From NCBI GenBank assembly GCA_950295325.1, contig OX485806.1, positions 57,779,169-57,843,168 on the forward strand: 64,000 nt of DNA. Direction: 5' to 3'. Below the pieces are notes generated by a model. That model had not been told where the DNA came from and made no database searches. It worked only from the letters and a program-made list of their open reading frames with translations. A program made the position numbers and the translations under genes. The stretch comes from Polytrichum commune. Lineage: Eukaryota; Streptophyta; Polytrichopsida; Polytrichales; Polytrichaceae. Below are positions 1 to 64,000 of this stretch, piece after piece (positions within the stretch are counted from its first letter, which is position 1; each line of letters begins with the position of its first letter).

Positions 1-235
1 TTACCCTCATGCCTCCTAGTCTTCGCGGGTGGGAGGCGTTCCCAACGCCCGGGGCCTCACCCACACTAGGATCACTTGGGCCCTCTCACCAACGGCGCCA
101 CAAGTCCCGGGTGTCACTCCGGGGTCCCCCTTGTGCCCATGGTGTTTCGGGCACTCCTCGTGGAGAGGTGCGCGAGAGGGCCCCGGGCGTTTTGAACACC
201 TCCCATCCACGGAAACTAGGAGACACAAGGGTAAA
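1..235. repeat. Inverted duplication at the start of LTR copy 1
   Basis: Positions 1-55 are close to the reverse complement of 180-235; both contain CGCCCGGGGC or its complement and an ACTAGGAG/CTCCTAG word. The stretch between them (56-179) is the reverse complement of the matching part of LTR copy 2 (about 32615-32735). The block is therefore either an inverted duplication inside one LTR, or a minus-strand LTR fragment cut by the window edge and joined head-to-head to a truncated plus-strand LTR. Confidence 0.7.
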
Positions 236-956
236 GCCATGAGCTTTAAACCCTAAACCCCCAAAACCATATAGCTTATAGCGTGGTGATTGTAGAATGC
301 TCAAGAAAACCTCAATCAAAGGTCTGACCCATGAGATATGGCAATTTGAGTGGGGCGCTATCTCGGGACACCGCCCTGCTGCAGTAGTGCCCTGGGAGTG
401 GCTCCCAGGATTGTCAAGGTTTGAAAAAACATAACTTCTTCTGTACTTGCCTGAATGGGGCCAGTGAGGAGTGCATCGGCATCTATGTGAAACGCAGATG
501 ACAATGACGTGGTTTCTTACTAGCATCAAATATCATACAAGGAAGTTATGATGTTTTGAAGTTGTTGGGGTGTTCTAGCCCCACCCGCTAAGGGAAAATG
601 TCTACTTGGCCCCAACTCTCGGTAAAGAGATAAAAGGTTTTTTGACGGTGGTGTAGGGGCCCTACCAAAAGTCCTAGGCCTCCATGGCTTTGGCCCTATG
701 TGAGGCCATAGTTGCCTAGTATGGTTCGGGTTGTTGTAGTGTTGCTCTGGTAACGCGATGATCAAGAATTGGTTACCGATTAACAGGTGAGTCATGAAAG
801 AAAAATTAGATGGTTGGTTTTCCTCTTATGAACTATAAGGTCCGGAGTAGGAAGAACTAACCATTAGTATGGCGGAATGCAAAGGGTTAGCGCTCATAAC
901 CTTTGCTAAAAATAAAAATGGGCAAGATTGTTAAAGGGGTTGGCAAGGGTTGCGAC
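1..956 (+). repeat. LTR fragment, family A copy 1
   Basis: From about position 180 to 956 this sequence matches, in the same orientation, the blocks ending at 33590 and 40360. Shared landmarks are the words around 332 (gagatatggcaatttga), 478-540 (ggcatctatgtgaaacgc through catacaagg), the GGCCCCAACTCT block near 608 and the final AAGGGTTG..AC. The copy ending at 33590 is followed directly by a primer-binding-site-like sequence, so these blocks are LTRs and this one is probably a solo or broken LTR. No gag or PBS follows it here. Positions 1-179 are in the opposite orientation (separate entry). Confidence 0.7.
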
Positions 957-1739
957 ATTATTGGTAGAATTCCTCATAATTCCTTCAAGGCATGTTGGAC
1001 CATGCATGTAGTCACCAAGAAAAGATGCACTGCCAAAATCATCACCAACGGCAAAAGCACCCCAGTCCCAGCATACCTTGGAGTTTGGAACTATGACAAA
1101 CTAACAACACCTAAAGTAAATAAGCTTTTCTGTTGAGTGGATGACATTGAACATTGTGTCAAGGGCTTCCGTCGCAAGTGGGTTGACAAATTCTCTACTG
1201 ACCAAGAACGACCTCAAATCCCGCCCATATGGCCAACAAACATGTTTTTTTTTTCTTCCATGGTATACATGCATATCTACCTTCATATTCAGCTGAAGAT
1301 AATTTTTTTTTATGACAAACTATAATTGTTTTTGTCCAAGATGTATATTTGAGCCACGAATAAGACAAAGACAAAAGGATTGGAAAAAAAACAAAGAAAA
1401 TTTCTTGCCTTTTGTATATTGATTGATTTAATCTTCAATCATATTAATTTCAAAAATGTCATTCTCATTGATTCTATTTTGATATTATCCTTAGTTTTAA
1501 TTCTATGTATTTTTTAAAAAAAAAATTCCTATCATTTTAGCATTTCCCGGTGTCCAAACATAGTTTAAAATTTTCAAATTCAAGATCCTTTTGAGGTTTT
1601 TGGCCTTAGCATTCCACGTCAATAGGTCACAATTTTCTCTAATTTAAAGAAAAATCTTAAATATGCCTAGCATATTTAAATTTTGTATAAAAAGAAATCT
1701 CGGATTAATAAAAAAATGTTATTTTTTTTACTTTATGTT
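957..1739. other. Gene-free AT-rich spacer
   Basis: I see no gene. Short open frames (for example 903-1136) have no recognisable domain. From about 1240 the sequence becomes strongly AT-rich with several A or T runs. It lies between an LTR fragment and an inverted pol fragment and is probably decayed transposon sequence. Confidence 0.5.
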
Positions 1740-2460
1740 TGTTCTCCACTCACATAGAAATGTCGTCCGCACCCCATCCAATGCCCTTTGGTAGAGATGA
1801 TAGGCAACAATAATATAGTGACGGCTATGGACTCTTAGCTTCCCTCCATTCATTTTCGCCCAACCCTTCGGGCATTTTTGGAATGCTAAAGAACTCGGCA
1901 GTGTAGACATACCATAATGGAACTATTGTAATAAAAAATAAATTTTCATCCGGAAATTCATCGTCAATGTCCACCGTGCCCACCTCTTTAGACAATTTTA
2001 AGAGGCAGTCAACATGCTTGTGTAATCGGCCGGGCTTGTAATTTTTAGTGTAATCTAAGCCTTCCACGAGCAAAATCCACCTTGCTACCCGACCACTAAG
2101 GTTAGGTTTATAGACCATATATTGGAATGCCAAATGGTCTACAAAGAAGTCTACAAACGGTCTTTGAGATCAACCTCATAGGGTTGGCACAGAGCTGCGC
2201 CTATAGCAATGGCAGAAACATCACAATAAACATGGAATGGTACATCCTATTCAAGAGGTATAAGGCATGGAAAAGAAATCAATTTGGTTTTGAGGGCATC
2301 AAAACCAACCTGACATTTGGGGGTGTACTCCTATTTTGTGTTTTTTTAAGTGAGGTTTGTTAAAGGGATTGTTGGTGTGGCATAGTCCTTCATGATGTCT
2401 TGGTACCATGTACGCGGTGATAGGATACATGTTATTCAGGAGAGGGGCTGATGGTCTATA
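1740..2460 (-). pseudogene. Ty3/gypsy RT end, RNase H and linker, inverted block
   Basis: Read on the minus strand this is the end of a Ty3/gypsy reverse transcriptase (TIPLTNL near 2370, then a GFDALKTKL word near 2300), the start of RNase H (FHVYCDVSAIAIGAALCQP near 2220-2170) and its end (SGRVARWILLVEGLDY and YKPGRLHKHVDCL, about 2100-2000). It finishes with the linker to the integrase zinc finger (YHLYQRALDGV near 1780). There are stops and frame changes, so it is dead. The adjoining integrase (2465-3561) lies on the opposite strand and its first residues would continue this linker, so the block appears to be inverted. The N-terminal RT, including the catalytic aspartates, is absent. Confidence 0.8.
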
Positions 2461-2464
2461 AAGG

Positions 2465-3561
2465 CGTTGCGTGTCTGATATAGAAGTGCCCTCCATCTTG
2501 GCCGCATGTCATGACAGTGCATGTGGTGGACATTTCTCGGGACTGCTCACAGGCCAAAAGATACTTAAGGCGGGTTACTTCTGGCTCGATTTGTTTAAAA
2601 ATGCTAAGGATTATATCAAAAAGTGTGATGCCTGTCAAAGGTATGCGAGGAATGACCTCCGCATTGAGATGCTACTTCATGTATCCTTACCTCTAGTACC
2701 TTTCGAGAAATGGGGAATCGATTATGTTGGAAAGGTTCACCTTCATTCCTCAAAAGGTATGGCATACATTATGGTGGCCACGGAGTATTTGACTAAGTGG
2801 GTGGAAGCTAAGGCAGTGAAGACTAACACGGCCACCAATGCCGCCACATTCATGTACGAAAACATCATCTTATGATTTGGGTGTTCCAAGATTTTGGTTA
2901 GTGATAGGGGACTCATTTCTTGAATTCTTTAATTCAAAAGATGACCGATAGGTTCCAGATAGACCATAAGAAAACAACTCCTTATCATGCGCAGACCAAT
3001 GGTCAAACAGAGCGTGTTAACGAGACATTGGTGAGTATCCTTCGCAAGACGATTCATGACTCTAAGAGGGATTGGGATGTCAAGTTGACAGCGGCATTAT
3101 GGGCTTATCGGACAACCTTCAAGGTGACGACTCAAGCCACTATATTCTCATTGGTGTACGGATTGGAGGCGACTCTTCCCATTGAGTTTGAGGTGGAGTC
3201 ATTATGAGTTGCCGTGAATTTGCGTCTCACGGATAGTCAATCACTAAGAGATAGACTAATGACACTTGAAGAGCTCGATGAGAGTAGAAGGAGGAGCGTT
3301 CAACATATCGAGGCCATCCAAAGGTGAAGGAAGATCACCTTTGACAAGCGGCATAAGACAAGGACTTTGAGGCCAGACATGATGGTGTTACTTCAAGATG
3401 TTAGGAAACTTGAGTTCCCAGGTAAGCTAGATACTGTGTGGTTGGGGCCGTACCTCATCCGTGAGGCATTTTCAAACAACTCACTGCAATCGGAGACCTT
3501 GAATGGGGAGAGCTTCCCAACTCGTACATCAGGCAGTCGGTGCAAGGAGTATAGGGCTTAA
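2465..3561 (+). pseudogene. Ty3/gypsy integrase, decayed
   Basis: Integrase of a Ty3/gypsy retrotransposon. An HHCC zinc finger is visible (CHDSACGGHFSG, then CDACQRYAR). The catalytic core has Asp at 2720-2722 (WGIDYVGKV), Asp at 2903-2905 (ILVSDRG) and Glu at 3010-3012 (NGQTERVNETL). It is followed by the long C-terminal tail (TVWLGPYLIREAF and a GSRCKEYRA end). Breaks: a TGA at 2873-2875, a frame change between the second Asp and the Glu, a TGA at 3205-3207 and a TGA near 3325. No LTR is recognised next to it. The family is clear; the clade is not assigned. Confidence 0.85.
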
Positions 3562-3724
3562 ACAAACAATTTTCCTGCATACCAAAAGATTTAGGGTCTG
3601 TCCCCTGATGGTCGCCAGATATGTGAGCCTAAATTCGTGCCCACATGTATTCTTCATCTTAAAATCAATAAAAACTTAGGCTTTAGGTTTGCATTAAATT
3701 ATCAAAAAAATAAAAGGAGTGACA

Positions 3725-5495
3725 TGTTGAGTCTAGTGTGGTGTTGAGCTAACAAATGTATTTGGGAGTTATTTAGGACCAAGGGCATTGGAGAATTAAC
3801 ATTGGAAGTGTTTAAGTTAATTAGAACACAATTAGAATTAAGTCCACCGAAACCAAGTTGCTAGCTGGATTGGGCTTCGTTACTATTCGTTTTGAGATAA
3901 GGGTCCAGGTGTCCACTGGAGCTCTCGAGAATTCTGGATCTCAAAACAGAGGAGGTGGGTCGAAGGATGACGGCCGACGAACAGGAGCTTGGGGGATTGC
4001 GGCTGTGGGCGAGTGGACCATGGTAGAGAGCGTGTGAAGAGAACAGCTAGAGGGTCGCCATGCTGAAGCTCTACTGAAATGGAAGCAGAGTGAGGGGCTG
4101 CTCATGCGCTTGCAAGCGGATTGAATGGTCGGCCAGGAAGCGCCGAGGAGCGGTAGTAGTGGGAAGTGACAAGCCTAAGCTGGAATGTCAGATGAGGGAG
4201 GGGTTTTGTCGCAACGGAGGGAGCTAAGTTCGGGCTGGAATTGAGCTGCGTGGGTGACGCCGCAATGAGGTGCACTGGGCCGAGGGTGTTGCCGAGAGCT
4301 AGGACACCGGAACCGGGATCCTAGTCACTCATGTGCTGTGGTAAACAGAGGAAGGAGGTGCGGCAATGGCAGAGCCGATTCCGGTGAAGACAATGAATAT
4401 GGTAATCTTGCGGGCAAGGAAGTAAAGCCTTCATACATTGGTGAGGTTGTTCCTCAGAAGACAGTTAGGAGAAATGCCAGCACGAGGCAACTAGGATCGA
4501 AGAAAGCACCTGTGGGCTCCCAGGTGGCCACATTGTTGCATGCACATAATTCGGCTAAGTCTACACAGAAGTGAAGAGGTCCATTAGCCCAACTAGGAAG
4601 AAATTTGAATTCGGTTGTGAATTGTGAGCGAGCGAGCTGGAGGGATTTGTGGGCTTCGACCCCCTTGCACTGCTCTCCAGCAAGGTGGCAGGAGGTGCAT
4701 CACAATTGTGATATGCTGGGAGGAGGTGGCAATGGCCCTGTGGAAACCTTAAGTCTCATAAATTACTTCCCTACATCACGGCGTTATCTGACCTCCCTCC
4801 CTCGGAGGCTCTAGTTGAATTATGTCGGGTAAAGGGCAGTTGGTTAAGCCACTCCGATTACTCGGAGTCTAGCAAGTCGTATACACAGACGCATTCCCTT
4901 GGTCGTGCGGGAAAGGAGATAGCTGCATTGTAGCACAGAGGCCGAAATCGACACAAACGGCCACTGGAAAGGCATGCCATGGACTTCGGTTCGGCAGTTG
5001 GGTGCAGCTACAGAGCGAGAGCCACAGAGTGATACGCTGGCCGAGGATCATAGCAGAGGAGTCTCCCAACAACAAGGACTCCTAAGCCCTGCTACCCTGG
5101 ACGATGTGGGAGAAGGCAGGGTACTAGCATCCGTAGGAGGTTTGGATTAATTTAAAATTTATGAGGGTGGTAAATTGGGATTTCAACGGTGTACGAACTT
5201 AGAAGTAATTAGGATTAGCAATTAGGTGATTAAGTAGGGAAGGGTTAATGCTATGTAGAATTTAGTTAAGTAGGTAAAGTGATTTCATTGTATAAGCTGA
5301 GGCTTGGGCAGGGGTGTGGAGTATTTATAAATATTTGGCATATCTTGACCCTGAATAAAGGGTTGTGTGTTTTACGTTCACATCACTGGAGTGTTGGAGA
5401 CGAAGAGAGAAGATTCAACTAAGTTCATAATCACATGTGAGCCTTGGGCTCTCACCCGGACTACAACGCACAAGGGTGGGAGTCTAGTGCTGACA
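3725..5495 (+). repeat. LTR-like, GC-richer segment
   Basis: Begins TGTTGAGTCTAG, has a TATA-like tatttataaatattt near 5325 and an AATAAA near 5355, and ends in a U5-like segment (CGGACTAC.ACGCA..AGGGTGGGAG) about 130 bases after the AATAAA. A related U5-like segment, again after an AATAAA, occurs at 13895-13945. TGACA lies both before the TG start (3720-3724) and at 5491-5495. This suggests an LTR of a retrotransposon, but no PBS, gag or pol was found and the exact 3' end is unsure. Much of 3950-5110 is purine-rich and codes for nothing I recognise. Confidence 0.4.
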
Positions 5496-5834
5496 CCACC
5501 GCACTGCTTGTTTTATCTTTGAACTTCCTGGTTTTTCATTTAGTCTAGAGGTTAGCAAAAAACTAGGAAGTTAAGGTGTATAAGAGAAAGAGGGAAACTC
5601 CATTAGTTCTTGTAGGTTGAGGGTGAGTGGATCCCCTTGGAGGGATTCCAACTACATTTTGCAAATTCCTAAAGATCACTGGCGTTTTCTATTGGCTAGA
5701 CAGGTTTGACAAGGCTGGCTAATTTCATGTACAGAAAAGATTGGGAAAGAATTTGTTTTGATGCGCTCTACAGGTAGAGTGGGAGGGGTTAAAGCTGAAG
5801 GCCAGTGCCATTTTTTTATATCCGCCATCTGGTT
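5496..5834. other. Spacer between LTR-like block and CACTA element
   Basis: No gene seen. It ends in GAA, the 3-bp target duplicated by the CACTA insertion. The sequence resumes at 12753, so 5496-5837 and 12756 onward were one continuous stretch before that insertion. Confidence 0.5.
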
Positions 5835-5837
5835 GAA

Positions 5838-5861
5838 CACTACAACAAAACACGTCTTTTA
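5838..5861 (+). repeat. CACTA left terminal inverted repeat
   Basis: 24 bp starting CACTACAACA, matching the right end with a single G/A difference at its 16th base. The preceding GAA is the target duplication. Confidence 0.95.
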
Positions 5862-5889
5862 CAACTGGGTTTTTTCACTCCTACGAGTG

Positions 5890-6740
5890 AGAAAACCCAG
5901 ATTTTACTGACGTAAAAAATGACCAGTCGCTTCGGACAAGCAGTAAAGTCTGGTCATAGTAATGTCGGACAAGACGTTCCCAATGGACACGTTCCCAATG
6001 GCAGTGAAGTTTGGGGTGCTCCGCGTGCTTCACTTCATAAAGTCATGTCCTACTTCACTATGCCTCGTCAATATAAGCAACATAATACACGTCACCATAT
6101 AACTCTATCTAGTAATCTCGGACAAGTCATGTAGGTGTGTACTAACTTTTGCACTTCACTACACAAAGTCATACATGTGAAATGAAAAAAAATCTCCATA
6201 TCACTCCCTCTAGTAATCTCGGACAATAACGAAGGAGATCCATAACTTTACGTAGTAAGTGCGTGTGACTTATTATAGTAAACAAATCCGGCAATGACAT
6301 AGAATTCTCACTTTATGGCGTAATATCCATTTTACTATTCACTACACAAAGTCATCTTACGGGTAATAAATTGAATTCTCCGCGTCAGTGCCCTTAGTAA
6401 TCACGGACAGTAATGCATGACATCCATAACTCGGTATAGTAAATGCATATGACTGGTTTTAGTAAACATCTCCGGTAATAGCATATATTTCTCGTTGTTT
6501 GGCGGATGGACCTACTTTACTATGTGTAGTAACTTCTATGTCAACAATTAGTATTTGGCTTACTTTGTGGAGTCATATGGTTGTCATATGTCATTATTGT
6601 GTATAACTGGTAGTGAACTTTATATGGCTTTGCAAAGTGACATGTTCTGGATGCATATGATTGTACTTACTACAACTAGTAACATGAGGTCAACTCATCA
6701 CAGTTAGATGTTAATGGCATGCACAAAATAATCTGCTTAG
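5890..6740 (+). repeat. CACTA subterminal repeats, left side
   Basis: Short degenerate motifs recur: TTCACTACACAAAGTCAT (near 6156 and 6340), AGTAATCTCGGACAA (near 6110 and 6212) and ACGTAGTAA or GTATAGTAA-like words. Subterminal motifs of this kind are transposase-binding sites in CACTA elements. That role is known for the class and inferred here. Confidence 0.65.
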
Positions 6741-7139
6741 TCATACTAACAATACTATGCTGAGTCATCTAATGGATGGTCTCTTCACTTTGAGATGCAA
6801 GTTGATTCTATAAACTAACATTCATTTACGACATACAATGAAGTGCATAATACATTCCTCCACCAAGTGCAGTCACACAAACATGGTTCCAATGTTCTAC
6901 TACCAAATTCATAAGGGTACAAATAGTATGTCATTCATGTTCCACATTTCACTACTAGCAATGATAAATACTACACTCCGAGGTTCTATAAGTCTGAATA
7001 TCAACATTGCTCTACAAGTCCACACTACACTCACGCAGGTGCATACAACCTAACACAATCATTTGGCCAATCTAGAGAAGGAGAAACAAACAAGTCATAA
7101 ATGTATAACCGGGTTGAACACAAGTACCAAACTCCTCAC

Positions 7140-8130
7140 TTGAAAACTCTATGGGGACTTTCCTTCAGACATGCCTAAGGCTTGGTCGAGTTGTGTGCCA
7201 TGCTCGGCAGAGTTAGTAAGCTTTCTCTCTTGGCAGTTGACGATCAGTAGATGTAGAGAAGCTTGAGCTTATACCACACCTCCTTCTACATCAACAGTAT
7301 CTGGCTTCATGATCCCTACCAGTTTCCAGCCTCCCATTCCTGCCTTATCAAATGCCTGATAATCCCAAAATAAACCAGCAGTCAAGATGTGCACATCCAG
7401 AAAATTATTGCACCATGCTAGGCTTATGAACCTAGATTGATTATTAACAACCTCAATGCAAAAAAGTGACTATGGATTAGGTGATCCATATCTAGCACAC
7501 CATCATCTGCGTGACTTATTAAAGTAACCAAAAGCATCTGCTTTGATGAAATCCCCACTCAAGAATTTCATCTAGGAACAAGATTGAGGCACAAGTTCAT
7601 TCATTCTCAAGTTCACAAAGTTGAGGGTAATCATTTGGAGATGAAATTGCACACCTCTTGCCAAGAGCCACCAGGTGCTTCAAGTAGAGCAGTATTTGCA
7701 GTCTTCAATTCAACACTGACACCACAAAGTGTGCTCGTAGCCTCTTCCCACCCTCTATTGTGTCCCATACACATGCACAAAGTGAAGGTCACTCGTTTCA
7801 AAACAGGGACAGGAACAACTTTGAGAATTTCCTCACATCACCTCTGCAGACAATCACGAGTTGCAGATTAAAACACACAAGGTCCAACATGATGTGATGA
7901 TCAGTTTTCTGTTGCAAGTGATTTGACAATCCTCCACAAGACACATACATAATGGTAGTAACATCATCGCGAGAGTATTTGAGGACATTCTCTTGAATGT
8001 GTTGCGCTGTCTGCCCATCCATAGCAGCCACAGAATAAAAGCTGCCTAAAAAGCGCACTTCCGCATCTGATAAATCCCCAGCATGTGCTTGCATTATATC
8101 TAAAGTCTCCCTTGTCCTCATGGAGTCACT
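7140..8130 (-). pseudogene. Host-like coding fragments carried by the CACTA element (unrecognised gene)
   Basis: Minus-strand open segments look like exons of a cellular gene rather than a transposase. One, about 8121-7925, reads QAHAGDLSDAEVRFLGSFYS and ends at a splice-like boundary. Another (about 7815-7620) contains PVLKRVTFTLC and ends TANTALLEAPGGSWQ. A third (about 7385-7290) contains GMGGWKLVGIMKPDTVDVEG. They are separated by non-coding stretches that look like introns. I do not recognise the protein. Together they suggest that the element captured part of a host gene (a Pack-CACTA). They could instead be remnants of an accessory transposon gene. Confidence 0.4.
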
Positions 8131-8399
8131 GCATTGAGAGAAAAACTTATGGTGTTAAAAGGGACTATCAAAACAGTTAAGTGAGGACAAATCCACAGGA
8201 AGCAGATTGATTATTAACACCCTTAAAGCAAGAGATATCAGCATATCTAGATCGACAATCAGTAATATGTACAGCTTGAAGGTGATCTGAAACTTAAACC
8301 TGAAACACAAAGCATGTTCTGTAGATGTGAGACTGTTCAAACATCAAAATGTAAGCTGACAAATGTACAGTGTCCAGAGAACACATTGAAACTGAAACA

Positions 8400-9535
8400 A
8401 ACCGACATTCAAATCAAAGAAAGAGATGACTACAATGTTGCCATCAACATGAATTATGGTGGTGCTTCTTTGAGATACCAAAATATGGGCTCCATTCAGA
8501 GTCCATGTCGCCATTTGTCTGCTGCCACAGACCGCCCAATTGCCACAATACCAAAAGCTCCCTGCAAATAGGGGTCGCCAATGTGAGATGAGATTTCTTG
8601 TAATGGGAGCAAACTAGAGAAGGAGAAACAAACAATCTCCTATTGTTAGTTGGTTCACTTAACCATGTGAACCACAGGGAGGAAGCACCACTTGCAAGGG
8701 AATCTGGCCAACACATGGATAGTTACCCGTAGCGACTACGGAAAATAGAGCAGCCTTATTCAAGTGGAATTCTCCTTTGCAATTGTGCGATCACAAATTT
8801 GCACTTGAGTCGTGTGGCTGGGGCATAATTTACTATTGTCATGACGTGAATCCCTTCTTGCTTTTGTTTTCCTTCTGCTAAATATTTCTGACATGAGAGA
8901 GGGATACTAGTAATGATGAATCAAGTTTCAATAGAGGGCCAAACATTCCTCTGAGAGATGCAATCCCATTGTTTGGAATTCAGCTCGGACTCTCTCACAG
9001 CCTTACCCACTTCACATATGGAGCAAAACCCAAAATCTGCACACAAGCAAGTACAAACGTTTTTTGCAGATGCACCTCTGACATTTACCCTTACCCTCCA
9101 CATACAATCCCTCCCAAACCGGTATTGCAATCCCAACCCAAAATTCGGAGCACATGCACAGCAGATAAAATCTGTGGTGAGCGAAGAGTTCACCTCCACC
9201 TACATAATTTTCTCACACCAATGCTATTTACTCCAGAAACCCAAACCCTGAACCCTTTCAAAAGCTCCAGTGAAGGCATCGAAGCCTTCACCTACCATCC
9301 TATAACCCTAATTCATGCGCCAGGCCTCGACATTCAATGTGAAAACTCGGCCAAATCCTCTATCTATCCTCAATCCTCAATTCGGAAATCAGAATCCTCA
9401 GCACATGCAGAGAGCAGATAGAGCCATGGTGGAAGGACAAATTCACCTCAACGCATACGTCTTTCTTTTATTTCTCTCACACCAATGCGGTGTGCTCCGA
9501 CACAAGTTAGTCCGAATCATCTGAAAGGTGCAGGC
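8400..9535. other. CACTA interior, possible further captured sequence
   Basis: A minus-strand segment near 8560-8440 (exon-like, GAFGIVAIGRSVAADKW in one frame) may belong to the same captured gene, but the frame is ambiguous. A block of about 90-110 bp around 9140-9230 (cacatgcacagcagataa... ctcacaccaatgc) is repeated in the same orientation at about 9375-9490. No confident gene. Confidence 0.35.
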
Positions 9536-9875
9536 ATCTCCGAGGTTCAATCCGACTCGCAATAACTCATTCCCGCCCTCACATTCCGACAACCATGACC
9601 ATGCGTCCTCACATAGCTGCTGATGAGCAGTTGTACATCATCACATAGCTTAATTAAGGTTGCTCCCAGCAGAGAAACCTCCGCAATCCTGCGGCATCGC
9701 CGGGAAGCTCTGATTGTCGATGTTCGGAGAGCGAGCTGTCCTAATCTTTTTGGTCTGTGAGGAAGGATGGTGGAACATAGATGACGGGCGGTCACGGGTT
9801 CGTAGTCCCCCTGGATCAGGTCCGTGGGGCCCACTATCCACGTCACGCATTGGCTGTGCTGTTTGGGGTTATGAT

Positions 9876-10231
9876 CAGTGTTGGTCTGGTATCTACTGAA
9901 TACATGGGTATCAATAACTAATATTAATAATGGTAACAAAGAATTATCAAATTGGTAATTCCAATCAAATATTAATCTTTGGTGGGTATGTCAAGGTGTG
10001 GGATCCTTTGTATAAAATTATGATGTTTAGGTCAACACCATTCTAAACCATACAGATACTAAGACAATTTTTCTAGGTGTGAAGGTTTTTGTATGTAATG
10101 GTGTTGAAAACAAAATAATTGTCAAATATATGGACCTTGATGGCATCAAAAAGGTGAAATCCTCGTTATAGATACCCAACTAGTATAAATAAAAAATAAA
10201 AAAATAAAAAAATGATACCAAACCAACACTG
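9876..10231. mobile_element. hAT-type MITE, copy 1
   Basis: A 356-bp element with 18-bp terminal inverted repeats (CAGTGTTGGTCTGGTATC at the left; GATACCAAACCAACACTG at the right; one mismatch). It is flanked by an exact 8-bp direct duplication GTTATGAT (9868-9875 and 10232-10239). An 8-bp duplication and a CAGTG.. terminus are typical of hAT elements. It has no coding capacity. A second, diverged copy lies at 56790-57153. It sits inside the CACTA element and is therefore younger than it. Confidence 0.93.
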
Positions 10232-10639
10232 GTTATGATAGGCTTTGGGAAGTTAAAGTAAGTTAGAGGGGTTCTATTGTAGATGGATCTTCAATAATTG
10301 TTGTTTTTTTCCCTCCAACTAGGCCACTTCTCCTAAGATATGAAACATGCGATTAGTACAAGATGGTCAGCATATTCAAGTCAAGCTCATGTGAATATCT
10401 TATTCATTATCAAACCTCTCGCACTTGTTTAATGGTTGGTGTACATGTTCCCCCCCCCATTAATGTTCATTATTGAGTCTATAATTGTTATCGTAATTAT
10501 TTTTGCATATAGTCCAATCTCTTTTGAACACATGTCTTTTGGTACCCATTCTTGGAGTCTTACCTAATGACATACCACTCAAATACAAGTGTCATATTAA
10601 GATTGATAATCGGACAGGCACCTCCACCTTACATGATTT

Positions 10640-10914
10640 ATTCTTCGAATTAGCCGGTATGGCCTGAATCGCACAACACCCGAAGCTAGTATGGCTGAAG
10701 GATATGCCATAGATGAAACGATTGGCTTTTGCACGGAGTACATGCAATCATATACCGTTACAAGTTGCAGGGTATGGGATGATAAAGAGGACCCTACAAT
10801 GAACGACGAAATACTCGAAGATGTTGGGCGACCAAGGATACTAACACCAAAGATACACGACTGGATACACGAATTTGTAGTCAATAATGTGGCTCCCTTA
10901 GAGCCGTGGAGAGA
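10640..10914 (+). pseudogene. CACTA-associated DUF4218-like exon
   Basis: The translation contains NRTTPEASMAEGYAIDETIGF, then CRVWDDKEDPTMNDEIL and WIHEFVVNNVAPLEPW, the conserved C-terminal half of the DUF4218 domain that follows the DDE transposase in plant CACTA proteins. The exon appears to end at 10914 before a consensus donor (gtaagt). The expected upstream transposase domain is missing. Role in the transposition complex is known only by family; function here is doubtful. Confidence 0.75.
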
Positions 10915-11149
10915 GTAAGTTACTTCATCACACATGTATAATGCATTGATACTTACAAATAAAGAGTCCACACCAAATGAATGTGATCTAATTGTTTGTT
11001 ATGCCCATAGGAATTGAATGTCATCTGAGAGGAAAAAAAAAATATTGTGCCACCAATGTAGGTCACTTATTAATGCTCAGAGTATGTGTCAACAAAGAAA
11101 GTGTAAGACACGAACAAATTGTTTTATTTTACAGGCATCACATTACAAT

Positions 11150-11460
11150 TGTGAAATTCTTGCACTTACAAACATTTGCACCTCACTACACAAAGTCAAC
11201 TTACAAGAAGATCACTGCCTCTAATAATCTCGATTAAAAACTCAGTATATCCCTAACTGTACGTAGTAACTGTACATGTCATATCACAATAGTTAAATTT
11301 TAAACTCTATGCAATAACATGACAAAGTCATATTACAAAACATTACTGCCTCTAGTATTCTTTGGCAATAACGAATGAGAATCATAACTCTACGTAGTAA
11401 CTGAACGAGCCCCTTATGTACGCACTGAGTTAGTGTTTCGCGTAAACATGTAAGGCATCA
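11150..11460 (+). repeat. Subterminal-type repeats inside the CACTA intron
   Basis: Words from the left subterminal region recur here in the same orientation: cacctcactacacaaagtca near 11180, tctaataatctcg near 11220, acgtagtaa near 11260 and 11392. They lie between the DUF4218-like and DUF4216-like exons, suggesting an internal duplication of subterminal sequence. Confidence 0.55.
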
Positions 11461-11473
11461 CATAAACGTTTTA

Positions 11474-12370
11474 TTGTACATGCGTCACACTGCAAGTATG
11501 GCACAACGCAAACTGGAACGTGAAGAATATCGGAGGAGAAAACGAAATGGCCTGATTGTTTATCATGAAGATCTTCGAGATGAAGGGTTCCCCAAGTGGT
11601 TCAAATCAACTGTTTCTCGCGCCAAAAAAGCGGGAGAGGCGATTGATGAAGATGTGCTGGTATTGTCTCTTCCACCCTCCAGCCAAGCAACATCGTACCG
11701 CTCCATGTATGCCTTCGGAAATCATATCCGCGTGCATAGTGCGGAAGGAACTTTGACCACGGTTGATTCTGGCGTAACCGCCACATTCTTCCAACATTGC
11801 CGGTCCAGTATACATGCCAGGAACTTCAAGGCGGCAAACTTGGAGTATGTGGGATAGGTGGAGGAAATATTGGCCGTGGACTATGGTAGGTATGAACTAG
11901 TTGTGTTGTATTGCAATTGGGTGATGGCAAACATGGTTGGGCATAATGCTACCATGAAGCGAGACGATTATGGCTTTAGCCTAGTGAATTTTGATAGATT
12001 AGTGTCACTATCAACCAAATATTTCGCATTTCCACTACACGTCGAGCAGGTATTCTTTGCGGACGATTTGAACAATCATGAATGGAAGGTGGTTCTACGA
12101 AAAGAGCCAAGGGGAGCAAGAGTCATTTCTACAAAAGATTCTATACCAGACATAGGGTGCCTATCTTTAGGCAATATGGGAAACCATTGTGGATTGAAAC
12201 CGCCATCATTAGAGAATGATGCAACCCCAACTAACCCAATATTAGATGAGGTTGTAGCTCTAAGCAGTGATGAGGTGCTCGCAGCTTTGAACACATACGA
12301 CCATGAACCGTCTTCTGAAGACGATGATGAAACTGCTCTTGAAGAAGATGGTCATGCTCCTCTAGAATAA
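11474..12370 (+). pseudogene. CACTA-associated DUF4216-like coding region
   Basis: One reading frame runs from about 11474 to TAA at 12368-12370 and is broken only by a TAG at 11855-11857. It contains FPKWFKSTVSRAK, a Tyr/Phe-rich central part (SYRSMYAFGNHIRVHSAEG), and then VEEILAVDYGRYELVVLYCNW, DDYGFSLVNFDRL and VEQVFFADDLNNHEWKVVL. This is the order of motifs in DUF4216 of plant CACTA proteins. The tail is acidic (EPSSEDDDETALEEDGH). The in-frame stop lies where the family has a conserved aromatic/glycine turn, so the copy is probably inactive unless the stop is a sequence error. Confidence 0.8.
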
Positions 12371-12728
12371 ATACTAATATCTTGAGTATGTGATAATCTC
12401 ATATTGTGGTCGAATATGTGTATTTCATTATATGTGTGCAAAAATAAATGGGCCATTATTTTGTGAGCATTCTATGGAAAACCCAAAAACACATAACATT
12501 TTGAAGTGACATAGTGAAGTCGACCACTTTACTATCCGTAATAATGAACGTTCTCTGACGTTCCCGAACACGTTCTCAAGTGCGTTCCCAAGCACATTCT
12601 TGTCCCACATGACTACCACGACTTTCCGAAGTAAACTCAGACATGAGGACAGTAAAGGTGGATTTCAACAATTTCAACCGTTCACTGTTTATGGTAATAA
12701 AAGACATGCAGTGAAGTGGGTGCGGGAA

Positions 12729-12752
12729 TAAAAGACATGTTTTGTTGTAGTG
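12729..12752 (-). repeat. CACTA right terminal inverted repeat
   Basis: 24 bp ending TGTTGTAGTG, the reverse complement of the left end with one mismatch, followed by the target duplication GAA at 12753-12755. Confidence 0.95.
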
Positions 12753-12755
12753 GAA

Positions 12756-13945
12756 AAAACCCAGGGAACTCTAGGCGGTGAGGAGATCGAAACAAAGCTT
12801 TTAGTAAAGGTGGCACGCGAGAGATTACGGAGGCGACTTCGACTTAGTCTGATGCATTCAGAAGTTGAGTTCAGTGCGACATCTTTGGTGACCGTCATCA
12901 CATTGTTAGACTTGAACTCAGAACTCCCGCCCTTGCTGTTCGGCGCCTCGAAGAGCAGGAATCCGGCCGAGGTGGTAAGGTACGGTGCCACGGCAAGCTT
13001 GGAGCGTGATTGACTAATCTTATGTCTTTGGCCAATCTCCTATTGTTTACGGTCTGCACTAGATTACCAGTGCTCGCTTCCCTCGGAATTTTGCATTTTC
13101 TTTTCCTTCTCGGAGCAGTGGCAAGGTGGTTCTGGCCTCGGTGTTCCGAGGCTTAATTCTCCGAGGGAGTGCTCACTGGTGGATTGCAGTGCCCTCGCCG
13201 AGTTCTGATTCCCGGCAATCTGCACCGGTCTTGTGATGCGCTAAGCCTCTGATTTAGAGTTGTCTATTTTCCAATTCTCCTCCCTTTGTTTATAAGACAA
13301 CCGCGGAGGATTTGGCCTTGCTGTGGCCAACCTTGGAAGTGCATCAATCAGGTCTGGATTCTAACTGTTTGGGCTGGTGTTGAGACGTGTATGTTGTGCC
13401 GACGTTGCATGCCACCAAGGCCAAGGGGCAGAGGGATTGTGGCATGAATATCAAGATCTAACGTAGGAGGCAAATGGAGTGTATGGCGTTGTTGTCTCGA
13501 GTGTGAAAGGGGGGAAGGTGCATAGAGGCATTCCACACTTGCACTAAGCTGGAGGGGCCTTGGAAGAAGTGGCGTACGAGAGCAACACAGGCAATTGGCT
13601 TCCACAGGAGAGACATAGAGCTGCCACAATTGCTTGAGTGGGCACCGGGTTGGGGCTCAGATGGTTGAATCCCTTGTGGTGAGAATGCCGGACATTGAGG
13701 GGTAGGGCAATTAGACTAGGTAGGAGTGGAACCCAATTGAGTTAATGTTGCTTGACATTGCAGTGTCATCAAGCATTTGTAAATGCTTGCATGATTTAAT
13801 AAAAAGGTGTCATGCACACCATTTTTCTCACGAGTAAATGGAACAAAGACGCATGTATGAATGACAATCTAGAATGTGTGAAGAGTGATTCTCCACGCGG
13901 ACTAGGACGCAATTAAGGGTGGTTGAGGATTCTTGCTCACACTTC
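12756..13945. other. GC-richer segment, LTR-like end
   Basis: Continuation of the sequence interrupted by the CACTA element. No gene recognised; open frames at 12750-13013 and 13348-13629 show no domain. The end (an AATAAA near 13800, then CGGACTAGGACGCA..AAGGGTGG at 13898-13925) resembles the U5-like end at 5450-5490, so this may be the partner LTR of the 3725-5495 block. The remaining parts do not align by eye. Confidence 0.35.
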
Positions 13946-13949
13946 TAAA

Positions 13950-15115
13950 GGCTAAATTTCTCTCTGTGAAACTTGTCCATGACTCTAGCCACTTTGCTCT
14001 CAAAATATGCCATCTTCGCTCGAAGAATGGGTTTATGCGCTTAAAGGTTTCAAATCAGATTTTTTTCACCTCAAGGACCACTTTGGATACTCAAATATCT
14101 CAAGTAAATTCTAACTCACCTCAAATGTGTCTTACACTTTCATATTCCTGAAGTCAAATCTTCTCTACTTCAAGAAAGGTCTTAAGACACTCAAGTCACT
14201 CAAATGCTTAGCCTTCTCCCTCAAATATGTTTTCCAACACTCAAATCAATCAAAACAATTAAGTATGTTGCTTTTGAATTTCAAATGACTAGCCTATCCC
14301 TCAAGTCAGCGTTTGAACATTCAAATGACCAAGTTGGATCATTTCAAACTCCAAATGATCCCTTTTGCCATCAAACATTGTGGTTCCACTCCAATGCACT
14401 CAAATAAGGTCCATTTGGATTGAAAATGCTCTTGTGGTCTCAAATGGGTTCTTAGACTCTCAAATCAATCAAGTCAGATCCACTTCACAACAAATAAGGG
14501 CTCTTGCCCTCAAATCTCTCAAGTCAGATTTTCTTCACCACAAATGAGTCCACTTCTTCTCCAAAGTGTGGACTAAGACTTTTAATCATTCAATTTAGAT
14601 TTTGTTTCACTCAAAAAGATGCATTTTCTCTCAAGTGTGCCCTTTTTACTCTCCAATCACTCAAGTATATAAAATTACACTCAATGCACTCACATAAGCC
14701 TTTCGAACTTAACCCTTACAAATAATCACCTCCAAACCTCTCAAATATGCCCTCAAACACTCGAAACACTCATGTGAGATCCTTTGAACTCTAAACGACT
14801 CCAAACCTTGCAAATAAGCTTCTCTACACTCAAAATACTCAAGTTTAATACTTTGGAAGTCTAAACACTTCCACACCTCTCAACCAAGTTTTTCCACACT
14901 TATACCCCTAAATCAAATCCTTCGGAAGTCTAAACACCTCCAAACCTCTCATATCAATTTTTCCAAACTCAAACCACTCAAGTCAGATCCTTTGGAAGTC
15001 TAAACACCTCCAAACTTCTCAAATCAACTTCTCCACATTTATAACACCCAAGTCAAATCATGTGGAAGTCTAAACACCTCCAAACCTCTCAACCCTCAAG
15101 GCTCACAAGTCAACA
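13950..15115. repeat. Tandem array, about 70-bp period
   Basis: In 14790-15110 the word TCTAAACACCTCCAAACCTCTC recurs at 14790, 14860, 14929, 14999 and 15069, a spacing of 69-70 bp. Each unit also has a CACTCAAGTCAGATCCTTTGG-like stretch. Upstream to about 13950 the same words (CTCAAAT, CAAGTCAGATC, CTCCAAA) continue in a looser order. Units abut with no unique spacers, so this is a minisatellite, not a CRISPR array. Confidence 0.85.
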
Positions 15116-15273
15116 CTCTTTGCATCAAACAAACATTCAAACAAAAGGAAAACACAAAGAGACACTTACAACAACCAAATGCGACCTCGTGGACCTCCAA
15201 CGTTCAAAAGCGCCAACTCCTCACGATCCCCTCTACAACCTCAAAGCAATCAAATCTCTAGGCACTTCACTTG

Positions 15274-15505
15274 CATGGTGGGCCCATAACCTATTGAAAC
15301 TCAATAGGACTAGAGATGAAATTGCACAAGCAAGTCACACAAACACAAAGGCAAATGAACAATGCTTGGAGTGAGATGGTTTCCTCCACCCTTTGCCTTG
15401 CCCTTTATTGCTCATAATCACCTTGGTTGCTAAAAACAATATGGGATAACTCCGCTCCCACTACGGACCAACCTTGTAGGCTTATTACAACCTTATTACT
15501 TCTAG
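15274..15505 (+). repeat. Dispersed repeat, family B copy 1
   Basis: Matches 49284-49515 in the same orientation (gtgggcccat..., gactagagatgaaattgcac, tggagtgagatgg, ccttgcc, caatatgggat). In both places it directly follows a stretch rich in CCTCCAAA/CTCAA words, so the two parts belong to one repeat family. Confidence 0.75.
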
Positions 15506-17215
15506 GATTACATTTATTTATAGAATGTGGTTATTACTATAAATAGAGCGTATTGGACTAAAATTAGACTTGAGTTATATACAACACTACAAATAGAAAA
15601 TCACACATTTGGCAATAGGGGAAAGAGACCTAACCGCCACATCAAAAAAATGGTAGATACTAAGTCTTATTTAAGGGGACACAAAGGGAGCCTAAAGGAC
15701 CTCATTCTAAACATGAACCATTCTACGTGAGCATCGTGATATATTTTGGGAGCGGTAAATTACCGGAGGATTGAAGATCGGAGGACTTGAAGGCCAAAGG
15801 TGTGGTGGAAACTTTTAAAGGTCTTAAAGAAAATTGAGAATTTGAAAATGAAACCTTGGTCATATTCGACGATGGAAAATAGAAGGACTTAGGAAGTAAG
15901 GATTTTCACATACCTTAAAAGACTAAGGGATTTCACAAGATTAAGATTCCAAGGAAGGTTATTGACTCAATCCAATTAAAACACATGGTGGAAAGCGGAA
16001 ATTTAAAGGTTGAAGATAAAGTTGCTCACCTAAAGTGTGCGAACTTGTTTTGGAGTTAAGGTTCCAGCTCAAGTTCCGAATGACGTGCAAAGCATAAACT
16101 AACGAGTACGGAATCGTGACAAAGGGAAGACGACGGAGAGGCCGTCCAGTGGGTCACATCAACCGCCACATTGCACTCGAGCACAACTAAGATTTCATTT
16201 CATAATACTTCACACATCAACTTAAAGAGATTTTTTAAGTAATTACGTATGATATGGAGGAAATATGGATACCTTGTCCATATGTAATATTAGAACATAC
16301 ATGGATTATTGAACAAACACTTTGATGGAATAATTCATGTGGATGATATGTACTTGGTGAATGATGAAATGAACGAGGAATTTTTGTACCTAAGGATCAT
16401 ATATAAATTGAGTAGATTTGCATTAGTGAGAGAGTATGCTTACATTACACAAGGACTTTGATACTCTTAAATACACATTCTTGGAATTTAGATGGTACAA
16501 GAGTAGTTTCAAGTCATTCAAACCATGAAAGATATAAGAGTGATATTACACGATGATGGATATAAGAATAAATCCCATTTCAAAACACTAAACCTTGACA
16601 TTAGGATTTAGGGAAACATAAACTTAGAAACCTAGGGCACCTACTCCTTAAGGATTCATGAGAACTTACAAGAGGAATATTATACAAAACTAGATACCAA
16701 TAATAGCATGCATGTGACCACCTTCGTAGAAATGAAAAGCAAGAATAGTCTAATTTGGTAGAAATGATGTTCATGTAAACCGGTCAATAACGGGTTACAC
16801 CGTCTAAGGTTGAGGGTTGAAGGTGACCTCAACAACTTAATGACATAGAGATATGTTTCCACCAGAATTTATTTATTTATTTATTTAAATTTTATTTAAA
16901 TGATTAAAAATTATTTTAAAAAATTTAAAATCTCTAGACACCCAAATGTTCTCTAGACCATGGTCCTAAACAAATGATCCTCTCTCATGAACCATATCAG
17001 ACTATAGACCTTTCACAATCTGGATTTACTTGAAACTTATTGATCACCTTTCTCTTCCCAAGAGCATATCAAAGACAATATGATAACTCAACCACACTTA
17101 TGATACCAAAAATATACTTCAATATGACATAGGGGTTTCACACCCATAGATTGATAACATTCAAACAATTTTACAACTCCAAACTAAAATTCCATTCTCT
17201 TCACGAGAGGAAAAT
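15506..17215. other. Gene-free spacer
   Basis: No gene recognised on either strand; open frames are short. A TTTA-type microsatellite lies at about 16867-16888, followed by an AT-rich stretch to 16930. Confidence 0.5.
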
Positions 17216-17311
17216 TACCAATTCCAAAGAACCATCTCTCCTGAGTCTCCCTCTCTCCTGAGTCTCCCTCTCTCTCTCTCTCTTTTTCTCTCTCTCTCTC
17301 TCTTTTTACGA
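17216..17311. repeat. CT microsatellite
   Basis: (CT)n with two CTCTCCTGAGTCTCC units and two TTTTT interruptions. Confidence 0.95.
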
Positions 17312-18640
17312 TGGCCTCCTTGCATGACTATAGCCCTTGAGTGAAAAATCATAATGTAACCGCTGCACCTGTCCATAGCCCTACACTGAGATAAATATGG
17401 TATGCATGCTAGATGTCTTCATTAACCACTGACTATGGTTACACAACCTGACATTGGGTAACTGTTACTAATTCCAATAGTTTCTATTTCCAAGTCTTAA
17501 TTTAAAAGATTTATAACTAGTTCAAAGTTTTAGAGTGACAAAAACTACTCCTGCTAACTCAAAACTCCAAATGATATCAATAAAACAAAAAATTGGTTTA
17601 CAGACTCTCTCATATTTTTTTCCCAAGCACATCAAATCCCACCAAATCACGTCCCTGCTCCTCCCCCATGTAGAAAATGCTGCCCTCAGTTGTTTTGAGA
17701 CAGGCAAACTCCTCACGAGGGCGTTTTCCCAGTGCGACACTCTTTCTTATGCTCACCCTTGCATTTCTCCCCAGGTTGTGACTCTTCCTCACCATGTGCC
17801 TCATTGGGGCACCAAATGTCCCCCCCCCCCCGGTCTTGGGTTTTCCCGCAGATTTACTTTCTGACATGACCCAATCTGATCCGGTGTAAGTACATGGCCA
17901 ACAGACCCTCTCTCTCCTTCCTTGGGGTTTTTAAGTTGGTTTTTTCTTTCGTACCTACAATTCGCTCCCATAAAACGACCGTTGGGTGAATGTTTTTGTC
18001 CCACCCTCGCCATGTCTTGTCTTTCGGTGATGGTTGCTCAAGATTGGTGCCCCCTTTTGGGTAAATGTATTTTGTTACCTCTCATTTTATACCTCGGTGA
18101 TGTCTTCACAATACATTGTATGCGTAATGTATGTGTTGATTGTTCACACAAAATTTCTATTATTTATTTATAAGATAAGGTGATATAATTATGTGACTTT
18201 AAATTTTTTATATAATGATAAGGTGTTAGAAAATACCATCCAATAGAAATTTAGCTACTTATAGCATGGAAAATATTCAACGAAGGAAGGTCAATACCCC
18301 CCCCCCCCCATTAAATAGGGAGTTCTCACACATGCACCCCCCATGATAAAATTCAAACATACGAATCTAAATGTTTTATTCACATTCAATTACTAAACAT
18401 AGTATTTGAGTGTATGTTTTAAGAGGTCAAATGCCTAGATAAACTCTATAATTAGCCATTTCCAAATGTAAATTGATTCAAAATAACCATTGTTGAGTTA
18501 TGACAACTGAAAACCCTGAATTGATTATCCTAAAATCAATTATTTGAACAATTATTTTTTGTAATTTGCAATCATGGATGTGCAATTGGACATGATACGG
18601 CCTCTAGGCATAACACCTAGCGGATGTTACTGCGATAACA
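17312..18640. other. Gene-free spacer with two poly-C tracts
   Basis: No gene recognised. There is a run of 12 C at 17820-17831 and one of 13 C at 18297-18309; run lengths in such tracts are unreliable in raw sequence. Overlapping open frames on both strands at 17522-18013 show no domain. Confidence 0.5.
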
Positions 18641-19090
18641 AAAAAATTTACTTCAAAATGTTATTTTCAAAACATAATAACAAAGTCACCCGTCTATAGT
18701 AGCAATCCACATGTCAATCAATTGCTACCATGACAACCAGCGTAGCAGTCAACTGCTAAAAGGAATAGTTCACTACCATAGTAATGATTGACCTTCTTCA
18801 ATTGATTGCATAAACAAAGTCGACCCTCTAGTTGACTGCTCATATTCATATGAGCCGTCAACTCATTAATCGACTATTTATTTAAGTAGGCAACATAGTA
18901 ATTGACTATTCACATGAGCAATCAATATTCATAAGAGCAGTCCACTTTTTTTAATTGATTGCATGTAAGCAGTAGACCCTCTTTAATTGATTGCACGTAA
19001 GCAGTCAGCCCTCTTCAATTGATTGCACGTAAATAGTCGACCCTTTAGTTGACTGCTCCCATTAATAGTTGATTTAAGGAATCACAACTT
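18641..19090. repeat. Degenerate repeat region with a 32-bp tandem core
   Basis: The word AATTGATTGCA(C/T)GTAAGCAGT recurs at 18953, 18985 and 19017, exactly 32 bp apart. Related words (GTCGACCCTCTAGTTGACTGC, GCAGTCAATC) are scattered from 18700. Confidence 0.75.
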
Positions 19091-19945
19091 CTTTGAGTAG
19101 TGGACTCCATGTGTAGATGGGCTTATGGGTTCAAGCAACATGAAATGAAAAAAATGAAAAAATATCAACAATTGTTTGTATTGAAAAAAATGTTGTTTGT
19201 AACAAAGGTATCACAAAGATACCAAATTTTTACATTAAGTTCATGTCAGTGATATATGCCTACCAAAAGTATGGAAACCCCCATGATTGAGCTTGAAAAA
19301 CTAAACACCCTTCATATTATCCTTGGTGTCGAATCTCGAATAGTCTACAACACAAATTTCATATGCATCCAACGGCATGCTTTTGACAAGTCAATAATCT
19401 CCCCGTGAATTCTTGGCACAAAAAAATTTGGGGTCCAAAATTTAAGACCCACCTCAACAAAAAAAATATTGGGTCATAGCTATCTTTGTTGAGTTACCAT
19501 GCAAGCTAGCTTTTGTAAATTATTCAATCTCCTTGCTGTAATATTTGTCTGGATTTTGACTCTTCTATTGTGGATTCTAAACAATTGGGTGTCATTCAAA
19601 ACTTCTCCTTCTTTAATTATCCCTTCATTTTCTTTGGTTTTCATGTGCCAAAGTGATTGAACACTCTCACATGTGTACAATACCCATCCCAATCGCACAC
19701 TCCAATCTTTAGACTTCCGCCCGACTCCCAATAAAGCATAATGTTTTACATGGAAAGATCATTGTGTTGCACATTTCATCGTGCAATTCTATCATGATCC
19801 ATACCAAAGCTTGAGCCAACTTTACAATCTTAACCATGAACTTTAAACTTGGTCCCATAGTTGCTACTTAGTTGCATGCATTAACATGACATTGGCATTT
19901 GGATGATGTGCTATGTCTTGGATGTACATTTCTCATATAGTATAT
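19091..19945. other. Gene-free spacer between two related repeat regions
   Basis: No gene recognised. A minus-strand open frame (19480-19731) has no identifiable domain. The stretch is flanked on both sides by GTCGAC/CAATTGA-word repeats, so it may be the interior of an unclassified element. Confidence 0.35.
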
Positions 19946-20235
19946 TTAAAAGTTGATTGCTAGTAATAGTCGACTGACTACCTGCTTGCTTTTAGTCAAT
20001 TGATCCTTGTCAATTGCAATAGTCAATTTAGAGTAGTCAATCAACTAAATAAAAAAATCTAAAATTACAAAAAAAAATGGATTATTAGACCTTGTGACCA
20101 ACAAGATCTAATGGTCCAAAATTATTTGTGGAATTTTTATTTTTTTTCCTTTTGCAATTGATTGGAATATCAACTACAAAGTAGCAATCGACTTATTAGT
20201 CAACCAAACCGTTGACCAAAGGGTTGACTATGTTG
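19946..20235. repeat. Degenerate GTCGAC/TCAATTGA-word region, second block
   Basis: Contains agttgattgctagtaatagtcgactg, tagtcaattgatcc, tcaattgcaatagtcaatt and gcaatcgactta, the same vocabulary as 18641-19090 but without a clean period. Confidence 0.55.
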
Positions 20236-21055
20236 ATTTACCCTTTAGTAAATTATCATACTAAACCCTCTCGTTTTTGGGTCCGACGTCACGTCACTAC
20301 CACATGACGAAACGGAAGTGGACGTGAAGTTCTTATATTGCGGTCTCCCACATTGGGTCTTGCGTTCCAATCAATGCTAGGATAATGTGCATCATATACC
20401 GGAAGGTGCTCGGCGTACACGGCCATGAAGTGAAATGAAGTTGATGATTGTTTGCCATGATCCTCGAATTTTTCAAGCTCGTCCATTGAGGCTCTCTTGT
20501 GTATTGCATACAAAATAGTGGTTATTGTCATAATCATGTAGTCATCCTCCAACATCCAATTCCTTTTAATTATCATGCCTTAATAAGCCCACATTGCTTC
20601 CAAATTTGTTGACGGCAGTTGTTCCTAGCCCCTCAAGTTTCTACCCCCACTCTTATTTTTGGCCATTGTCGATAGACATTTCAAATCGTGATTGACCCTT
20701 GCAAGGTCAATCAACTCCTCAATCCATGCCTTCAAACCGTAAACCTCATTCGCATATTCCATGCAGACCAACTTTTAACTCCCGTGTGTGGTCTACATGA
20801 TTGAAAAGTGGAGTCGCTAGGGATGTTGACGTGGGTCCACAAGGAAAAAGAATAAGATGATGATACACTAGGAAGACTCACTTCAGAATGCCTTGCCAAT
20901 GGGATCAGTCGTCCACCATTTCAGCCTAGCACAACATTTGGTACTCTAGCGCACTGCCCTCAAATCCGCATTGGTACATGGAACAGTTCACTAGTCAATT
21001 TCTACGCCCAAATGACCTTGGCATACATCATTTCATAAAATTGTGGCAAGACTAT
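20236..21055. other. Gene-free spacer
   Basis: No gene recognised. The minus-strand frame 20289-20576 (95 aa, LEDDYMIMTITTILYAIHKR near its start) could be a transposase scrap, but no family signature is visible. Confidence 0.4.
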
Positions 21056-21269
21056 AGATTTGGGATTCACCTCATCCGAATGTACAAAGCATAACAAAGG
21101 ACCAAGAGACCTTGCAATCTCAAAGCCTAAGAAGGGACCCCAATTTCATAGCAAAATTCACCAAGCCACAACTTTAGAGCCTAACAAGGGCCCAATCTCA
21201 AGGCAAGCAATTTCAAAGCCACAATTTCATGGCCCAAAAGGGCCCTTGTTAGAGCCAACATTTGGGAAC

Positions 21270-21625
21270 CAAAATGAAGAGCCAGGATTCAACAAATGGA
21301 GCCATGTTTGGCACACATCAAAGTACATATCAAGCCCAAAATCAAATAATAAAAAGGACCCAAAAGCCCATGTACAAAAGCAAGAACCCTCAAACCTTTT
21401 TGAATCAAATGAAACCATTTATAATATCACAAAACAATTTTAGAACTATGTTTGAGCACACCATATTACATATGAAGCCCCAAATGTAAAAAATAAAGAA
21501 GGTTCAAAAGCCCTTGCCCAAGAGCAAGAACCCTTGGACCCTTTGTGAATCAAAGAAGTCACTAACGAAATCACAAACAATTTCAAAGCCATGTTGAAGG
21601 ACACATCAAATTTCGTATCAAGTAC
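21270..21625. repeat. Tandem repeat, about 144-bp period
   Basis: AGCAAGAACCCT occurs at 21379 and 21523 (144 bp apart). The word CACATCAAAGTACATATCAAG near 21312 has relatives near 21457 and 21600. About two and a half units. The sequence before it (21100-21270) is built of similar AAAGCC/CAATTTCA/AAGGGCCC words. Confidence 0.75.
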
Positions 21626-21839
21626 AACGAGAAGCACACAATCTAAAACAAACCCAAAGCAGAATCTGGAGCCCACAATCATCTTCATTGGGGCAACATG
21701 AGCTGGCAAACAACAAATTGCATACCCCTCACCAATAATAGAACACATGCTAGGTTGTTATAAAAAAACACAATGAGTGAGTGATAAAAGTGACAGTGCC
21801 CTGTATAGTTGACCTTATGGAACATGTTAAGGAAATAAA

Positions 21840-22780
21840 GAGTTATATAATTATATAGGTCATACCAATGGTCGGGGAAAACCGACGGCTAGTTCATTAT
21901 CAGCCGATGGATTTTCCCTCATGGCCAGTCCAAATTTCCAACCATCGGATGGCAATCCGACTGTAATTTCAATCCTCCGGCAATTAGCCGATGAACCAGA
22001 AAATGTCCCCGAAATGTAGCCGATTCTTCTTGTGAGTTACTGGATTTCAGCCGGAAGAAGTATTCAAATACTGGCCGATACCCGGGAAACGGTAACCGAT
22101 ACCCTCCGGGTCATGAGCATGGGTATCTGAGTGCATGCATGTATCGAGGGATGCAGGTCAGGGCTTCGAAGACGAAAGGGCGTTTTCCGTTCAAAATACT
22201 ATTAAACAAAAACTTCGTAATCGAATGTCTACATCTAACTTAGAAAGTATGATGCGTGTTGCTATAGAAGGCCCAGACAATGATTTTGATGACATTCTAA
22301 TAAGTGCTCTAGATCTTTGGAAGGATGCTGCTAAGTTTCGCTATTTGCATAGCAATCCAAAGCGCTATTTGTTTGGGGCATCTGATGATGCACTTGAGGA
22401 AGTACCCTAAACCTTAAACTTTTTGAATTATGCAACCTTTCCATGACCAAATCCAATTGCTTCTATGAAGAATTGGGGGACCCTTGGCCTTCAAGTGGTG
22501 AAGGCATTGCTAGGTTCAATTCCTGTCAAGGATATTAACTCTTCAAATTTAAAGTTTTGAACATGCCTTTCTTTTCACTTATTCAAGATTTTGCACTAAG
22601 AAATGATTTCTAATAACAATTAGTGCCGATATGAATTCCATTTAATCAGATATTGGCCAATGAAAATATGAAAATATAGGCAATTGGCCGATTGATTTTA
22701 CAAAAGACCGGCTCTTGCCGATGTAAATTGAAAAAAATCCGACCCTTCGTAGCAACTACCCGCAATTAGCCACTAAGGCT
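21840..22780 (+). repeat. Probable hAT-derived fragment flanks
   Basis: The segment is rich in GGCCGAT/GCCGATG words on both sides of a hAT-like coding scrap (22135-22410), for example cggcaattagccgatgaacc near 21973 and ggcaattggccgatt near 22680. This may be the body of one decayed DNA transposon; no terminal repeats were found. Confidence 0.4.
22135..22410 (+). pseudogene. hAT-type transposase C-terminal fragment
   Basis: A 91-residue open stretch reads DERAFSVQNTIKQKLRNRMS, then NLESMMRVAIEGPDNDFDD, and a Trp/Lys-rich end. The pattern (E)RAFS..N.IK.KLRNR...L..LMR..IEGP is the C-terminal dimerisation end of hAT-superfamily transposases in their TTF/zinc-finger-fused form. The catalytic and zinc-finger parts are absent. 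Family assignment is from memory of the motif. Confidence 0.6.
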
Positions 22781-23198
22781 TCAAAAACTTCCCGAACTCT
22801 GGGTCATACATATCATGTTAAATTTTGACCATAGAATAGCTAATAAATCTTGAGCACGTGCTTTGATCTCTTTGGAGCACATGTGTATTTGGTGTCCATT
22901 TTTAGATCCACACATGACCACACACCACTCAAATAGGTGTTCAATTATAATAATAATAAACAGTGTTAGGCTTCTTACCTTATCATAAATTGCCAACCTC
23001 AAGAATGCAAATAACAGTGAACCGATCAACCCAGAACTTAAATTACCATTGTGTAGAAGTAGTACATTTCATTGACAGCAAGTAGAAAGTGCTACACCTT
23101 GGCAGAAAACAGTGCATGCCTCATTTGCTAAGAATCAATCGCCTGTGCTTGCTCTACAATCTCTAAGGCACTGTCCACTAACCAGGACCCAGCAACAG
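22781..23198 (-). other. 3' flank / likely 3' UTR of the RRM gene
   Basis: Downstream of the TAA/TGA that ends the RRM gene at 23199. No gene seen. The 3' UTR should lie immediately below 23199; its poly(A) site could not be fixed by eye. Confidence 0.4.
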
Positions 23199-26100
23199 CT
23201 AGCTTCTGCCATATGGATGATACCGTCCATGACTGCTACTACCACTAGCACTGTAACCCCTGTTGCTACCATAGCTTCCTCCATATCCGCCACTTGAATT
23301 GTATGCTCCACCATAACCTCCACCGCTGTAGCCACCATAGCCCATAGTCCCATACCCATCTCCACCATCCCCATAACCACCTAGCATACCGCCACCATAT
23401 CCACCACCAGAGCCATAACCAAGGCCACCTCCATAACCTCCACCTACACCCGAACCATAGGTATTCACACCAAGACCTCCACCATAGCCACCACCATAAC
23501 CACCACCTCCGTATCCACTCCCATAACCTCCACTGTATGCCCCACCCCCATATCCTCCCCCTCTTCCTCCATACGTACCTCCACCTGACCTATATGAGCC
23601 GCCATAGCCTGAACTTCCAGTTCCACCATAGCTTCCATCTCCATATCCCCCATACCCTCCTGAAAGTGCACTGTACCCAGCACCACCCCTTCCACCAGGG
23701 TATCCACCACCAGGATTGTCTTGAATAGCACGTTTTGGTTCAGCTTTTTTAATCTCAACCTGTTGACACAAACAAATACTGTTGTCAGGACAAAAAACTT
23801 CAAAATCAAAAGATACAAAGATGAACTATTGATTGATTACACAAACTGCTCTTCTAGAAGTTGCTCAAATAAGTCATCAGGTCCACAAACAATGGTGCAA
23901 CTCTGAAAAGGAAGACAAGTGTCCATAACAGATTCTGGAAAACTTTCGATATAACATCATATTAAATGTACATATCTCACATTATAGTTATACTCAGAAA
24001 GATCACCTCACTACACACCAAATGGCCTTACAATATTATTTCTTGCAAAAACTGTAAAGGGGTTTGCAACATTATATCATTATGATACATAGAAGACCTA
24101 CCAATAAACCCAATATTTACCTGCTTTCCCCCAAGTTCATGCATTTTTCCATGCGCAAGTATATCTTCCACAATCTGCTCACTATCAAAAGTTACAAAGC
24201 CAAAGCCTCGTGATCGTCCAGTGCTGTGGTCTTGCATAATCTGATGCTCCACTATAGTTCCAAAGCCAGTGAAATAGTTTTTGAACTCCTCTGAAAGACA
24301 CATCAATAACCTAGTCACTTTCCATTTTAGATGCAAAAAAATTGTCAAGCCTAGAGACAATCAGTTGACCTGAACTAGTTGTCAAGCCTCACAGATGGGA
24401 TAGCCTGTAGACAATCACAAAAACAAGGTACAGCTAATGCTTGCAACCAATTCAGCATACCATCTGTTATAGAAGGAGGGATTCCTCCAACAAAGATCTT
24501 CTTAGTCTTTGGTCCTTTACTTGATGCCATATTTTCACGAGGGACTGATTTCTTGGCCTCCACCTGCAGCTAAATATAGTGAGATGCCCACACACCACTA
24601 GAGCTCCCAACCACCGTATATCAGTATCATCTATCATGCTGTAAGTCCAATTAGGTCTCCAAATTTATGATTATGAGAAGAGATAATAGTAACTACACAA
24701 CCACCTGCAAACCATTAATATGGAAGAGATGTCACTCACTGTTCTTCCATCAATAACGTGCTTGTCTAGCACAACAAGGTCGCAGACAGATGGATTGGCA
24801 AACGTGACAAATCCAAAACCCCGTGGATGACCTGTAGAGCGATCCTTCATGATTACAGCATCAATTATCTCACCGTACTTCTTGAAATGAGTTTGAAGGT
24901 TATCTGTATGCACCAGAAATGTAAGAGCTGGAACATGAACCATTGAAGAAGCTAATAGTGGAATACATTTCACAACCTAAACCTCCTGCAACCGTTACCA
25001 AGGAACCACAAATGACCACCTCCTTATTTTTCCTAGATATATTCAAGTTCTAGTGAACAAGTAATGGCAAACCAGATAACAGGATCTTGAAAGCTGCAGC
25101 CAAGTTAAGCGAAACTCTAATGTGACAATGCAAGATGATTACAGTGGTCTAGTGTTACAGTATTGATGACATGCTCCAGATGCCATACAAACATGAACAA
25201 CTGCCCTGATCAGCTCAACACCTCATGAGCAAAAATTACTTCCAAAAAGGAAGCTAGAATTCCTTTACAGAATCCTCAGAAATCCAGTCGATATGAGTCT
25301 GAAGCACTACAGATTCAGATGAATAAAATCTTTCTGCCTGTTCGATGAAAGAAATAGGCATTACCAAACTTAGCTATCCTCTGGCTGAAGAGTATAAACA
25401 TCAACTCCCATAGAGTCATGAGCGTACAAGCAGTTATCTCTTTACACCAGGCAATACGTGATAAAACAGCAGTCACAGCATTTTCTCTCTTGAGAAAATT
25501 ACACACCAATAGACAAAAAATGCGATCATGTGAACAGACGTCAGGGCACACATTTGAAGATTACTCCCTATGCATAGTAAAAAAAAATACGAACTGTAGC
25601 AGGAAATGAGTCATCTTAAGCCTTGACTTCTAGAATTTTGAGTAACAAATCATGTCTTGCGCAGTGTGACTCAAAGTGGAAAGGGCCAAAACAGACACTC
25701 ATGCAACGATATGCACGGAAACATGAATAGTGAGGTAGGGAGTGGGACATATAAAAAGAATAGAAAGAAACTCTTTCTGAAGCATATCGATAACTTGTAG
25801 GGGAGGTCAGGACGGGAAAGAAATACGTGCCTGTAGATGTATCCCATGACAAGCCGCCGATGAAGATCTTCCCTCTATCACGCGAACGGGGAGTGCATTA
25901 GCTATAAAATTTACGATGACTGCTGACCAGACTAGGGCTACCTTCCATGCGAAACCCCGGCATACTTGCAACAAGAGACTCTCGTGCTGCTTCATACGGA
26001 CTAAGTATACGACTAAGTCTTAAAGTAGAGCTAGGGCGACTATCAACTAACCCTGAATTGGATGATTTTCCTCCGGAGGTGTTCGGTGAACCCTTCTCTT

Positions 26101-26305
26101 CTATCAAAGAGTCCTTGGATGAACCGTTCTGAAGGTTGACGCTCTGCTCATGGTATTCATCGCCGTGCTCAAGAGGTTCGTCATCCTCGACCGCGTACTG
26201 CTGCTGCTGCTCTTCGTCGTCATCCACGTCATCGTGCTCCACAGTTCCGTTTAAGTCGGAAGCGACTTCCTGCATCCTCTCTTCCGCTCCCCCTGCCTCC
26301 ATCAC
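23199..26305 (-). CDS. RNA-binding protein with two RRMs and a Gly/Tyr-rich tail (hnRNP A/B-like)
   Basis: Six exons: 26305-25998, 25874-25831, 24903-24740, 24563-24461, 24290-24121 and 23759-23199. Phases fit and give 449 residues. Residues 1-102 form an acidic, low-complexity N-terminus (EEQQQQYAVEDDEPLE). RRM1 (about 104-175) has RNP2 KIFIGGL and RNP1 RGFGFVTF. RRM2 (about 193-265) has RNP2 KIFVGGI and RNP1 RGFGFVTF. The tail (about 280-440) is a long run of GGYGG-type repeats and ends SSHGRYHPYGRS. Architecture and the RYHPY end match the plant hnRNP-like family that includes Arabidopsis At3g13224 and At1g17640 (from memory). Expected role: binding nuclear or shuttling mRNA. The start ATG opens the only long frame; a second ATG follows directly. 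A TAA in frame after exon 1 is removed by a 123-bp intron. Intron 2 seems to use a GC donor (AG|GCACGT). No disabling mutation seen. Confidence 0.93.
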
Positions 26306-26890
26306 CGACTGTAAGAAAAACAGCGGCTACAAGCTGAAATTGACCGCCTATTCAACTATTTCTTCCTTTCTCACCTCCGGTACCAGCCCTGCCGCTTGTG
26401 CTCCTCCTGCTAGTGACCTGTGCTTCCCTTTTAACAACGGCCGGAGGACACTCTGGCTTTTCTTATGCCAGTTCGTTGCCCACCGGCTTCGTTGAGCCAA
26501 GTCTCTGCTTCTCTTGGCACCGCATCAACCCACGACTGTAACAAAAGTGCACAAAAGACCCGAAAAGTACCGACCGCACAACCGAAACTATCCCTCGCCC
26601 TACCGAAACCCTCAACTTCGTTTAACCAAGTCTCGAAAGAGTTCCCCTCAAGCTCACAACCTGGCCATAGAGTCTCCAGATAATACAGTCCGCGGGAGGG
26701 CAGCGTCTACTGAGGAGCCGGGACGGGATGCTGGTTTTCGATTTGAGCTTAAAAGTCAAGAAGGGGCAATCGCGACTTCCTGCACCTCACTTCCTCGTCC
26801 CCAAGCTGGACTTAGAAGTAGCTTCTCCCTTTGCCCACCGCTGCCCCAGCCATGGCCTTTTTCAATCCGGACCGCCCGCCTCTAATGGCC
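26306..26890 (-). promoter_or_regulatory. 5' flank / promoter region of the RRM gene
   Basis: GC-richer than the surrounding spacer, consistent with a 5' UTR and promoter. No clear TATA box or other element was recognised. Plus-strand open frames here (26136-26495 and 26514-26885) have no domain and are regarded as chance. Confidence 0.4.
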
Positions 26891-26891
26891 G

Positions 26892-26997
26892 GTTCACACG
26901 GGTCCCAAGTCCCACTCATGTGAACAAGTCCCAACTATTGAGTTCGAGAGACAATTACAAAATAATGTACATTGGACTTGGGACTTGCCCGTGTGAA
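26892..26997. repeat. Imperfect inverted repeat, possible DNA-transposon end
   Basis: The left arm GTTCACACGGGTCCCAAGTCC (26892-26912) and the right arm GGACTTGGGACTTGCCCGTG (26974-26993) pair with a small insertion, enclosing about 60 bp. The left end GGCCGGTTCACACG, preceded by TAA, resembles the G/C-rich start of PIF/Harbinger termini, and a Harbinger transposase remnant follows. No matching distal end was found. Confidence 0.45.
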
Positions 26998-27109
26998 GTG
27001 CAAAGAATCATTTACAAGTCCCATCTTCAATATAAAGTCCCCACATATGTTTTTAGTAATTCTATCACCATGGAAATATGTATTAATCTTCTTTTCAAAT
27101 TTTATAGCC

Positions 27110-28400
27110 ATGGATGAAAGAAGACAACACATTTTTGTTATCCTTGCTCTCATCATGGTTATAAAATATGTGATTATCATTTTATTGGCATTTCAACAAA
27201 TTGTTATGTATGAAAACAATGTTGAAATGATGTTGATGATCATTTTCATTCTTGAAAGAGGTCAAATGAACACTTTAAGGTCTTTATGGAAATATGAGAC
27301 AGTTGGTGGATATGTAGAGCGTAGCCTTTTGGATTCATTTTTGGAGAGTATGTTCAAAAAACATATGTGAGTGAATATTCCCACATTTCAATATTTGTAC
27401 ATTATTTTAAGGCATGTTTTAGGAAAAAATGATACAAATATTAGAAAATATATTCCTATACATACTAAAGTTTTTTTGAAATTAGTATAATTAAAACGTG
27501 GCAATACCTTGATAAGGTGTATTGATTTGTACATGATAGCATATAGTATTGCTTCAATAATTGTAAAAGAATATTGTGAAGCTATTAAAAATCATGTGAG
27601 ACCTTTAATTTTTGAAAAAACAACATTATTTTGTATTAAAATTTGCCTTTGATTTTGAAAACATTCATGGCATTCCATATGTGTTGGGAGCAATTGATGG
27701 GAGTCATATTCCTATTTTTGCATTTTTTTGGAATTTGGCCTCATATTATTATAGGAAATGATTTTATTTGACATTGCTTCAAGGGGTTGTAAATGCACAA
27801 TGCAATTTTTAGGAGTATGAACTTGGGCAAGTTGCTATATATATGATTGGATTTTATTCCCAAAAACAAAACTTAATTTTTTTTAAATCATTAAAAAAAC
27901 CATGAGAAAAGTGTTTCTACCTTGTATGTCATTAGTGATGTAGTATGTCTTGTGCAACACTAGTTTTATTCACTTTTCAAAGTTGAGAAATAGAGACTAT
28001 CATGTGAAAAAACACATTGGAATTGTGTTTAATCAAGCACACATATGGTAGTTGAACGAGCATTTGGTATATTGAAAAGGAGGTGAAAAATATTACTAAA
28101 AAAATGACATGCCTATACAACAATGTTCCTTAATTTTGTATCGTTTGCATCATTTTTTTAATAATCGTTTGCATTATTCAAAGAGATAATTTAAATATCA
28201 CATGGGCTAGACAAACATAAATACAAGAAAAAATTCAAGAAAATACATACAGGGAGATTTCCATAACACAAATATGTTACATACTGCAAAATCAACAATT
28301 AAAAATATGAAAGCATTACAAAAACAAATTGTGCAAGATAATTTTGATGAAAAGTGAGAAGAAAACCTTGATGAAAAAATGGGGAATGAAAATCAATTTG
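27110..28400 (+). pseudogene. PIF/Harbinger transposase, decayed
   Basis: Read across several frames, the order of motifs is that of a plant Harbinger transposase. A frame at 27110-27370 ends VERSLLDSFLESMF. Next come a stretch with DTNIRKYIPIHTKVFLKL (about 27430-27495) and a helical part near 27520-27610. The catalytic start IPYVLGAIDGSHIPIF lies near 27675-27720, then LLQGVVNAQCNF near 27775, and finally HMVVERAFGILKRR near 28040-28085. Numerous stops and frame changes and a degraded middle (second Asp not identified) show it is dead. Very AT-rich. TIRs are uncertain (see 26892-26997). Confidence 0.8.
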
Positions 28401-29420
28401 AAGAAGATAAGACCATAAAAAAAAATGTTGCATGAAGCAACACCCACACACCATATATTAGTCAAGAGCTCTTATAAGAAAAAATTAGCATGAAAATCAA
28501 TAGTAAAATTTGAGGTATCCTTAGATTCTAACTAATTCTACATATTATAGGTTATTTTAAAGTTTATCTAAGCAATAATTTACTATTTCTAGAAATATAT
28601 TTGTTTTATCAAAAAAATGGATGAAAATATTATTTTATATCATTTTTAAAAACAAAAATTATTTTTCCACAATAAAAATGTTATTTTTAGAGGGAAAATG
28701 ACGATTTTATTGTTGTGTGTTGGTCTCCTCTTGAGAAAATTTATATCAACTCTAAAGTTATTATACATTTATATCATTTGCTGATATATTTACATTTTTC
28801 ATGATTTGACCTACTAGATCCCACCACTGGTCCATTGATTCATAAAACTTTCATTCATGTCTATTATTTCCCATGATCTCATTCACCAATTTTTATTTTT
28901 TGTATTAATTCAAAAAATGGAATTTTTTTGCAAACTAGAATATTAAAAATTCAATAATTATTCCAACCATTATTGCATGAGAATTTAGTTGTGTATTAAT
29001 TCTTGTAGTAATGCAAATGAAGATGTCAATAAGAAATGAAAAATATAGAAAAAATTTGTAAGAAAGTAAGAAAAATAATAATTATTCGATGATATATATA
29101 TATATATAATGGTGGGAGACTAGGATTTGAATTCCAACCTTTCCAAAAAGTTTAGCCTTTCCAATGGGGCAAAAAAAGGGCCCAGGGCAAGAGGCAAAGA
29201 CTGAGGCCTTTAAACAATATTGATTGTCTCAATTTTGATTTAACATTTTGCTAGACAACAAAATTTATCTTGTTTATTGCCATTTTCTTCAAAACAATTG
29301 GCTCCATCTCTCCACACAAAGCAATTAATTTGCCAACATCATTTTATTTTTGTAAAATAACTACAAATATTGATGGATGATTGAAAATTCTAACCACATA
29401 TGCCAGTGTGTAAGCAAGAG
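28401..29420. other. Gene-free AT-rich spacer
   Basis: No gene recognised. A short (TA)n run lies at 29092-29108. Probably the non-coding remainder of decayed DNA transposons. Confidence 0.5.
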
Positions 29421-29424
29421 ATGA

Positions 29425-29835
29425 TGGGAGCTAGACAACTCCTAGTCGAAGATAGATGGATTGAAGTTAGACAATTCCAGAATGACAACATGTGCAATGG
29501 GGTTAGACATTTCCGCACTTAGTGCATTGGAATTAGACCATTCCATGTTGAGAACATGTGCACATGAGATAGACAACTCTTGATGAGGTGCACTGGAGTT
29601 AGACCACTCCAAAATTGGAAAGATAAATGTTATTCATTGAAGTTAGACAACTCTCAATGTATAGATAGATCTAGTTGGAATTATACAATGCCAACTAGAA
29701 GAATGGTTGGATGAACCAAGTTGGAATTAGATAGTTCCAACTGGAATAAAGGATGGATGAATTTAGTTGGAATTAAACAGTTCCAACTAGAAAGAAGGAT
29801 GGATGAATCCAATTGGAAGAATGAGATTGAGATAA
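29425..29835. repeat. Tandem array of units each containing a small inverted repeat
   Basis: The last four units start at 29673, 29719, 29765 and 29811, exactly 46 bp apart, with the form AGTTGGAATTAGACAGTTCC-AACT plus GAAAGAAGGATGGATGAATC. Each begins with a short palindrome (GTTGGAA..TTCCAAC) able to form a hairpin. Upstream units, spaced 30-44 bp, keep the TTAGACAA(C/T)TCC core with weaker arms. The arms co-vary in some units (GGAGTTAGACCACTCC, GGAATTAGACCATTCC). Confidence 0.85.
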
Positions 29836-32614
29836 AATATTCATAGTAGAACTAAAAGATAAAACTATGAATATAATATTTTTACTATATGTGAAAGTAG
29901 AAAGTAAAAATAGTGTCTTTGGCATAAGAGGAAACTCTGGGGAGGAGATAGGTTTTTTTTGTCTCTCTCCTATGGTTGGGTGGTTGAGCTTAAACCAAGA
30001 CCTACTTGGTCTAGAATTGTAATTTGATATTGCAAAGAAAATAAATTGAGTTTTTCAACTCATTGTTTTGATTGATAGTATTAATGTGAAAGTTGGTGAC
30101 AAACTTGTGAGAGGTTTGTTACGAATTCTAATAAAAACTTCATCCCAACATTTCATCTTTATTTTATTGTCTCTTTCACTTGCCATTATTATAAGTTTAT
30201 TTGAAGTTGCTATTTTTTTTTTGAACTACTGCTTTGGGGATTTTGGGTGCACGCAAATTTGTGTATCCTTTTCTATACCTATTTATACAACATTGTTTTA
30301 TCATATGTGTTTTTTTTGCTTTCAAAATTTGTGGCCCTAACATCAAAAAAACTATAATCTTCTCTTTGAAAATTGAATAGCCAAAATGCACTATATGATT
30401 TGTTAATAGCAAATTACTCTCTAAAGCCATGAAATTGGCTCTAAAAAAACCACTCCATTTGTATCACAACAATCCTAATATTTCAACAATCTATATACCT
30501 TGGACCATATATCAAACTATACAATTAGGCAATAATGAAACGCCAAAAAATCAAAAAAATCAAAAATGAATGAAAAGAAAAAAAATCCACCTTTCCACCA
30601 TCTAAAGCTTAAGGTTTTTTTAATCTAATGGTCCTAATTATAACCTATTTTCATTATTTAATGCCAAAATTTCTCGGGACTTGTGTTGAGAGTATTTTAT
30701 GTGATCATTTTTGTAATATTTGATGTCTTTTATATCATTTATATTCACTTTGAAAATCCTAAGAAAAATCATAAAGGCGGTGAAGGTAGCAAGACTCTGA
30801 GATTGAGTAGAAAAACAAACGAACATTGTTAGAAAGGAGTTTTTTTTGTTTACCATGAACATGGACATGTATCCTTCAAGTGTATCTTAGGTTTTTAATG
30901 AGGATTGGCTTAATAATAACTTGGCTATTGGTTGATCATGGTTTGTAGTTTTGTAACTTTATTAAGCCTTGGTAGTCATTTATTATTCATACACGATATG
31001 TAACTTTAAATCTGAGTATAGGTTAGAGATTTGACTCATGTCAACTCAACCATACCATTGTGCACATCAATAATTAATCACAAAGGCTGTAAGGCTAAGG
31101 AAATATTCTAAAGGTATAATGTTCTTATTTGAATCCTAAACCTTATCACCAAACCCTTATTTTATTTACATGTGAAGATTTTCATGCATGTATTTTTATC
31201 TATCTTTGCAATATTTGATCTAACATGTTAGAGTACAAGATAATTTCCATGATTATACATTGTAAATTTGTAATTTAAAATAATGTAAATGATATTTAAA
31301 ACTTATAATATGTCTACATACAATATAATCTACAAACAACATTCATTTACCTTTCGTTACTATCCCAACATTTAGTTTGGCAACCCTTCCTTCAGACCAC
31401 CCTCTATGTATTTTTTTTCCAACCTTCACTTTCTAGCCTCCTTTCCTCTCCCCTCTTTCTATTTAGGCCCACCATCTACTTTTAAAAACTTTTGTCTTTT
31501 AATCTTTGTACCTTTTTAATGTAGTATGACCCCTTTCTAGCCTCATTCCCATATTTATTTGCCCTTTTATTCTCACCTCCCCTATATCACATATACCTAT
31601 GACTCCTATCCATGTGGCAAAACCCCCTCCTACATGTAGATTTTTAGATTCAAAATAACGTGATTACATAATGGTGGGTTACCACATTCCACTAGCCACA
31701 ATTTTAATTGTGCGTGGATGTTTTAAAATCAAGGACTTATTCCCTCCCATTATTGAAAGCCCCATTAATTGGAGTTGCAATTGTAAAATGGAAAATTCAA
31801 TGCAAAAGGTGCACATATGATTAGGGTGACATGATAACCACCTATAGAAGTGGACCTTGGTGTGACATCCAAGTCCCCGTGGCAACAAAGTGACAACCAC
31901 CTATACAGAAGGGTAATTAAATGCATAATCAAACTTTAAGAGATACTAAGCAATCACACTAAGTCTTGTGAAAGCCGAGTCTAAGGGTTTCTTGGACAAG
32001 AGCCTCATAATGCTTCTTAGAATGAACAACATCTTTTTCAACTACTTGAATCAAATTATTAATATTTCAAAGGTGTTTTTAAGTTTATTTGAATAGTGTA
32101 CTAAATGTGCCAATCAAGCAAAGGACATGGCCAAAAAGGTCCACCAAAAGTTGTAGAAAACATTACCCCAAATATGACCATTAAACTCATTTTGGGATGG
32201 ACATTCAATTTTTTGAAGGCGAGGTGGGGGACATGACCAATATATTATATAATTAAGTAGAATAGTGAAGTTGCCATGTCATGCCCTAGGAAATCCTCAC
32301 TCTTGTAATTAATATGGCTAAACTTAGTGTGAGTCATTTGGGCTCTATAGCTACCCGCATAAACAACGCCATGTCCTAAATTCTTAATTGAGAGTCCCAA
32401 TATTAATGAGTGGCAACAAAATTTTCTATAGGGAGTTAAAAACACTTAAATAGAAAGAAGGGTTAGTTTCCCCCATTGGACAAAGGGATGTGGGTGTTCC
32501 TTGGTAATGCATATAACCAAAGCTTTAAAATTAAAATTTATGTAGGAAGTTAGATTAATTCATGTGTCACCCTTGGTTGTGCAAAAATAATAACATCACT
32601 AGTCATTAAGTCTA
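29836..32614. other. Gene-free AT-rich spacer
   Basis: No gene recognised over about 2.8 kb on either strand. Small open frames (30068-30340 plus; 30638-30868, 31679-31900 and 32245-32445 minus) carry no domain. Part of 32300-32614 may be the start of the LTR of the following chromovirus, whose 5' boundary I could not fix. Confidence 0.5.
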
Positions 32615-33590
32615 TCGCACACCTCTCCATGAGGGAGTGCTTGAAACACCATGGGCATAAGGGGGACCCCAAAGTAACACCTGGGATTTGTAACGCCATT
32701 GGTGAGAGGGCCCAATTGTTCCTAGTGTGGGTGAGGGCCCTGGCGTTGGGAACGTCTTCTAGCTACAAAGACTAGTAATCACGAGGTTAAGGCCATGAAC
32801 TATATGTTGTTTATGAAGTGTAGATTATAGAATGCTCAACAACTCCTCAATCAAAGGTGTGAGCTAGGAGATATGGCAATTTGAATGGGGCGTTGTCCTA
32901 CGACATCGTATTTGGACAACAGTGGCTTGGGAGTGGCTCTCCGGATTGCCAAGGTTTGAATAGATATAACTTCCTCAATACTTGTCCAAGTGAGGGCAGT
33001 GAGGGGCCATCGGCATCTACGTGAAACGTTGATGACGACGGAATGGTTGCATGTGAGCATCACAGATCATACAAAGAAGTTATGATGTTCTGAAGCTGCA
33101 TGGGGCTTCCAATCCCAACGGCTAAAGAAAAATATCTATTTGGCCCCAACTCTTGGTAAAGAGACAAAAGGTTTCTTGACGTTGGGTTAAAGGCCCTTCC
33201 AAAAGTCCTAGAGGCTTGTATAGGTGAGGTGGTGCGGCTGAACTCACCCAAGGCCAAACATTACGGCCTTCATGGCATTCGCCTAATGTGAGGACATAGT
33301 TACCTAGTATGATTTGGGTTGATATAGTGTTGCTCCGGAAACGTGATGATCAACATAAGATTGGACTTCCATGGCTAGAAGTTAACATTTGAGAATTGGT
33401 TACCGATTAAAGGGTGAATCCTGAAAGCAAAGTAAGACGGTTGGTTCTCCTCCTATGAATTATAAGGTCCGTGGTATTGGGAGCTAATCATTAGCATGGC
33501 GGAATGCAAAGGATTAGCACTCATGATCCTTGCTAAAATTGGAGAAAAATGATCAAGTTAGTTTAAGGGGGTTAGTGAGGGTTATGAAAC
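32615..33590 (+). repeat. LTR family A, copy 2 (5' LTR)
   Basis: Matches 180-956 and, toward its end, 39795-40360, all in the plus orientation. It ends ..GGGTTATGAAAC immediately before the primer-binding site. The 5' boundary is uncertain: 32615 is where similarity to the inverted part of copy 1 begins. Confidence 0.8.
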
Positions 33591-33591
33591 G

Positions 33592-33607
33592 TGATATCAG
33601 AGCATTG
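33592..33607 (+). other. Primer-binding site, initiator Met-tRNA type
   Basis: TGATATCAGAGCATTG differs slightly from the plant retrotransposon PBS TGGTATCAGAGC complementary to the initiator tRNA-Met, and lies directly after the LTR end. Confidence 0.75.
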
Positions 33608-34029
33608 TTCCAATCTTTAAGCTAGTACTTGGAGGAAGATATGGCTATCGAATGTGCGGGTTATGATGGTGTGCCCGACCTTTCCAAAAGGCTCAAATTG
33701 GAACAAGTATCACGTGTGAATGGATTTTGACCAGACCAGTATTTCTAATGACGATGGTGGATTTGGTTAAAAAAATGGAAGATTCATTTGAAAGGGCTCC
33801 CACAAATCTCAAAAAATATTTTGGGGGCTAAAATACCAAATGTACCTGAAAGTTTGGAAGGTGGTGATGTTGGATTGAAATTCCCAACTTAAAATGCTTG
33901 ATTTCATGGATTCCATGAATTAAGACTTCAAGTTTGGCAAGGAAAAAATAGACCCCGACAAGACAAAATGATTGAGGTCCTCCTGATGTGAGGTGCTAGG
34001 CCTTCTACTTGAACAAAAAAATAGGCCTA

Positions 34030-34480
34030 GATAAATATACCAAGTACCTTTTGTAGATTTGCTAAGGCAACAAAAATGATCAGAATTTGTGTTGGGAATG
34101 GACAACTACTATGATGTCCACAAGGTTCAAGGTTGTTGTAGCGGTTACATTTTTGAAAAACTATGCGCTTAAGTGGTGGCATAGCAAAAATACGCAAAAG
34201 CTTGAGATGGTGGCAAACTTGACTTGGGTTGGCTTCATGAAGTTGTTTGTTGAGAAGTTCATGCCGGATTAACAAGAATTGCGTGAGGGTATGAATTTGG
34301 TGCAAACGAGGCACATGAGGCCTCTTAAGGCCTATGTGCACGATTTAAACATCCAAATGAGTGATATACCTAAGATGGACAAATTTTCTAGCAAATGCAT
34401 CGTTTTAGGTGGAATTTCAAAAGCGGGTGGTAGATGCCTTGTTCAAGTTTCCAAAGTTTCTTAAGGACGTAGCGGGGATC
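34030..34480 (+). pseudogene. Chromovirus gag (capsid) remnant
   Basis: Contains LKWWHSKNTQKLEMV, then TWVGFMKLFVEKFMPD, a TAA, and ELREGMNLVQTRHMRPLKAY and MSDIPKMDKFSSKCI. These are the conserved capsid motifs of plant Ty3/gypsy gag (Retrotrans_gag). It is broken by the TAA at 34270-34272 and by frame changes on either side. Confidence 0.85.
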
Positions 34481-34689
34481 ATCAAAATTATAGAGAGCAT
34501 CATAGCCAATGGCCCAAAAAGAAATCAACTAGTGTTTTATAACAAAAGGTTTGAGGCAAAATAGATTCCGAAGCAAAGAGCGCAAGAAGTTGGGCCATCA
34601 AACCAACACAAAGGGCAAGCCAAAGGTACAACTTTCAGCGAAGGTAGCAACCAAGGAGGAAAACAACCCAATGTTGAAAACAAAGAAGG

Positions 34690-34860
34690 TAGCTTTGTGG
34701 TACCAAGGCAATTCATGTTTGTGCCGCATATCGAATGTTAGAATGTGGCATTGTGGTACCAAGGCAATTCATGTTTATGCCACGATCGCGATATTAGAAG
34801 GTGGCATTGTGATACCAAGCCAAACCATGTTGTTGTCGCGGATTGAATGTTAAACAATGG
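34690..34860 (+). repeat. Triplicated 56-60-bp segment between gag and pol
   Basis: TTGTGGTACCAAGGCAATTC occurs near 34694 and near 34753, and a third diverged unit (TTGTGATACCAAGCCAAACC) near 34807; each is followed by atgtt-gtgcc/cgcg and an aatgtta or atatta end. It lies where the nucleocapsid zinc knuckle is expected, so it may be a duplicated, mutated knuckle. That is only a guess. Confidence 0.7.
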
Positions 34861-35226
34861 TTTTATGGCCAATGCTAATAGCCTTAAGCCAAGGCCAAGT
34901 AATTTGTACCTCAAGGCTCAAATAAATGGTACAAAAAGTTGACAAAGAGGCAAGGCACTTCTTCTTGAGCCCAAAGCTCAGAATGTGTTGGGGTTTGCCG
35001 ACGCGTAGAGCGGGCAAACCCATCAATGTGCGGTTTGCAAAGGATGAACCGTATAAAATAAAGGTAGTGGCGATGCCTTTGACCTTATAATGTGGGACAT
35101 AGAAATATGTGGAGATTTCAAACTATGTGAAGTGGATGAAATGCCCTCATTTTGGAGGACACATTTTTTAAAACTCACACGCGCAGGCCGATGTGCTTGT
35201 GGTGTGCCATAACGACAAGGAATTGA

Positions 35227-36130
35227 TTGGTTGACAAGGCCTCCTATGGTAGAACGAACAACATTCAATTTGGTGTCAATGGACCAAATGAGAATTCAAC
35301 AAATAATATTATGGTTTCATTGGAGCAACTCCAAGGTACTCGTGGGGATGCTAAGAAACATGGGCCTCCTCCAAACCAAATTTATGGTATGTTGGCGAGG
35401 TATAAGTATATATTCATTAATGAGTTGTGTCAAAAAGCTACCGCGAAGAAGTGAAAAACAACTTTGCTTGACGAGAGATTGAGTTCTTGAACTATGTGGT
35501 GATAAACAAAATTGGTAGACGGACATGAGGAAGGTCAAGGCAGTCCAAGAGGGGAAGTGGCCCTTAATCCAAAAAGGGCTTAGGTCACTGTTTGGCCTAG
35601 CCAATTACTACCGCCGCTTCATTTGAAATTATTCTAATAGTGGGATGAGGCTTGTCACCAAACCTTTGGGGAGCTTACAACCAAGTTGTCTTCCCCACGC
35701 GCACTTAAGTTTGAGGAGTTTGAAAAACCTTTTGACTTGCATACAGGGGCGAGTGACTTTACCATTGGCAGATTGTTGATGCAAAATGGATGGCCATTAC
35801 ATATGAGAGCATGAAACTTGATGGTTGTCAAAAAAAATGGCCGACTCATGAGAATTTTTTTTTTGCCGTAGTCCATTGCTTGAAGACGTGGCGACATTAT
35901 TTGGGGTCATACAAAGCAAAGGTCTACATAGACAATGTGTCCTTGAAGACAATGAGATACAAACCCAAGTAATGCCAAACCATTGCGGTGGCACGAGACC
36001 TTGGCATTTATGAAGGTGGATTTGATCCACAAACCGGATCGTGACAATGTGGTGCCGGATGCGCTAAGTAGACGAGAAGAGTTCCAAGCAATGAAAATCA
36101 TCCAAACCTTATGGCTAATGTTTATCATTG
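35227..36130 (+). pseudogene. Chromovirus RT end and RNase H, catalytic RT core deleted
   Basis: The start (ARYKYIFINEL, near 35395-35425) matches the N-terminal edge of the RT region. The next recognisable motif (LNYVVINKIGRRTDM, then LRSLFGLANYYRRFI, 35490-35625) is downstream of the YxDD box. About 150 expected residues, including the catalytic aspartates, are missing between them. RNase H follows: a TGASDFTIG word near 35750, FFAVVHCLKTWRHYLGSYKA near 35860, DNVSLKTMRYKPK at 35930-35970, and KPDRDNVVPDALSRREEF near 36030-36090. Multiple stops and frame shifts. It is non-functional. Confidence 0.85.
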
Positions 36131-36159
36131 AAAGAAACTTGTAATGCAAGATACGAGAG

Positions 36160-36480
36160 GAGTGCATTAACTACCCCGAAGCACAAAGGTTTCTAGGTGA
36201 GCTTCGCAAGAGCAAAGTGCTCAAAAAATTAAGTTGGTGGATGGATTGTTCAAGTATAAACAAAGTCGGATGCATGTGCCACAAGGCAAGTTGAGGATAT
36301 CGATTTTGAAGGAAGAATGTGATAATCCCATTGTCGGCCATAGAGGACAAATAAAAAAAACCCATAAAATGGTATCAAAGAGGAACCATTAGCAGTGCAT
36401 AAAGGAGGATATAGTCCACTTTGTGAAGGCTTGGATGAAGTGCCAAGCGAACCGATCCTCTTACAAAAATAAGGCAGTCT
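36160..36480 (+). pseudogene. Chromovirus integrase zinc-binding region
   Basis: In changing frames, the HHCC domain is visible as a GHRG word near 36340 and KAWMKCQANRSSYKNKAV near 36425-36480 (the second C of the CxxC replaced or out of frame). The catalytic core that should follow (D,D,E) is absent; unrelated sequence begins at about 36485. Confidence 0.7.
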
Positions 36481-36484
36481 CTTG

Positions 36485-38395
36485 GAATCCCCCTCCGCGG
36501 TTAGGTGGGTGATGCCCCCCTGGCCTTACATGGATAGTAGGGTTGGGGTGAGAATTTACCTTTGCCGCGCTCCCTCCATTCTTAAATTGAAGAATGTAGG
36601 ATTAAAAAGGTTACCGATTGACTCCCATCTGGGCTTGGCGATGGTTGGTGCAAAACCCCTACTCCAATGCTTCGCCGCCCACAACACCAACTCGTACACG
36701 CCAACTTTGAATGGACGAACCTCTTCTCATAAGGCAACAGACACCCCTTTCGCTTAAACAACCACAACTTTTGGTCACAAACTTCAATTGGAACAATTGT
36801 TAATAATATGAAGAGTTTTCAACAAGAACTATAACTCATTAAATTATCAAAGCAACTGGATGGATCTTCTTAAAGATATGAGCTTACAAAGTCTGCTCTT
36901 AGAATTTAAGAGGCAGATGGAATACCTTCATTTAAACATCCATAACTTTTATTTATTAAATTAGATTCCAGCAAGCTTAGATTTTCTGGAAACCTTAAAA
37001 TTAGATCTACCACTGCCCCAAATATCAAAACAACTACATGCGTCCTCTTGCGGGTATGAGCTTACAAAGTCAACTCTTATATTTTAAGAAGCAGTAGGGA
37101 TACCTTCATTCCAACGTTCATAATTCTCACTCCTTAAATCTAATTGTGACAATCTTATACCTTTAAGAAAACTAACAACAAGAACTATAACACATTTAAA
37201 TATCAAAGCAACTAGATTATTTCTCTTTTAGTTATGCGCTTGCAAAGTCATTATTTGTAGTTTGAGAGGCAGCTGAAACACCTTCATTAAAACAATCATA
37301 ATTTTCACACATCAAATTAGATTTTAGCATGCTTACACATTCTAAAAAACTAATAACAAGACCTATAACACACATAAATACCAAAGCAAGTGAATGACTT
37401 GTCTTTTAGTTATGCGCTTGCAAAGTCAACGCTTATAATTTAAGAGGCAGCTGAGACACCTTCATTCAATCACTCATAATTTTTGCTCCCTAATTCTGAT
37501 TCTAACTATCTTAGGTTTTTTTCAAAGCTAACATAAAGGGCTACATTCAATTAAAATTTGGTGACTAAATTGTAATTTTTATGTCCACTACACTTGCTTG
37601 GAAGTGGTACAACTATTGATGGGTGTGTTAAAAAATACACTACATTGTCTCAAGAATTCCAACTACAAGAATTCTAACTTTTGACTATATTGAATGAGTG
37701 AGGATGTTTCGTCCTTCTAACTAAAATTCTAGAGGGTTTCTCTGTGTTAAATGAAAGGAGAAGAGGGGATTTTTATCTCCCTTCAAATATAGGGTTGGGC
37801 CCCTTCCCCTTTCCACTCACCGAGGGGTCTCATTCCTTGAACGGTGGCAACCAAGCCCTCAGTGGTGAAAATGGGAGAAGGGATGCCACCTCACACCCTA
37901 TTTGCTCAAGCCTTTAGAAAGATTTTGCCATTTTTGTTTGAAATTCATTTTTGGCTGGCAAGGGTGGCAACATGGCCCCCTTGCCCTAGTTGGCAAAATT
38001 CTTTCTTAGCCGCTTTTGGAATTACCTTTGTTTTGTTGCTGGTTGACTTTTGCTTGCTTGATTTGGTTGTTCCTAAGTTAACCTACCTACTAACTAGCCC
38101 ACTACTTTCACGCTTCCAATTTGGGTAAAGGACATTTCCCTTTTATCCCTTCGGTTTCTAATTTCTAGTTGCCCAAGAATTTTACCTTAAGGGTAAAACA
38201 CCCCTAGCCAACCTTCCTTAATCTAAATTATTATTTGCTAAGTTTCCCTAGTTCTAATCTAATGATTTTGGTAAAACACCTCAATTGTGAGCCAAATTGC
38301 CGTTGGGGGCAATTTTGACACTCACAGTTGTCTTTCATGGTGGCTTATACAATGCGTTCCAACCTACTAACCTAGATATTTAGGGGGTACAATTA
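36485..38395. other. Foreign 1.9-kb stretch replacing the integrase core
   Basis: Neither strand encodes integrase here. The stretch begins C-rich, contains a short plus-strand frame (36482-36757) without a domain, then the 178-bp tandem repeats, then C/T-rich sequence to about 38395, where the integrase C-terminal tail resumes. It may be an insertion coupled to a deletion. No terminal repeats or target duplication were recognised. Confidence 0.6.
36846..37557. repeat. Four-unit tandem repeat, 178-bp period
   Basis: The word ATCAAAGCAACT and its variants occurs at 36846, 37024, 37202 and 37380, each exactly 178 bp apart. Each unit continues with GAGCTTACAAAGTC or GCGCTTGCAAAGTC, a TTTAAGAGGCAG word, CACCTTCATT and CATAATTTT. 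Units differ at many positions. Confidence 0.92.
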
Positions 38396-38399
38396 ACAC

Positions 38400-39045
38400 T
38401 AAAATTCAAACAAGACGGTGAGGACTTGGCCAAGAAGCATAAACAAGTCTTGGAGATGAACAAATCTTGGAGATGATCAAGTTGTTGGTAAAAAAAATCC
38501 CAAAAACGCTATGAAAAGCAAGTCAATGCCGCAAGACGCAAAGTGGAGTATGAGCTCGGCCAAAAAGGTGTTGTTGAAGGTGAACAATTTCACCTTGCCC
38601 AAAGGCCTTACTCCAAAAGACATGTCCAAAAATCGGAGCACGGTTTCCCATTGTGGAATGAGTGTTCAAGGACATGTATAAGTTGGAGTTACTACTTGAG
38701 ATCAAAGTGCGTCGGACATTTCATGTCTCATCACTAAAGTCATTTAAGGAAAACACCTTGTATCCCGATTGCAAGCAATTGATTAGGCCACCTTCCGACC
38801 TTGTGGGAGGTCATTTCGAACATTAGGTAAGAGGGCATGCTCGAGTGTAGGAACTTCAAGTAGAAAAAATAAAATAAATTACAAATGAGTACTTGGTGAA
38901 ATGGCAATGATACAATGAGAAAGAAATAACTTGGATAATGGCAAGAGACATGATGAAGGCCAAAAAATTGGTGGTGCATTTTGAACAGACTAGGGCTAGA
39001 GGTTCCAATAAAATGAAGCATAGGCATTGATGAGGACATCAATCT
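38400..39045 (+). pseudogene. Chromovirus integrase C-terminus and chromodomain
   Basis: Starts with the basic linker (NAARRKVEYELGQKGVV near 38525-38575). Out-of-frame stretches of the integrase tail follow (CGGACATTTCATGTCTCATC codes the conserved FHVS box near 38712). Then comes a chromodomain core (EYLVKWQ, stop, YNEKEITW at 38886-38940) and the end VVHFEQTRARGSNKMKHRH at 38970-39027. Chromodomains in these elements bind modified histone H3 and direct insertion to heterochromatin. Stops and frame changes make this copy dead. Confidence 0.85.
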
Positions 39046-39051
39046 TTTTTA

Positions 39052-40360
39052 ATGGAGGAGAGACACTAGAAACACACTTAGCTTGGAGGCAATGCTCACT
39101 TAACATGTATTTGTTTTTTGGCTTAAGAAAATAAAATTCAACTTTAATGATACAAAAATAAAAGTATGAAATGAGGTTCTAGTATTGTACTTGTATTTGG
39201 TTAATGAAAGAAGGGGAATAGACATGCCAAACTAGGTTGGGTGAGCCGTGTAATTGGGGGCCATTGCTTGGAGGGCTTTGGATAAAACTAAGAAACATCT
39301 TGGCCATGGGCTTAGTTAACTACTCGCGAGCTAACAAGTGTTAGCGCATGGGAGTCATGAACCCATGTCTCAAAAGAACAAAGTGGAAACCAAGTCAAGG
39401 GGGACTTGGCATCAACCCCGTGCAATTGAAACGTGGCTTAACAATGGAAACCCATTTTGGAGTTGTAACTGAGACAACATAGTGGAAACGTTGAGGTTCA
39501 GCCTAGACGTGTACAGTTAGGCTAGTGGAGCCTAAGGGGAATGCCCCAAAGGAAAGGCAACCCAAGTGAGTCCTAAAGTAAGTGGGTCTAGTGTAGGTTA
39601 GTTCCTTGGAGGAAAAATCCAAGGTCACTAACGGACCACCTTGGAACGAAACCTTTGGGACTATGCCAAACTTGAAGATGCATTATGCCCTAAGGTACAT
39701 ACAATGCCGCACCATAGAGGACCGCAACTTGAGAATTGGTGTGCTGACGACGAATATAGTTGATGAGGGCATCGACTCCGTTTGGTGGGGGTTCATTGAC
39801 ATCTACATAAAAAGTAAATGACAATGACGTGGTTGCATGTGAGCATCAGACATCATACAAGGAAGTTATGGTGTTCTGAAGCTGCATGGGGCTTCCAACC
39901 CTAGCGGCTAAGGAAAAATGTCTATTTGGTCCCAACTCTTGGTAGATAGACAAGAGGATTCTTGACGTTGGGGTAAGGGCCCTTCCAAAAGCCTTAGAAG
40001 CTTGTATGGGTGAGGTGGTGTGGCTGAACGGCACGACCTTCATGGGCAGTGGCCCAATGTGAGGACATAGTTGCCTAGTATGATTTGGGTTGTTATCCCG
40101 TTGTTCCGGTAACACGACGATCAACATAAAATTAGATTTTCATGAATGAAAATTCATATTTAAGAATTGGTTATTGATTAAGGGGTGGGTCCCAAAAACA
40201 AAGTAAGAGGGTTGATTCCCCTTTTATGAACTATAAGGTCCGTAGCATGGGGAGCTAACCATTAGCATGGTGGAATGCGAAGAATTAGCACTCGTGATCC
40301 TTACTAAAATTGGAGAAAATATAATCAAGTTAGTTAAAGGGAGTTATCAAGGGTTGTAAC
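39052..40360 (+). repeat. 3' LTR region; LTR family A copy 3
   Basis: A polypurine-tract-like GGAGGAGAGA at 39053-39062 follows the end of the polyprotein. Clear similarity to LTR copy 2 runs from 39795 (GACATCTACATAAAAAG) to 40360 (AAGGGTTGTAAC). The part between 39063 and 39795 does not align by eye with the upstream LTR, so the LTR may be longer than recognised, rearranged, or partly replaced. Confidence 0.75.
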
Positions 40361-42750
40361 AAAGTCCCACCTGGCAATTGCCATTATTACACATTGGGAT
40401 ATTTTCAAATTAGGTGTGGTTAAGATTGCAACCAAGAATTCCAAAATTTTAATTTTGTTTAGACTAAAACAAAATTATGCAACAAAATAGAAAATTGATA
40501 TAGAGAAAAACAACAAGGATGGCAACCAGTTTTTGGGATAATCTTAAAGGATATCACCCTTGATAATCTTTGCAAAATTTTATGTGAGCATAACAAAAAA
40601 TCAATATTCCAAGCCTAGTGTCTTCAGGTCCACAAATCTTTCATGATAAGAGTCGATCTTTAGTGTCTTCCACAATAATATGCTATATTATGAATCATAC
40701 ATTATGATATAGAATAAAATAATATATTGGAAACAAAACCAATTAGGACAACAAAAATCAATATGCACAATCCATAGAAGATTTTATCATAAATATGTTT
40801 TTACACGACCATCGTAGTAGTAATCTTCAACCACAATTTGATGCTTAAATAATGAAAATAAAAAAATAAATCATATACCACACCCCATGTACACTCAATG
40901 GCCCTATTGTATACACCAATTTCATTTCACCAACATTCCATTAAAATATATTTCAATAAAGAAAGTGGTAAAAACTACTTAACACAAGGTCCTAGATGGA
41001 TCGTCTATTTGCAAGCATAACCTCTTTTTCTGGACCAACTACATTATTTTCAACCTTTGCAAATAATGTTGACCACTACTAGGTAAACCTTATCATCCCA
41101 TTACACAACATGACTAACTTTACTTACCAACATCCACCCCTACTAAAGACCGTGGGAGTATTTTTACCTCAATGTTTGGTTCACATGTGCACTTTATTGA
41201 GTATTTTATGACATGTTATTATTGGGATTGTATTTGAACATTACACTTACAATTCTAATTTCTTTGCCATTATTTTTCTAGAGTCTAATAAACCAAAAGA
41301 TGATATTCTTGCAATCTTGAACAATAATATATGACACCAAAACAAATAGAACTATAAACAAATGATTTGCACATACAAATCATGTTAGTGCAATACCTCA
41401 ACATTGAATGGAATGCACATATGCATGATGTAGCATTCCAATCGTAATGTGTTTAGACATTAAAGAAACATCATCCAATTGGCCAAAAAAATTAAAAGTT
41501 TATGATTAATGCATCTAGCATGTCAAATTACAACTCCCAAATTGTGTGCCATCCTACTATATTATAAATTAACAAATATGCAACCCCATCATTGTTTCTT
41601 CTTCTGTAGCTACAACAACAATTTTTAAAGTAGTTGCACAACATCATTCTAGGCTCTTGCAATCTTTGTTGTTCATAAAATCCCTAGGCTCAAAATTTGG
41701 AGAAACACTTATTGCATCCCTCTTAATTAATGGTTGCATATGTTTACAAATGTTAAGAATTGTAGCAAGTGTGTTATGTTCAATGGAGTCCATATATTTT
41801 TTGGCTTATTATATAAAATAATAAAATACAAATAGTAATGGATGATGGTAAGGCATCCTATACAAATAGATGGGTAATTCATGTTGTACATAGGATGCCT
41901 TACCAATACATATCATTAAACTTAGTAGTTCCTAGTTCAACCTAGGTGTATTGGTTTTGGACTTACTTTGAAGATACCAATACCAATAATCACTATGAAC
42001 ATATTATCTTTCACCTTATCTAATTTTCTATCTACCAACTTCATTTTTAACCTTTCTTTAATCATCCCTCTGTACCCGTCACATAGTTGTATTTGGTGGC
42101 AAATACTAGTACAATATTTGGATGTTTGACTCAAATATCTACTCAAGAGGAAGCTTAATGAATTCCAACGAGGAAATTGGGGAAGAGACCGGTAGAACTA
42201 TAAAAACATAACCAAAAAATCAAGCCAGGGAGGCCGGGTCATTTAACCTTTTCTTTGTAAAGTATTTGTGCCTTGAAAAAATAAATTCAATTAACTTATA
42301 TATATGTATATATTACCATTTTTTGTTCTCATTGTCTAGCTCAAAGTGTCAATATAATTATTGGTTATGTGATTTCCCCGTAATAATGAGACCATAGTTG
42401 GGCCTTTATAATTTTCCTCACCTTACCATTGGTTTGTCCACCAATTTACCCTCATTATCTACATGGTTTTCTTGATTAGGGGAGTCCACCTTTGACTTCT
42501 CATAGAAAGTTTTATTGGTTGCAATATAGTTATTTTTTTGCCCTCTGCCAAGAATTGATTTATATCTTACCGTTTATTTAAAGTCCAAAGCCTAGACTAG
42601 CAATCAATCATTTCTCTTATAATAAAAAATTATATTATTTTCCTATTTACTTATATTTGGTGTTCATTTGGTAAAATTAACTATATTTTATGGTTAATAA
42701 TATTCTTGGATAATTGTGATTATTTTTAATGGCCCTACCATCCATACTCA
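40361..42750. other. Gene-free AT-rich spacer
   Basis: No gene recognised over about 2.4 kb. It contains a strong hairpin at 41847-41904 and a TATATATATGTATATATA run near 42296-42313. If the next retroelement has a 5' LTR it should lie here, but none was recognised. Confidence 0.5.
41847..41904. repeat. Hairpin, 15-bp perfect arms
   Basis: GGTAAGGCATCCTAT (41847-41861) and its exact reverse complement ATAGGATGCCTTACC (41890-41904) enclose 28 bp. It is not near a coding region. Function unknown; it may be the remnant of a MITE. Confidence 0.85.
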
Positions 42751-42899
42751 ATCATAATGAGCCTAATGCATGCCATTAAGGACTTGCAAATAATATTGGG
42801 CAATCACGGTTGCCTTTGTCATTTGGTTTGGCAGATTTGGCATTTACATCGTTGCAAGGAACAACTTCTAATGATAGTGAGGTACCTACAAGGGAAGAC

Positions 42900-43320
42900 A
42901 TGCTAAAAGGCTTAGCCCGCAAGGTGTTGGAAATTCCTCTGTTTTCTGGGTTCTAATTGCAACGGCCTGATATTGATGCAGCTTTGGTTTATCATATGGT
43001 AAGAAAGATGTTCCAAAAAACAATGCAAATACTTGCCAATGCAGTCATGAGGGAGACTGAGGAGTTATCTATGGTTGATGATGAAGAAGACATTAAACAT
43101 GCGGCTATTAGAAGGGCGGTTGATGCTTTGCGTTGATGGAAAGATTGGGAGAAAGAGCCTTTTGCTGAAGCACAATTCAATGGTGGCTTGACTTTAAAGC
43201 ACGATTCACTTGGTTCATTAAGTGTTAAAGATATGACAACAATTTGTTTGGCTAGCATTTCAGCTAGAACAACATAAGAATGACTGCAATTCTCACCGGG
43301 CGTTATGAGGTTATCAAATG
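42900..43320 (+). pseudogene. Region upstream of the protease, gag-like position
   Basis: A frame reads RPDIDAALVYHMVRKMFQKT and then RETEELSMVDDEEDIKHAAI, broken by TGA at 43134-43136 and others, before the protease. Position suggests the end of gag or a gag-pro linker, but no zinc knuckle or capsid motif is recognised. Confidence 0.4.
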
Positions 43321-43339
43321 TTAACAAAGTATTTTTGGT

Positions 43340-43740
43340 GGTTCAATATAGTTTTTCTAGTGTATTTCCACAAAAGATGTTGTTTGATATAGGGGCACAA
43401 TCGGTGATGCTAGGAATGTCACTAGCAAAGAGTTTGGGATTTAGGGCCAAATATCTAGATCTATATCCATTTAATATTGCTATATCATTAGGAGGCATAA
43501 AACACCCAATGGACTCACCAAGACAACTTCACGACTTCAATTTAATATTGGTACTGATGCATACATCCACATTTCTTTAAGGTATGTGGTAACGAATACA
43601 ACTATTTATGACATTTTATTGAGACAACAAACATTATATCCCATTGGGTTTGGTTATGATACTTAGATGGAAGAGACATGGTTTCGACCAAGATGGTCGC
43701 AAAGAGATGGACGGAAGGAGACTCTACTTGTTATCTTTGG
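43340..43740 (+). pseudogene. Retropepsin-like protease of the methyltransferase element
   Basis: The active-site region reads MLFDIGAQSVMLGMSLA, with Asp at 43386-43388; the usual D(S/T)GA box is DIGA here. Downstream, after a frame change near 43545, come SLRYVVTNTTIYDILL and QQTLYPIGFGYD (about 43570-43660), the distal part of the protease domain, then a basic ETWFRPRWSQRDGRKE stretch. The flap and hydrophobic strands fit a retroviral-type aspartic protease. It would process the polyprotein; this copy is broken by a frameshift and stops. Confidence 0.8.
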
Positions 43741-44029
43741 TAGTCTGGCATCCACCACTTAAAGCCAAACGACAATGTTTGGTTGTATTGTAGAGTCATT
43801 TGCAACTGGAAATTTTCTTCTTGTAGGAAACAGGTCGGCTATGGACTCACCTCCACCTTCGGATGTAGAGATACTTTCAATGTTAGATCAACTTGAAGGT
43901 CATCCAAAAGATCCTATACCTCCCTGAAAATCATTGAAAGAATTGTCTCAACGTTGTGGAGAATTGGTATCAAAGGTAAAACAAAAACTATGGGAACCAA
44001 ATTGTATCCAATCATCCTGACAAAAGCTT

Positions 44030-45040
44030 GTAGAGCTTCATGACGAATCTGGGAGCATAGCGTTGGTGGAGCTTTTTGCTGGACTTGGTACAAGATTGGC
44101 TGCGGCATTGGAGGCATGATTGGTCATTCAGACATATACGTATGTTGATAACAATATTATCGCACGCAAAAGTGCAATGCACCATCTTCAACAACTACGA
44201 ATGTGATATCCAAGACAATTGTCTGCGAGTGCTATACAAGGTTATATGTCGCGCATTCTAACAGACATTACTTTAATTGGCTATGAGGACTTCAAAAGGT
44301 TAGGACGAGTGGATATTGTTGTTGCCAGATGGCCTTGTCAAGGACATTCACGAGCCGAGTTAGGTCAAGGACTCCAAGATCCACGCTCCGGTTTATTTTG
44401 GGAGTTCCTACGGTTGTTGCAATGGTGGCAATGCAATCAAACTATACCAATAGCTTATATTTTTTAGAATGTGCTTCCAATGGGAATTATGAGTGCTCAA
44501 GTTCAAAATGATGCACATGTTGTATGCCAACATCTTGGGAAACCAATGGATGCCGCGACTCTAGGGTTTTATGCGCATCAATTGAGGTGGAAGTGGACAA
44601 ATTTGGCCCACATGTCTGGCATTTCAGCAACGTTGAAGCTCATTCAACGTATAGATGGAAGACAAGTTGATCACATCTCAAATGTGGGTCGTTATGCCCA
44701 ACCGGTGTTGCAAATTGATCAATATCCATTGAGTTTAGTATACCATGTAAGGCAATCACGGTTGGCATTGCCTACATTGGTTAGTTTTCCATAGTCTTTT
44801 GTTTCTTGTGATGGCGGACCAGGTATGGTGTTTGATACCAACACACGAACACTTGAGGAACCATGTGCTGATGAGCGTGAACGCGCAATGGGATTTCTTA
44901 CAGGCACGACATGTGGACCCGATGTGACAAAGTCACAACGTCATCACGTCTTGGAACAAGCCATGGACCTAACATCTATAGTATGGTTCATGGGAATTTG
45001 CCCCGCTGCTCAAAGATACAACAAAGGTGGCCTTGAAGGA
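44030..45040 (+). pseudogene. C5-cytosine DNA methyltransferase domain inside a gypsy polyprotein
   Basis: All in one frame. Motif I: LVELFAGLGTRLAAALEA (44063-44116), the FxGxG S-adenosylmethionine loop. A motif II-like stretch TYTYVDNNIIARKSA. Motif IV: VVARWPCQGHSRAELG, with the catalytic Cys codon at 44336-44338. Motif V: GLQDPRSGLFWEFLRLL. Motif VI (ENV): PIAYIF then TAG at 44465-44467 and NV, so the Glu codon has become a stop. Motif VIII region: LGFYAHQLRWKWTNL. Motif IX/X region: ERERAMGFLTGTT and VLEQAMDLTSIV. Other stops: TGA 44117, TGA 44204, TAG 44792. No frameshift is seen across about 1 kb, so decay has been mainly by point mutation, three of the stops being one transition from a plausible sense codon. 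It sits between protease and RT, in the same orientation. The expected role is de novo methylation of cytosine in DNA. Confidence 0.92.
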
Positions 45041-45522
45041 CATATGGGGGAAAATGCTTCAGACCAGGGAGTAGAGAGTGTTGTACCGACGGCTATGCAG
45101 AAGATTGTCCATACAAATGCCAAGATGTGGCATGATAGCATACAAGTCTGGGAGCAAGTCCTTGCGAAGATAAGGGCCCAAGATGTTTTTGAGTGGCTTG
45201 TTGCGGATGACCTGTGAGGAAAGCGAGTGTTGGCAACATTAGCCCAAGACATATGCATGGAAGATGCCAAACAAAAGTTCATGCATGTATTTTATGTAAG
45301 AGAAAATCCATTTCTTATTGCAAACCAAAGCCAATTGATGATTTGGTTGGGGTTGCCAATAGAGATGGATTGATTGGAGTCACCGAGTGTGTGGATGCAT
45401 CTATGGGCTTGGAAACGGGCAATGGTGCATTTTCACATAATTAGCAACCAGAGGTTGTGCCAACACCAAGTTATGGGTCCCTACAATAGAAGAAAATTAT
45501 TCCAGTTCACAATGATTGGGAA

Positions 45523-46540
45523 ATGGACATAGGAATGGGACTTATTGGTGCAGAGTTACGAAAGGTACAAGCATTTATACGCTCATATAGGGAATGTTTT
45601 GCTTTTAAAGTCACTGACTTGGAGGGTTACAAAGGCAAGCCGGTTAGGATACAATTGGAGGACGATCATCCAGTTTTTAGACGTCCTTACAAGCTAAGTC
45701 TCTCGGAAAGAAAGGGGGTCAAATTGCGGTGTAAAGAATTACTTAATGCGCGATTGATATAACTATCGGATGGAGAGTATGCATGTGCCACTGTAATGCT
45801 GGCAAAGAATGATACATTTGGCAATTGGATAGAGCGTAGAATGTGCGGAGATTACCGTCTAGTTAATATGAAGACAAAGTCAAATAGATATAGGATGCCA
45901 ATGCTTGAAAAGTTATTTGATGCGCTTGGAAGAGCAAGAGTCTTTAATAGTTTGGATTTGAGGTCGGGTTACCACCATTAAGACTAGAAGATAGGCCAAA
46001 AATTGCATTTTGAGGAGTTGATGATGATGGAAGAGATTTGTTATTTCATTGGAAATTCTTACCTTTTGAACTTAAGAATGCTCCGGCAGAGTTCGAATGG
46101 GTTATAAATCAAGTCTTAAAAGGGTTACCATTTTCTCGGTGTCATATTGATAATGTGATTATATTCAGTGATACACCACAAGAGCATGTGAAACCTTTGC
46201 AACAAATTTTTGAAAGGTTGCAATCATGGGGTCTTCGTCTACATCATGGCAAATGCAAATTCTTCCATGACCAGTTACCTTACTTAGGGCATATGATTAC
46301 GCCAGGAGGTTTGGGGGGTACAGGAGGCGAAGGTGGAAGCTTTGAACAAGATTCCTATTCCTAAAGACATGTCAAGGCTGAGAACTTTCATGGGTTAGCA
46401 AATTACTATCGTAGGTTTGTACATGGGTTTAGTGTTTTGGCTAAACCTCTTACTTTGTTGACACGAGCTAATCAAGATAGGATATGGGGTCTTGGTCAAC
46501 AATAAGCATTTGCAACCTTAAAGCAAACACTAGGTTCGGC
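45523..46540 (+). pseudogene. Reverse transcriptase of the methyltransferase element
   Basis: N-terminal part in one frame (45523-45981): YRECFAFKVTDLEGYKG, then FRRPYKLSLSERKGVKLRCK, a TAA at 45760-45762, and MCGDYRLVNMKTKSNRYRMP and FNSLDLRSGYHH. After a frame change, 46020-46364 continues with LLFHWKFLPFELKNAPAEFE and the active site HIDNVIIFSD, where the usual YxDD has His for Tyr and Asn for the second Asp (46152-46154). FFHDQLPYLGHMITPGG follows. A further broken stretch with ANYYRRFVHGFSVLAKPL runs to 46460. Loss of the second catalytic Asp and the stops make it inactive. Confidence 0.88.
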
Positions 46541-46544
46541 ACCA

Positions 46545-46928
46545 GTGTTGAGGCGACCAGATGCTAGACAAGCATTCCAACTCTATACATATTGGAGTAT
46601 GGTGGGAATTGGTGACGTTTTAACTCAAAAGGATGATGATGGTAAGGAGTATGTCATTGCTTATGCTTCACGAAGTAACAACAATGTAGAGGCCAAATAT
46701 TCATCTTACGAGGGAGAGTGTTTAGTAGTAGTATGGGTTGTGGCACATTTTTGTGCATATCTTTATGGCCAAAACTTTACGCTTGTGAGAGATCATCAAC
46801 CTTTGAAATGGTTAATGGAGTCTGATAAGCTGATAAGGAAACTAGCTAGATGGGCCTTATTACTGCAAGAATATGACTTTGAGATAGTTCACAAGGCAGG
46901 GGTGCAAAATATGGATGTCGTGGTTTAA
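46545..46928 (+). pseudogene. RNase H of the methyltransferase element
   Basis: Open for 127 codons: GIGDVLTQKDDDGKEYVIAY, KYSSYEGECLVVVWVVAHF, LVRDHQPLKWLMESDK and LARWALLLQEYDFEIVHKAG. The first catalytic Asp (TDxS) is replaced in YTYWS. It ends with a frame break at about 46918, just before the conserved GLSRNP box, which is readable in the next frame. Confidence 0.88.
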
Positions 46929-48140
46929 GTCGCAATCCGAACCCATTGCAAGATGGCATGACCGGGGCTAGATGGCATGGTAACTCAGATCAAGAAGTTG
47001 TGCCAGGGTGGCATGTGTCATCTTATTTGGCATGGATGGAAGGAAAATCCAGCCAAGTTATGACGGAGACTTTGAGAGAGGTTGTAAATGAGGACTCGGA
47101 TGAGGGAGGACCTAAAGTCGCCATGGATGTGTGGAAAGACAATGGGCTTCTATGTCGTCTACAACGTAGGGAGTTTCCGCCAAATATCACATATCAAGAA
47201 CGAAATCATATAGCTGATAGGATGGCTAGATTTTGTTGGAAAGATGACCTCATCTTTCGAATATGGTCAAATTGAACACGAAAAGTAGTTCCCAGGCCTA
47301 CCCAACGTTTTCAATTAATTCAACAAGTTCATGAAGACTTGGGTCATTTTGGAGTACGACGCACGCATGCAATGTTACGTGGTCAATATTGGTGGATAGG
47401 CATGCATCAAGAGGTGACGACCTATGTGGGGAGATGCGAGGTTTGTGATCAGGTTAGATTGAGCTTCAACACTCTATCTCCACAATTACGGCCATAATCC
47501 ATTATGGGATTGGGCTATAGGTGGAGTCTTGATTTTGCAGGACCATTGATGACCACATCACGAGGTGCCAAATATTTCCTTGTAATGGTGGAACATTTCA
47601 GTAAATGGATTGAATTGGTTGCTCTACCGCAAAATTCCTCTGAATTAGCTGCAACGGCTTTTCTAGACCGGGTTTTGGCTAGATTTGGAGCTCCTGCAAA
47701 AGTTTTGACAGACCAAGGAAGGGAATTTGTTGGATCTTTTGAAGAGTTTTGTACTCAAACTTTGATTGATCACCGTACAACATCTAGAGACCACCCATAG
47801 GCCGATGGATTGGCAGAGAGAGTGGTTTAGACTGTAAAGCATGGTTTGCGCAAGTACGGGTTGTTGGCAGGCAACCATCGAGATTGGGATCTTAAGTTGC
47901 ATTGGAGAGCAATGGGTTATCATCTCAGTCGGCAGGCATCTTTTGCTTCTTATAGCCCGTACCAACTATTGTATGGCAGAGAGCCAGTGTTACCATCGGC
48001 GGTGAGAGAGAAATTGGATCCAATAGTTGATTTGGACGACCCAAGAATTTGGGCTCAAGTGCTACATGATCGAGCTGAGTATTTCCAAAGGTCCATGCCA
48101 ATGGCCATGGAGAACTTAGCAATTGCGCAACCATAAAACA
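46929..48140 (+). pseudogene. Integrase of the methyltransferase element
   Basis: A single frame from about 46929 to 48136. HHCC domain: HEDLGHFGVRRTHAML with C(E)VC at about 47439-47451. Core Asp 47531-47533 (WSLDFAGPL), Asp 47711-47713 (VLTDQGREFVG) and Glu 47816-47818 (ADGLAERVV), with 34 codons between the second Asp and Glu. Then SPYQLLYGREPVLPSAV. Stops: TGA 47273, TAA near 47498, TAG 47798, TAG 47828 and TAA 48134. The frame is otherwise continuous. It would insert the cDNA into the genome; this copy is inactive through stops. Confidence 0.88.
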
Positions 48141-48159
48141 CTTTGCGTTATGTGCGCAT

Positions 48160-48576
48160 TAGGACAAACCTTAACTTCGACGGTTCAAAGCAGGTGATTA
48201 TGTGTACTTACAACGTGAGGCACCAACAACCTTGGATGTCCGTGCTGGAAGAATTGTCTTACGAGTCAAAGCAATATTGCCTAGTGAGATTGTTTTTTTA
48301 GTGGGAATTGATGGACAAGAGTGTAGGGACAACATGAAGAATTGCACACCTTGTCACCTACCAATTGAAGGCTCTATAAATCCAGAGTTGGCAGTGGTTC
48401 CAAGTGGATATAGGTGTTTTGTTTGTGGGGAGCGTAAAGGCGAAACCACAATGTTGTTGTGTGATCAATGTCAGAGATGTTGGCATATGACATGTTTTTG
48501 GCTGCCATTGGTCAAACTCCCTGAAGGAGGTTGGATTTGTCCACAATGCAAAAAACGATCATTTTATACATCTTAG
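48160..48576 (+). pseudogene. Integrase tail and C-terminal PHD finger
   Basis: An open frame with no internal stop from about 48202 to TAG 48574-48576: GDYVYLQREAPTTLDVRAG (integrase C-terminal SH3-like region), VFLVGIDGQECRDNMKNCTP, then the PHD finger at 48415-48549. Zinc ligands in Cys4-His-Cys3 order: Cys 48415, Cys 48424, Cys 48460, Cys 48469, His 48484, Cys 48493, Cys 48538, Cys 48547. Spacing is C-2-C-11-C-2-C-4-H-2-C-14-C-2-C. The conserved Trp two residues before the last Cys pair is present (GGWICPQC), as is the LLCDQC core. PHD fingers read histone H3 tails. Here it ends the polyprotein, where chromoviruses have a chromodomain. Better preserved than the rest. Confidence 0.9.
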
Positions 48577-49040
48577 TCAAGAAGGTGTGGGTGATTTTTT
48601 TTCAGTGGATGGAGGACATGCTAATGTTGCAATATATTATGTTATAATATAAGCGGTGGGATTTGACATTGATGCTTGATTGAAGAGTAATTGGAGTCCA
48701 ACGGTGTTGGAAGCGATTAAGGATGGGGCTCAAATGCACCCAGCTTGCCCTTCAATTATAATTTGGCTCAAGTTGGCAATGAACAGTAGCCTACGAAAGG
48801 TCTTTTACTACATGTCGTTTCTACAAAGAGTTGATAGACATTGCATTGGTTCCATAAGACTGTGATGTTTTTCAAATACTAGTTGAGTTGCAAGGACGCG
48901 GTGCTCAGCTAGGGGGGCAATTGTGTGTCTTGAATGTCAAGTTGTTTTGTATTGAAAGCTTTTTAGGGTATGAGCAAGACGTAACTACACGACAAATTAT
49001 GGTAACGATATGTAGTGATACGACAACTTAAATCATTGCT
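48577..49040 (+). other. 3' non-coding part of the methyltransferase element (probable)
   Basis: No domain recognised; a 61-codon frame (48680-48865) is of unknown meaning. A purine/G-rich word ctaggggggcaattgtgt at 48908-48925 could be a degraded polypurine tract, which would place the 3' LTR start near 48920. This is speculative. Confidence 0.35.
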
Positions 49041-49515
49041 CAAATGCATCAATTATGCATTCAAGCAATACAACCATTCAAATCAACAATTACAACCTCC
49101 AAATGTGCATTTGTATACATCCAATGTTGTCATTTCCAAACCTCCAAGCACCAACTAATGCTCCAAATGCGTTCCAATATACCTCCAACACGAAAACCCC
49201 ATAGGCTTTTCCAAACACTTAAACCTCTCAAGATCCACTCTTGAACCAACTAGGAATAAAATCTACAATTCTAGAATTTGCGTGAGTGGGCCCATATTGT
49301 ATCGAAGCATAATTGAACTAGAGATAAGATTGCACAAACAAAATACATACACAAATGAATACAAACAATGTTTGGAATGAGATGGCTATCCTCGCCCCTT
49401 ACCTTGCCTTTTAATTTATTTCTCTTCCTTGGTTCATACAATGAATATGGGATATTTCAACTCCCATATCCCACAAATCATATGGGTTTATTCAAACCTT
49501 ATTCATTCCTATAAT
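49041..49515 (+). repeat. Dispersed repeat, family B copy 2
   Basis: Positions 49284-49515 match 15274-15505 in the same orientation. The preceding 49041-49260 is rich in CCTCCAAA/CATCCAA words like the tandem array before the other copy. Its position right after the methyltransferase element raises the possibility that it is part of that element's LTR. Confidence 0.7.
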
Positions 49516-50600
49516 CTGACAATCATAATCCTTAAATTACGAGCAACCTAAAGCTCTATTTTCATTACAATCTAATCTTCTAACTCCAACAAAGATCCAA
49601 TAATCGCAAGATTTCAAGTTGGATAAATTAATGAGAATGTGTAATTTATGATTCTGAATGATGGGATGGATGTGGACCCTAGATTAAACTAAACATACAT
49701 GTACAAACTTGATTTATATACATGTGAGGATTTGAATTTCAAATTTGAAAAATAAATGCATATTTTAGATGTGGTCAAATGTCATTGGCCTAATGATTGG
49801 TGTCTTTCAACTTGAACCCTATAATTGTTTTTAGGGATGCTTCCTATTGGGGGTTGTCCATACTGCTAAAGATGGTTGATTTTTATATTGGGCAACATCG
49901 ATGACAAAATAATAATATGCTCATCTAGGTTTTAGACTCTTCTATGAGGGTCAAAATCATTTTGGAGCACTGTGCTTCATTTACATCAAGGCACCGAAAT
50001 CTAATGAGATCCAAGTTTATTTATTTTTGGAATATATGATAATCACCATACCAAATAGAAGGCTCAAATAATGATGTGAGGCGGCAATCTGGAATATTTT
50101 ACTGGCAAGAAATGATTAATCTAATCACCAAATAAAAAATTAAACAATCTAGAAGCATGAGGTGTGCAAACTCTTAATCTTTACAAAAACATCAAAGTTA
50201 AAACTCTTTAATCCATGCAAAGGATGACAAATTATCGACTGCTACATTAAATAACCCTATTATTATGGGCCACAATAATTTTGTAGAGCCCATCCCAATT
50301 CCCAAATGCGAGAATTAATAGAAGCAACATTAATCTTCAGCACATGTTAAATTTTTAGTAGAAAATTAGCATGGGCCACAATAATTGTTATTCTATAAAA
50401 TAAGTGTGGGTGATTCTTTATTTTTGCACTACTTTTGATGTAAGATGACTGTTCTATTATCTGTAAAGTGCTGATTGAAAGTCTTCATGAAAACTTAGGG
50501 GAAGACCCCAAGATTTGAACCCATGGTGATTCCACCTGGACTAGAAAATTAGTGTGGCCCACGCTAATTTCTTCCACGGTAAGTTTTCACCTCCTCTACT
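49516..50600. other. Gene-free spacer
   Basis: No gene recognised. AT-rich, with repeated mention of a gccacaataatt/ctaatttc word at 50270, 50375 and 50560 on either orientation, too weak to classify. Confidence 0.45.
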
Positions 50601-50912
50601 AGAACTACTAGCGGGCATTATGGGGAAAAATGCTGCCTTCCGGGAAACCTGGCCAGCAAAAACTTGTGCGTTACAAGTATTAAAATTTGTCGCAGGGACC
50701 TAAGGAGATGCTGCACTCCAACCGCCTGTTGTGCAGTGGACCTCCAGGACTGCTCTCCTCTTCGAGACTAATTGAGTTAGTAGGTCGGAATTTTGGGTTT
50801 TGTTTGGCAAGTCTTCGCGGAGATGAGGCTGGAGAAGTCCCACTGCAGAATGTGTGTCTAGAGGGGGAGCTTGCATTACTACCTCTTTTGTATACTGCTG
50901 CTCTTCTTCAGG
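50601..50912 (+). promoter_or_regulatory. 5' flank / possible 5' UTR of INTS6
   Basis: GC content rises here relative to the spacer. CTTCAG directly before GATG at 50913 could be a splice acceptor of an intron within the 5' UTR. No TATA box recognised. An overlapping open frame at 50687-51028 is in another frame from the vWA domain and is taken as chance. Confidence 0.35.
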
Positions 50913-53900
50913 ATGTTGGTCGTATTCTTGCTCGATACCAGTGCGTCTATGAATCAGCGTTGCGCAAATGGCCTATCCTTGCTGGATTGTGCAAAGAGTG
51001 CAATCGAGCACTTTCACAAGGTCTGTGATTCTTGGTCATGGGTAACATGTACGCGCTTTGAAAATGTTGTTGGAAGTGAGACTGTAAAATTCTCGATGCG
51101 GTTCTGTGACTGAATTGGTCAACTAATTCTAGGGGTGGATTTAGGCTGGTAGAGGACTGGATCTGACTAACTTTGAAACCTCTCTTAGATGCAGATGCCC
51201 TGTCCCGAGCTCTTTTATTCGTCATTCACGCAAGAGTCAAGTGCTTTACGATAGTGCTGAGGAACTTCTTTTGGACTCTGTCTACTACTCGTAGACTGTT
51301 TTTAATATTCCAAATTTCTAGATCAATTTCAGCACATTAGAAACTGGTAATTTACGATCATGAAGTGAGTAATGGCAGCACTTTCCGGGGGGAGGTTTTA
51401 GAACCACTTCAAATGGATCGATGACGCAAGGTAGAGATGCGTGACAGTGCGAATGTTGGTAACTGTAAAATGAAGGAATATCTGGAGTGCTATCCTTTAT
51501 TGCTTCAATTTCCTCGCACCAGGGCGTTAACGCTTTCAAGTTTTTACTAGGCACCCCAGCAGTCTATGGGGGTGAGCTATCAAGGTTTCAGTGAGATGGT
51601 CTTTGGCCAACTTATTAAGTTGATGCGTACAGGAATGGCATGGCCATCTTTGACAGCTCTGAGACATGTATGCCCAATTTCCTGATGAATTTCTGCTATC
51701 ATCTGCAGGTGAGGTTACGGGATGCATCATGTCGAATGGACAGGTTAGACAATTCCATCATCACTCTCGGAATGGTTGCTTGGAAGTGACGCTTTATAAT
51801 TATACTTGTGTAGAGGGGAAGTTTTGTGGGTATTTCCTTCATGGTTATCAAAACTTGTGCTTTAAGGAGATGCCTCCGTATCCTTATGTTTACTGCAGGT
51901 ACATGCTTGTCACATGTGAAGATGCAGCAGATTGTATTAAGGTAAGGTTTATCAAGACCTAATATGTGTACTCTTAGATATTCATCTGGCTGCAAATGTT
52001 AATTTCTCATATCAGCGCATTGAATCACAGCAGCTTACTTGGGTTCGTAAAAGACAATGAGATGAAGTATTTTCAGTTGTGGCCTGATCGAAACCTGGTG
52101 GTGCTGATATTCTGGACTACTGGCACACTTCTGTTTTTTGTAACTTTCCTTGCGGCAGGTTGTGGATAAGTACCCCTTTACGAATTTTATGAAGTTTCTG
52201 AAGAGTATTCAAGCGCGGGACTTGACCAATATTGGGGGAGCATTACAACGAATTTTTAGTTTTCTGCATGTACAACGGCTGGCACTGGATATTGACCGTT
52301 TTGGTAAGTTGCACCTTCAGTTGCTTTCTTCTGAGAACAACCAAGGGAAAAGGTGGACATTGTCCATACCTGTACTGCGACAATGGACTAAGGGATCAGA
52401 CGATCTCAAATTTGTCTGCAATCAGTTTTCACCGAGGCTTCTGAGGGTGTTTTGAGTACTCTTTCTTTGCTAGAGGCACTGATAAATGACTAAGGTTGTT
52501 GGGTCCTCCTGGAACTGTGAAAATTTGACAGTAAAAGACAATATAATTTTATTTTGAGAACTTATGAAGTGAGTGGAGATATAGTACAGTAGTTGGGACC
52601 AATCAATGGAAGCACTTTTGGATAGACCGGGTATAAATGGGTTGTCAGTTGATCCATGGTGCATGTGTTTGCTTGTTCTCTTGGAGAACATCTTCACCAG
52701 ATCCCAACAATGTTTTTAAGTTCACCAGATCGTTGAGAAGTTTTTATGTACAATGTAAAGTTATATCAATTTTCTCAATCATGAGAAAGAAGCTCAAAAT
52801 GCCAATCTTTTCTTGCCAAGCTGGATGGAAGTCTACTGTTCCTCCTCTGCATCTCATTGTCTGTTAAGGACTGCACGTACACTGCTGTGAATCAATGAGC
52901 TGTTATTGAAAATTATGAGCTTGGTCAGAATGGAGAGCTTTGTTCCAGGAAGGGAACTCCTGGTTGACAATGTCTGAGGTACCATCATATGGTGTCTGAG
53001 GTGCTGTCCTGGCATTATCTTTGCATTTGGCGAACAATTTACTTAATTTCAACCTTATTTACAAAAGCATCTTTTGAGTTTACAGTAGGCAAAATGTCTA
53101 TAGATTCCTGTAGGAACTCCTGTAATGTTGTCTTCACAAAAAATTCTGCTTTTATTAATTTGTACCATGACAATGGTAGTCGTGTCACTATTCATATAAT
53201 CAGGTATTTGTGGTTGGTGTTTGTAGGGCAGGGTCGCAATCCTTGTGTGAACGATTTAACTACAATCTTGCTACTCACGGATGGCACTGAGCTTACATCT
53301 CTGGTATGTCAAAATTCCGGATGTAGGCTATGAGCTGTCAGAATTTTCATATTTGAATATGGCCCTCTCACCAATTTCTCAGAGTTGATGATTTCTGTGG
53401 TGCAGCATGGAGTGAGTAACAACTTACAGACCATGGGACCTGTTCCAGTAGGAGCTGATCTTGCAGCAGAGCTATTTCGTTGGGATCAGCGAGTCTTTGC
53501 TACAGTCTTACGGTAACTATCCCGTGCAACTTTGCATAGCTGCCACTGTACTTCAAAAAATATGCTAAATATATAGCTGTAAAGAAAAACAATGGCAATA
53601 ACAAAAATTCCAAAGTCATAAGTTCTCTTATGATGACAACCTGGCAGTTGGTGGTTGTGACAATCCAAGGTTGTGGGCAATGAGTGTATTTGTAAATAGT
53701 GTATTGGACACTAGATATCCTTAATTTTTGGTACTGGATTTAGGCAGTTGTTTGTGAAGAAACCATTCATGCTGAGTGTTGTTTGTGATGACAAATAGGA
53801 TACCTTCAGTAAGTGCAACAGTTCTGGAGAGGAGTGGACCTATACCTCAGAATGCTCCAATCTCAGGGGCACAGTCAGCTTTGGTTATGGATAGCAGTAT

Positions 53901-56900
53901 ATCACATTTTTGTGAATGCACCGGGTGAAATTTTTACCTCTCATCTGTTCACCTTTTCAAGTCATATATGTAGCTCTGAACAGTTTGTTCTCAGAATTTT
54001 TGATTGACACACGAAGACAAATTACCTTTTACATTGAAGAGCTTGAGAGAAGTCTTTTCATTTATGCATTTTTCATTTTGTTTCATAATTTGATATTGAA
54101 GTTTATAGCATTTTGTAGAGGAATTTCATGTTCCACTTAAAATTGACGTTGGTGGATTAAATTCTAAATAATGCATCTTCAATATTCTCAAGATTTTGAA
54201 TCCATTCCAAAAAAATTCACCCTTCCAATATTGTAGCCCAAAAGCGTTTCCAGAAATCAGGGAAAAGGTATTATTGTTATTGTCTTTGACATGAAATCTT
54301 CTACCCCTGTATTCTTACGTCTTGGTCACAATGCACATGTTGCACTCAACCTCCTGGACTGATAAGAAGTTGAGCTTATTCAAGTCCGTTAAGTGAATTT
54401 CAGGACGGGGAGGAGTGGATTAGGTCTACCAATTAGAAGATGGAATGATATATAAAAGAGGAGTTCTTCAGTGAGCATCTTATCCATCCTAGAAATTGTA
54501 TGTCAATGTTATAACGAACATACAAACTTCACCTTATGCTGGCCAGGAGTGCTTTTATCTAGGAAATGGAACTGGCGACCCTGTTGGCTTATAAACAAAA
54601 GGGAAGCCAACTATATACAAGTTTTAAAACATGGCTGTTTAATCTGTCAAGACCTAATCATCTTCACATATTGTACAGAGAGCATGTAGTGAAAGTTGCA
54701 GGCTAGAACGAAAAGTTTCTGGCAAGTAAACTAGAGGACAGTAGGTCATTGATCATATTCATATGGCTGGTATTTGCACATAACCTGGCAACCTCCATGT
54801 AAGCATCTTTAAAGTCAAAATTTTCTACATTCCTCATAGACCAATATCACAGAAATTTGGGTTGGAAAAATGTTGGTTGCTTATTGTAGTTAGGCTTATT
54901 TAAGTGATGAGCATGTGAACAAGGTGAGAGAAATACTTGTTGAAGGCAAATTTATTGTACATTAAACCATAATTGAAGAACTGTGTGAATTCTTTATGAG
55001 GATAGTAATTAAGCACAACCAGGAAGCACATTTCAGGCTCCAGAAAGGTTGTCGCTGTCTATGGCAGTTAAAAGTTCCAAGTGTGATGGACATCAGGAAA
55101 CCAACTCATACCTTCAAACCATGAACTTGTTTGATTCAATTATTTGTATATGCTGGTTTTGTGCAAGAAAATGTTGAAAAGAAAGTATCTGTAGTCATGT
55201 GCTGTTTCAAAGTGTAAAATAAAATGATAAATGGCTTGTCATTCTTTTAGGTGCTAGATGGTGGCCTTCTCATGCTTCTTTTTTGAATTCTGTTCTGTGG
55301 CTGTTATCTGCCTACAAGTTATTCATGTGAATTTTTTTTACTTTTATGTCTTAGCCAACTGTAGACTGCTGGAGTTACTCGAAACCGATTGCTCGATTGT
55401 TAGATACCTGGATGCAACTAGTTAAAAGTCAGTTTAGAAGAGGGTTGTTTCTACTAGAGAAGGGCTGGTGGTGTAGTTCCTTATCTTATCCTGCTGGAGA
55501 AGGGCTATGGTATTGTGGTCATTGTTATGCTCATTCAAGTGATTGTATGTTTAGGTGAGAAGACTCAGATTTAGGTGGAGGTCATCCAGTCTTTTGCTTG
55601 AGCATTTTGGTCAGATGTGTGAGCGTCAATTTGTTGTCAATGATGAAATAGTCAAGTGAATGAAGAAGTAAATATTTCTAAGAGTCCAAGGAAGGAGGAG
55701 ATTGAGGTGGAGGTAATGCAGTCTTTTGATACAGCCTTCTGGTCAGATGCGTGATACATAATTTTTTGTTCAAAGAAGAATCTGGCAAGCCTGAAAAGCA
55801 GAGATGCCTTAATAGATTATTCAATAAGTGAAAGTATGATAGAGAATTTTAATGAACCCAGACCCACAGACTGTTCTAACCAGTGTTCAGCAAAGAAGGA
55901 CTTTTGCTTGCACCTTTTCCTGATTATGAAAGAACATAAAGCATGGCCCAATATGGGCCACATAAGCTTTGGTCAAACTATATGATCACTTGGGATGTGT
56001 CTCAACTTCAAAGTTGCTACAATCATGTGCATTTCTATTCAAGGTTTGGATGCAGGGAAGCCTTGGTGGATGATTTTTGGTTTTGAAATCCTGAACATTG
56101 TCCTGTATCTATAACTGGGATTTTGCTAATTCAGATTTGGTTGTGAATTGTAATTCCTTTATCCATCATAGAGAGCATGCATAGCAAAAAATCTTGGACT
56201 GAGGATGATGGTGTGTACAGAGGAAAGTGTTTTGTGGCGACCAGCTGGAAGGTGCTAATGCAGCACACAGAAGTCACAGCCTCACGCCTGCCCCCTTGCG
56301 TGGTTGTCTCCTTTGAGCCCATTCCCAACTCACCCAGTCTACCTCTGCAGGTTTGTGATTGACTTGATGTATATCTGATTTGAAACTTCGCACATGTGCT
56401 ACGACTCCTTATCTTAGATGTGATGTTTTTTCCATATTGCAAAGATAAGATCTAAGTCACTGCAAGTTATAGAGGGTATTTTCTGGAAATGTTCAATTTT
56501 TGTTAAGAACCCTTTGGTCAAATCTTGAATCTCTGGGATTCTACATGAAGTCAAGGCTCTTTTTGCACAATAGTTTCCTGCACCCAGAATCTTTATTCAG
56601 GAAATATCTTGAATCCTGATTTTGATGTCTCAGTCTTTGAAAGTGCTTGGTTTTGACATTACTTGATGAGTGCATCGTGTATTTCTATGATATAGTGATG
56701 GAGCAATGTATTGCTATTGGTTATCACTAGACCTGTATGAGGTTTTCGTTCATGAAAAAAGTGATTTTTGTCAATGGAAGAGTTTTGACCAATGTTGGCC
56801 GGTATATAGGTGAATCCATGGTATCAATAATCAATATCAATGATGGTATCAAGGAACCTATCCACGGGTATCAAGATTGTAATACCAGTAAAATATTGAT

Positions 56901-59900
56901 ATTTGGTGGGCATGTCAAGGTGAGAGAATCTTTGTATACATGAGTGATTATTTGGGTCAATGCCATTCTAAACCATATTGATACCAGGGCAATTTTGCCT
57001 AGGTATGAAGATTCTTGCATGCTATATAGACGCGAATGGGTTGAAAGCAAAAATATCGTCAAATACCCCTACTTCACTGGTAACAAAAACTGTGAACTCT
57101 CCATTATAGATGCCCAACCGATATTATGAAAAGACAATACCAGATCAACACCAGTTTCGACCTCAGTAAGAGAAGTTCTTCATCGTTTGGAACTAGGAGA
57201 GCAATAGTTATGATTATGTGTTTGTCATTCTCATGGATGCCTTGGTGATATGCATTGGAGGTGATATTGGAGTTATTATTCTGCAGGTTCATCAGGCATG
57301 CCAAAGGAAGATGTTGCTGGTACGGGGGAGTCAACCTCAGGGTCAAGGACATTGGCCCATTCCGGAAGCCTATTGGCCAGACCCCACCCATCAGGGTATC
57401 CCCCCCCGTCATCCTCATCCCATGATTGCTTACAAACCAGTGGATGCTGATCCATACATTCCACCCAACTTTATTTTTGACAAGTATGAGGTACTACCTC
57501 TGTTCTTCTTCAGAAGTAGTTTGGGCAGAGGCAATGAGATTGTACAGCAACCACTTTGCTTAGGGTGAATCTCTTTTAAGTGCATATATGTTGGGAACTT
57601 CGCATTTTAGAAACATGCCTTGGGTTTTGTCTTTTCTTTTTCTTTTTAATTTTTTTTAATTTTTAATTTTTTTCTTTATTTGTTTTCTTTTGTTTTGTTT
57701 TGGATGAAGGTCCCCTTGGTGATACTTCATAGGGGATATGGTTGGTGCTGCAGATCGAATCCAATCCAATAAGGGATTTTCTTCTCAAAGCAAATGCTAT
57801 ATGCTGGCAAGTATTTGTCCGAAGCAGTAAATGTACAAATCATGGTTATGGTGATCCCTTTGGGTGAGACTCTGTTTGCACTTGTTTCAATAAACAAAAT
57901 TGGCCAGTTTTGTATTAAGGACTTTAGGGTGGAGATTGAATGTTGACTAAGTCACCTCTGTTACAGGTATTTGAGACTTAATCGAGTTGGCAGCAATCTT
58001 ACTCTCTTCGTCCTTCCTTATAACTATCCAGTGAGTAATATACCAGTGTTTTGGTCCTTGTTGTGTGGGTGCATCAATGACTATCTCTAGTTTTTGTGAT
58101 GCTGTATTGGATGTAATAATCACCATTATACTTACAGGAATCCTCTTTCTAGATATCAGAGAGGTACCAAGTTTGACCCTTTTTAATGATTCTCCATAAG
58201 GTTACTTTTCACAACTAGCAATGCCAATCTTGACTGTGAGCATTTCTTTACGTTTATTCAGCTTGGCCAGGCTGCCCTTTCATTTGCTGCACTGAGTGGA
58301 CAGTGTTGACCTTTTGTTGATGCTTTGTATGGTGGTATCATTGTGCTCATCACCTTCTCTGTGCTAACTTACATAAATAAGTAAATTTAAGTTAATGTCC
58401 TAAGATCTTGTAAGGAGAATTTCTGGCATCTGCACATATAAGTTTTGGTAGGGCATAAAATGTGAGTCTTTCTGTGGGTTGGGCATCAGACTCTATGGCA
58501 ACTGCTAGAGCAGCTGGGAAAGATACCAGGAGGTGCCAAAATGTCTCCATCACCACAGTGGCGGCAGGATATGGAGAGATATTGTAATAATATTCCAGCA
58601 TACTATGGACCTCCATTACGAATTGCCTTGAAGAGGTGGGGACTGAATGCTCATGTTATTCCGGAGTCTATGGAGTTGTCATTACTAGCAGGGTTTGTGG
58701 GTACACAGCTGAAGCGCCTCAAAACACAAGCTAAGGAACTTTTGGATGCTGACATGTCACACATTATGGTATGTTTCTCAGCTTCTCATTCAAATCTTGA
58801 AATCAGCAATTTGATAGTTCTTTCTAACAATGACCAATGGAAGAATGCATATATTTAAGAATTGAAATGCAGCCTGCCTTTGCAAGTTGATTGAAATTCA
58901 CAACTAGACATGTTGATAATCTGCTGAAGTCTTCCAAGTTTGTCTATGGGTTTCTAGGAGCAATAATTAATCCTTGTTGCTGCCATGTTTCTCTGTCCGG
59001 TAATGTAACCTAGCTCAGTTTTCTGATCAAGTATCTGTACTAGACTGAACAAATACCAGGTGCAAGTGAAGGGACTTGTTATTCGGGGCGAACACTGCCT
59101 CAGCTCCACCCCTCCAATGGAGAGGCACCCCCGGGTTTTCCATCCACTACAAGTGTTTCAACACATCCATGTGTAATTGGGATTGGTGAACAGGTTTCTG
59201 GTCGGAAACTGGGTTGGGAGGTTCTTCTTCCTTCTGGCCCTACTTCATTTCTTGCCCCACTGCCATGTATATTACCAGCTTTGAACATGCCTGGACCTGA
59301 AACGATGCCCTCTTCTGTGTCAACTGGAATGCTCAAGGACATCAATCTTTTCAAAAACCCCTTTGATATTCCACGAGATCATCTCCTCAGGTATTATTTG
59401 TAGTTTTGTTTATCACTATAGTGTAAATATGCAATTCTGTATACATCATCCTTGAACTCACCCTAAATGTACCTGAATGTCCTCTGTGCAGTCAGCTGGA
59501 GTACCTACCTATTCGAGTTGCAGTAACCTTAGATCTGCGAAAAAGCAGAAGGATCGAAAGAGAAGGTGGAAAACCAACCCTCAGGTCCAGCCTTACCAAT
59601 CTGGCTGCTCTCATAGCAGCAAAGGAAGAAAATGATGCTCGCCACACTCTTCCTATTGAAAAGGTCAGCAACATATTCAATGAATGAGGGATTTTTATAT
59701 CTGTATAATGCTAATGTGAAAGTCAATTTTTGTATCAAATGCCAACATTCTAGTATATATTGCAACAAATAGACTGTTGGGACTTGCATGGACTGTCAGA
59801 TAGCAGATGGATGTAGTGTAGCATCTACTGGTGTGCTCTCCTGCTTTTTAAGCATCTTGTAGTGTAACTTGTTTTCTGGATCTCTTGTTTGGTTCAATCT

Positions 59901-62900
59901 TTTACTTATCTCTAGTAAGAGTAGTTTGATTTGATCCTCAACTTGACCGGTCAGACTTAGCTTGGAGTCACAAGCTCTGCAACTTTCTGACTTAGATTGA
60001 TATGGTGAATATTCTGTCAGATGGGGGACTTCAATGATGCGCTTCTGAAGCAGCAACCGCCACGCAATCCTTTTGTATGTTTCTTTCTTGAAGATTTATA
60101 GTTGATATCAAGGCTGTTGTGCTGTTCCCTGTTGACTTGTAGTGGCTGTGGTAAACCTGGAAAGGACACCCTGGATAGTATATTCTATGTGTTCATATAG
60201 TCTTGTTGATTATTGCTCTCCTGTAGTTATGTGTTTTAGCTTAGACAACTGCCCCATCCCTAGAATGTGATCCTTCGTACCGGTGAAGGAGAGCCCTCTA
60301 TTAGAGATGAAAAGTAGATTAGTGAATAGTGATTACACATGTCATCTAAATATGACAAGGTAAGCAACAAGGTCCATAACCGTGTTATTTTTGGGTCTAC
60401 TAAGTTTTTGAGAGATTTGTTAGGTGTTACTGTGTCTCTTTGAATGTGTATAGATGATTTAGTTATGGGATACCAGATAATTTGAAACAACAAATGAACA
60501 AACATTACTCTGTTATTTTAAGCTATACACAAACACAGGCTAGTGTATATTCTGTAATTATCTGACATGATGCCTCACTGTATATCTATCACATAGCATC
60601 CTAGCAGAGCAAGTTACATCTTCATAATTAGTACATAAAGATATGAACCAAATTGTTAGTAATTCTAAATTACTTATTTGCAACTTCACTGGTTATGGTA
60701 AATGCTGTGGTCATGCTAATAGTGTGACTTACCCTTTGATGCACTATAGTGTGGCCCACAGTATCCACCATCACACATTAAAATAGTGTGTAACCTTATA
60801 CTTGAGGGAATTGTCTTCGGATCAAACTCTTCACATATCTGTACTAATCACGCGGCTTCAGTGAAAACTATATCATTCTGTAAAGCACTGAAATTTATAA
60901 ATGCTCTTTATAGACGTATGACAATGAAATGTCTGAGAAAAATGGGATTTTTTTTGTTGATTTCTATTTTTGGGAATAATAGAATATTTGAATTTTATTT
61001 TGAAACCGTCCAGATAGGACGGGTATGAATTGGAGCTCATGTTATAGTTGTTCAATAAACTAAAAAGCTAAATGTATGTGGTGTACTTTTAATCATGTGC
61101 TGGTTCTCCTCCTCATATCATCTCAATAGATCACACAGATGGAGTATCGCATTTCCCTCCCCCCTGCACTTAAACCATTCAATGGTGTAGCTCTTGTACT
61201 TCTCATGGCTTTTCAGCTATCATCTTTCCTGCCTCAAAGTTTCTTTCTCCAATAAATGTTAAGTGGAGCTGTTCCATCTGAATTTTGTTGCAAATCTCTG
61301 CAGGCCGAAGAACCTGATAGAAGTAAACAGCAACGTGTGATGTTTGGAAATCCATACCGGCAGGAGAAGAGTGATGGTGGAGCAGATGAGGGCTGGAGTG
61401 AGGGCACAGGGGGTCTTTTACAAAGAGGTCGAAAGCGCCGGCGGCGCATTCAACAGCAAGGAGAATCCCTTTCTTCTTCATCACTTTCCACATCACCCTC
61501 TTGCTCGAGTCTTTCCAACCTTGCTGATTCTTCTGCAGAGGTGGCTTCTGCAAACATGGAAGTAATGTCCCCCCAAAGGATGCAACAGAGGCTAGACAGT
61601 TTGAACACAAGCTCTTTTGTTGGAAAAGCCTCTGAACTTGTTTCAGTAGCATTTGAGACGGACATTGATGAGAAAAGAAATTTTCTTGAGTTAGACTCTG
61701 CAGAAAATAAGAGCATTTTGTTGCAAGCAAACCACAAATTGGTGATATCAACTATGGAGAAATTGATTGATCATGGGGCCAAAACAGGTCTCATAGAGGT
61801 GGACTCTGGAAATGACAGAGTGTTAGCAAATGGTTTTGGCATTGGAGGATTAGATCAAGGGAGGAGGAAGAGGCGCATTGTAGCTGTCACACCTTTAGGA
61901 CCTCATTATCATCGTTCACATGCTGTTACATTCCTTCTTTCTGTTATCAGGGCTCTTCGAAACTCTAAACCCTTCAACCTGACACATGTAAGTCCCACTC
62001 TTGAAAGCATGAATGAATACCTACATTATCTGTGCTTTATTCTCATGGAAAGGTTGGTAAACCATGTTCTTGTGATTGATTTTTGGACTTCTCTACAGTA
62101 TCCACACATATTTCCATAAAGTGGCTTACATTGCATACATTGAGTATGTGTAGTTTTCATTGGTGGTCCTTTTATTGCATTAGGAATAGTTGCATTATTT
62201 CTAACTATTGGTTTCGGAATGTTGCTTGTAGAGCTTTTGTGCCCATCTCCTATTTAACACATCAGTACAGGATGTATATACTGTTAATGAGCCGTTTGAA
62301 TTTCTGAGGCGCAGTTGTTTGAGCTACTGTCCGTGCCAGATTTTCCAGGCGACAAACGAAACTTTCTGGAACATCTTATTCTGCAGGTGATGTGTTAAGA
62401 TCTTTCTTGCTTTTCTGAATTGTTAAACCTGAAATGCTCTACCTTTCTCGAGCAGCTGTTGTAAACAGGATGCAAGAATATTGAGGAGTGCAACGCTCAC
62501 TGATTTCACCAATGTAGAATCCAGTTTTTGACTAGCCTGGATTCAACTGCCTGCCCGTTTTTGACTAGCCTGCCAGTGTTTCAAAAGGACACTTGATAAA
62601 CATTCCAAGGAACCTATTCAAGGAAGCCCTAGGTTCTTCTATCCTCGTTTAGTAGGGTAGAAAACACCTAAGGATATTTGTAGGGCATTGAATGACCTCA
62701 AGCTGGGGGTGCAGAGGGGGCTAGAGGTGAGGTGGCAACAAAGGGTTGCATGCAACTTGCTTGAAGGAAAGCTAAAGACTGTCTAGTGTTTATATGTGAG
62801 GTCAGTAAACCCAGGTTTAGATGGTAAGGATGGGTCTAGAAGGGGCTACAAAGTATACCATTCAGGTTTCTAATTTGATTGGTCATTTGAATGCAAACCT

Positions 62901-63130
62901 GGGGTTTGTGCTCTGGATTTCAACTTTCTAACCCAAAACTACGACTCAGACTTGTCTGTAGTTTTGGTTATGTCATGCATAATTCATTTTGTACTATCTA
63001 CTGGTGCTAAATGACTTGATTCCATTGGCAGGCTCGACATTATAACAAATCAGCTCTGGAAATGAAACTGGTAGACTACTGCAACAAAGAAGTGAGCCTG
63101 CAGCCGGATATTACTGATCTCCGTGTGTAA
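50913..63130 (+). CDS. INTS6: Integrator complex subunit 6
   Basis: Eighteen exons: 50913-51020, 51709-51743, 51899-51941, 52159-52303, 53227-53303, 53406-53512, 53799-53924, 56221-56350, 57287-57490, 57754-57863, 57967-58030, 58490-58768, 59044-59390, 59492-59663, 60021-60074, 61304-61987, 62315-62386, 63032-63130. Phases join without stops to 951 residues (human INTS6 is near 890). The N-terminal vWA domain opens MLVVFLLDTSASMNQR (MIDAS DxSxS at residues 8-12), then DRYMLVTCED, FGQGRNP, LLLTDGTEL and FRWDQRVFATVLR. The middle has GHWPIPEAYWPD, FIFDKYE, NLTLFVLPYNYP and SPQWRQDMERY, in human INTS6 order. Exon 16 holds a basic GRKRRRR stretch and a Ser-rich run; the end resembles the INTS6 C-terminal domain. 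INTS6 links Integrator to PP2A and acts in Pol II attenuation and snRNA 3'-end formation (family knowledge). A hAT MITE lies in intron 8. Confidence 0.93.
56790..57153. mobile_element. hAT-type MITE, copy 2, in an INTS6 intron
   Basis: Diverged relative of 9876-10231 in the same orientation. Shared words include ggtatcaataa, ttggtgggcatgtcaaggtg, gtcaatgccattctaaacca and gtcaaata. The ends CAATGTTGGCCGGTAT and AATACCAGATCAACACC correspond to its terminal repeats. Flanks GTTTTGAC (56782-56789) and GTTTCGAC (57154-57161) are an 8-bp duplication with one mismatch. It lies about 130 bp before exon 9. Confidence 0.88.
62515..62580. repeat. Short direct repeat in an INTS6 intron
   Basis: TTTTTGACTAGCCTG occurs twice (near 62525 and 62557) in the intron between exons 17 and 18. 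No evident function. Confidence 0.7.
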
Positions 63131-64000
63131 GCTTCTTGAGGTCCTGGATGGCATCATAAGATACGGTGTTATTCCCTTCGATCTCAAAGTTTGTATCAAT
63201 TCATTTGAGATCGTTTTGAAAGAGACTTTCCCTTAGCCCTATCACGGTAGTGAATATTACTGGGGAATATGTTGGATCCCAGTTCTGGTGCACATAAGAC
63301 AGACTAATTAGTTTATATTCATAAGGTTATTTTGGCATCAGTTTTTGACGATTTGAAGATTCCTGTCTCTAAAAAGGACATCAAAGGGCCTAAGGACGAA
63401 ATACTTACGGATTTAGAAGTTTCTATTGACCATGAAGGTTCATTTTAGATATGCCCTGTTCCCTCCACATTTCTTATGGAACTAACAACTGATCATATCT
63501 TATCTTAACCTCTTCAGTGGCTGGCCAAAGTTGAGTTTCCGCATACTGGAGTGTTGTATCAGAGCTTTGAGCTGTGAGTTTGTTGTTGAGGTTTTTTAGT
63601 ACTGGAGTAGGTACCTCATTGTTTGAGAACGCTTGCGATTCTTCTGAGAATGGCAGAAGAGCACAAGATATCATGTCTATTTCTCATGGATAAAGATGAC
63701 AGTTAGGCAGCAACCTCGAATCATTAGATCTTATGAGGTTGAGCAGATGCATTTTTTTTCTCGAAGTAGGAAATCACAAGCCTTGGCGAAGTTTTGAAAA
63801 CTCCAGTAAGTGGAAATTATGTGAGCACTTGCAGGTGTAACCCCTTGTATAACGGAAGTATTAGTGAGTTACACAGGTAGCAAAGGGGTGCATGGCCAAG
63901 TTACTATTGTACTTGTCAAATCACACCCTGCACTTCACCCTTCTAGAGAGGCCGGGTCCTACAAGTGCTTCCAATCTAACCTTAAGTGAATATCAAGGAC
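63131..64000 (+). other. 3' UTR / downstream of INTS6
   Basis: No further coding region recognised. The first part should be the INTS6 3' UTR; the poly(A) site is not evident. Minus-strand frame 63474-63674 has no domain. Confidence 0.45.

What the first reader, a model, noticed from the sequence alone, without database searches (positions are those of the whole stretch)
44030..45040. Cytosine DNA methyltransferase embedded between protease and RT of a Ty3/gypsy element
Seen directly: in one frame, in the canonical order, motif I (ELFAGLGT), IV (WPCQGHS with the catalytic Cys), V (GLQDPRSGLF), a broken VI (ENV with Glu replaced by TAG), an AHQLRWKWTNL box and RERAMGF. It is preceded by a retropepsin DIGA box and followed by RT. 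Known: methyltransferase-bearing retrotransposons were reported in charophyte algae and dinoflagellates (from memory). Inference: such elements also entered or persisted in a land-plant lineage, where self-methylation of new copies could affect silencing or mutation. I know of no description from land plants.
Basis: partly seen in the sequence, partly recalled or inferred. Interest (0 to 1): 0.97.

Follow-up and report, generated by a model that had tools for sequence, protein, structure and literature searches.

The report
Plant retrotransposon with a DNA methyltransferase
A decayed jumping gene in a plant genome carries a DNA-methylating enzyme of the DNMT3 kind, and intact relatives in the same genome keep it, so a plant parasite appears to bring along the very tool that plants use to silence parasites.

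Summary
Window 44030-45040 is a degenerate C5-cytosine methyltransferase (PF00145, E 5.9e-8) in a Ty3/gypsy element: gag - protease - DNMT - RT - RNase H - integrase - PHD finger. It is no chance insertion. The genome gave 123 scored PF00145 matches; of the 20 best-scoring places fetched, 20 have the DNMT upstream of RT and 19 a protease before it; 2 of 20 have both long frames open. The window copy is a dead relic of a lineage with 2 copies among 62 scored. Profile and fold place the enzyme with DNMT3; catalytic Cys and Glu persist in 20 of 20. Relatives occur in the liverworts Marchantia and Calypogeia. The host looks like an early-diverging moss. New here: the DNMT sits upstream of an in-frame UAG with the TMV-type leaky signal CAR YYA (19 of 20 copies; 1 of 1976 other TAGs in them). 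DNMT should be made with Gag; RT, integrase and PHD by readthrough. Retrotransposon DNMTs are known (Klebsormidium, dinoflagellates); land plants and this layout I did not find in print. Activity is untested.

The parts
42729..43526 (+). gag C-terminal part and start of protease, decayed (29% to L001 ORF1 residues 316-569); N-terminal gag not detected at this copy
   Evidence: tblastn
43341..43601 (+). retropepsin block, DIGA box starting at 43386
   Evidence: translation
43511..45319 (+). protease end, linker and DNMT, 40% to L001 ORF1 residues 565-1145
   Evidence: tblastn, E 2e-137
44030..45040 (+). DNMT3-class C5-cytosine methyltransferase domain, degenerate: in-frame stops at 44117, 44204, 44465 (the Glu of ENV) and 44792
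   Evidence: Pfam; stops
45442..45450 (+). TAG followed by CAACCA (TMV-type CAR YYA), boundary of the gag-PR-DNMT and RT-INT-PHD frames
45457..45559 (+). long-range stem 12 nt 3' of the TAG (arms 45457-45468 and 45546-45559, alignment columns 16-27 and 105-118); partly broken in this decayed copy
45511..45978 (+). reverse transcriptase, N-terminal part
   Evidence: tblastn 70% to L001 ORF2
45975..46919 (+). reverse transcriptase and RNase H (RVT_1, RT_RNaseH)
46922..48169 (+). integrase region (rve core in 47498-47797)
48415..48549 (+). PHD finger at the C-terminus, downstream of integrase
   Evidence: Pfam E 1.9e-9; PDB sequence matches to PHD fingers
48705..48744 (+). noncoding stretch 88-93% identical in 15 of 20 copies of other lineages, function unknown
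48908..48917 (+). polypurine-tract-like GCTAGGGGGG, presumed start of the 3' LTR just behind it; no LTR pair found in the window
   Evidence: sequence; similar run read in L001; repeat search

Best explanation
The window holds a dead copy of a family of streptophyte Ty3/gypsy retrotransposons that captured a DNMT3-class cytosine-5 methyltransferase. SHOWN: intact members encode gag-protease-DNMT in one frame, then a UAG followed by CAR YYA, then RT-RNase H-integrase-PHD in the same frame. INFERRED from the known TMV signal: most ribosomes stop (roughly nine in ten for TMV), giving Gag-PR-DNMT, and the rest read through and add RT-integrase-PHD. INFERRED: the protease frees the DNMT inside the particle, so each particle holds more methyltransferase than RT, and it methylates the element's own newly made double-stranded cDNA, probably at CG as some other retrotransposon DNMT3s do in yeast, before or at integration. 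The PHD finger on the integrase side probably reads a histone tail and steers insertion, as chromodomains do in chromoviruses (recalled). Arriving already methylated would let a new copy blend into methylated chromatin, sparing host genes and avoiding recognition as foreign DNA. Confidence by layer: anatomy and family 0.97; DNMT3-class catalytic fold 0.93; programmed readthrough 0.85; enzyme active in intact copies 0.75; self-methylation of cDNA as its role 0.45.
Against: No activity, expression or methylation data. The 20 copies were the best DNMT scorers, so intactness and selection are flattered. DNMT is less constrained than RT-RNase H (A-B pN/pS 0.33 against 0.12). In the window 6 of 916 other TAGs are followed by CARYYA, more than the roughly 2 expected from base odds, so the motif alone is not rare enough at a single site. 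Some relatives have DNMT and RT in one frame with no stop (P0059, P0157, P0161), so the leaky stop is not universal in the family. Copies are not CpG-depleted beyond the window (0.71 against 0.47), no support for heavy self-methylation. The published yeast test of the Klebsormidium gypsy DNMT was inconclusive (PMC5890265).
Confidence: 0.6

Rival explanations
1. The DNMT acts in trans on the host genome or on RNA, not on the element's cDNA: it disturbs host methylation patterns, or modifies the genomic RNA.
For: High Gag-level expression would supply much enzyme; de Mendoza 2018 raises both kinds of effect (PMC5890265, read).
Against: Fusion to gag-protease places it in the particle by default (inference); the closest fold is the DNA enzyme DNMT3, while DNMT2 (RNA) scores only 0.0013-0.0058 in the profile search.
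Confidence: 0.2
2. The domain is kept for a non-catalytic role, such as binding the cDNA, and methylation is incidental.
For: DNMT is less constrained than RT; the Klebsormidium gypsy DNMT gave no methylation in yeast, a result its authors call inconclusive.
Against: Catalytic Cys and Glu are kept in 20 of 20 own copies and are in at least 90% of the 54 rows of alignment A3, which go down to 32% identity.
Confidence: 0.15
3. RT-integrase-PHD is expressed by splicing or re-initiation past the stop, as in Ogre elements (recalled), and the stop is not leaky.
For: The Marchantia gene model Mp_6g11220 (P0156) runs from DNMT into RT without a stop, as spliced models would.
Against: The TAG and the downstream frame are in register at the aligned position in 18 of 20 copies, and the six nucleotides after it fit the TMV consensus while varying within it.
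Confidence: 0.1
4. This is simply the known KnitGypsy-Dnmt3 family seen in land plants, by descent from a charophyte ancestor, with nothing new in layout.
For: Same superfamily, same DNMT class, DNMT in the Pol frame (PMC5890265); a weak Closterium match (P0168, E 4e-13 over 26% of the query); RT and DNMT trees congruent.
Against: No K. nitens sequence was among the named hits, so relation is untested; the paper's text does not mention a PHD finger and its one 'stop codon' passage concerns Symbiodinium (figures and supplements not seen).
Confidence: 0.35
5. Chance resemblance, or a host methyltransferase gene that inserted into this one copy.
For: The window copy alone is broken and could be misread.
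Against: 20 of 20 fetched places have DNMT upstream of RT, and an outside contig has the same layout.
Confidence: 0.01

Closest known systems
KnitGypsy-Dnmt3 of Klebsormidium nitens (de Mendoza et al. 2018, PMC5890265)
   Same: LTR gypsy element with a DNMT3-class domain in the polyprotein, multi-copy, conserved catalytic residues, purifying selection, streptophyte host (paper text).
   Different: Land-plant host; DNMT ahead of a conserved UAG CAR YYA, so apart from RT; PHD finger after integrase; several diverged lineages in one genome. Sequence relation not tested, and the paper's figure of the layout was not seen.
SymbioDIRS-Dnmt3 and SymbioLINE-Dnmt of Symbiodinium (same paper)
   Same: Retrotransposon-borne DNMTs; the DIRS ones are DNMT3-class and methylate CG de novo in yeast.
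   Different: DIRS and LINE elements, dinoflagellate hosts, reported as independent captures.
Plant DNMT3 genes with DUF3444 (Yaari et al. 2019, PMC6453930, passages)
   Same: DNMT3-type catalytic domain in non-flowering plants.
   Different: Host genes with a C-terminal DUF3444; no DUF3444 was found in the relatives scanned, which sit in gag-pol.
Plant chromoviruses and the lineages of the 2019 survey (Neumann et al., PMC6317226, passages)
   Same: Ty3/gypsy order gag-PR-RT-RH-INT; chromoviruses have a chromatin-reading domain after integrase (recalled).
   Different: PHD finger instead of a chromodomain, and a DNMT; neither PHD nor methyltransferase occurs in that paper's main text.
Tobacco mosaic virus type I readthrough signal (PMC2754532, passages)
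   Same: UAG followed by CAR YYA.
   Different: Retrotransposon gag-PR-DNMT/pol boundary; an added candidate stem 12 nt downstream.

Membership tests
C5-cytosine methyltransferase (PF00145) | motifs in canonical order with PC and ENV | tested here: met
   20 of 20 own copies keep Cys and Glu; the window copy matches the family but its Glu is a stop and one Arg is Gln.
DNMT3 class | closest to DNMT3 by profile and fold, motifs not permuted as in DRM | tested here: met
   order linear.
DNMT3 class | falls inside a DNMT3 clade in a tree with host DNMT3, DRM, DNMT1 | not tested
   No host DNMT3 sequence obtained; DUF3444 search gave 8 matches, no DNMT in the fetched flanks.
Plant DNMT3 gene (DNMT3-DUF3444) | DUF3444 after the methyltransferase | tested here: not met
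   None of the 27 sequences scanned shows DUF3444.
Ty3/gypsy LTR retrotransposon | gag-PR-RT-RH-INT order and LTRs | tested here: met
   Order; LTR pairs in 11 of 20 copies; none found for the window copy.
KnitGypsy-Dnmt3 | gypsy element with DNMT3 in the Pol frame | tested here: met
   Domain content as the paper's text describes.
KnitGypsy-Dnmt3 | common descent with the K. nitens copies | not tested
   No K. nitens protein among the named hits.
Chromovirus | chromodomain after integrase | tested here: not met
   PHD finger instead in the window and L001.
TMV-type programmed readthrough | UAG followed by CAR YYA, same frame continues | tested here: met
   19 of 20 copies plus L001, L022, window.
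TMV-type programmed readthrough | measurable readthrough | not testable with these tools
   Needs a reporter or ribosome profiling.

The most novel reading that the evidence does not exclude
Land plants host a diversified, recently active clan of gypsy elements that make a DNMT3-class enzyme at Gag level, by placing it upstream of a TMV-type leaky stop, so that particles carry far more methyltransferase than RT and every new copy is methylated on its cDNA before it integrates, under guidance of a PHD finger. The element would thus write the host's own silencing mark on itself as a survival strategy, and retrotransposons would be the most numerous source of DNMT3-type enzymes in such genomes.
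Probability: 0.35. Interest if true: 0.88.

Novelty: new variant of a known kind. Interest (0 to 1): 0.75.

Why it matters
DNA methylation is the standard plant weapon against transposons, so an element that carries and keeps a de novo-type methyltransferase is a direct test of who benefits from methylating a new insertion. In the papers I found, such elements are reported from algae and dinoflagellates. Intact, recent copies in a land plant, and relatives in Marchantia, a genetic model, make the question testable in organisms with genetics and methylomes. The leaky-stop layout makes a concrete prediction: methyltransferase at Gag level, RT and integrase at a small fraction of it.

Tried and rejected
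Chance match or one-off insertion: rejected. A search of viral contigs with alignment A2 found no relative. CpG depletion as a sign of self-methylation: not seen. Stem 3' of the stop: 93.9% of cells paired against 23-46% when slid, covariation score reached by 0 of 500 shuffles; but the number of pairs with change on both sides (2) was reached by 357 of 500 shuffles and further pair types (9) by 500 of 500, the two compensated pairs separate lineages, so few independent events, 6 of 22 rows break pair 19-115, and the 3' arm is coding. Energy z-scores: L001 -4.0, L014 -3.3, L019 -3.3, L003 -1.9, L022 -1.7, window -1.6. The stem is a lead, not a result. A pseudoknot was not searched for. Host DNMT3 gene for a tree: 8 DUF3444 matches, no DNMT in fetched flanks; absence is not shown, as flanks were short and only 123 of 353 PF00145 candidates were scored, nor were those 123 sorted into element and host gene beyond the 20 fetched. 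Copies of the same pol without DNMT: the search did not complete. A first dN/dS script failed on a text anchor and was rerun.

Early-diverging moss rests on LEAFY residues (the letters H and D for types I and II are recalled; the passages seen give only the sites); Polytrichaceae, because of seven large contigs, is a recalled guess.

Full report
Check of the observation. With X at its four stops it hits PF00145 at E 5.9e-8. Its best database relative, P0038, is 85% identical over 339 columns. The copy itself is dead: four stops in the domain, further stops and frame changes in RT and integrase, and N-terminal gag not detected in the window.

The element. L001, a 9285-bp contig of a bacterial MAG that is apparently misbinned, holds an intact relative: one open frame with gag, protease (PF13650, E 7.8e-4, below its cut-off) and DNMT, a single TAG, and the same frame continuing into RVT_1, RT_RNaseH, Integrase_H2C2, rve and PHD. 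Aligned to the window by tblastn, L001 covers gag to PHD from 42729 to 48573. The contig's ends repeat 127 bases, as expected from an element collapsed by assembly.

The genome. The window lies in a 408-Mb assembly with seven large contigs. PF00145 gave 123 scored matches out of 353 candidates, all above the cut-off; I counted by hand 18 in open frames of at least 1356 aa. Host genes may be among the 123. I fetched the first 20 of the list, that is the best-scoring ones, which favours intact domains. In 20 of 20 the DNMT lies upstream of pol on the same strand; in 19 the protease part of the query aligns before it (not in L012, which is rearranged); in 17 the pol alignment reaches the PHD finger (not in L003, L005, L012). 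Two of 20, L014 and L019, have both frames uninterrupted (1386 and 1047 aa; 1366 and 1048 aa). Partial LTR pairs were found in 11 of 20, the main piece 97.6-100% identical; L019 334 of 334. The 20 fall into two lineages, A (11) and B (9), about 62% identical in the DNMT. The window belongs to a third, represented by two copies above 80% identity to P0038 among the 62 scored of 704 candidates, both full of stops.

Selection. Pairwise counts gave DNMT pN/pS of 0.44 within A (55 pairs), 0.34 within B (36) and 0.33 between A and B (99); between A and B gag 0.29, protease 0.38, RT-RNase H 0.12, integrase 0.13. Synonymous change between lineages is near saturation. The DNMT is thus constrained about as gag and protease are, less than RT.

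The boundary. In 19 of 20 copies a TAG with CARYYA lies at the junction, 18 exactly at the aligned position and L010 one base off the aligned frame; in L009 the pol alignment begins 80 residues later and no such motif lies where expected. Among 1976 other TAGs on that strand of the same loci, one is followed by CARYYA; in the window, 6 of 916 others are. L001 has CAATCA, the window and L022 CAACCA, lineage A CAATCA, lineage B CAATTA or CAGTTA. Copies within a lineage are not independent, so the strength lies in four lineages that differ in the hexamer or its surroundings yet stay within the consensus. PMC2754532 (passages) states that CAR YYA is essential for TMV readthrough and reports values from 6-10% in transgenic plants to 32% in transient assays. 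Full-length relatives from databases end at the matching place in several lineages, though their DNA was not seen. A 12-bp stem begins 12 nt downstream; the controls for and against it are under tried and rejected.

Relatives. Protein searches gave 32, 118 and 36 hits (the last two scored only 8000 candidates each). Named ones are Marchantia polymorpha, Calypogeia fissa, a weak Closterium sp. NIES-53 and one bacterial MAG; most are unnamed metagenome proteins. A tree of 81 DNMT rows puts the window in a clade of 12 with P0148-P0152, own A and B in its sister clade with L001, liverworts in another, and the RH-INT type outside when used as outgroup (quick method). Those rows are 77 of the 168 proteins held (short or partial ones and P0134-P0138, which look bacterial, were dropped) plus window, L001, L014 and L019; P0157, P0059, P0161, P0168 and two more stay unresolved. 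An 11-row RT tree, several rows partial, agrees on the main groups.

What is known. De Mendoza et al. 2018 (PMC5890265; I read parts 1-4 of 7 and passages, no figures) described DNMT-bearing LINE and DIRS elements in Symbiodinium and a gypsy element in Klebsormidium nitens, with CG methylation in yeast for the DIRS enzymes and an inconclusive result for the gypsy one. A 2025 paper (PMC12344493, section 5 and passages) repeats this for streptophytes and dinoflagellates. The main text of the 2019 survey of plant LTR elements does not contain the words methyltransferase or PHD (PMC6317226). Searches for land-plant cases listed none, in an open-licence library only; the last asked for six terms at once and was strict.

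Host. Three LEAFY loci, one with KPKMRHY and two with KPKMRDY, fit the reported co-occurrence of both types in mosses outside Bryopsida (PMC6588583). Land plant is well supported; moss is likely; the family is a guess.

Judgement. Same kind as KnitGypsy-Dnmt3 in content, new in host and, as far as the text I saw tells, in layout: the methyltransferase on the Gag side of a leaky stop, and a PHD finger on the integrase side. That is a new variant of a known kind. What it does to DNA remains to be measured.

Noticed in passing
window 48705-48744; L001 about 6720-6790; own loci L002-L021: A roughly 40-nt noncoding stretch between the PHD stop and the polypurine tract is 88-93% identical between the window copy and 15 of 20 copies of other lineages, while the coding DNA of L014, L019 and L001 is about 68-72% identical to it. 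Possible cis-acting RNA or priming element.
   Followed up: partly
proteins P0165, P0166 (whole order); P0087, P0092, P0163 (parts of it): A second architecture with the DNMT between RNase H and integrase (RT-RH-DNMT-INT-PHD) in unnamed metagenome proteins; separate from the PR-DNMT-RT type in DNMT and RT trees. The domain sits at two different junctions.
   Followed up: partly
proteins P0157, P0059, P0161: Relatives with DNMT and RT in one frame without the stop.
   Followed up: partly
L022 (G000 C4 43284300-43293000): Second copy of the window lineage, with N-terminal gag present, a 2.9-kb insertion in the DNMT tail, and TAG CAACCA at the boundary.
   Followed up: yes
L001; P0003: What looks like plant or algal retroelement DNA filed in bacterial MAGs (Synechococcales MAG81, Obscuribacterales); L001 has 127-bp identical ends, as from a collapsed high-copy element. 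A trap for annotating bacterial methyltransferases.
   Followed up: no
own genome, LEAFY loci L033-L037: Three LEAFY loci, one with KPKMRHY and two with KPKMRDY, useful to place the unnamed host.
   Followed up: yes
window 2429-3255 (+) and 35531-35677 (+): Fragments of other gypsy elements (25-47% to L001 ORF2).
   Followed up: no
window about 23199-26326 (-): Open frames that look like exons of a glycine-rich RNA-binding protein with RRM-like motifs (read; motif recalled).
   Followed up: no
window 36820-37475: Three copies of a repeat spaced by 178 bp, 68-73% alike.
   Followed up: no
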